This document shows positions 1-32,284 of a stretch of 32,284 bases of DNA, piece by piece. The DNA is from Chloroflexota bacterium (GTDB taxonomy: Bacteria; Chloroflexota; UBA6077; JACCZL01), in NCBI GenBank assembly GCA_020850535.1, contig JADZEM010000064.1:1-32284 (forward strand), written 5' to 3'. A program made the translations under genes and the position numbers. The first letter of the stretch is position 1; the number at the start of each line of letters is the position of its first letter. The notes beneath the pieces are model-generated. The model searched no databases and was not told where the DNA came from. It was given only the letters and a program-made list of their open reading frames with translations.

Positions 1-99
1 CAGTCGCTGCGTGACGGCCGCCGGGAACGGCCGGCACTGGTGCGACTGGAGCGTCGCGCAGCGACTGCAGGATCGTAGGCGGGGCTTTCAAGCCCCGAC
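1..99. repeat. Composite inverted-repeat element, copy 1 (cut by window edge)
   Basis: This is the right part of the element seen complete at 196-327. The window begins inside its left arm (1-16), followed by a 35-nt centre and a right arm at 52-99. It lies exactly 228 nt before the second copy with the right arm and part of the downstream flank aligned without gaps (52-99 with 280-327, and 100-125 with 328-353). The right arm contains a small hairpin (GGGGCTT/AAGCCCC). No coding frame is convincing here. Confidence 0.8.
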
Positions 100-195
100 G
101 CGGCGGCACGACGACATCAACATACGATTGCACTGGTAGCAGCATCAGGGCGATTGCCTGTTCATTGGTGTCCCCGAAGCATCATGGAACGGTCG

Positions 196-327
196 GTCGG
201 GGGTTGAAACCCCCGCCTACAGTCATTCAGTCGCTGCGCGACGGCCGCCGGGAACGGACAGGGACTGGTGAGACTGGCGCGTCGCGCAGCGACTGCAGGA
301 GTGTAGGCGGGGCTTTCAAGCCCCGAC
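196..327. repeat. Composite inverted-repeat element, copy 2 (48-bp arms)
   Basis: Left arm 196-243 and right arm 280-327 are inverted complements with 5 mismatches in 48 positions, around a 36-nt centre. Each arm begins with its own small hairpin: GGGGG.../...CCCCC in the left arm and GGGGC.../...GCCCC in the right. The two arms therefore differ at paired positions that keep the small stem intact. The outer parts resemble MITE ends, but no transposase gene and no clear target duplication are visible. Confidence 0.8.
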
Positions 328-451
328 GCGGCGGCACGACGACATCAACATGCAATCGCCCTGGTTTCAGGGTAGGGGCGTGGGGCGAGAGAGCGTGGCC
401 GCCTCCTCTCTGACGCGCGCGGACGCGTCGGTGCACGCGCGCAACATCCTC

Positions 452-540
452 TGTCACCCTGAGCGCAGCGAAGGGCCTCACCCGCTGACCGTCAACGCTC
501 GCGTCAGCGGGTGAGGCCCTTCGCTGCGCTCAGGGTGACA
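452..540. repeat. Perfect 38-bp inverted repeat (dispersed palindrome family)
   Basis: Arms 452-489 and 503-540 are exact inverted complements, separated by a 13-nt loop. The ends are TGTCA...TGACA and the inner arm is CCTCACCCGCTGAC. The same inner arm and a loop starting CCGTCAA recur at 22502-22709 and 27985-28071. It lies 50 nt downstream of nrfH and could terminate its transcript, although there is no T-run. It may equally be a REP/MITE-like mobile palindrome. Confidence 0.9.
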
Positions 541-590
541 CGGGGAGCGTGGCCGCGGTCACACTCCCCCTACGACCCACGACCCTCGCC

Positions 591-1085
591 TCAGCGCAGC
601 ACGTGGCCCACGCTGGCGTGGCAGACCGTACAGCGCTCCTCGGCCTTCTCCACCATGAAGAACCGGAACGGGTTCTTGCTCTCGTGGCCAGGGTCCAGGA
701 ACGTGTTGCCGATCATCTCGCGGTGGCAGTCCACACAGTTGGACTCCACCACCGCCCGGCTGCGCTCGCGGATCTGGATGTTCTGCGGGTTGCTGAACGT
801 GAAGACCCAGGCGTGCACGAAGCCGTTCTCGCCTTTCACCAGGTACTTGCCGGCCAGGTCGTGGGGCGTGTGGCAGCCGTTGCACGACACCTGCCGGTGC
901 GCCGAGACCTGCCACGTCTGGTAGTACTCGCGCATGACGTGGCAGTTGATGCAGGCCTGTGGATCGTCGAAGAGGTACGAGTAGCCGCGCGCGTACACGA
1001 ACGTGACCGCGCTGAGCCCCACGCCGATGCCGACCAGCGCGACAACGGCGAGCGGAAACACCGTGCCGAACCGCATCCGAAGCAT
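591..1085 (-). CDS. nrfH: Cytochrome c nitrite reductase small subunit, tetraheme quinol dehydrogenase
   Basis: This 164-residue NapC/NirT-family membrane cytochrome passes electrons from the quinol pool to NrfA. An N-terminal membrane segment (residues about 8-30) anchors it. There are four c-heme motifs: CINCH (45-49), CNGCH (68-72), CVDCH (117-121) and CTVCH (152-156). The first is followed by Val-Met, as in NrfH proteins where that Met ligates heme 1. Length is normal for the family. The ATG at 1085 has GAGGA seven bases upstream. It starts 17 nt after the nrfA stop, so the pair is one transcript, but in the order A-H rather than the usual H-A. A palindrome lies 50 nt after the stop. Confidence 0.96.
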   Translation of the reverse strand: MLRMRFGTVFPLAVVALVGIGVGLSAVTFVYARGYSYLFDDPQACINCHVMREYYQTWQVSAHRQVSCNGCHTPHDLAGKYLVKGENGFVHAWVFTFSNPQNIQIRERSRAVVESNCVDCHREMIGNTFLDPGHESKNPFRFFMVEKAEERCTVCHASVGHVLR

Positions 1086-1102
1086 GATCGTTCCTCGCCC
1101 GC

Positions 1103-2434
1103 TCAGCGGGTGCTGGCGCGCTGTGTTTGCTCGATCATCGCCTTGTAGGCGGACAGCTCAGCCTGACGGGCGTAGTCCGTCGCATCGCCCAGGATGCGGA
1201 CGGCCTCCTGCGGGCTGTGGAAGCCCATGCTGTTCTCGGCGCTGATGAAGTCCCAGCGCAGGTGCGCCTTGCGGTGCAGCGAGCGCGCCTCGGTCAGCTT
1301 CTCGTCCGGCACGCCTGCGTCGGCCGCTGCCTTGATGGCGTCGATCGCCGCGACAATCGCCTTCTCCGCGTGGCCCAGAGACGAGAACGTCCGATCCTGA
1401 ATCGCGTAGACCCGCTGCTTCATCGTCTCTTCAGACTGCTGCCCGTGACACGTCGTGCAGGAGGTGTTGACGTGCGCCAGCGGCGTGTTGACCCAGTGGC
1501 TCGACACCTTGGCCGCGCCGACGCGGGTGTACGGCATGTGGCAGTCCGCGCAGGCCACGCCCGAGCGTGCGTGGACGCTCGTCGAGTAGAGCTCGAACTC
1601 CGGGTGCTGCGCCTTGACCAGCGGAGCCTTCGACTCGGCGTGGCTCCAGTCCGAGAAGTTGATGTCGTCGTAGTACTTCTCGATGGCCTCGATGTTCAGC
1701 CCGTTCTTCCAGGGGAAGGCCACCGCCTTGTTCGGCCCAGAGAAGTAGTATTCGACATGGCACTGGGCGCAGACGTAGGACCGCATCTCCTGGCGTGAGG
1801 CCTTCGAGACGTCGATCCCCCGCGAGGACATCGCCTCCACAAACGCCGGCCGCGTCAGCTTCAACTGCATCGTGGTGGCGTCGTGGCAGTCCGCGCACGA
1901 GACCGAGTGCTTGAACCCATGCTTCTCGACCAGGTCCTTGACCGGCGTCGAGTAGAACTGGTCCGTGCCGAACTGCTGCATGAACTGCGGCACCTGCGGG
2001 CTCTTGCAGGTCATGCAGGCCCCAGGCTTCTGATCGCCCAGGCGCTTGATCGCGAGCATATCGTTGAGGGCGTTGGCGTGGCCGCGATCCTCGTTGTACT
2101 CGACGGCGAACGCGTTGCCGGCGAAGATCTTCCGGTAGTCCGGGTACTTGTCCAGGCGGCTGAACGCCTCAGAGCCGCCGTACCGGCCGTACTTGCTGTA
2201 ATCGTCAAACGTGCTGGTCTGGAGCGTGCGGAGCCAGTCCTCGTACTGCTGCGGGAAGTTGCGGCCCCAGACGGCCGGGTCAGGCTCGCCCTGTGGGATC
2301 TCGACCAGCCGGTTGTACGTGAGCTGGCGAGCCTCCTGCTGACGCTCGGCGACGCTCACCAGCACGAAGGCGACACCGAGTGCGACGATCACGCCGACCC
2401 CGAAGACAGCGACCCATCGAGCTGTGCGGTTCAC
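1103..2434 (-). CDS. nrfA: Cytochrome c nitrite reductase catalytic subunit, pentaheme
   Basis: NrfA reduces nitrite to ammonium with six electrons on the outer face of the membrane. The heme motifs, numbered from the GTG at 2434, are the catalytic CMTCK at 140-144 and CADCH 180-184, CAQCH 222-226, CADCH 295-299 and CTTCH 326-330. Active-site Arg sits in EDRGH, Tyr in VEYYF, and His in SVHARSG. The K-x-Q of the calcium site is present (KAQHPEFE). Residues about 6-28 form an uncleaved-looking signal anchor, so it probably stays membrane-attached. I chose the GTG at 2434 because GGGAGG lies six bases upstream. An in-frame GTG at 2452 has no Shine-Dalgarno sequence and would add six residues. 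443 residues is typical for the family. nrfH follows. Confidence 0.96.
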   Translation of the reverse strand: MNRTARWVAVFGVGVIVALGVAFVLVSVAERQQEARQLTYNRLVEIPQGEPDPAVWGRNFPQQYEDWLRTLQTSTFDDYSKYGRYGGSEAFSRLDKYPDYRKIFAGNAFAVEYNEDRGHANALNDMLAIKRLGDQKPGACMTCKSPQVPQFMQQFGTDQFYSTPVKDLVEKHGFKHSVSCADCHDATTMQLKLTRPAFVEAMSSRGIDVSKASRQEMRSYVCAQCHVEYYFSGPNKAVAFPWKNGLNIEAIEKYYDDINFSDWSHAESKAPLVKAQHPEFELYSTSVHARSGVACADCHMPYTRVGAAKVSSHWVNTPLAHVNTSCTTCHGQQSEETMKQRVYAIQDRTFSSLGHAEKAIVAAIDAIKAAADAGVPDEKLTEARSLHRKAHLRWDFISAENSMGFHSPQEAVRILGDATDYARQAELSAYKAMIEQTQRASTR

Positions 2435-2738
2435 CTGCGGCCTCCCGAACACTCAGCGCCATGCTGACCAGAGTGCCGCGTGCAGGCGTGTGAGCGGCAC
2501 ACCTGCACGCACGAGGTCATCGTCACCCCGCCGTGTACGCGGCGTCAATACGTTGAACAGCGTAAAAACGAGGGTAGCAGAAATGCACGACGGCGAGAAG
2601 ACCCTGCGGCAGTGCACACGCGGCGCGCATCATTGTCCACGGATTCGGGCAGGGGACCACGCCGTCCGGGCAAGGGGTGACGGCGGCCGGGGCCGGCCGT
2701 GACGTGCGCCAGGGCCGCCAGGGTTGTCCCGGCCGGCG
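2435..2738 (-). promoter_or_regulatory. nrfA upstream region with a 13-bp stem-loop
   Basis: This 304-nt gene-free stretch lies between the GH5-like gene and nrfA, both on the minus strand. A stem-loop at 2478-2510 (8 plus 5 bp, 2-nt bulge, 5-nt loop) sits about 44 nt before the nrfA start and may be a 5' leader structure. A short palindrome TCAA-N4-TTGA occurs at 2545-2556, but its half-sites are in the opposite order to an FNR box. GC-rich dyads near 2684-2699 could end the upstream transcript. I find no convincing -35/-10 pair. Confidence 0.35.
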
Positions 2739-4286
2739 TCAGTCGGACTGGTAGGCGGCGCAGTCGGCGGAGATGCCGCGCGTCGTCGCGCCAAGCTCCA
2801 GGTTGGCCGCGATCTGCCGCCAGATCTGCCACAGCTCGTCGCCTTCCCGCGCAAGGCTGATCCCCCGCAGGGCATCCAGGTCGATCCACGGCGCGGCGTC
2901 TGCGAACGGCGCTGGCGAGCCCCACGGCGCGATGCCCTGCACGCCCGTCTGCTCGACCATCTCCAGCGTGCCCCAGTTGCGGGGCTGCCAGTCTCCGCGC
3001 AGATCCTGCCAGGGGCGGGCCAGCCCTTCGCGGTGCGCCCGCCGCCGATCCCCGCCGAAGCGCTGTTGCTCCTCCTCGGCGGTGCCCACGGTGAAGCCGT
3101 ACTCGGTCATGACGGCGGCCACACCGCGCTCGCGCAGGAACATCGCGTCATCGAGGGCGTAATGGCGGAAGTCGTAGTCCGTCAGGCTCCAGACGTTCCA
3201 GCAGTACCGGTCGCAGCCGCGCAGCATCGTGTCCCAGTACTGGCGGTACTCCTCGAGCATGTCCTCGTTGATGCCGCCGCCGAAGTCCGGGCGGTACGGC
3301 CAGTCTGACAGCTCGGCCATGTACTGCGCGCCGGCGAAGATCAGGTGGTTCTGGTCGATGCGGCGGATGGTGTCCGTCATGTCGGCGGTCCACTCGACGT
3401 ACCATTCGTAGGCCTCGTCGATCTTGTTCCGCTTGCTGTCCTTCGCCTTCATCTCGTTGCCGAGCTGCCAGCCCAGCAGGGCCGGGCTGCGCGCGCCGGC
3501 CGCCACGAGCCGCTCGACCCACGGTTTGAAGTGGACCTCGTAGTTGGGGGCGTCGGTCAGCTTGCCGCCGCCGCACTCCTGCTCGAAGGAGTAGCGGAGG
3601 TGGCCGCGCCGGTACCAGGGCGCGTTGAGCACCCGGGCGTTGCACCAGTTCGGGTGGTCGAAGCCGTACTGGTCGCCGGGGACGCCCGGCTCGTAGTAGT
3701 CCGTCAGGCTGACCAGGACGTAGACGGCCTCCTGGGGCGGGTGGGCGGCGTTGAACGCTTCGACCTCCCGCAGGAGGGTCGCCAGCCGCTGCTCGACGAC
3801 CCCCGGCACGGCCTCGGGGATGCGCTGGGGCTGGCCGTGGCCCGTCGCGATGACGCGCATCCAGCGGATCTGGTGCTGGCGCATCCATTCCAGGTTCTCG
3901 CGGAGGCCTTCACGGAACATCAGGTTCGGGACGTTCGAGCCGGCCGAGCGCAGCGGCCGGCAGAACGGATCGTACAACTGGCCGTCCACCACCGAGGCGT
4001 ACCCGACCTTCCGCCAGTCGCGGCTGGGGAGCGGCGGCGGGGTCGGCGTCGGCGTGACCGTCGGCGTCGGGGTGATGGTCGCGGTGGGCGTGGGGGTGGC
4101 CGTCTCGGAGCGGACGGCCGCGCGGTCGTCATCCGCATCGTCGTCGTCGGGGCCGGGCTGCGCCAGGGCGGCCCCCGCGGCCCCCGCGCTCCCGCCCACC
4201 TCGCCGGGCAGCAGCGGCAGCGCGATGGCCACGAGCACGGCGAGCAGCACCAGTCTCGTCGCCAGTCGGGTCAGTGGGGTGGGCAT
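2739..4286 (-). CDS. Secreted GH5-like glycoside hydrolase (cellulase/mannanase type)
   Basis: This looks like an exported retaining glycosidase that cleaves a beta-linked polysaccharide. The precursor has 515 residues. Residues 1-43 are a signal peptide ending near ALAQ. An Asp-rich patch and a Thr-Pro linker (about 62-85) precede the catalytic barrel (about 90-510). The probable acid/base Glu is in GWQLGNEMKAK (E278) and the nucleophile Glu in VMTEYGF (E395), the two strand ends expected for clan GH-A. The ATG at 4286 has GGGAG eight bases upstream. The frame is open for another 44 codons upstream, but that stretch looks non-coding. It stands alone and is divergent from the Ldh_2 gene. Substrate cannot be told from sequence; GH5 is the best guess and other GH-A families are possible. 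Confidence 0.88.
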   Translation of the reverse strand: MPTPLTRLATRLVLLAVLVAIALPLLPGEVGGSAGAAGAALAQPGPDDDDADDDRAAVRSETATPTPTATITPTPTVTPTPTPPPLPSRDWRKVGYASVVDGQLYDPFCRPLRSAGSNVPNLMFREGLRENLEWMRQHQIRWMRVIATGHGQPQRIPEAVPGVVEQRLATLLREVEAFNAAHPPQEAVYVLVSLTDYYEPGVPGDQYGFDHPNWCNARVLNAPWYRRGHLRYSFEQECGGGKLTDAPNYEVHFKPWVERLVAAGARSPALLGWQLGNEMKAKDSKRNKIDEAYEWYVEWTADMTDTIRRIDQNHLIFAGAQYMAELSDWPYRPDFGGGINEDMLEEYRQYWDTMLRGCDRYCWNVWSLTDYDFRHYALDDAMFLRERGVAAVMTEYGFTVGTAEEEQQRFGGDRRRAHREGLARPWQDLRGDWQPRNWGTLEMVEQTGVQGIAPWGSPAPFADAAPWIDLDALRGISLAREGDELWQIWRQIAANLELGATTRGISADCAAYQSD

Positions 4287-4422
4287 TCGGCAGGCTCCCG
4301 CGGCGAGCTGGCGGCCTCGCCGTCGCGTGCTCGGCGTGGCTGCCTCCTCATGGAGGTGAGACGGAGGAAGCGGGCGGATGTCTCGTGCCGCCGCGCTCGG
4401 CTGAGCGATGATGCACAATATC

Positions 4423-4440
4423 GGGCGGTTCAGGCCGCCC
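4423..4440. promoter_or_regulatory. Stem-loop in divergent intergenic region
   Basis: GGGCGG (4423-4428) and CCGCCC (4435-4440) form a 6-bp stem with a 6-nt loop in the 292-nt gap (4287-4578) between the divergent GH5-like and Ldh_2 genes. It may be an operator or leader hairpin. I see no clear -35/-10 pair in the gap. Confidence 0.25.
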
Positions 4441-4578
4441 AGCGCGCGCCGTCTCGCGGTGCTGCGCCGTCGAGGCCAGACTCAGCCGCTCCTGGCACGC
4501 TGGACAGGTCGCCCGCCGTTCTGGCGCCCGGCCACGGCGTGCCAGCGCGCGAATCGTGACCGTGAAGGAGTCTCCACC

Positions 4579-5646
4579 GTGCCCACCATGCCCGCGAATC
4601 GCGCCCAGGGCCTGTGCGAAGCCGTCTTTCAGCGCCTGGGCTTCTCCGAGCGCGAGGTGCAGGATTGCACCTACGCCATCATGTTCGCCACCCTGCGCGG
4701 CCTGGACAGCCACGGCATCGTCTCGATCTTGCCGGGCGTCTCGTCCAGCGTCAAGCGCGGCCAGACCCAGCCGAACGCCGAGATCATCACGCTGCGCGAG
4801 TCGTCGATTGCGGCAGTCTACAAGGGGAACCGCGCGGCCGGGCCGGTCATCGCGGCCCACGCGATGCGCGCGGCGATGGGCCGTGCGAAGCAGTACGGCA
4901 TCGGCGCGGTGACGACGGTCCACTGCGCGCACTTCGGCGCGGCGTCGGCGTACGCGGCGATGGCCCTCTCGGAGGGGATGTTCGGGCTGGTGATGTGTAA
5001 CGCCGCAGCCCACGTCGCGCCGTTCGGCGGGGCCGGCAGCCTGCACGGCACCAACCCGATCGCCTATGCTGCGCCGGGCAAGGACGGGCCGCCCATCGTG
5101 CTGGACATCGCCACGAGCATGGTGGCCTCGGGTCAGTTGGCGAAGGCGGCGCGGCGCGGCCAGTCGATCCCGCTCGGGTGGGCCGTGGACGCCGACGGCA
5201 AGGCCACGACGGACCCCGCGGCTGGCCTGAAGGGCTCGCTGATGCCGTTCGGCGGCCACAAGGGGTACGGCATCGCCGTGCTGGTAGACCTGCTGACGGG
5301 CGCGCTGTCTGGCTCGACGCTCGGCCTGGACGTGCAGCAGAGCAACCCTGACCCGGAGGTTGGCGGGCAGGCCTTCTTCTTCCTGGCCATCGATCCGGAG
5401 TTCTTCAGCAGCCGGGAGGTCTTCGCGGCGCAGGTGGACAAGCTGACGCGCGACGCGAAGTCGATCAAGCCGGCCGAGGGCTTCAGCGAGGTGCTGCTGC
5501 CGGGCGAGCTGGAGTGGCGCGAGGAGCAGAAGCGGAAGGCGAGCGGCATCCCCTTCTACGACGGGGACTGGCAGGCGCTCTCGGCGAACCTGGAAGCGGC
5601 CGGGCTGCCGCGGGAGCTGATCGGGCAGTACGCGCCAGACGCCTGA
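4579..5646 (+). CDS. Ldh_2 family malate/L-lactate-type dehydrogenase
   Basis: This is a cytosolic NAD(P)-dependent 2-hydroxyacid oxidoreductase of the Ldh_2 family (YlbC/AllD, malate, ureidoglycolate and sulfolactate dehydrogenases), 355 residues and full length. Family landmarks in order are RGLDSHGI near the N-terminus, the His-containing CAHFGAASAY, LHGTNPIAYAAP, VLDIATSMVASGQ, and FGGHKGYGIAVLVDLL. Start is the GTG at 4579, preceded by AAGGAG at eight bases; an ATG at 4588 is possible. The reading frame is open further upstream to 4408 but has no ribosome site there. It converges with the LLM oxidoreductase across a strong hairpin. Given the neighbouring acid-sugar dehydratase and importer, a sugar-acid or hydroxyacid substrate is plausible but not shown. 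Confidence 0.93.
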   Translation: MPTMPANRAQGLCEAVFQRLGFSEREVQDCTYAIMFATLRGLDSHGIVSILPGVSSSVKRGQTQPNAEIITLRESSIAAVYKGNRAAGPVIAAHAMRAAMGRAKQYGIGAVTTVHCAHFGAASAYAAMALSEGMFGLVMCNAAAHVAPFGGAGSLHGTNPIAYAAPGKDGPPIVLDIATSMVASGQLAKAARRGQSIPLGWAVDADGKATTDPAAGLKGSLMPFGGHKGYGIAVLVDLLTGALSGSTLGLDVQQSNPDPEVGGQAFFFLAIDPEFFSSREVFAAQVDKLTRDAKSIKPAEGFSEVLLPGELEWREEQKRKASGIPFYDGDWQALSANLEAAGLPRELIGQYAPDA

Positions 5647-5648
5647 CA

Positions 5649-5739
5649 GCGCGGGTGGTGGGTCGAGGGTCGGGGATGGTGGGTCGTAGGAGCGAGGGTC
5701 GTCCCCCACGACCCTCGATCTACGGCCCACCACCCGCGC
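5649..5739. terminator. Bidirectional terminator hairpin between convergent genes
   Basis: Arms 5649-5662 and 5726-5739 are a perfect 14-bp match; 5663-5672 and 5709-5718 add 10 more base pairs after a 7-nt one-sided bulge. It fills the gap between the converging Ldh_2 and LLM genes. The arms are built from repeated GGGTCG-type words also seen at 567-588. There is no T-run, so Rho-independent activity is inferred from position and stem strength. Confidence 0.7.
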
Positions 5740-5740
5740 C

Positions 5741-6709
5741 CTACCCCTTGATGCGCGGCATCACGTCCTTCGTCAGCAGCTCGAAGGCGTCCCAGTAGTT
5801 CGGGAACTGCGACGTCGGGGCCACCGAGAAGATGTGGTGGTTCACGCCGATGTCGGTGTACGCCTGCAGCCGCTGGGCGATGCCGTCCGGGGTGTCCACC
5901 ACCATCCGCCCGGCCAGCTGCTCGGGCGTCAGGTTGCTGGCCGTCGCCAGCTCGTCGGCCATCGCCTTCGCGGCGGCGGCGTCGGGCGCAACCCCCACAA
6001 ACGACATCTTGCAGACCTCGAAGTCCTTGACGTTCTTGCCGGCCGCCGCGCAGGCTGCCGCGAAGCCGTCGTACTTCTCCTTGACCATCGCCGGATCGGT
6101 GCCGCCGCCGGCCATGTTCCAGCCACTGCCGTACTTCGCGGTGAGGCCGAACATCTGCGGGCCGCCCGACGCGATCCAGAGCGGCACCTCGGGGGCGACG
6201 ACGGTCCGCAGGCTGGCGTTCGCGACCTGGAAGTACTTGCCTTCGAACGTCACCGTCTCGCCGTTGAGCAGGCCGGTCAGGATCGGCAGGTACTCCTTGA
6301 ACCGGCCGATGCGGTGCGGGAAGTCCAGGCCGAACGCGGTGTGCTCGTTGATCTGGTTGCCCGCGCCCAGGCCCAGGATCGCCCGGCCATTGGACAGCTC
6401 CTGCAAGGCGGCGAACATCTTGGCCAGCAGGGCCGGGTGGCGGAACGTGGCGGCGATGACGTTCGTGCCGAGCTTGACCTTCTCGGTCTTGACGGCGATG
6501 GCCGTCATCAGGGTCCAGACGTCCGGGAACGTCTCGATGCCGGACGGCCGCTCGAAGTAGAAGTGGTCTGGCAGCCAGATGGCGTTGAAGCCGAGCCGCT
6601 CCACCCGGATGCCGTCCTCCAGCATGACCTTGTGGCTGGGAAATGGCGTGGTGGCGGGGTCGCCTTCGCCCCGAGAGATCAGGTGAACGCCAAACGCAAG
6701 TGACGGCAT
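5741..6709 (-). CDS. LLM class (F420-dependent type) flavin oxidoreductase
   Basis: This 322-residue TIM-barrel enzyme belongs to the bacterial luciferase-like superfamily. The F420-type subgroup is suggested by the short form, FNAIWLPDHFYF near the N-terminus, VKLGTNVIAATFRHPALLAK, and LGLGAGNQINEH in the middle. The ATG at 6709 has GGGAGGGG six bases upstream, deciding it over the in-frame ATG at 6727. It lies 89 nt downstream of the second permease of the importer operon and on the same strand, so it may be co-transcribed. Substrate is unknown; these enzymes oxidise sugar phosphates, alcohols or reduce diverse acceptors. The C-terminus (TKDVMPRIKG) ends at the terminator hairpin. Confidence 0.92.
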   Translation of the reverse strand: MPSLAFGVHLISRGEGDPATTPFPSHKVMLEDGIRVERLGFNAIWLPDHFYFERPSGIETFPDVWTLMTAIAVKTEKVKLGTNVIAATFRHPALLAKMFAALQELSNGRAILGLGAGNQINEHTAFGLDFPHRIGRFKEYLPILTGLLNGETVTFEGKYFQVANASLRTVVAPEVPLWIASGGPQMFGLTAKYGSGWNMAGGGTDPAMVKEKYDGFAAACAAAGKNVKDFEVCKMSFVGVAPDAAAAKAMADELATASNLTPEQLAGRMVVDTPDGIAQRLQAYTDIGVNHHIFSVAPTSQFPNYWDAFELLTKDVMPRIKG

Positions 6710-6798
6710 CGGATGCCCCTCCCTCATGTGTCCGCTAGGGAGGGTATCGGGCGTCCGACGGGGTGTCAACCTGCGCAGTCGGGATGAGCGCTCCTGCG

Positions 6799-7701
6799 CT
6801 ACGCTTTGACCGCCCCTTCCATGATCCCCTGGATGATGCTCTTCTGCGCCACCGTGTACAGGATGATGACCGGCAGCACGGCCATCGCCGTCGCGGCGAG
6901 CAGGATGTGCTGCTCAGGCGTGTCCGACGACACGAACTTCGTCAGCCCACGCTGGACCGGCATCAGCATCTCGCTGTTGAACATCACGAGGGCCAGGAGG
7001 TACTCGTTCCAGATCCGCAGGAACTCGATGACTGCCACCGCCGCCAGGCCGGGCCGAGCCAGCGGCAGCATCACCCGCCAGAAGACGTCAAACGCGTTGC
7101 AGCCGTCCAGAATGGCGGCGTCCTCCAGCTCCTTCGGCTGCCGCATGAAGAAGCCGCGCAAAATGAAGATCGAGATCGGAAGCCCGCCTGCCACCAGCGC
7201 CACGATGTAGCCCGTCCGGGTGTTCGCCAACCCGATATCGACCAGCAGCTTGTAGAGCGCGATGAACGTCGCCGGCAGCGGCACGATGATGATCGCCATG
7301 ACCAGGAACAGCACCACGCCGCGCCCGGGGAACTCGATGCGCGCCAGCGCGTAGCCAGCCATGCTGGCGACCAGCAGGATCGCCAGGACGCAGACTGCCG
7401 AGTAGAAGACGCTGTTCGGCAGGTAGACGCTGAAGCCGCCCTTTGTCCAGGCGACGACGTAGTTCTGGAACTGCGGCACGGCTGGCCAGAACGTGACCCC
7501 CCGATACAGCTCCTGCACGGTCTGGATCGAGCCGACGAGCATCCAGACAATCGGGAAGAGCGCGATGAACGCGACAGCCAGCAACAGGACGTGAAAGGCG
7601 ACCTGCCCGAGCAATCGGAGCATGCGCCCTGCAGCCGAGGCTCCTTCGTGCGCGTGCTCCGGGGTGACGGTGGCGGTGGCGAGCGAATCTGTGTGTGCCA
7701 T
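6799..7701 (-). CDS. Carbohydrate ABC transporter permease, MalG-like
   Basis: This is an inner-membrane subunit of a CUT1-type sugar importer: 300 residues and six predicted membrane helices. The EAA loop (ELEDAAILDGCNAFDVF, then PLARP) is where the ATPase docks, and the ending EGAVKA is typical of MalG-type subunits. The start ATG at 7701 follows the upstream stop by one base (TGA-G-ATG), so translation is probably coupled. It is the third gene of the operon binding protein - MalF-like - MalG-like. No ATPase gene is adjacent, so it must use an MsmX/UgpC-like ATPase from elsewhere. Confidence 0.95.
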   Translation of the reverse strand: MAHTDSLATATVTPEHAHEGASAAGRMLRLLGQVAFHVLLLAVAFIALFPIVWMLVGSIQTVQELYRGVTFWPAVPQFQNYVVAWTKGGFSVYLPNSVFYSAVCVLAILLVASMAGYALARIEFPGRGVVLFLVMAIIIVPLPATFIALYKLLVDIGLANTRTGYIVALVAGGLPISIFILRGFFMRQPKELEDAAILDGCNAFDVFWRVMLPLARPGLAAVAVIEFLRIWNEYLLALVMFNSEMLMPVQRGLTKFVSSDTPEQHILLAATAMAVLPVIILYTVAQKSIIQGIMEGAVKA

Positions 7702-7702
7702 C

Positions 7703-8623
7703 TCACTCCGCCTCGCCGTCCGCGCGCCGTCCAATCCAGATCTGGAGCAGCGCCAGCGACATCAGGATCGCCCCAAAGACGACTGACATGGCTGCCGCCA
7801 CCCCGAAGCGGTGGAACTGGAAGCCTTCCTTGTAGATCCGGAGCGTCGGCACCTCGGTGAGGTAGCCCGGGCCGCCGTTCGTCAGCACCTGGACCGTGCC
7901 AAAGATCTGGAGGGCGCCCAGCAGCGTCAGCACGCTGACGATGGTGGTGACGGGCATCAGCTGGGGCACGGTGATGTAGCGGAAGCGCGCCCAGGCCCCG
8001 GCCCCATCGATGGAGGCCGCTTCGTACAGCTCACGGGCGACGCCCTGAAGCCCCGCCAGGAACAGCAGGAACCCGAAACCCCAGTGGTACCAGACGTAGA
8101 CCAGCGCCACGCTCGGGAGGGCCGTGCCAGGGTCTGTCAGCCAACGGTTCTGGAGCCACTCCAGGCCGACCGCCGCCAGCCCCCGGTTGAGGATGCCGAT
8201 GGACCCCTGGAGAATCCAGGCGAACATCATCCCCACCACCACCACCGAGAAGACCCCGGGCAGGTAGTAGGCCACCCGGTAGAACGTCGCGCCACGCCGC
8301 ACGTTGTTGACGGCGACCGCCATCCCGAGGGAGAGGATGTTGCCCAGCACAAACCCGACCACACCGAAGATCGCCGCGTTCCCCATCGAGACCCAGAAGA
8401 TCGTGTCGGCCAGGACGCGCTGATAGTTCGCCAGCCCCACGAACGGCGTGTTCCGCCCTACCCCATCCCACTCCTGGAAGCTGAGCGTCAGCCCCTGTGC
8501 GAACGGGTAGAACGTGAACAGCGCCATCAGTACCAGGGCGGGCAGCAGAAACAGGTACCCGGTGATCGCACGCTGAGCGGTCCGGCTGCGCGGGCGGACC
8601 CTCGTCTGGGCCGCGACAGCCAT
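7703..8623 (-). CDS. Carbohydrate ABC transporter permease, MalF-like
   Basis: This is the second membrane subunit of the same CUT1 importer, 306 residues. An Arg-rich N-terminus precedes the first helix (YLFLLPALVLMALFTFYPF). The EAA loop ELYEAASIDGAGAWARF is followed by VPQLMP, and LTNGGPGYLT is the usual motif of MalF-type sugar permeases. The ATG at 8623 is preceded by AAGGAG at five bases and lies two bases after the stop of the binding-protein gene. The frame continues open upstream only as a shadow of that gene. Confidence 0.95.
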   Translation of the reverse strand: MAVAAQTRVRPRSRTAQRAITGYLFLLPALVLMALFTFYPFAQGLTLSFQEWDGVGRNTPFVGLANYQRVLADTIFWVSMGNAAIFGVVGFVLGNILSLGMAVAVNNVRRGATFYRVAYYLPGVFSVVVVGMMFAWILQGSIGILNRGLAAVGLEWLQNRWLTDPGTALPSVALVYVWYHWGFGFLLFLAGLQGVARELYEAASIDGAGAWARFRYITVPQLMPVTTIVSVLTLLGALQIFGTVQVLTNGGPGYLTEVPTLRIYKEGFQFHRFGVAAAMSVVFGAILMSLALLQIWIGRRADGEAE

Positions 8624-8625
8624 GT

Positions 8626-10026
8626 CTACTCCTTCTGTGCCTTTTCCAGGTCGTCCATCACCTGCTCGACGGTCTTCTCCTTGAGCAGCATCGACTGCAC
8701 GCCCTTCATGAACGCCTCGACAATCGGCCCCTTCATCGGGTTCTTCGCCTTGTAGACCTTGTCGATCAGGCCGGCGAAGGTGCTTAGCTGCGGTGAGACC
8801 TTCTGGGGATCGAGCGCGGCCGGGTTCGTCGGAACCAGCGGCACCATCTCCATGAAGGTGATCTCCTGCTCCTTCTCCGTCAGCCACTTGATGTACTTCA
8901 GGGACTCATCGACGTTCTTGCCCTTGGCGTTCACGACGCCATTCTTGCCGGTGCCGCCGAACGTGCGCGGGTCCATTTTGCCGCCGGGCATCTTCGGCAG
9001 CGGGAATGCCGAGTAGGCCGTGAAGTCTGGCGCCGTCGTGACCTGGACGGGGATCGAGACGACGCTCGTCCAGAAGAGGGCAACCTCCTGCACGTTGAAG
9101 AACGACTTCTCGTTGTCCGGAGCCGTCTGGTTCAGGGTTTTATTGAAGATGACGTCGGCGTCGCGCATGTCGATGAAGTACTGAAGCGCGCTCTTCCACG
9201 CGTCCGCCTTGTACGACGCCTTCCCCGCCCGGGTGGCGTCGATCTCCTGATCCGTCAGCCAGTTGGAGGCCAACGACTCGACAAAGCGTGGGATGTAGGT
9301 GTTCGGCACCACGAACGGCCCGATGTTCTTCGCCTTGATCGCCTTCATCATGTCGAGCATCTCGGCGGTCGTGGCCGGGGCCTTCTTCGGGTCAAGGCCA
9401 GCCTTTTCGAGGTGCGCCGGGTTGTACAGCGTCCCGTAGGTGTTGACTTCCCAGGACGCCTTGTAGATGCCCGCTGGCACGCCAGCCGGGTTGTCTGGCA
9501 GGTACTCGTCGAAATCGAGCAGACCTGGGGCGAAGTTCTTGCTCCAGCCCTTGTCCATCTCGGGCTTCAGGTTCAGCGCCCATCCCGCCTTGTAGTACGG
9601 CGACATGTCAGCCGCGCCGATGTCGTAGTAGGCGTCTGGCATGTTGCCGGCGTTGGCGGCAGCCTGGAGCTTCTGCGGATAGTCTGTCGGCCCGGGCGAG
9701 TCGATGGTGACCTTCACACCGGTCTGCTCAGTGTAGCGCGTCGCGAGCGCCTCCATCGCCTTGGCTTGCCCACGCGACTGGTTCAGGTAGACGATCTCGC
9801 CGCCGCCAGCCTTTGCCGGGGCGGCCGGCGCAGCCGCGGCGGGAGCCGCCGGCTTGCTGTCAGCCGGCTTGCTGCTTGCGGCGCCACTGTCGGCCGGCTT
9901 CGCAGGGGCGGCGGCCGGCGAGGCCTGTTGACCGCATGCAGCAACGACAGCCGAGAGCGCGGGGAGCGCAGCCAGCCCCAGTCCAACGCGAAGAACGGTA
10001 CGTCGACTCAACCGTGCGCTATGCAT
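8626..10026 (-). CDS. Extracellular sugar-binding lipoprotein of ABC importer (Tat-type)
   Basis: The 466-residue substrate-binding protein captures sugar outside the membrane for the two permeases that follow. It carries a twin-arginine motif SRRTVLR (residues 7-13), a hydrophobic stretch, and a lipobox VVAAC with Cys31 as the lipidated residue. An Ala/Pro/Lys-rich spacer (about 34-72) links the anchor to the family 1-type binding domain (EIVYLNQSRGQAKAMEALA onward). The Shine-Dalgarno sequence is weak (GAGG 11 bases from ATG). It is the first gene of the operon. A 9-bp dyad lies about 67 nt before its start. Ligand is unknown. Confidence 0.94.
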   Translation of the reverse strand: MHSARLSRRTVLRVGLGLAALPALSAVVAACGQQASPAAAPAKPADSGAASSKPADSKPAAPAAAAPAAPAKAGGGEIVYLNQSRGQAKAMEALATRYTEQTGVKVTIDSPGPTDYPQKLQAAANAGNMPDAYYDIGAADMSPYYKAGWALNLKPEMDKGWSKNFAPGLLDFDEYLPDNPAGVPAGIYKASWEVNTYGTLYNPAHLEKAGLDPKKAPATTAEMLDMMKAIKAKNIGPFVVPNTYIPRFVESLASNWLTDQEIDATRAGKASYKADAWKSALQYFIDMRDADVIFNKTLNQTAPDNEKSFFNVQEVALFWTSVVSIPVQVTTAPDFTAYSAFPLPKMPGGKMDPRTFGGTGKNGVVNAKGKNVDESLKYIKWLTEKEQEITFMEMVPLVPTNPAALDPQKVSPQLSTFAGLIDKVYKAKNPMKGPIVEAFMKGVQSMLLKEKTVEQVMDDLEKAQKE

Positions 10027-10092
10027 CGTCGTAGGCGCCTCACTCTGCGACTGTCACTGTCGCGTACATTCGTGGCGGGCAAACACACCGAT

Positions 10093-10116
10093 CGAGCGTG
10101 TCTGCAAACACGCTCG
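10093..10116. promoter_or_regulatory. Operator-like dyad between divergent importer and dehydratase genes
   Basis: CGAGCGTGT (10093-10101) and ACACGCTCG (10108-10116) are perfect inverted complements with a 6-nt spacer. The word GCAAACAC also occurs as a direct repeat at 10079-10086 and 10105-10112, 26 bp apart. The dyad lies in the 279-nt gap between the divergent sugar-binding protein and the GalD-like gene, where a shared LacI- or GntR-type repressor could control both. The regulator is not in this window. Confidence 0.5.
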
Positions 10117-10305
10117 TTACTAGTATGCTGAGGGGCGGGGAAGCCTGCAACCGTCACGTCTCAGTGGGGCGCCCGATGGCCGCGGCGCAGGATTTTGCGG
10201 GGCGCCCGGATGCCTTGTGGAGCCTTGACCGCGCTGCACACCATCGGTAGCCTTCCGGGCCATGCGCACCGGCGCCGATGGCCGGTCGCCTGGAGCCATG
10301 AACGC

Positions 10306-11448
10306 ATGAAGATCACCGACGTCAAGACCTACCTGGTCGCGGCGTACCGCCCTGGCGGATGGGCCGCGCGCAACTGGTGCATTGTTGAGGTCCACACTGA
10401 CGAGGGCATCACCGGCATTGGCGAGGCCAGCGGCTGGCCGCGGGTTATCCAGCAGGCCGTTGAGGACTTCAAGGGCGTGATCGTCGGCGAGGATCCGGGC
10501 CGCATCGAGCGCATCTGGCAGAAGATGTTCATCGCGCAGATGGGGCACGGCGTCACCGGGGTGGTCGGCGGCGGCGCGATGACCGGCATCGAGATCGCCC
10601 TCTGGGACATTCTGGGCAAGGCGGTCAACAAGCCGATCTGCGACCTGATCGGCGGGCGCATCCGCGACACCGTCCGCGTCTATGCCCACGCCGGCAACGT
10701 GGACCGCGCCCAGGAGCTACGGGATCGGGGGTTCGACGCGCTGAAGTGCTCGCGCCTCGAATCGCCCGTGCAGTTGATCCGGGACGTTCGGCGGGCGCTC
10801 GGCGACGAGGTCGACCTGATGACGGATGTGCACGGGCCGCCCTGGTACAGCGTGCCGGACGCCATCCGCGTCGGCCAGGAGCTTGAGGAGTACGACGTCC
10901 TCTTCTACGAGGATCCGGTCCCGCCGGAGAACGTAGACGCGCTGGCGAAGGTCTCGGCCGGCATCAGCGTGCCGCTGGCGGCCGGCGAGCGCTATTCGAA
11001 CCTCTGGGGCTTCCGCGAGATCATCGAGCGGGAGATCGTGGACGTGGTGCAGCCGGACATGGGCCGGGCCGGCGGCTTCATGCAGATGAAGAAGATCGCG
11101 GCGATGGCCGAGGCGCACTATATCGGCGTGGCCCCGCACGACGGCTCGAACGGGCCGATTGCCGAGGCGGCGGCGGTGCACCTGATGGCGTCGATCCCGA
11201 ACTGTCTGATCCTGGAGCATCTTGAGGACGACGTCCCCTGGCGCTACGACCTGGCGACGCCGCTCAAGATCACCAACGGCCAGATCGAGGTGCCGACCGG
11301 GCCGGGCCTCGGCATCGAGTTCAATCCGGAGGTGGCGCTGGCCCACCCCGCCGAGCGCAACCTCGCGCCGCCATCGGATGCCGTGGTGGAGCGGACCTAC
11401 GTCCAGGCCCGCCCACGCCGCTCCCGCCTGTTTCGCACGACGGACTAG
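10306..11448 (+). CDS. Enolase-superfamily acid-sugar dehydratase (mandelate racemase/galactonate dehydratase-like)
   Basis: This 380-residue enzyme should abstract the alpha proton of a sugar acid and dehydrate it to a 2-keto-3-deoxy product. The capping domain is residues 1-120, followed by a TIM barrel. Magnesium ligands are the Asp in LMTDVHG, Glu in YEDP and Glu in AAGER. The D-x-H variant matches D-galactonate dehydratase, as does QPDMGRAGG; the catalytic His-side motif is APHDGSNGP. The second-strand motif is K-C-S rather than K-x-K. The ATG at 10306 begins MKITDVKTYLV, the family's usual start, with GGAG ten bases upstream. It is divergent from the sugar importer, which may import its substrate. 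Exact substrate is not predictable. Confidence 0.92.
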   Translation: MKITDVKTYLVAAYRPGGWAARNWCIVEVHTDEGITGIGEASGWPRVIQQAVEDFKGVIVGEDPGRIERIWQKMFIAQMGHGVTGVVGGGAMTGIEIALWDILGKAVNKPICDLIGGRIRDTVRVYAHAGNVDRAQELRDRGFDALKCSRLESPVQLIRDVRRALGDEVDLMTDVHGPPWYSVPDAIRVGQELEEYDVLFYEDPVPPENVDALAKVSAGISVPLAAGERYSNLWGFREIIEREIVDVVQPDMGRAGGFMQMKKIAAMAEAHYIGVAPHDGSNGPIAEAAAVHLMASIPNCLILEHLEDDVPWRYDLATPLKITNGQIEVPTGPGLGIEFNPEVALAHPAERNLAPPSDAVVERTYVQARPRRSRLFRTTD

Positions 11449-11455
11449 CGATCCG

Positions 11456-11480
11456 CCTGCTTGAGCTTCGTTCAGGCAGG
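11456..11480. terminator. Hairpin between convergent genes
   Basis: CCTGCTTGA (11456-11464) pairs with TCAGGCAGG (11472-11480), nine pairs including one wobble, with a 7-nt loop. It sits directly after the dehydratase stop and overlaps the stop of the oppositely oriented zinc-ribbon gene, so it could terminate both. Confidence 0.5.
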
Positions 11481-11684
11481 TGGTTCGCCGGGTCGGCGCT
11501 CATCAGCCTGTTGCGGACGACGCGGGCGGGGAGTCCGCGTCAACTGCTGGTAGCAGAAGCGGCAGATCAACAGGACCACGCGCTCGCCGCTGGGCCGGAC
11601 GATGCTGAGCCGGCCCAGCTTTGGCGCTGGCCGGTCGCAGTTGCGGCAGATCGGCTGTGCCCGCGTTCGGGCGTCCCCAGGCAT
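11472..11684 (-). CDS. Small two-CxxC zinc-ribbon protein
   Basis: This is a 70-residue protein of unknown function. Two knuckles, ICRNCDRPAP (about residues 12-21) and LICRFCYQQL (about 39-48), are separated by about 25 residues, the layout of a single zinc-binding ribbon. The C-terminal 20 residues are Arg/Pro/Gln-rich and look disordered. The ATG at 11684 has GGAGG four bases upstream; the frame is open further back but that part looks non-coding. It follows the carboxymuconolactone-decarboxylase family gene on the same strand after 146 nt. A nucleic-acid-binding or structural role is possible, but nothing in the sequence proves one. Confidence 0.7.
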   Translation of the reverse strand: MPGDARTRAQPICRNCDRPAPKLGRLSIVRPSGERVVLLICRFCYQQLTRTPRPRRPQQADERRPGEPPA

Positions 11685-11830
11685 GACCCCTCCAGGCAGG
11701 TCGTCGTCTTCTGCGCGATGTGCCGTCGAGACCGTACACATCTCGTTCCAGGAGACGGACGAGGCATGCCAGGAGGGGGCATCGCAGCAGGAGACAGCCA
11801 CCCGGCGGGCCAATGGCCGGGTGCGTGCTG

Positions 11831-12232
11831 CTACTTTCGGGCCGCAAAGACCTCGTTGGCGATCTCCAGCGCCGTCAGCCCGGACGGAAACCCGACGTAG
11901 GCGATCAGGTGCACAATGGCCTCGGTGATCTCCTCCGGGGTGATGCCCTGGTTCAGCGCCCCGCCGATGTGCCCCTTGAGCTGACGCTCCTTCCCCTGCG
12001 ACACCAGCGCCGCGATGGTCAGCAGGCGCCGCGTCTTCAGGTCGATGTGCGAGCCTTCGCGGCCCCAGGTGTCCCCGAAGCAGAACTCGACGAGCTTCCG
12101 CTGGACGTCGTCAGCCTGCTCCGGCGGCAGGTTCGGGAACCGATTGCGGCCCGGCCCGGGCGCCGCGTTACCAATCGCCTTCATGGTCGCTGCGCCGCGC
12201 TCGTACATCGGGCTCTTGTCGTCGTTCGCCAT
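11831..12232 (-). CDS. Carboxymuconolactone decarboxylase family protein
   Basis: This 133-residue all-alpha protein belongs to the CMD/AhpD-like superfamily. The central stretch KTRRLLTIAALVSQGKE, followed by LKGHIGGALNQGITPEEI and YVGFPSGLTAL, is the pattern of gamma-carboxymuconolactone decarboxylases. The redox CxxC of AhpD is absent, so a peroxidase role is unlikely. The ATG at 12232 has AGGGAG ten bases upstream; an in-frame GTG at 12241 is less likely. Members are often fused to or neighbour aromatic or hydroxyacid pathways. No other protocatechuate-pathway genes are in the window, so the reaction is uncertain. An 11-bp dyad lies 31 nt upstream. Confidence 0.9.
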   Translation of the reverse strand: MANDDKSPMYERGAATMKAIGNAAPGPGRNRFPNLPPEQADDVQRKLVEFCFGDTWGREGSHIDLKTRRLLTIAALVSQGKERQLKGHIGGALNQGITPEEITEAIVHLIAYVGFPSGLTALEIANEVFAARK

Positions 12233-12262
12233 GACTCCCACGCTCCCTGGTCGTGCAGATTC

Positions 12263-12294
12263 GGGCGGCCGGCCGTGACCGACGCCGGCCGCCC
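12263..12294. promoter_or_regulatory. Perfect 11-bp dyad upstream of the CMD-family gene
   Basis: GGGCGGCCGGC (12263-12273) and GCCGGCCGCCC (12284-12294) pair perfectly around a 10-nt loop, 31 nt before the minus-strand start at 12232. It could be a leader hairpin or operator. No minus-strand gene lies upstream that would need a terminator here. Confidence 0.45.
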
Positions 12295-12734
12295 CCGTTT
12301 ATCCGCCGGCAAGGCAGGCGCGCGCCAGCGGAGGGGATCGACCTGCGTGCACCGGCTCGCATGAGGAACGCGACGGAGCACCCGTTCGCGGCATCGGAGC
12401 GGACCGAGCGGAACCGACCTGGGAGCGCTCGGGACAGGGGGGCGCACGTGGTCGCGTGTCAGGCGGACAACACGCCGGGGCTGTGCAGACCGACAGCCAC
12501 CTGCGAGCGGCTGACCTATCGTAAGGGCGGACCGAGCCGGCGAAGAGGCCAGTCGGTCGCGACGAGGCGGGACCAGCGCTGCTACTGCTGGCGCTCCCGC
12601 GCTGGCGAGCGCTCCGGAATCCCGGTCGGCCGATCCACCTGCACGGGCTCCACGGCCTGTCCACGGCTCACGCGTCTCCCCTGATGCCGCGCGACAGCAG
12701 ATGGTGGCGCGTCGATCTGCCATGGGAGGCTACG
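12295..12734. other. Gene-free intergenic stretch
   Basis: About 440 nt between two divergent genes. Open frames exist on both strands, but they are Arg/Pro/Ser-rich, lack ribosome sites and resemble no family I know. It must hold the promoters for both neighbours, but I see no good -35/-10 pair. Confidence 0.5.
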
Positions 12735-13976
12735 ATGCACGTTCGTACTGGCGACACGCGGCGACACAAGCTCGCGGGCAGCAATGTTCTCTGGGGCGCC
12801 GGACGACCGGCGGGCCGTTGCGTCCGTACCGTGGCCGCCTTCGTCGTGGCGCTGGCGCTCGTGGTGGGGCAGCCGTCCGCTCCGGCCGACGCGGCCAATC
12901 CGACCCTCTCGGTGACGCCCGGCAGCCTGGTGTTGGACAGCGGCACGTCCGGGGTTGTCCACGTGACCTGGTCCAGCGGCGGGCCTGTGGTGGCGAACGT
13001 TCGGTATCACACAGAGTCCGATCCGCAATGGCAGATCACCGCGCTGACCGGCGCGGCTGGCACGGGCAAGCCGCTGACCGTCGCCTGCTGCCACACTTAT
13101 ACGTTCGCGCTGTTCGCCACCGCCGGCGGGCAGATGCTCGGCGTGCCGCCGGTCACGGTGGTCACCAAACCGAAGGTGCTGCTTGACCCTGGCTGCCTGA
13201 TCCAATGCATCACGCAGTCGCAGCTTGGGCCGCATGGCACCTACGCCGACTTCTTCATCAAGACGAACGAGCCGGCGATGATCTCGATCCAGGCGAGCAC
13301 CCAGCCCCCGAACCCCGACGGCACGCTCACCGGCAAGCCGATTGCTGCGAGCGTGTTCGGTATCCTGCCGGGCACGCAGCTCAGCGGTGTCCTCTCCGAT
13401 CTGAGTCCGAGCACGCAGTACCACTACGTCATACAGGCTCATGACCAGGACGGTCACACCTCCACGCAAGCGGGCACATTCACGACCAAGAAGCGGTATG
13501 TGAAGGTGACGTTCACCAAGATCTGGGTGACCGACGACGGCGACGGTGGCCTCGCGGGTGACGGCGAGCTTGCCTTCTACGCCTGGCTGAACGACGTTGG
13601 CATCAATGCGATCGCGCAGCCCGCGAACACCTGGCCGTTGCTTCACGCAGGCAGCATTGGCACGGGTGAGCAGGTGGTGCTCGGCACGACCGTGGAGATG
13701 CCCAATCCCAGCAGTCAGCTCAAGGTGCGCGTGTTTGGCCACGAGGATGATGGCTCGGGTGACTGCTTCGTCCACCTGAAGTGCGATGATTGGAACGAGG
13801 TGACCAAGATCGTGACCGCCGGCGGATCGACATGTGGTGACATGTCGATCCGCCGGCCTCGATGCGGCGCCAGCGACTCCATCTCAGCACCTCTCAGCGT
13901 GAGGGCCATGCGGCGTCTTCAGGAAAGGGTCAGCTTCCCCCAGCGGCAACTTCAGCCACGGGTGCGATCCTGCTAG
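12735..13976 (+). CDS. Secreted FN3-like domain protein of unknown function
   Basis: The precursor has 413 residues. An unusually long signal peptide ends near PADAA (about residue 53). Three beta-rich parts follow. The middle one has LSPSTQYHYVIQAHDQDG, the fibronectin type III/purple-acid-phosphatase N-domain pattern. The last begins VKVTFTKIWVTDDGDGG and is Asp/Gly-rich, suggesting calcium binding. The ATG at 12735 has GGGAGG five bases upstream. After VTKIVTAGG the coding frame runs straight through a perfect 18-bp inverted repeat and then about 40 residues (ending LQPRVRSC) with no GC bias at third positions. The C-terminus may thus be a readthrough extension caused by loss of an earlier stop. 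The next gene on this strand is the Cthe_2159-like lipoprotein. Confidence 0.8.
   Translation: MHVRTGDTRRHKLAGSNVLWGAGRPAGRCVRTVAAFVVALALVVGQPSAPADAANPTLSVTPGSLVLDSGTSGVVHVTWSSGGPVVANVRYHTESDPQWQITALTGAAGTGKPLTVACCHTYTFALFATAGGQMLGVPPVTVVTKPKVLLDPGCLIQCITQSQLGPHGTYADFFIKTNEPAMISIQASTQPPNPDGTLTGKPIAASVFGILPGTQLSGVLSDLSPSTQYHYVIQAHDQDGHTSTQAGTFTTKKRYVKVTFTKIWVTDDGDGGLAGDGELAFYAWLNDVGINAIAQPANTWPLLHAGSIGTGEQVVLGTTVEMPNPSSQLKVRVFGHEDDGSGDCFVHLKCDDWNEVTKIVTAGGSTCGDMSIRRPRCGASDSISAPLSVRAMRRLQERVSFPQRQLQPRVRSC
13818..13857. repeat. Perfect 18-bp hairpin inside coding frame
   Basis: Arms 13818-13835 and 13840-13857 are exact complements around a GGTG loop. It looks like an intrinsic terminator stem, but lacks a T-run and lies about 120 nt before the stop codon of the FN3-like gene. 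Confidence 0.85.
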
Positions 13977-13985
13977 CAGACGACG

Positions 13986-14010
13986 CGCCGGCCGTCAGTA
14001 GACGGCGGCG
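13986..14010. terminator. Intergenic stem-loop
   Basis: CGCC-G-GCCGTC, loop AGTA, GACGGC-GGCG: ten base pairs with a single bulge, between the FN3-like gene and the next start at 14035. It could be a terminator or attenuator. There is no T-run. Confidence 0.4.
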
Positions 14011-14034
14011 CTTCACCTCCTCACCTGAAAGACG

Positions 14035-15897
14035 ATGATGACGATGAATCGCCTCACCTCAACCGCTCTGAGTATCGCGGCGCTCGTGACGGTCCTCGCG
14101 ACCGCCTGTGCGCCCGTCCGGCCCCTATCCCCCCAGGCGACCGCGCCAGCGCCGATCGCCGCCACGGCCCCGGGCGCTGCCGTCCTGTCGCCGGCCACGG
14201 CTGCCCTCCCGAAGACCGCCGCCCTGCCAGCGACGACCGTCACCGTGTCGCCCAGCGCGTCGGCGGCCCCCGCGGCCTCGGCCACGACCATCGCCCTGGG
14301 CCAGCAGATCCTCGTCGAGGGGGCCGGGGCTGCCGTGCAGGGCACGACCGTCACCATCTCGGCCGGCGGCGTCTACCGCCTGACCGGCAGCGTCGAGGAT
14401 GGGCAGGTCGTCGTGGCGGCCGGCAAGTCGGACACCGTGCAACTGATCCTGGATGGCGCCGGCATCACCTCGAAGACCGGCGCGCCGATCTCGGTGACCT
14501 CGGCCAAGGCGGTCCAGGTCGTGCTGGCGGACGGCAGCCAGAACTACCTCGCCGATGCGGCCTCGCGCCCGTCCACGCCGGCCGGGGCCGACGAGGCGAA
14601 CGCTGCGCTCTACAGCACGGTCGATCTCTCCATCGACGGCGGCGGCTCGCTGGTGGTTCACGCGCGCTACAACGACGGCATCGCCAGCAAGGACGACCTC
14701 AAGATCGCCGGTGGCAGCCTCGCCGTGACGTCCGTGGCGGACGGCATCCGGGGCCGCGACAGCCTCCGCATCGACGGCGGCAGCATCGTCGTCAACGCCG
14801 GCAAGGACGGCCTCAAGTCCAGCAACGACGAAGACCCCGACAAGGGTGCCGTGACCATCTCGGCCGGCACGGTCCAGGTGACGGCGCGCGAGGATGGCAT
14901 CCAGGCCGAGACGAACGTCGCCATCAGCGGCGGCGATCTCGTCATCACCGCCGGCGGCGGCAGCGCGGCCGGCGCACCCAGCGACGACGTGAGCGCCAAG
15001 GGGATCAAGGGCGCGGTGGGCGTCACCATCACGGGCGGCTTGATCTCGGTGGACGCCGCCGACGACGCCGTGCACGCCAACGGCAACGTGACCGTCCGGG
15101 GCGGCACGCTCCTGCTGGCGACCGGCGACGACGGCATGCACGCCGACACGTCGCTGGAGATCGCCGGCGGCGAGATCATCATCAGCGGGTCGAACGAGGG
15201 GATCGAGAGCGCCAGCATCACCATCGCCGATGGGCGGATGCAGATCACCTCGCGTGACGACGGCCTGAACGCGGCCGGCGGCGACGCCGAGAGCGGCTGG
15301 CCGGGCCAGAACCTGTTCGGCGCGACGGCCTCGCAGTACCACCTCACCATCAGCGGCGGGTCGGTGACGATTGACTCTGGCACGGACGGCATCGACGCCA
15401 ATGGCTCGATCGACATGACCGGCGGCACGGTCGTCGTCCACGGCCCGACAGCCCGCAACGACGGGGCCCTCGACTACGACGGCACGTTCAACCTGTCTGG
15501 CGGCACGCTGGTCGCGGCGGGCAGCGCTGGCATGGCCCAGGCCCCGAGCACCTCCTCGACCCAGCCCTCGGTGCTGATCGGGTTCGCGTCCTCCCAGCCG
15601 GCCGGCACGCTGGTGCACATCGGCGCGGCTGACGGAAGCGAGCTGCTGACGTTCGCGCCGGCCAAGGCGTACCAGACGCTGGTGGTCAGCAGCCCGGCGC
15701 TCGCGCGTGGCGTCACCTACGTCGTGCAGACGGGCGGCAGTTCGACGGGCGTGGCCACCGACGGGGTGTACACCGGCGGCACGTACACGGACGGCGCGCA
15801 GTCCACGAGCTTCACGGTGGCGGGCTCGGTGACCAACGCCGGCACGGTGACCAGCGGCCCTGGCGGCGGCCCTGGCCGGGGCGGCCCGCCCCGGTAG
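14035..15897 (+). CDS. Cthe_2159-type carbohydrate-binding beta-helix lipoprotein
   Basis: This 620-residue cell-surface protein resembles Cthe_2159, the polygalacturonate-binding right-handed beta-helix of Clostridium thermocellum. The lipobox is LATAC (Cys about residue 25). An Ala/Pro/Thr-rich spacer follows to about residue 85. Then come repeated rungs with the pattern DGI...xIxGGxxxIxA (for example YNDGIASKDDLKIAGGS, ADGIRGRDSLRIDGGS, EDGIQAETNVAISGGD), rich in Asp at turns that bind calcium in the family. The tail ends in Gly/Pro/Arg (GPGGGPGRGGPPR). ATG codons at 14035, 14038 and 14044 are all possible; the ribosome site is weak (GAAAG). It converges with the giant secreted protein. 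The role is inferred to be pectin or uronan binding at the surface. Confidence 0.9.
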   Translation: MMTMNRLTSTALSIAALVTVLATACAPVRPLSPQATAPAPIAATAPGAAVLSPATAALPKTAALPATTVTVSPSASAAPAASATTIALGQQILVEGAGAAVQGTTVTISAGGVYRLTGSVEDGQVVVAAGKSDTVQLILDGAGITSKTGAPISVTSAKAVQVVLADGSQNYLADAASRPSTPAGADEANAALYSTVDLSIDGGGSLVVHARYNDGIASKDDLKIAGGSLAVTSVADGIRGRDSLRIDGGSIVVNAGKDGLKSSNDEDPDKGAVTISAGTVQVTAREDGIQAETNVAISGGDLVITAGGGSAAGAPSDDVSAKGIKGAVGVTITGGLISVDAADDAVHANGNVTVRGGTLLLATGDDGMHADTSLEIAGGEIIISGSNEGIESASITIADGRMQITSRDDGLNAAGGDAESGWPGQNLFGATASQYHLTISGGSVTIDSGTDGIDANGSIDMTGGTVVVHGPTARNDGALDYDGTFNLSGGTLVAAGSAGMAQAPSTSSTQPSVLIGFASSQPAGTLVHIGAADGSELLTFAPAKAYQTLVVSSPALARGVTYVVQTGGSSTGVATDGVYTGGTYTDGAQSTSFTVAGSVTNAGTVTSGPGGGPGRGGPPR

Positions 15898-16040
15898 CGC
15901 CGAACGTCGGGTCTTGGAGGCGGATGCTGAGCATCTCGCGAGTGTAGGATGTGCCCGGGCCGCGAAATCGTTCGTGACCCAGGCACGTCAGTCCGCCTGT
16001 CCGGATCAGACGGCACGATCAGGCATTGGCGCGTAGGATT

Positions 16041-19000
16041 TCACCGGAACGCCTCGGGGCCACCTCCGACAAACGTTTGCCACTCGCCACAGCTGTCGGT
16101 CAATCGGATCGGATTCACGGTTGCACCGCCGTTCTGAACGACGCGCTGAACGAGGATCTCGACGCTTCGGGTGCCAGCCGGTGGCCGGTAGTCAAATCCA
16201 GAGGTCTGGTTCTTCGGGCCGCTTACTGGCGACGTCACGCTGACATTGGCGTTGTCGAACGCCCTTCCTGGCTCGCCAAACTGGATGCGGCTGATGGCGC
16301 TACAGCTCGGTCGAGCGGTGATCGTGGCAGAGAGCGCCTTTGCCTCCGGCGCGGCGACGGGAGCCGGTCCGACGACCACGCCTACATTCTCCGTCTGGAA
16401 CGTTGCGCTGACGGATTCATCCTTGTTCACGGCGAGGGTGCAGGTCTGACTGTTTCCGGATGATGCACAGGCCCCGCCCCAACCGGCGAAGCTCGAAACG
16501 CCCGTTCCACTGGTCACCGCTCGCGCCGTCAACGTCACGGTGTCGCCACTGGCATAGTCCCCCGAGCAGTCCGCGCCGCATCTGACCTGCGTGTCACCGC
16601 TCTCGACAGTTCCGCCACCCGAGCCTGTCTTTCTGACCGTGATGGTGACGGGAACCTTGTTAAGGTTGCTCAGGACAGTGTTGTAGTCGAACAGGTCAAC
16701 CTTGCAATCGCCGTTGACATCGGCCAGGTTTCCGCAGGCGTTCTGCCCCATGTTCTGTGAGACGATGGTGACGTCAAACTGGTCAATCAATCCATCCCGA
16801 TTGACATCACCAGGAATCAGGTGGCGGATGCTTTGTGGTCGGAAGGTCGCGCTGACCGACTTGTCGCCGTCCACCGTGACTGAACAGACGCCGACGCCGG
16901 TGCAGGCGCCTCCCCAGCCCACGAACACCGATCCACTCGCAGGCGTCGCCGTCAGCGTGACGGTGCCATTCACCGTGCTGGATGAGCAGGTAGGGTCACA
17001 CGTGATGGCGCCGTCCTGGCTTGCGACCGTGCCGCTGCCATTGCCAGCCTTCGTGACGGTGAGCGTGGCGCTTGCCTGCGTTGACACCGCGAGATCGTAG
17101 GTGGTGCCACACCCGCCAGCGTTGGAACTCCAGCCGGTGACCTTGAGATAGACCGTACCGGAGGCTGCTGCGCGCCACTCGATGCGCGATGCGAGGTTGG
17201 CGCCGGCATCGTCATTGGTAGCGAGAACGGTAGCGCCGTCAGCCGCGTACAGTGTCAGGACCGTGTCGGACGCCAGCCCGAGGTTGGACGTGGTGATGGT
17301 GTAGGTACGGCCGGCGGTAGCGGTCAGAGTCAGCCAGTCCTCATCGCCTGCGCGGTGGAAGTTGCGCGTCTGGGTGACGCCTGGTGCACCAATCGGCTTC
17401 GCAGCCGCCTTGCTGTCGTCGTCCTCATAGCTGTCCTGGGCAGCGAAGCAGACCGGGATCGAGCTAGAGATCGTCTTGTCCGGCTGGCTGGCGCTCCCCA
17501 GCGCGCCGGTTGAGTCTGTCTGGGCGTGCAAGGTGTAGGTGGTTTCCGCCGGCGGGGCGTTCAACGCCGTTCGGCTGAGTTCAACTCCTGCCGGCACCGC
17601 CGCCCCGGTCACTCCAGGCAGTTCTACCTCGGCGGTCAGGGCGATGATCTGGCCGGGCGCAATGGGATCGGCGACCCAGGCGCGCACGCTTCCCGTGAAG
17701 TCGCCTGGCCCGGTCGGCTGGTGGTTGAGATAGAGGTCCGTGTAGAAGCCGTTTTGCGTGTCTCGTGCGCCCTGGTTCTGCACGACCACCTCAGCGAGGA
17801 TCTTGCCGCTCGGGGTGGTATAGGTGCTCAGTGCCAGGACGGCGAGATCTGGCGTTCCCGTCACCGGCTGGGGACGGGGGATCGCCGTGCCGGCGTCTGT
17901 GCGGGGCTCGGTGGTGATCGCCGCAAAGGCCCCGTAAGGGAAGCTCGTCTTGACACCGCTCGACACCCTCAGCGCGCCGAGATTCCCCTTCAGTTGTCCA
18001 CCGCCTTCCGTCGAGCCAATCTCGAAAGGCGGCGTGAAGGTGTTCAGACCGCTCTGCCCGAGCGTCCTGGCCGAGTCCAGCCCGCCGTTGACGTAGAACC
18101 GCACGTCGTTGCCGCCGTTGAAGGTGACGGCAATGTGGTTCCAGTTGCCCAGGTACGGCGCTTGTCTGAGATTGACGTTGCTTCGCACCTCGGAGGATCC
18201 GCACGGCGGACACGGCCAGACATCGAGGCGCAAGCGTCCCTCGAAGATGCTGAGCCCCCAGTTGTTGCCGCCCCCACCGTTTCCGCCGCCTGCTACCTGC
18301 CCGGCGATACGACCGTCACCGTCGCTCTCGGGCTTGTACCAGAACTCGATGGTGAAGCTGGAGAGTGGTGCGGCTGCCCCGCAGTTAAGCGAGCGGCTGT
18401 CACCGGAATTTGCGCGGTTGAACCGCAGGCCCTGGCCGAACTTCGAAGCCGCCCACTGGACGGAGGGGTTGATGGAGCAGGTCCGGTTGTTCCCGCTGGC
18501 ATCGGCGGTCGTCGAGCCGCTGCCCTCCTGGAAGAAGTACAGATAGTGGGTGTCGGCCTCCTTGAACGGGTACCAGACCTTGCTCGGGTCGGCTGGCGGT
18601 CCACCAGCGCCAGCGTGTGCGTAGTAGAGCTGGTGGGCGGAGGTGTTTGATGAGGCGGCGGCAATCGCCACGCTGGACCGGAACCAGAGGTCGATGGTGC
18701 TGCTGGTGCAGGTGGTGACCAGCCGGTCAAGCTCGGTGGCATCATTGAAGACGACGCGGAGGTCGTTGCATTTCTGACTTGAGGCCGAGGCCGCGTACAG
18801 TTCGGCGGCCGTCGGGCTGGTCGAGCCGTCGAAGCGCAGATGCACCGGATAGCCGGCCGGCAGATCGGTCGTCGGCATCTGGTTGAGGATGACGAGGTTG
18901 CGCTTCTGTCCGTAGCCGTCGTTCCACCAGGCGGTGGCCGGCCGTGCGGTCAGATCGATGCGCGTCGAGGCGCTGGGCGTGGATGGATAGTCGGCCTGAT

Positions 19001-22000
19001 TCGACGCCCGGTCGGTTGCGCGGCAACGGAAGGCGTAGCCATGCCCTGGCAAGCCGTTGAACAGATCAAAGGTCTTGGCAGCCGGGACATCCACGAGCCA
19101 GTCGGTCCAGGTGGACCCTGGCCGGCTGGTGTCCTGGTACTGGATGTCGAAGCTCCGGACGCCCGCAGCGTTGTCCGTCCCGGCCCAGCTTACCTGGAAG
19201 ACGGAGTCAGTCTGAACCCCTGTGATCGTCTGCACCGTGCAGCCTGGGTCGACGCGGTCAATGCCGAACCAGATGTTGGCCCCGGAGTCGCCCGCGCCGG
19301 CGCTATTCCTTGCGCGGACGCTCCAGTACAGTCTGGCGTGATCCTGGCTGAACGTGTGTGAGTAGCTGGTCGCTCCGGCCGGGATATTGGGCACGTCGAG
19401 CACGGGGGAGCTGTCGCTCCAGGGATCGGCTTGCGTGCTGACGCGGAGTTCGTAGCTGTCCGTTCGCAAGGGCGGATTCGGCCCGTCGCTTCTGATGTCA
19501 GGATCCCACTGGAAGGTGATCGTCCGCTCGCCCCACCAGGTGCCGTTGATGTCGAACGAGGCTGGCGTCACCGCCTTGGGAGCGGGCGGGCGCATGAACG
19601 GGATCGTGTGAACGAAGGTGGTCGTGGCGCTGGCGCCTGAGTCCGGCTTGGTGGCGCTGACCCGGATGACATGGGGTCCCGTCACGTAGCGCTGGGAACG
19701 GATCCACCAGCCGTGGACGTTCGCCTGAGTGCAGTCTGGCGCCGCACTCGGCCCATAGTGATCCAGCAGCGCCCAGGGGCCGTTCTCGGTGCCGTCAGCA
19801 GCAAGGTTGATCCAGGCGCGGACTTCTGGACCCTGAATCCCCCCGTAGGTCACTGGTACGCAGATATGCGTCTCATCAGCATCCGTGACCTGGTGAACGG
19901 CTGGCCCGCCAATCGACACGCCGCCCTGTGCCACGCTGAAGTGCCAGGTCTCCTGGCTCCAGCCAGACTCGTTGCTGCCGTCGCCGGCCCTGGCGCGCCA
20001 GCCATAGGTGCCCGGCGAGACGGTCGGCTGCCAGCAGGTGCTGCCAGTCCAGCCGCTGTTGTTGACCGGGTTCCCTGGACCGTCGAGCATCTCGAAGTAG
20101 TACTGGACGGGGTTGCCGTCTGGATCGCTGCTCGGATGGACGCACATCTGGACGCCCGTGGACGCGCCAGCCGCGTCCTTCAGGAACCAGTCATACGGTT
20201 CCTTGAGCGCGGGGCGATCTGGCGGCCGGCCCGTGGGCGCGGGTGAGCCGGTCAGCGTGTAGGACATGACGTGCCGCTCAGGATTCGCCCAGTTCGGATC
20301 ATTCTTGGTAGCGATCTCGAACGAGACGGCGTTGCTCCCACGTGGCAGCGTCGACGTATCCCAGTCTGCGCTGATCTCCAGTTGATCGCCGATCTGCCGG
20401 AGGTTGGCCTGCTCTCCAAATGCTTGATTGCCCGCGACAAAGCGCATCGACCGGAACTCTGGGAAGTAGCGGATCCGCCCGACCAGCCGGACGCGCTGCG
20501 CGGGTGAGGGTGCCGGCGGATTGGCGTCGAAGAGGAGCATGTGGCCGCTGGGTGAGCCGGTACTCCCGCCGCTGCTGGGAGTCTTGACCTGGATGTTCAC
20601 CCAGACGGTCCCGCCGCCGCCGCTGCTGACGCTGACGCCCTGTGCGTTCTTGAGCTGCCAGTTCCCCTGGTACCGGCCGCCGGCCTGGGGCGCGGTCAGC
20701 GTGACGCTAATATCCGCCGTCTGGTTGGGGGCGGTGGTCGGCACCGACACAGAGCCCGGCGCGCCGAGTTGATTGCCGTTGGTAAACGCGAGGGAATAGC
20801 CCGTCCAGGTGCACGTGCCCGTGTTCCTGATGCGCCAGGTCTTGACGAAGGACTGACCGGCCGCCATCGTCGTGCCATCAGGGAAGGTGACATCGCTGAC
20901 AAAGGCCGCCGTGCTCGTACAGCTACCCTGAATGGGGGCAGCCTGCTGAACACTGCCGGTCCGGAATGCCGCCGCCGCAGGAGGACTCGTACCTGCGGCA
21001 TTGATGGCCATAACACGCCAGAAGTAGTTCGTGTTGCTTTGTAGCACGGGCGAGGGCGCGAATGATGTCGCGGAGATCTGCTGATTCACGGCGAGCGAAC
21101 TGAAGGTCGCGCCCGTGCTCAATTGCACACGGTACGACGTTGCGCCATTGACGCTCTGCCAGACAAGCGGAGCGTTCGTGGCAATGTTCTCACCGATGGG
21201 ACTCAGCAGCCGTGGCGCTGCAGGGGGCTTGCCTCCCGAGAGGCGATAGGCGCGCAGGAGGTACTGGCTCGTCGCTGAACCGCCGTGAAAAGCAAAGTAC
21301 GATGCTACACCGATATCCGCGACAATCTGCGCGGCTTTGAGCGCCTTGAAGAATTCGGCGAATCCAACCAGCATAAGGTCAATACCTGAGATAGGCAGTG
21401 AAACAGAAGCTGCCGTAGCGAGTCTCTTAAGGAACTCATGGCCGTTGGGAGAATGAAGAAATTCAGCCAGTCTATCTGCTACGCTCGAATAGCACAGGAG
21501 CGCCTTGGTTTCGTTGAATCCATTTGTTTCATAGAGATCACGAAAGCATTGGAGATCCATGTAGATCATGAGAGATTCATAGAGGACTGGAGAAACTTTG
21601 AGAACGTCAGAAATCTTCTCCGCCAAGGTACTCTTTCCGATCGGTGAAAAGGCGCTCAGCAACTCAATCGCGTTGACTAGTGTGCTAAAGATGAGAGCTT
21701 GCTTTTCGAGTACTCCTCCCCGAATGCCAATGGTCTGGATAGTAGAGGAGAACTGGACTGTGTACCGCACCTTGTCGCGTGGGGGGACAATTTTCAGGAG
21801 ATCAAAGGCTCTATCTTCGACACGGGCAGGGGTAAAGAGGTTCGGCCCAGCAGGAGAACTCGTGATCGAGTAGCCGAGGAATAGCGCCGTGAGTGGATTC
21901 TCGATCTCGATTTCCGCCGATGCGCCGCTTGTAGTGCTTCTGATTTCGGAAGCGATGTGCGCTTGCAGTGTGTTGTAGAGCATCGTCGGCGCCAACGAGA

Positions 22001-22124
22001 GATGGTCCGGGATCGTCTGGGCGTACGTTGAGGCCGGCGGGATCAGTACGTGTGACAGGAGCAGCAACACAAGCACAGTGGTCATGCCGTGAATGAGCCT
22101 GCGTGACTGTCTCAGTGTGCTCAT
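16041..22124 (-). CDS. Giant secreted modular protein (NBR1-Ig, FN3, DUF2341, LamG, PPC, dockerin-like)
   Basis: The precursor has 2027 residues. Order by residue: signal peptide 1-36 (cut near TYAQ); a helical domain I do not recognise, 37-300; FN3 302-391; NBR1-like Ig 400-513 (KTWRIRNTGTCTWTGY); Gly/Ser linker; Ig/FN3-like modules to about 1058; DUF2341 (TAWWNDGYGQKRNLVI) 1063-1175; LamG-like lectin fold 1185-1400; CARDB-like 1425-1555; PPC domain (DSYEDDDSKAAAKPIG) 1562-1680; a bacterial repeat (FVGWGGACTG) 1687-1761; a dockerin-like pair of calcium loops (DVNRDGLIDQFD, DVNGDCKVDLFD) 1770-1822; a second bacterial repeat; and a C-terminal domain. There is no catalytic domain, LPXTG or membrane anchor. 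The ATG at 22124 has AGAGG nine bases upstream. DNA for the N-terminal domain is about 44% GC, far below its neighbours. Likely a carbohydrate-adhesive or scaffold-associated exoprotein; this role is inference. Confidence 0.92.
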   Translation of the reverse strand: MSTLRQSRRLIHGMTTVLVLLLLSHVLIPPASTYAQTIPDHLSLAPTMLYNTLQAHIASEIRSTTSGASAEIEIENPLTALFLGYSITSSPAGPNLFTPARVEDRAFDLLKIVPPRDKVRYTVQFSSTIQTIGIRGGVLEKQALIFSTLVNAIELLSAFSPIGKSTLAEKISDVLKVSPVLYESLMIYMDLQCFRDLYETNGFNETKALLCYSSVADRLAEFLHSPNGHEFLKRLATAASVSLPISGIDLMLVGFAEFFKALKAAQIVADIGVASYFAFHGGSATSQYLLRAYRLSGGKPPAAPRLLSPIGENIATNAPLVWQSVNGATSYRVQLSTGATFSSLAVNQQISATSFAPSPVLQSNTNYFWRVMAINAAGTSPPAAAAFRTGSVQQAAPIQGSCTSTAAFVSDVTFPDGTTMAAGQSFVKTWRIRNTGTCTWTGYSLAFTNGNQLGAPGSVSVPTTAPNQTADISVTLTAPQAGGRYQGNWQLKNAQGVSVSSGGGGTVWVNIQVKTPSSGGSTGSPSGHMLLFDANPPAPSPAQRVRLVGRIRYFPEFRSMRFVAGNQAFGEQANLRQIGDQLEISADWDTSTLPRGSNAVSFEIATKNDPNWANPERHVMSYTLTGSPAPTGRPPDRPALKEPYDWFLKDAAGASTGVQMCVHPSSDPDGNPVQYYFEMLDGPGNPVNNSGWTGSTCWQPTVSPGTYGWRARAGDGSNESGWSQETWHFSVAQGGVSIGGPAVHQVTDADETHICVPVTYGGIQGPEVRAWINLAADGTENGPWALLDHYGPSAAPDCTQANVHGWWIRSQRYVTGPHVIRVSATKPDSGASATTTFVHTIPFMRPPAPKAVTPASFDINGTWWGERTITFQWDPDIRSDGPNPPLRTDSYELRVSTQADPWSDSSPVLDVPNIPAGATSYSHTFSQDHARLYWSVRARNSAGAGDSGANIWFGIDRVDPGCTVQTITGVQTDSVFQVSWAGTDNAAGVRSFDIQYQDTSRPGSTWTDWLVDVPAAKTFDLFNGLPGHGYAFRCRATDRASNQADYPSTPSASTRIDLTARPATAWWNDGYGQKRNLVILNQMPTTDLPAGYPVHLRFDGSTSPTAAELYAASASSQKCNDLRVVFNDATELDRLVTTCTSSTIDLWFRSSVAIAAASSNTSAHQLYYAHAGAGGPPADPSKVWYPFKEADTHYLYFFQEGSGSTTADASGNNRTCSINPSVQWAASKFGQGLRFNRANSGDSRSLNCGAAAPLSSFTIEFWYKPESDGDGRIAGQVAGGGNGGGGNNWGLSIFEGRLRLDVWPCPPCGSSEVRSNVNLRQAPYLGNWNHIAVTFNGGNDVRFYVNGGLDSARTLGQSGLNTFTPPFEIGSTEGGGQLKGNLGALRVSSGVKTSFPYGAFAAITTEPRTDAGTAIPRPQPVTGTPDLAVLALSTYTTPSGKILAEVVVQNQGARDTQNGFYTDLYLNHQPTGPGDFTGSVRAWVADPIAPGQIIALTAEVELPGVTGAAVPAGVELSRTALNAPPAETTYTLHAQTDSTGALGSASQPDKTISSSIPVCFAAQDSYEDDDSKAAAKPIGAPGVTQTRNFHRAGDEDWLTLTATAGRTYTITTSNLGLASDTVLTLYAADGATVLATNDDAGANLASRIEWRAAASGTVYLKVTGWSSNAGGCGTTYDLAVSTQASATLTVTKAGNGSGTVASQDGAITCDPTCSSSTVNGTVTLTATPASGSVFVGWGGACTGVGVCSVTVDGDKSVSATFRPQSIRHLIPGDVNRDGLIDQFDVTIVSQNMGQNACGNLADVNGDCKVDLFDYNTVLSNLNKVPVTITVRKTGSGGGTVESGDTQVRCGADCSGDYASGDTVTLTARAVTSGTGVSSFAGWGGACASSGNSQTCTLAVNKDESVSATFQTENVGVVVGPAPVAAPEAKALSATITARPSCSAISRIQFGEPGRAFDNANVSVTSPVSGPKNQTSGFDYRPPAGTRSVEILVQRVVQNGGATVNPIRLTDSCGEWQTFVGGGPEAFR

Positions 22125-22262
22125 GTGCAGCGTCCTCTCAGTCGAAGTCCAGGGCATGCAGCGGCCAGGGGCGGTGCTCCCCAGCACGACGGCATCAGGG
22201 GTCCATCGTTGGTACGCGCAGCGGCAATGCTGCATCGACGCCTACGCATGGACGCCACGCTC

Positions 22263-22290
22263 AGTATACAGAACGATTCGCAGCTGTCAA
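22263..22290 (-). promoter_or_regulatory. Sigma-70-type promoter for the giant protein gene
   Basis: On the minus strand TTGACA (22290-22285) is followed after 16 nt by TATACT (22268-22263). The match to consensus is strong in a GC-rich genome. It predicts transcription from about 22256 and a 5' leader of about 130 nt before the ATG at 22124. Confidence 0.75.
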
Positions 22291-22501
22291 GGCGTGGCAA
22301 CGCGATTCGGGAAGAACTCAACTCCGCCTACAGGCAATGTCAGAGGCCAAGGTAGCTGCAAATCGAACGTACTTGCCGAGTCGCGGCCACCCTGGCCTCT
22401 GATTCATTGTCGACTGCGCGCTGTTATTCACATCAGCGATGAGGAATCCTGCTGCCGCACGAGCAAAGGGGCAGATGGCTGGCGGAGAGCGCAAGCCCCC
22501 C

Positions 22502-22709
22502 TGTCATGTTGAGCGAAGCGAAACACCTCACCCGCTGACCGTCAACGCTCGTGTCACTCGCTGACGCGATCTTGCCGGTCAGCGGGTGACATAGCCGCTT
22601 CAAACGATGCGGACTCCCAGTTGTCATCCTGAACGCAGTGAAGGACCTCACCCGCTGACCGTCAAGATCGCGTCAGCGGGTGAGGTGTTTCGCTGCGCTC
22701 AACATGACA
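22502..22709. repeat. Nested double copy of the dispersed palindrome
   Basis: Two half-related copies of the 452-540 element sit together. The left arm of the first (from 22502) pairs with the right arm of the second (ending 22709). They share the signature change AAACACCTC/GAGGTGTTT that neither shares with its own nearest partner. Between them, 22560-22588 and 22649-22677 are inverted copies with one mismatch in 29. The outer pairing continues beyond the element (GCAAGCC at 22491, GGCTTGC at 22717-22723). The whole can fold as one long stacked hairpin downstream of the permease gene ending at 22793. Confidence 0.85.
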
Positions 22710-22747
22710 ACTGGGGCTTGCAGGCGCTGCACGAGATGACGGTCCGC

Positions 22748-22815
22748 TAGCCCTTGACCGCTCCTGCCCTTAGCCCTTGATCGCGCTCGCCGCTAGCCCT
22801 TGACCGCGCCGGCCG
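22748..22815. repeat. Three 23-bp tandem copies of the permease 3' end
   Basis: The word TAGCCCTTGA(C/T)CGC starts at 22748, 22771 and 22794, exactly 23 nt apart. The copy at 22794 overlaps the stop codon and last codons (VKG-stop) of the permease. The other two repeat that ending downstream, each keeping a stop codon. Confidence 0.85.
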
Positions 22816-23695
22816 TCAGCCCGGAGATGATCCGCCGCTGGAACAGCAGCACCATCACCACCAGCGGCAGCGTGATCACGATTGACGCCGCCGTGATCTG
22901 CCCCCACGGGTACTGCGACGCGATGTCCGCCCCCTCGAACTGGGCGATGGCGACCGTCGCCGTCAGGCGGTTCGGCTGGCTCATGAACGTCCGCGCGAAC
23001 AGAAACTCGTTCCAGGCCTGGATGAACAGCAGGATCGCCGCCGTGAACACGCCCGGCGCGGCCAGCGGCACCATGATCTTGAAGAACGCCTGCATCCGCG
23101 TGCAGCCGTCCACCCGCGCCGACTCCTCAAGCTCGGCCGGCAGATCGCTGAAGAACGCCGTCAGCGTCCAGATGCAGATCGGCAGCGTGAACGTCACGTT
23201 CGGCAGGATCAGCGCCAGGTAGTTGTTCGTCAGGCCCCAGGCGTTGAACTGCCGGAACAGCGGCCCGATGATCGCGATGCCCGGGAACATCGCGATGGCC
23301 AGCACCAGCGCCAGCAGCAGGTTCTTGAACGGGAAGTCCAGCCGGGCGATGGCGTAGGCGCAGAACGCCCCGATCACAATCGAGATCGCCGTGGCCGAGG
23401 ATGCTACGATCACGCTGTTCAGCAGCGCCCAGCGGAAGCGGTCCAGCCCGAAGATGTCCCGGTAGTTGACCAGGTCGGGCGGGGCCGGCAGGTAGCTGAT
23501 CGGCACGTCGTAGATCGTCGTCGGGCCCTTGAGCGACGTGATGAACGTCCACACGAACGGCGCGAGGCAGAACACCACGAACAGCACGACGAACAGGTAG
23601 AACCCGATCCCGCCGAAGAGCTGGGTGCGCGACTGGCCGCCAGCCGCCAGCCCCGGGAACAGGCCAGACGGCGCGGTCCTCGCTGGCACGGTCAT
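22793..23695 (-). CDS. Carbohydrate ABC transporter permease, MalG-like (second importer)
   Basis: This 300-residue CUT1 permease has six predicted helices. The EAA loop ELEESARVDGCTRMQAF is followed by VPLAAPG, and the end is GLTAGAVKG. The ATG at 23695 has GGGAG seven bases upstream and overlaps the upstream stop by four bases (ATGA), so translation is coupled. It is the last gene of the second importer operon. As in the first operon, no ATPase follows. The 3' end is triplicated in 23-bp steps just beyond its stop. Confidence 0.95.
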   Translation of the reverse strand: MTVPARTAPSGLFPGLAAGGQSRTQLFGGIGFYLFVVLFVVFCLAPFVWTFITSLKGPTTIYDVPISYLPAPPDLVNYRDIFGLDRFRWALLNSVIVASSATAISIVIGAFCAYAIARLDFPFKNLLLALVLAIAMFPGIAIIGPLFRQFNAWGLTNNYLALILPNVTFTLPICIWTLTAFFSDLPAELEESARVDGCTRMQAFFKIMVPLAAPGVFTAAILLFIQAWNEFLFARTFMSQPNRLTATVAIAQFEGADIASQYPWGQITAASIVITLPLVVMVLLFQRRIISGLTAGAVKG

Positions 23696-24657
23696 CGGCG
23701 TGCTCCCTGCGTCGGCGCACCCAGCACCTTGATGTAGATGAAGCTGATGAACATCACCAGGAAGAAGGTCATCACGGCGAGCGTCGAGCCGTACCCGAAG
23801 TTCAAACTGGTGAAGAACGTGTTGTAGGTGTAGAGCACCACCGTCTCGGTGGACTTGCCAGGGCCGCCGTTCGTCAGCACGCGCGGCAGATCGAACATGC
23901 GGACGGCGTCGATGGTGCGGAACAGCAGCGCCACCAGGATCGTCGGCTTGATGATCGGCAGCGTCACCCGCCAGAACGTCTGCCAGGCGTTCGCGCCGTC
24001 GAGCGAGGCCGCCTCGTACAGCTCGCCGGGGATCAGCTGCAGCCCGGCCAGCAGCAGCAGGGCCATGAACGGCGTCGTCTTCCAGATCTCCGCGCCGATC
24101 ATCGCCCAGATCGTCACGTCCGGCCGCACCAGGAAGATGATCGGCGAGTCGATGACGCCAATCCGCATCAGAAGGTCGTTGGCGACGCCGTAGCGGCCGT
24201 CGTAGATCCACGCCCACATCTTGGCCGAGACGACGGTCGTCAGCGCCCAGGGCACCAGCACCGAGGCCCGCACGATGCCCCGCCCCACGAAGTTGCGGTT
24301 GATCAGCAGGGCGATGATCATCCCCAGGATCAGCTCGACGAACACCGAGACGCCCGCCACCAGCCCCGTCACGCTCAGCGAGTTCAACAGCGCGTCATCG
24401 CTCAGCGCGGTGATGTAGTTGTCCAGGCCCACGAACGGGCGCGGCGCATTTTCGAACTTGAGGCTGATCTGAAACAGGCTGTCGAGGATGGTGCCGGCCA
24501 GCGGGATGACGGCGATCACGAGGATCGTCAGGACCGCCGGGGCAGCCAGCAACAGCCCGAGTCGCGCGTCGGCGTGCTGCTGCGTGCTGCCTCTACCCCT
24601 GGCGCCCAACAGGTTACCGACCGCCAACCGTCCTGAGACCCGCGCAGTTGTTGCCAT
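23692..24657 (-). CDS. Carbohydrate ABC transporter permease, MalF-like (second importer)
   Basis: This 321-residue CUT1 permease has a first helix at LGLLLAAPAVLTILVIAVIP, EAA loop ELYEAASLDGANAWQTF followed by LPIIKP, and LTNGGPGKST. The ATG at 24657 has GGAGG four bases upstream (start of the MATTARVS sequence); an in-frame extension to 24732 covers the intercistronic hairpin and is unlikely to be translated. It lies 100 nt after the binding-protein gene and overlaps the next permease by four bases. Confidence 0.95.
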   Translation of the reverse strand: MATTARVSGRLAVGNLLGARGRGSTQQHADARLGLLLAAPAVLTILVIAVIPLAGTILDSLFQISLKFENAPRPFVGLDNYITALSDDALLNSLSVTGLVAGVSVFVELILGMIIALLINRNFVGRGIVRASVLVPWALTTVVSAKMWAWIYDGRYGVANDLLMRIGVIDSPIIFLVRPDVTIWAMIGAEIWKTTPFMALLLLAGLQLIPGELYEAASLDGANAWQTFWRVTLPIIKPTILVALLFRTIDAVRMFDLPRVLTNGGPGKSTETVVLYTYNTFFTSLNFGYGSTLAVMTFFLVMFISFIYIKVLGAPTQGARR

Positions 24658-24697
24658 CACCCCTCCTCTCTCGGGAAGGCCGCTGCCGGACAGACGA

Positions 24698-24730
24698 GCA
24701 AGGCCGGGAGCTGTCGCTCCCGAGCCTTGC
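24698..24730 (-). terminator. Intercistronic hairpin between binding protein and permease genes
   Basis: GCAAGGC-CGGGAGC, loop TGTC, GCTCCCG-(A)-GCCTTGC: 14 base pairs with one bulged base. It sits in the 100-nt gap after the binding-protein gene. As in other sugar importers, such a stem can protect the upstream message or terminate part of the transcripts, making binding protein more abundant than permease. Confidence 0.7.
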
Positions 24731-24757
24731 ATGGCGCCATGGCGACGGAGGTTCCCG

Positions 24758-26197
24758 CTACCCCTTCTTGATGATCTGGCGCATCTTGTCCGCCATCTGC
24801 TTGATCGCCTGCTCGGGCGAGATCTGCTTCGCCATCGCCTGTCCGAAGGCCGGCTGGATGGCGTTCGCGGACATGTCCGGGTAGAACGGGGTCACCGGGC
24901 GCGGCTTCAACGCCTCAAAGGATGCCTGCGCCGACTTCGCGTACGGGTACTTCTTCTGGATGTCCGCATCGTCGAAGACGGCCGGGCGCGCGGGCAGGAA
25001 GCCGCCGTCGAGGAAGCGCGCCCGCTGCTGCTCCTGGCCGGTCAGGATCTTGATGGCCTCCAACGACTCCTTCGGCTTCTTGGAGAACTTGGAGACGCCA
25101 AGGTTCCAGTCACCCAGGCAGCCCGGACCGGGCTTCGCGCCGTCCTTCGAGGGCAGCGGCGCGACGTCCCACTGGTTCTGCTTGATGGCGGAATCTTCCT
25201 TGTAGAGATCGCCAGCCGTGGAGAACCAGAGGCGGATCATCGCCACCTTGCCGCCGCGGAAGAGGTTCATCACGTCCGCGCCGAGCTTGAACTGGAGAGC
25301 AGCCTCGGGGATGATCTTGTCCTTGTAGACAAAGTCCAGGATCTTCTGCATCCCGTCGATGCCGGCCGTGCCCTGGTCCACGGTGACGTTCAGCTTGTCG
25401 TCCACCAGGTCGCCGCCGTAGCCCCAGAGGTACTCCATCCAGTTGATGATGCCGCCCTCGTTCTGGGGCAGCTGCATCGCGAAGCCGGCCAGGTCCGGGG
25501 TCTGGAGTGCCTTCGCCGCGTTCAGCAGCTCGTCGTAGGTCTTCGGCGCCTTCAAGCCCTTGGCGTCGAAGAGATCCTTGCGGTAGTAGAGGCCAGGGCC
25601 GTTGTTGAACCAGGGGACGCCCCAGAGCTTGCCCTCGTAGGTTGCGCCGTGGAGCGTCCCTGCGAAGAACTTGGCCTGCTCGTCCTTGGGCAGGATCTCG
25701 TCGACCGGGATCGTCCAGCCAGCCGCCGCGAACTCGGGCACGAACGGCACGTCCATCGAGACGATGTCGACGCTCGAATCCTTCGCGCCGGCCACGGTCA
25801 CGAACTTGTCGTGGAGGTCCGTCGTGGTGGCGCCCTGCTCCTGGTAGTCGATCTGGATGCTCTTGTTCGCCTTGTTGAACGCCTCGACCTGCTTCGGCGT
25901 GTAGCCGGTCGTGTCGCGGCCGGCGAACCAGACGACCGTCGTGGCGGAGCTGCTGGTCTGCGCGGCCGGGGCCGTCGTCGGGGCCGGGGCTGTCGTGGCT
26001 GCGCCAGCCGCCGCCGGGGCGCTGCCAGCCGCCGTCGTGGCGGCCGGCTTCGGGGCGGTCGCGCCGCCGCCGGCCGGGGTCTGGCTGCTGCTGCCGCAGG
26101 CGGCCAGCAGGGATGTTGCCGGAACCGTGAGCCCCAGCAGGAGCCCCGCTCGCACCATGGCACGCCGGCTCAACCGACGGCCCAACACTTCGGACAT
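24758..26197 (-). CDS. Extracellular sugar-binding lipoprotein of second ABC importer (Tat-type)
   Basis: The 479-residue substrate-binding protein has a twin-arginine motif SRRAMVRAG (from residue 10), a hydrophobic stretch and a lipobox LLAAC with Cys34. A low-complexity Ala/Thr/Pro spacer (about 40-83) precedes the family 1-type binding domain, beginning TTVVWFAGRDTTGYTPKQ. Typical features are LWGVPWFNNGPGLYYRKDLFD and the late GGFLPARPAVF. The ATG at 26197 has GGGAGG six bases upstream. It heads the operon and has a strong promoter. Ligand is unknown; a sulfatase gene upstream on the same strand hints at a saccharide released from a sulfated glycan, but this is inference. Confidence 0.94.
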   Translation of the reverse strand: MSEVLGRRLSRRAMVRAGLLLGLTVPATSLLAACGSSSQTPAGGGATAPKPAATTAAGSAPAAAGAATTAPAPTTAPAAQTSSSATTVVWFAGRDTTGYTPKQVEAFNKANKSIQIDYQEQGATTTDLHDKFVTVAGAKDSSVDIVSMDVPFVPEFAAAGWTIPVDEILPKDEQAKFFAGTLHGATYEGKLWGVPWFNNGPGLYYRKDLFDAKGLKAPKTYDELLNAAKALQTPDLAGFAMQLPQNEGGIINWMEYLWGYGGDLVDDKLNVTVDQGTAGIDGMQKILDFVYKDKIIPEAALQFKLGADVMNLFRGGKVAMIRLWFSTAGDLYKEDSAIKQNQWDVAPLPSKDGAKPGPGCLGDWNLGVSKFSKKPKESLEAIKILTGQEQQRARFLDGGFLPARPAVFDDADIQKKYPYAKSAQASFEALKPRPVTPFYPDMSANAIQPAFGQAMAKQISPEQAIKQMADKMRQIIKKG

Positions 26198-26312
26198 CGC
26201 TCGCCTCCCTGCGGACAAACTCACCGCGCGTCTACGCGCGACGAATCGTGCCCGGTGGTGTCTTCATTGACCGAACGCGTCACCGGACGGCAACATAACC
26301 GTCGTGTTGAGG

Positions 26313-26341
26313 AAGATAGGCCCACATCCAGGGATTGTCAA
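26313..26341 (-). promoter_or_regulatory. Sigma-70-type promoter of second importer operon
   Basis: Minus-strand TTGACA (26341-26336), 17-nt spacer, TATCTT (26318-26313). It points at the binding-protein gene with a leader of about 110 nt. Confidence 0.75.
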
Positions 26342-26618
26342 GAGATAGTGGCGCGATGATTGTCCCGTGTGATGTTGACAGTCTTCGTCAGACACGATCG
26401 TGCACCGACACTGTATTCTCGATCCTGTCACGCCCGTCATACCGCGCCATCTTCTCCTGCAGCGCGTGAGCCTGTTCCTCGCCCGTTCTGCATCGCGTCA
26501 GGCGGGGACACGCCTCCGCGCTCCCGTGACGTGTCTCGTGCGAACGTCACACACGATCCTCGTTGGCCTCTCCGCCGAGGACCAGTCCTGGGGGCGAGGA
26601 CCGCTCCCGGGGACTCGG
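26342..26618. other. Gene-free gap after the sulfatase
   Basis: This stretch lies between the sulfatase stop and the importer promoter. It holds a 10-bp palindrome CACGATCGTG (26393-26402) that could be an operator, and weak stems around 26583-26612 that could end the sulfatase transcript. No credible gene is seen. Confidence 0.45.
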
Positions 26619-27968
26619 TCAGCCCTCCGGTCCGTAGGCGTCGGCCGGCGTAAGGATGGCCCCGCCCGGAGCGGGCACGTCGCCGGCCAGCAGCGGATCG
26701 TCGGTGGCCTGCATCCAGCGGTGGAGACGGGCAGCGAGGTCATGACGCACGTCCTGGGCCGACGGGGCCGGCGCGAGATCGACGCCCTGGCCCGGATCGC
26801 GCTGGAGGTCGAACAACTGCTCGGCTGGCCGCCGCTCCTCGAAGAACCCGCGTTCTCGCAGCAGCTCCTTGGTCGGGCTGGCGTCGACGTGGGCCGGCAG
26901 GTGCAGGGGGCGTTCGGCGAAGCTTCGGATGTAGGCGTACCGCTCGGTCCGGATGGCGCGCATCGGGTCGTAGGCCGTGTGGTAGGTCAGCTCCGCAAAG
27001 ACCTCGGCGCGCACGGCAGCGGTTCTGCCCCGCGCCATCGGCAGCAGGCTCACGCCGTCCGTGCCCGCTGGCGGGTCGACGCCGCAGACCTCCAGCAGCG
27101 TCGGGAAGAGATCGACGTTGGAGACCAGTCCAGGCAGACGGCGTCCGCCCCTGAAGCCGCCCAGAACGCCGCCCGGCCCCCGCACGATCAGCCCGATCTC
27201 GATGCCGGGATCGCGCAGCGTCCCCTTCGCGCCCGGGAACGCGATGCCGTGATCGGTGGTGAAGACCACCAGCGTGCGCTCGGCCAGCCCGGAGCGGTCG
27301 AGCGCCGCCAGCAGCAGCCCGACTGCCCCGTCAACCGCCCTGACCGCGCCGTTGAGGTCGGCCACGTCGCGGCGCACCACGGGCGTATCCGGCAGGTACG
27401 GCGGCACGACGACATCCGTCAGCGGCGTGGTGGTCCCCTCGAACGGCCGGTGCGTCTCCTCGAAGCCGACCATCGCGAAGAACGGCTCGGTCGGGCCGCG
27501 TGCAAGGAAGTCGGCGGCGGCCGGCGCAACGTCGCGACAGAGGTGCGGGCGCGCGCCGGTCGACGGCGGCTGCACCACCTGCTGGTAGCCGAGTGCGTAC
27601 GGATCGGCGGCCTCGTGCTGGAACCCGAAGAGGTGGGTGCGGTACCCGGCTTCAGCCAGCAGGCGCGGGAGCGTGCGCCGGAGGACCGTGGGTGCGAGGC
27701 CGAACCCGCGATGGGCCAGCCCGATCAGCCCGTGGCGGTGCGGCACGAGGCCGGTCAGCAGGCTGGCTCGGCTGGGGCTGCACTGTGGCGCGGCGCAGAA
27801 CGCCTGCTCGAAGAGGACGCCCTCGGCAGCCAGGCGGTCGAGGTGCGGCGTGCTGACGCGCTGGCCGTAGGGGCCGAGATGCCGGCCAGTGTCGTGGGTG
27901 ATGACGACGAGGACGTTGGGCGGCAGATGTCCCGATGGGCTCGTGGCGGCCATGCCCCCAGGATACAT
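26619..27968 (-). CDS. Type I sulfatase (N-sulfoglucosamine sulfohydrolase-like)
   Basis: This 449-residue alkaline-phosphatase-fold sulfatase should hydrolyse sulfate esters or sulfamates. The modification motif is CSPSRASLLTG, with Cys63 the site of conversion to formylglycine and Arg67 conserved. Metal ligands include Asp26 (THDTGRHLG) and D239-H240 (TTDHGIAF); K248 follows. The block QCSPSRASLLTG-VPHRHG-IGL resembles heparan N-sulfatases. There is no signal peptide, so the enzyme seems cytosolic. The start is unsure: ATG 27968 or ATG 27953, both with poor ribosome sites. It lies upstream of the second importer on the same strand, with its own gap. The formylglycine-generating enzyme is not in this window. 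Confidence 0.92.
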   Translation of the reverse strand: MYPGGMAATSPSGHLPPNVLVVITHDTGRHLGPYGQRVSTPHLDRLAAEGVLFEQAFCAAPQCSPSRASLLTGLVPHRHGLIGLAHRGFGLAPTVLRRTLPRLLAEAGYRTHLFGFQHEAADPYALGYQQVVQPPSTGARPHLCRDVAPAAADFLARGPTEPFFAMVGFEETHRPFEGTTTPLTDVVVPPYLPDTPVVRRDVADLNGAVRAVDGAVGLLLAALDRSGLAERTLVVFTTDHGIAFPGAKGTLRDPGIEIGLIVRGPGGVLGGFRGGRRLPGLVSNVDLFPTLLEVCGVDPPAGTDGVSLLPMARGRTAAVRAEVFAELTYHTAYDPMRAIRTERYAYIRSFAERPLHLPAHVDASPTKELLRERGFFEERRPAEQLFDLQRDPGQGVDLAPAPSAQDVRHDLAARLHRWMQATDDPLLAGDVPAPGGAILTPADAYGPEG

Positions 27969-27984
27969 GGCACCGTGACACCCC

Positions 27985-28071
27985 TGTCACCTGAGCGAAG
28001 CGAAGGGCCTCACCCGCTGTCCGTCAACGGTTGCGTCAGCGGGTGAAGTCCTTCGCAAGCTCAGGACGACA
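27985..28071. repeat. Dispersed palindrome copy between divergent genes
   Basis: This is an imperfect copy of the 452-540 element (87 nt) with the same inner arm CCTCACCCGCTG and a loop starting CCGTCAACG. At its left edge GTGACA-CCCC-TGTCAC (27975-27990) makes a further small dyad. It lies in the 231-nt gap between the divergent sulfatase and GH13 genes, where both promoters must be. Confidence 0.85.
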
Positions 28072-28162
28072 GGGCATCTTGCGTGCTGTGCACGAGCATG
28101 CGGCAGCCGTCTGCCCGCTCCTGAGTCTGTGCAGGGAAGGGGTGAGGAGTTCGCTTCCGCTC

Positions 28163-28191
28163 TTGACAGGTGCAGATAGCCGCGGCATCTT
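28163..28191 (+). promoter_or_regulatory. Promoter of the GH13 gene, predicting a leaderless transcript
   Basis: TTGACA (28163-28168), 17-nt spacer, CATCTT (28186-28191). The expected transcription start (about 28198-28200) coincides with the ATG at 28200, and no Shine-Dalgarno sequence is present. Confidence 0.5.
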
Positions 28192-28199
28192 GTTACACC

Positions 28200-29903
28200 A
28201 TGAGCGAGCACACCGATGTGACCGAATCGACGCCGCCCGGCGGGCAGGCGGCTCCCTGGTGGCAGCGCGGCGTGGTGTACCAGATCTACCCGCGCAGCTT
28301 TCTCGACGCCAGCGGTGACGGCGTCGGCGATCTGCGAGGCGTGCTGTCGAAGCTCCAGTACCTGAGCGACACGCTCGGCGTCGATGCCATCTGGCTCTCG
28401 CCGTTCTACCCGTCCCCGATGGCCGACTTCGGGTACGACGTCGCCGACTACTGCAACGTCGATCCCCTGTTCGGCGATCTGGCTGCCTTTGATGCTCTGG
28501 TGGCGGAGGCCCACCGGCTTGGTCTGCGGGTCGTCGTCGACTTCGTGTCGAACCACACCTCGGATCGGCATCCGTGGTTCCAGGCATCGCGGTCCTCGCG
28601 TGACAATCCGTACCGCGACTGGTACGTCTGGCGTGATGCGAAGCCGGACGGGTCGCTGCCGAACAACTGGCTGGCCGTGTTCGGCGGCTCGGTCTGGGAG
28701 TGGGACCAGCCGACCGGCCAGTACTACTTGCACTCCTACCTGAAAGAGCAGCCAGACCTCGACTGGCGGAATCCGGCCGTGGAAGCGGCGTTGCATGACG
28801 TGCTGCGCTTCTGGCTCGACCGGGGTGTGGACGGCTTCCGGCTGGACGCTGTGCGCCGCATCATGAAGGATCCGGGTCTGCGAGATAATCCGCCGGTCAT
28901 CGGCGATGGCATCGAGACCCACAAGCCGCAGGGTGCGTACAGCCTGCAGCGGCACGTCCACGATATGGCCCACCCGGATATCCACGGTGCGTTTCAGCGG
29001 ATGCGGCGGGTGCTGGAAGCGTACGAGCAGCGTGACGGCCGTCCGCGCGTCTTGATTGGCGAGATCCACGACCTCGACTACAGGTCCCTGGTCCGCTACT
29101 ACGGCGAGCGCCTGGACGAGCTGCACCTGCCGGTCAACTTCGGGATGTTGCAGGTGCCGTGGAACGCCCAGGCCATCCGTGCCCTGGTGGACTCGTACGA
29201 GGCGGCGCTGCCGCCGGGAGCCTGGCCGAACTACGTCCTCGACAACCATGACGATCCGCGCGCGGCCACGCGAGTCGGCGGGCCGGCGCAGGCGCGGCTG
29301 GCGATGCTCCTGCTGCTGACGCTCAGAGGCTCCCCGACCCTGTACTACGGCGAAGAGCTGGGCATGCAGGACGTGCCGATCCCGCCCGAGCTGGAGCAGG
29401 ATCCGTTCGGCAAGAACGTGCCCGGCCTGGGCCTTGGACGCGACCCATGCCGCACGCCGATGCCCTGGGACGCCTCGGCCAACGGCGGCTTCTGCCCGCC
29501 AGAAGCGACGCCCTGGCTGCCGCTCGGGGACGACCTCGCAACGGTCAACGTGGCGGCCGAGCTTGCCGATCCGCGCTCGATGCTCTCGCTGACGCGGCGG
29601 TTGCTGGCGCTTCGGCGAGGGTCGGCGGCGCTCTCGGTGGGCAGCTACCGGCCGCTCGACGGCGCGGGCCTCCCGGCGGACTGCTTCGTCTACCTCCGTG
29701 AGGCCGATGGCCGCCGCGAGAGCGATGGCGCGGGTGAGCGGCTGCTGGTGGCGCTCAACTTCGCAGACGGCGAGCGCGTTGTCCAGGGGCCGGAGGGCGC
29801 TGCCGAGGTCCTCGTGTCCACCCACCTCGACCGCGCGGGGCCGCTCGACGGCTCGTCGCTGACGCTTCGGCCGTTCGAAGGGTGCATCATTCGCCTCGTC
29901 TGA
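28200..29903 (+). CDS. GH13 alpha-glucosidase (oligo-1,6-glucosidase/trehalose hydrolase-like)
   Basis: This 567-residue cytosolic alpha-glucosidase belongs to the GH13 oligoglucosidase group. It opens with WWQRGVVYQIYPRSFLDASG, typical of this group. The four conserved regions are DFVSNHTSD (about 114-122), GFRLDAVRR with nucleophile D216, VLIGEIH with acid/base E288, and VLDNHDDPR with D351. A C-terminal beta domain follows (from about 450). There is no signal peptide, so it acts on imported oligosaccharides. The ATG at 28200 is preferred; a GTG at 28170 would add ten residues and also lacks a ribosome site. Trehalose-6-phosphate hydrolase, sucrose or maltose specificity cannot be separated by eye. 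Confidence 0.94.
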   Translation: MSEHTDVTESTPPGGQAAPWWQRGVVYQIYPRSFLDASGDGVGDLRGVLSKLQYLSDTLGVDAIWLSPFYPSPMADFGYDVADYCNVDPLFGDLAAFDALVAEAHRLGLRVVVDFVSNHTSDRHPWFQASRSSRDNPYRDWYVWRDAKPDGSLPNNWLAVFGGSVWEWDQPTGQYYLHSYLKEQPDLDWRNPAVEAALHDVLRFWLDRGVDGFRLDAVRRIMKDPGLRDNPPVIGDGIETHKPQGAYSLQRHVHDMAHPDIHGAFQRMRRVLEAYEQRDGRPRVLIGEIHDLDYRSLVRYYGERLDELHLPVNFGMLQVPWNAQAIRALVDSYEAALPPGAWPNYVLDNHDDPRAATRVGGPAQARLAMLLLLTLRGSPTLYYGEELGMQDVPIPPELEQDPFGKNVPGLGLGRDPCRTPMPWDASANGGFCPPEATPWLPLGDDLATVNVAAELADPRSMLSLTRRLLALRRGSAALSVGSYRPLDGAGLPADCFVYLREADGRRESDGAGERLLVALNFADGERVVQGPEGAAEVLVSTHLDRAGPLDGSSLTLRPFEGCIIRLV

Positions 29904-29933
29904 CCCGCCACGATCTCCCTCGCTCGGTCTATC

Positions 29934-29950
29934 GCACCGACGCGCGGTGC
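29934..29950. terminator. Small hairpin between convergent genes
   Basis: GCACCG (29934-29939), loop ACGCG, CGGTGC (29945-29950): a perfect 6-bp stem in the 56-nt gap between the convergent GH13 and membrane-protein genes. There is no T-run, so the assignment is positional. Confidence 0.4.
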
Positions 29951-29959
29951 CGCGTGCGG

Positions 29960-31372
29960 TCAGGCGAGGTGGCGGCGCTGCTCGTCGGTGAGGGCGCGGG
30001 CCGACTGCACCTGCGCGCGCCGCCAGAGCACCACGCTCAGGCCGACCGCCAGCGGGAGGATGACTGGCAACGTCAGCCGCCACCAGGGGACCGGCGAGAC
30101 CACCACCACCTCGCGGGCGCTCCCGGCCAGCTCGCGGCCGTCTGCGTCCACGAGGCGCAGTCGCAGGACGCCAGGGCCGGGCGGCGCTTCGACGCGGTAG
30201 CCGGTGATGTCGGGGACGCGGGCGGCTGGCTGACCGGCCGTTGCTGGCTGTTGCGGATCGGCGCCCGCCACGACTGGCGGCGTGAACGGCACGACCCGGT
30301 AGCCCAGCACACCGCCCGGCGCCTGCTCGACGGTGAACGCTCCGAGCGGGACGGCCTGCTCGCGGACGCCGTCATGCACCATCAGGGTGGCCGGCGGCAG
30401 TGGCCCGAGCCGCGTCCACTGCCAGCGGCCAGGAGCGGGCGCCAGATCCTGCGGATTCCGCAGCCGGGCCTGGGCCTCGGCGCTGACCTCCTGGGCGGCG
30501 TACGGCTTCAGGTAGACCACGCCGCCGGGGGCGGTGTACAGCACCTCCGAAGGCTCCTGTGCCTGCTCGGGGTACGTCCAGCGCTCTTGCGGGATCACCT
30601 CGAACCCGACACCGGTGCGGCGCGGCGCGAACACGACCAGCCGCTTCTCGCTGTCCTCCACGATCGTGCCGCCCGGCTCGCGGAGGCGGATCGTGTACTC
30701 GCCGGGCGGCAGCTCGACGGCGAATCCGCGCCCGATCTCGGTACTGTAGAGGGTGAACGGGGCTGGCTCGGGTGGCGGCTCCAGCGCGACGGTCGCGCCC
30801 GGGGCGGATGCTGCCCGAAGCTCCTCCAGTTTGCGGGTGTGCTCTACCTGCGCCTCGGCGTGGGCGCGAAGACGGCCCAGGTAGGCGGCGCGCTCGGCCT
30901 GGAAGAAGGTCCAGCGTGCCTGGGCCTCCGCCCCGAGGAAGACCCGGCCGCCGGGCAGCCCGCCGGCCGGATCGATCTGCACCACGTACTCAGTCAGCTC
31001 CAGCGTCTGGATCACGCGGCCGCCCTGCCCGACTTCCAGCGTGCCGGGCGCCAGCTCGTTGAGGCTGGTGAAGTCGGTGCGGATCTCGCCGGTGATCGGC
31101 CAGAAGTAGACCTCGGTCACCTTCGGATCGAGCGTGCCGACGTGCCCGGCCAGCTGGTAGACGGCGTCCACGGTGTGCGGCGCGAAGCCGGCGGCGTATT
31201 CCGTTCCGTCAAACAGGTTGAAGCCGTAGACGAAGCGGCGCTCCTTCTGTGGTGTCTGTGCGAGGGCCAGGGATGGGGCGGCAAGCACCAGGATACCGAC
31301 GGCCAGCGCCAGGAGGTGACCGCTTCTCCGGATCCCCAGAACCCAGAACCCGGAACCCAGCACCGGACTCAT
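29960..31372 (-). CDS. Exported membrane-anchored protein of unknown function, partner of ABC-2 permease
   Basis: This 470-residue protein is not one I can assign to a family. Residues 1-38 form a signal peptide (hydrophobic core HLLALAVGILVLAAPSLALA). A long extracytoplasmic part follows with beta-rich stretches (GEYTIRLREPGGTIVEDSEKR) and a helical, coiled-coil-like segment near 148-187. One membrane helix near 430-450 (LTLPVILPLAVGLSVVLW) and a short basic tail end it, giving type I topology. The ATG at 31372 overlaps the permease stop by four bases (ATGA) and has GAGGGG seven bases upstream, which fixes the start. The first 15 codons after the start contain a 7-bp tandem repeat. The tight coupling suggests it is an accessory subunit of the ABC-2 exporter. 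Confidence 0.85.
   Translation of the reverse strand: MSPVLGSGFWVLGIRRSGHLLALAVGILVLAAPSLALAQTPQKERRFVYGFNLFDGTEYAAGFAPHTVDAVYQLAGHVGTLDPKVTEVYFWPITGEIRTDFTSLNELAPGTLEVGQGGRVIQTLELTEYVVQIDPAGGLPGGRVFLGAEAQARWTFFQAERAAYLGRLRAHAEAQVEHTRKLEELRAASAPGATVALEPPPEPAPFTLYSTEIGRGFAVELPPGEYTIRLREPGGTIVEDSEKRLVVFAPRRTGVGFEVIPQERWTYPEQAQEPSEVLYTAPGGVVYLKPYAAQEVSAEAQARLRNPQDLAPAPGRWQWTRLGPLPPATLMVHDGVREQAVPLGAFTVEQAPGGVLGYRVVPFTPPVVAGADPQQPATAGQPAARVPDITGYRVEAPPGPGVLRLRLVDADGRELAGSAREVVVVSPVPWWRLTLPVILPLAVGLSVVLWRRAQVQSARALTDEQRRHLA
31333..31367. repeat. Heptanucleotide tandem repeat at the 5' end of a gene
   Basis: Units TCCCCAG, AACCCAG, AACCCGG, AACCCAG and CACCGGA lie in register every 7 nt, inside the signal-peptide n-region of the membrane protein starting at 31372. 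A unit gain or loss would shift the reading frame. Confidence 0.75.
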
Positions 31373-32136
31373 CTGCGGACCCCTCGGCGGGCCAGCAGGC
31401 GGACGGCGGCCAGCAGCAGCAGGCCCGTGTAGCCCCAGGCGAGGCCCGCCATCCCCAGGTAGCTCAGGATGTCGCCGCGCACCAGCGCATCGACCCCGGC
31501 CTGGAACAGCCCGAACGGCGAGACGTACCCCACCAGCCAGTCGACGGCCAGGACGGCGTTGCGGAGCCAGAGCAGCGGGCTCTGGTTGTTCGTCACCGAG
31601 ATCGCGCCCAGCAGCTCGCTGGCGATGCGGACCGCCAGGAAGAGCAGCGTCAGCCCGCCCAGCAGCGCCAGCCCGGCTCGGACGCCTCGCACCAGCGTCG
31701 AGAGGCAGACGCCAAGGGCCGCGACTGCCCCTGCTGCGCTGATGGCCAGCAGCAGCTCCAGCCCGAAGGCGTAGGGGAGGCGCAGCCCGGTCATGCCAGA
31801 GGTGGCGAGCAGCAGCACGGCCAGCCCGCCGGCGATGGGCAGGAACGCCAGCACCTGGGCCAACACCTTCCCGAGCACGTAGGCCGCCTCATCGACAGGA
31901 CCGTAGAAGAGGGCTTCGAGGGTGCCGCTCTCGCGCTCCCGCGCGATGCTGCTCACCGAGGCCAGGGCCAGGAACAGCATCCCGATGGTCCCCGCGACGA
32001 AGAAGGGCAGCGTGAACGGATCGGACAGGAGCAGCAGGCGGCTGCGCTGGACGGCGTCGACGTAGCCGGCCACGATGGGCATGGTGGCGAGCATTCCGAG
32101 CGCCACCACGATGTAGATGGCCGGGCCGTAGAGCAT
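31369..32136 (-). CDS. ABC-2 type transporter permease (5' end uncertain, possibly continues past window)
   Basis: From the first ATG this is a 255-residue membrane protein with about six helices and the ABC-2/NosY-like cytoplasmic motif SIARERESGTLEALFYGP, a typical exporter subunit. The 3' end overlaps the next gene by four bases. However, the codons just upstream of this ATG read RAAWAIARRDLLG, which is the family's usual N-terminus, and the frame stays open to the window edge with no ATG, GTG or TTG. It passes through three in-frame 24-bp repeats on the way. So either the true start is outside the window, or it is a rare codon, or repeats have displaced it. The ATPase and any partner permease would lie beyond 32284. 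Confidence 0.85.
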   Translation of the reverse strand: MLYGPAIYIVVALGMLATMPIVAGYVDAVQRSRLLLLSDPFTLPFFVAGTIGMLFLALASVSSIARERESGTLEALFYGPVDEAAYVLGKVLAQVLAFLPIAGGLAVLLLATSGMTGLRLPYAFGLELLLAISAAGAVAALGVCLSTLVRGVRAGLALLGGLTLLFLAVRIASELLGAISVTNNQSPLLWLRNAVLAVDWLVGYVSPFGLFQAGVDALVRGDILSYLGMAGLAWGYTGLLLLAAVRLLARRGVRR

Positions 32137-32185
32137 CCCAAGCAGGTCCCGCCTCGCGATGGCCCAGGCCGCGCGCAGGCGGCGG

Positions 32186-32257
32186 GGAAGGCCCTCACCC
32201 CCCGGCCTGGGAAGGCCCTCACCCCCCGGCCTGGGGAGGCCCTCACCCCCCGGCCCC
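32186..32257. repeat. Three tandem 24-bp repeats
   Basis: Copies at 32186-32209, 32210-32233 and 32234-32257 share GGCCCTCACCCCCCGGCC. The length is a multiple of three, and in the permease frame (minus strand) each copy reads as GEGLPRPG. Confidence 0.9.
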
Positions 32258-32282
32258 CTCTCCCTGTGCGCGGGAGAGGGGG
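32254..32282. terminator. Perfect 11-bp hairpin at window edge
   Basis: CCCCCTCTCCC (32254-32264) pairs with GGGAGAGGGGG (32272-32282) around a 7-nt loop, adjoining the 24-bp repeats. This kind of stem is usually intergenic, which argues that a gene boundary lies near here. Confidence 0.55.
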
Positions 32283-32284
32283 AG

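What the first reader, a model, noticed from the sequence alone, without database searches (positions are those of the whole stretch)
452..540. A dispersed palindrome family with conserved inner arm and loop
The copy here has perfect 38-bp arms. Four related arms or copies occur in 32 kb (452, 22502, 22622, 27985). The outer arm drifts, but the inner arm CCTCACCCGCTGAC and a loop beginning CCGTCAA are kept. A loop not needed for pairing should drift fastest, so its conservation hints at a binding site (protein, or a transposase acting on single-stranded hairpins as TnpA-REP proteins do).
Basis: partly seen in the sequence, partly recalled or inferred. Interest (0 to 1): 0.6.

Follow-up and report, generated by a model that had tools for sequence, protein, structure and literature searches.

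The report
Species-specific REP hairpin pairs with tandem inserts
This bacterium's chromosome carries about a hundred or more copies of a short hairpin-forming repeat whose outer arms belong to a widespread class of palindromic repeats but whose inner part exists only in this species and sometimes multiplies in tandem; it is a variant of a known kind of genomic repeat, and no transposase that could move it was found.

Summary
The palindrome family is real. At 452-540 two perfect 38-bp arms enclose a 13-nt loop, and related copies lie at 22502-22709 and 27985-28071. The sampled seventh of the 7.65-Mb genome (picked around copies) holds 103 complete elements. The inner motif CTCACCCGCTGACCGTCAA occurs 99 times in this genome, never in 40 relatives, and at chance level in 84,980 other species.

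The inner arm and the CGTCAA loop start are conserved, as claimed, but the outer arm does not drift: it is about as conserved as they are. Only the middle of the loop and the outer flanks drift.

Each outer arm is a hairpin, TGTC-AT-NNN-GA-GCGNAGC-GA-N'N'N'-AT, found in 72 of 301 genomes of the phylum, with strong compensatory changes in its stem. Two such hairpins with tags outward form an HH REP dimer (REPIN-like). The inner arm plus loop is that dimer's species-specific spacer; in many copies it is a tandem array of 2-9 units of 26 bp, as in BOX elements.

No Y1 or IS110 transposase is in the assembly, no Y1 gene tested lies beside the motif, and no target-site duplication was seen. The closest described kind, CGTC-tagged REPs, also lacks a dedicated transposase. 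New variant of a known kind; mobilising enzyme unknown.

The parts
452..540 (+). Complete HH REP dimer, single-unit form: outer arm 452-475, inner arm 476-489, loop 490-502, inner arm 503-516, outer arm 517-540
   Evidence: 89-94% identical to the closest other full-length genomic copies
452..475 (+). Left REP arm TGTC-ACCCTGAGCGCAGCGAAGGG: tag TGTC, 3-4 bp stem, GA/GA, GCGCAGC apex; both arms carry the paired changes T5C and A23G
476..516 (+). Species-specific spacer: inner arm CCTCACCCGCTGAC, loop CGTCAACGCTCGC, inner arm GTCAGCGGGTGAGG; one 26-bp unit
517..540 (-). Right REP arm, reverse complement of the left arm
22502..22709 (+). Composite copy: left arm 22502-22539 (GTT/AAC stem variant) pairs 97% with right arm 22672-22709; a second left arm at 22622-22659 with spacer lies between them
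27985..28071 (+). Degenerate copy; loop CGTCAACGGTTGC kept; right arm has the GC-TT-GC apex variant (CTTCGCAAGCTCAGG)
572..585 (-). Heptamer (ACGACCC)2 beside the element; the same heptamer arrays flank many genomic copies on either side, running towards the element

Best explanation
The family is a REPIN-like population of head-to-head REP dimers. Shown: each arm is a copy of a phylum-wide hairpin repeat with an outward TGTC tag, a short covarying stem, tandem GA/GA and an invariant GCGNAGC apex; two arms face each other around a spacer (inner arm plus loop) that is conserved within this species and replaced by another sequence in the sister genus; the spacer's 26-bp unit expands in tandem in nearly half of the complete elements; the elements lie between genes, most often between convergent genes. 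Inferred: the whole dimer is copied as one unit, which is why the 'loop' stays conserved; copying goes through a single-stranded hairpin handled by a host or mobile-element enzyme acting in trans that is not a Y1 or IS110 transposase and leaves no target-site duplication (or by an enzyme now lost); the spacer arrays grow by replication slippage, and small inversions inside them come from template switching at the hairpin.
For: Copies: 211 hits of the inner-arm 12-mer and 99 of the 19-mer in this genome; 95 HH pairs against 1 TT in the sampled DNA. Species-specific spacer: 0 in 40 relatives; 1 hit in 84,980 species where about 1.9 are expected by chance; the sister genus G002 has the same frame with the spacer CTCATGYTGAC... 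(14 hits, 0 in this genome), including one internal tandem duplication (L391). Arm as a hairpin class: 72 of 301 phylum genomes; stem triplet complementary in 138/149 viral-collection copies against a shuffled mean of 39, and in 42/54 copies from other phylum genomes against 9.7; also on cyanobacterial plasmids. Inter-arm match at the unpaired N: 43/44 in G131 (shuffled mean 34), 52/72 here (shuffled mean 44, maximum 52). Tandem 26-bp units, 2-9 per array in 43 of 90 elements, 11 adjacent identical pairs. Intergenic, convergent 40/104 against 52/290, p = 4e-5. No TSD in 100 elements, whereas a MITE in the same DNA shows them. Literature: HH dimers have conserved spacers and CGTC REPs lack a transposase (PMC3733652).
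Against: No empty site could be examined (no congeneric genome), so mobility is not shown. The DNA energy model gives the isolated arm hairpin no advantage over shuffles (z about 0). Inter-arm covariation in this genome is weak. Flanks just outside the tags also share low-level similarity (AAAGCATGCAA-like), so the true ends of the element are uncertain.
Confidence: 0.7

Rival explanations
1. A protein-binding array: CACCCGCYGACCGTCAAC, which contains the dyad TGAC-C-GTCA, is the recognition site of a DNA-binding protein, and the arrays and hairpins are dispersed binding platforms (nucleoid, supercoiling or gene control).
For: Within one 26-bp unit, most core positions (1-18) are 0.81-0.97 conserved even in internal array units that are not part of the terminal hairpin (exceptions: position 8, C or T, and position 17), while positions 19-21 are only 0.34-0.51; CGTCAA 0.85 against loop centre 0.55 pairwise.
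Against: The site exists in one species only; no protein identified; the sister genus keeps only CTCA...TGAC. Copying as a unit plus later drift confined to the loop centre could give a similar pattern.
Confidence: 0.2
2. A classic MITE moved by a DDE transposase that recognises the long inverted ends.
For: Long terminal inverted repeats, intergenic spread, no coding capacity.
Against: 0 of 100 elements have a 7-bp or longer direct repeat at the arm ends, while a 217-bp MITE in the same genome shows 10-11-bp repeats by the same kind of test; no autonomous copy bounded by the arms was recognised in about 1 Mb sampled around copies: only one outward-facing arm pair lies 0.33-4.5 kb apart, and what is between them was not examined.
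Confidence: 0.08
3. RNA-level element: bidirectional transcription terminator or mRNA-stabilising hairpin, spread and kept for that function.
For: Enrichment between convergent genes, odds ratio 2.9; very stable hairpin.
Against: No Rfam match; convergent enrichment also follows from tolerance of insertions; species-specific spacer and tandem arrays are not needed for termination.
Confidence: 0.15

Closest known systems
CGTC-tagged REP superfamily (Di Nocera et al. 2013, PMC3733652; includes Neisseria dRS3 and Rickettsia RPE-4/RPE-6)
   Same: End tag CGTC/TGTC, stem starting with AT pairs, HH dimers predominant, conserved spacers in HH dimers, intergenic and convergent bias, no dedicated transposase
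   Different: Stem is 5 bp then GA/GA then GC with a GNA triloop, not 8-9 bp with a 4-5-nt loop; tail CTC, not CCA; Chloroflexi not among the five phyla listed there for CGTC repeats (that this genome is a Chloroflexi member is my inference from the size pattern of its relatives); spacer grows into 26-bp tandem arrays
REPINs with RAYT (Bertels and Rainey 2011, PMC3116915)
   Same: Inverted REP doublet plus spacer behaving as the replicating unit; single-strand hairpin; over 100 copies
   Different: No RAYT/Y1 gene in the genome; no GTAG tag; spacer about as conserved as the arms
BOX elements of Streptococcus pneumoniae (PMC3049150)
   Same: Modular: fixed ends around a variable number of tandem inner modules; hairpin-forming; dispersed
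   Different: Unrelated architecture of ends (boxA/boxC are not one inverted arm); BOX shows target duplications, this family does not

Membership tests
CGTC-tagged REP superfamily | Unpaired terminal tag CGTC, often TGTC or CCTC | tested here: met
   Per position T .93, G .98, T .93, C .93 in 189 arms
CGTC-tagged REP superfamily | First two stem pairs complementary AT | tested here: inconclusive
   Fixed in the search pattern used across genomes; in this genome the closing A faces C in about 80% of copies, the second T-A pair is kept
CGTC-tagged REP superfamily | 8-9 bp stem with a 4-5-nt loop | tested here: not met
   5-bp stem, GA/GA mismatch, 2 bp, 3-nt apex
CGTC-tagged REP superfamily | CCA tail | tested here: not met
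   Tail is CTC(A) in this genome, mostly CTC/CTG elsewhere
CGTC-tagged REP superfamily | HH dimers predominant with conserved spacers | tested here: met
   95 HH, 1 TT; spacer conserved
CGTC-tagged REP superfamily | No associated transposase gene | tested here: met
   No Y1 or IS110 in the genome; 30 Y1 loci elsewhere lack the motif
RAYT-REPIN system | RAYT (Y1 transposase) in the genome, flanked by the REP | tested here: not met
   PF01797 absent in this genome and the sister genus
RAYT-REPIN system | Inverted REP doublet as the repeated unit | tested here: met
   103 complete elements, 95 HH pairs
MITE (DDE-mobilised) | Target-site duplication at the ends | tested here: not met
   0/100 at the arm ends, other offsets at or below shuffled level; another MITE in the same DNA shows them
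BOX element | Variable number of tandem inner modules between fixed ends | tested here: met
   Arrays of 2-9 units of about 26 bp in 43 of 90 elements
BOX element | Sequence homology to boxA/boxB/boxC | not tested
   No alignment made; only the architecture was compared
Mobile element of any kind | Demonstrated gain or excision at orthologous sites | not testable with these tools
   No congeneric genome held

The most novel reading that the evidence does not exclude
The arm defines a large, apparently unnamed superfamily of single-strand DNA hairpins, TGTCAT-NNN-GA-GCGNAGC-GA-N'N'N'-AT, found widely in this phylum, on cyanobacterial plasmids and in environmental contigs. Its invariant apex is the extraordinarily stable d(GCGNAGC) DNA mini-hairpin closed by sheared GA pairs, and it is copied as HH dimers with host-specific spacers by an unknown enzyme unrelated to Y1 transposases.
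Probability: 0.25. Interest if true: 0.65.

Novelty: new variant of a known kind. Interest (0 to 1): 0.45.

Why it matters
It links a species-specific repeat to a phylum-wide hairpin class with strong compensatory evidence, and gives a concrete setting for the open question of how REP dimers without a RAYT spread: same frame, different spacer in each lineage, no target duplication, no Y1 gene. The tandem growth of the spacer shows how a REP dimer can turn into a BOX-like modular element.

Tried and rejected
Y1 transposase (PF01797) in the own genome and 43 others: absent in ten other motif-rich genomes, and where present, none of the 30 loci held has the motif beside it. IS110 (PF01548): absent. 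Autonomous element bounded by the arms: none recognised in about 1 Mb; the single wide-spaced outward pair (L117) was not read through. TSDs: none. General homogenisation of the two arms within each element, which the perfect window copy suggested: weak or absent across 72 elements (z 0.4-3 in the arm, about 0 in the flanks). Rfam: nothing in the window. Literature search for the arm sequence: no paper on bacterial repeats contains it in the open library, although subscription papers are not held. The nearest-neighbour DNA model does not show special stability of the isolated arm hairpin, so that part rests on covariation and on published knowledge of d(GCGAAGC).

Full report
OBSERVATION. At 452-540 two perfect 38-bp arms flank a 13-nt loop. 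The window also holds a composite copy at 22502-22709, where the left arm at 22502 pairs 97% with the right arm at 22672-22709 and a second left arm sits inside, and a decayed copy at 27985-28071. The window is contig 64 of a 7.65-Mb, 96% complete assembly. The inner-arm 12-mer occurs 211 times there against 2 for the reversed pattern, the 89-bp element has 116 BLAST matches (both strands of one palindrome counted), and the inner motif CTCACCCGCTGACCGTCAA occurs 99 times. It is absent from 40 relatives, and its single hit in 84,980 species is what chance predicts (about 1.9).

CONSERVATION. I took 93 stretches of the genome around copies (983 kb including the window) and extracted 103 complete elements. 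The loop start and inner arm are indeed kept: over 88 terminal hairpins with a 13-nt loop, pairwise identity is 0.90-0.94 for the inner arms, 0.85 for CGTCAA, 0.93 for the closing CGC, but 0.55 for the loop centre. The outer arm does not drift: 0.86 pairwise and 0.80-1.00 per position, with the caveat that arms were collected by resemblance. Sequence beyond the tag is 0.34 identical, so that and the loop centre give the neutral level. Hence the arm, inner arm and loop start are conserved to a similar degree.

ANATOMY. (a) Arm: TGTC - AT - three bases - GA GCGNAGC GA - complementary three bases - A(T/C). Across the phylum, 72 of 301 genomes carry TCATNNNGAGCGNAGCGANNNAY, with 2 hits in all for the reversed control. 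Though the two NNN were free to differ, they are fully complementary in 138 of 149 copies from the viral-contig collection (39 expected) and 42 of 54 from other phylum genomes (10 expected). The complementary stems listed there always have a pyrimidine before GA, as sheared GA pairs prefer, and the apex is the known extra-stable d(GCGNAGC) DNA mini-hairpin; both statements rest on my knowledge of DNA structure, not on a computation here (the energy model is neutral). Apex variants GC-TT-GC and GC-CT-GC and longer GC/GA ladders occur. (b) Dimer: arms pair with tags outward, 95 HH to 1 TT. (c) Spacer: the 26-bp unit CACCCGCTGACCGTCAACGCTCGCGT, once in 47 elements and 2-9 times in 43 others, with 11 identical neighbours and higher identity within than between arrays (0.80 against 0.74). 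In some arrays CA-CCCGC-TG is flipped to CA-GCGGG-TG. (d) Outside: AAAGCATGCAA-like segments and (GGGTCGT)n heptamers running towards the element on either side.

RELATIVES. The sister genus G002 has the same frame with spacer CTCATGYTGAC...CATGAG, 14 hits and none in our genome, one with an internal tandem duplication (L391). G131 has 51 dimers with a less palindromic spacer, and the unpaired apex base N matches between the two arms in 43 of 44 analysed (34 expected). Each lineage thus keeps the frame and has its own spacer. Five cyanobacterial plasmid records carry the arm too.

CONTEXT. With a codon-usage gene finder the complete elements are nearly all intergenic (two overlap called genes near an end; the other in-gene calls are single weak unit matches), and 40 of 104 element-bearing gaps lie between convergent genes against 52 of 290 element-free gaps (odds ratio 2.9, p = 4e-5). 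In the window, 452-540 follows a MITE copy and precedes the end of a NapC/NirT-type cytochrome gene; 22502-22709 lies next to an ABC permease gene; 27985-28071 lies between a sulfatase and an alpha-amylase gene.

MECHANISM. No Y1 transposase and no IS110 transposase is in the assembly; 30 Y1 loci from other genomes never have the motif in the flanks held. 0 of 100 elements have direct repeats at the arm ends, while a 217-bp MITE in the same stretches shows 10-11-bp duplications. The best-supported account is a REPIN-like HH REP dimer copied as a unit through a hairpin intermediate by an unidentified enzyme, with later slippage in the spacer. Shown: structure, copy number, covariation, species-specificity, absence of TSD and Y1. 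Inferred: copying as a unit, single-strand intermediate, slippage. The loop conservation that prompted the finding is what the literature reports for HH dimers, whose spacers are conserved as a rule (PMC3733652), so it does not by itself require a binding protein; the drift confined to the loop centre nevertheless leaves a binding site possible (0.2).

KNOWN OR NEW. The nearest described kind is the CGTC-tagged REP superfamily, which shares the tag (TGTC variant), AT-first stem, HH dimers and lack of a dedicated transposase, but the stem/loop dimensions and the tail do not fit, so I call it a variant, not a member. REPINs with RAYT fail on the transposase; MITEs fail on TSD; BOX elements share only the modular plan. 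I found no paper in the open library with this arm sequence.

Noticed in passing
window 146-363 (and partial copy 1-152): Copies of an unrelated 217-bp MITE with ends CAGGGCGATTGCA...TGCAATCGCCCTG; about 28 copies in the sampled DNA, about ten with 9-11-bp target duplications. It has inserted into copies of the palindrome family (L164 5066-5282, and probably L103 6412-6628).
   Followed up: partly
window 5649-5739: G-rich heptamer-like array (GGGTCGT-type) as an inverted repeat with a 21-nt centre between two convergent genes; similar heptamer arrays flank many palindrome copies and could form G-quadruplexes.
   Followed up: no
window 32185-32256: Three near-identical 24-bp tandem copies GGGAAGGCCCTCACCCCCCGGCCT at the contig end.
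   Followed up: no
L107 4915-5107, L186 14388-14632: Within arrays of the 26-bp unit, some units have the 9-mer CACCCGCTG replaced by its reverse complement CAGCGGGTG, i.e. repeated micro-inversions.
   Followed up: no
L101 about 4980-5022, L111 1-149, L382-L394: Tandem short copies of the half-arm TGTCATCCTGAGC(+6-7 nt) next to complete elements, in this genome and in the sister genus.
   Followed up: no
contig ends of G000 (e.g. C6:91, C48:52, C71:92, C124:79, C198:84): Many contigs end in or next to a copy of the family, so the repeat probably breaks the assembly and the true copy number is higher.
   Followed up: no
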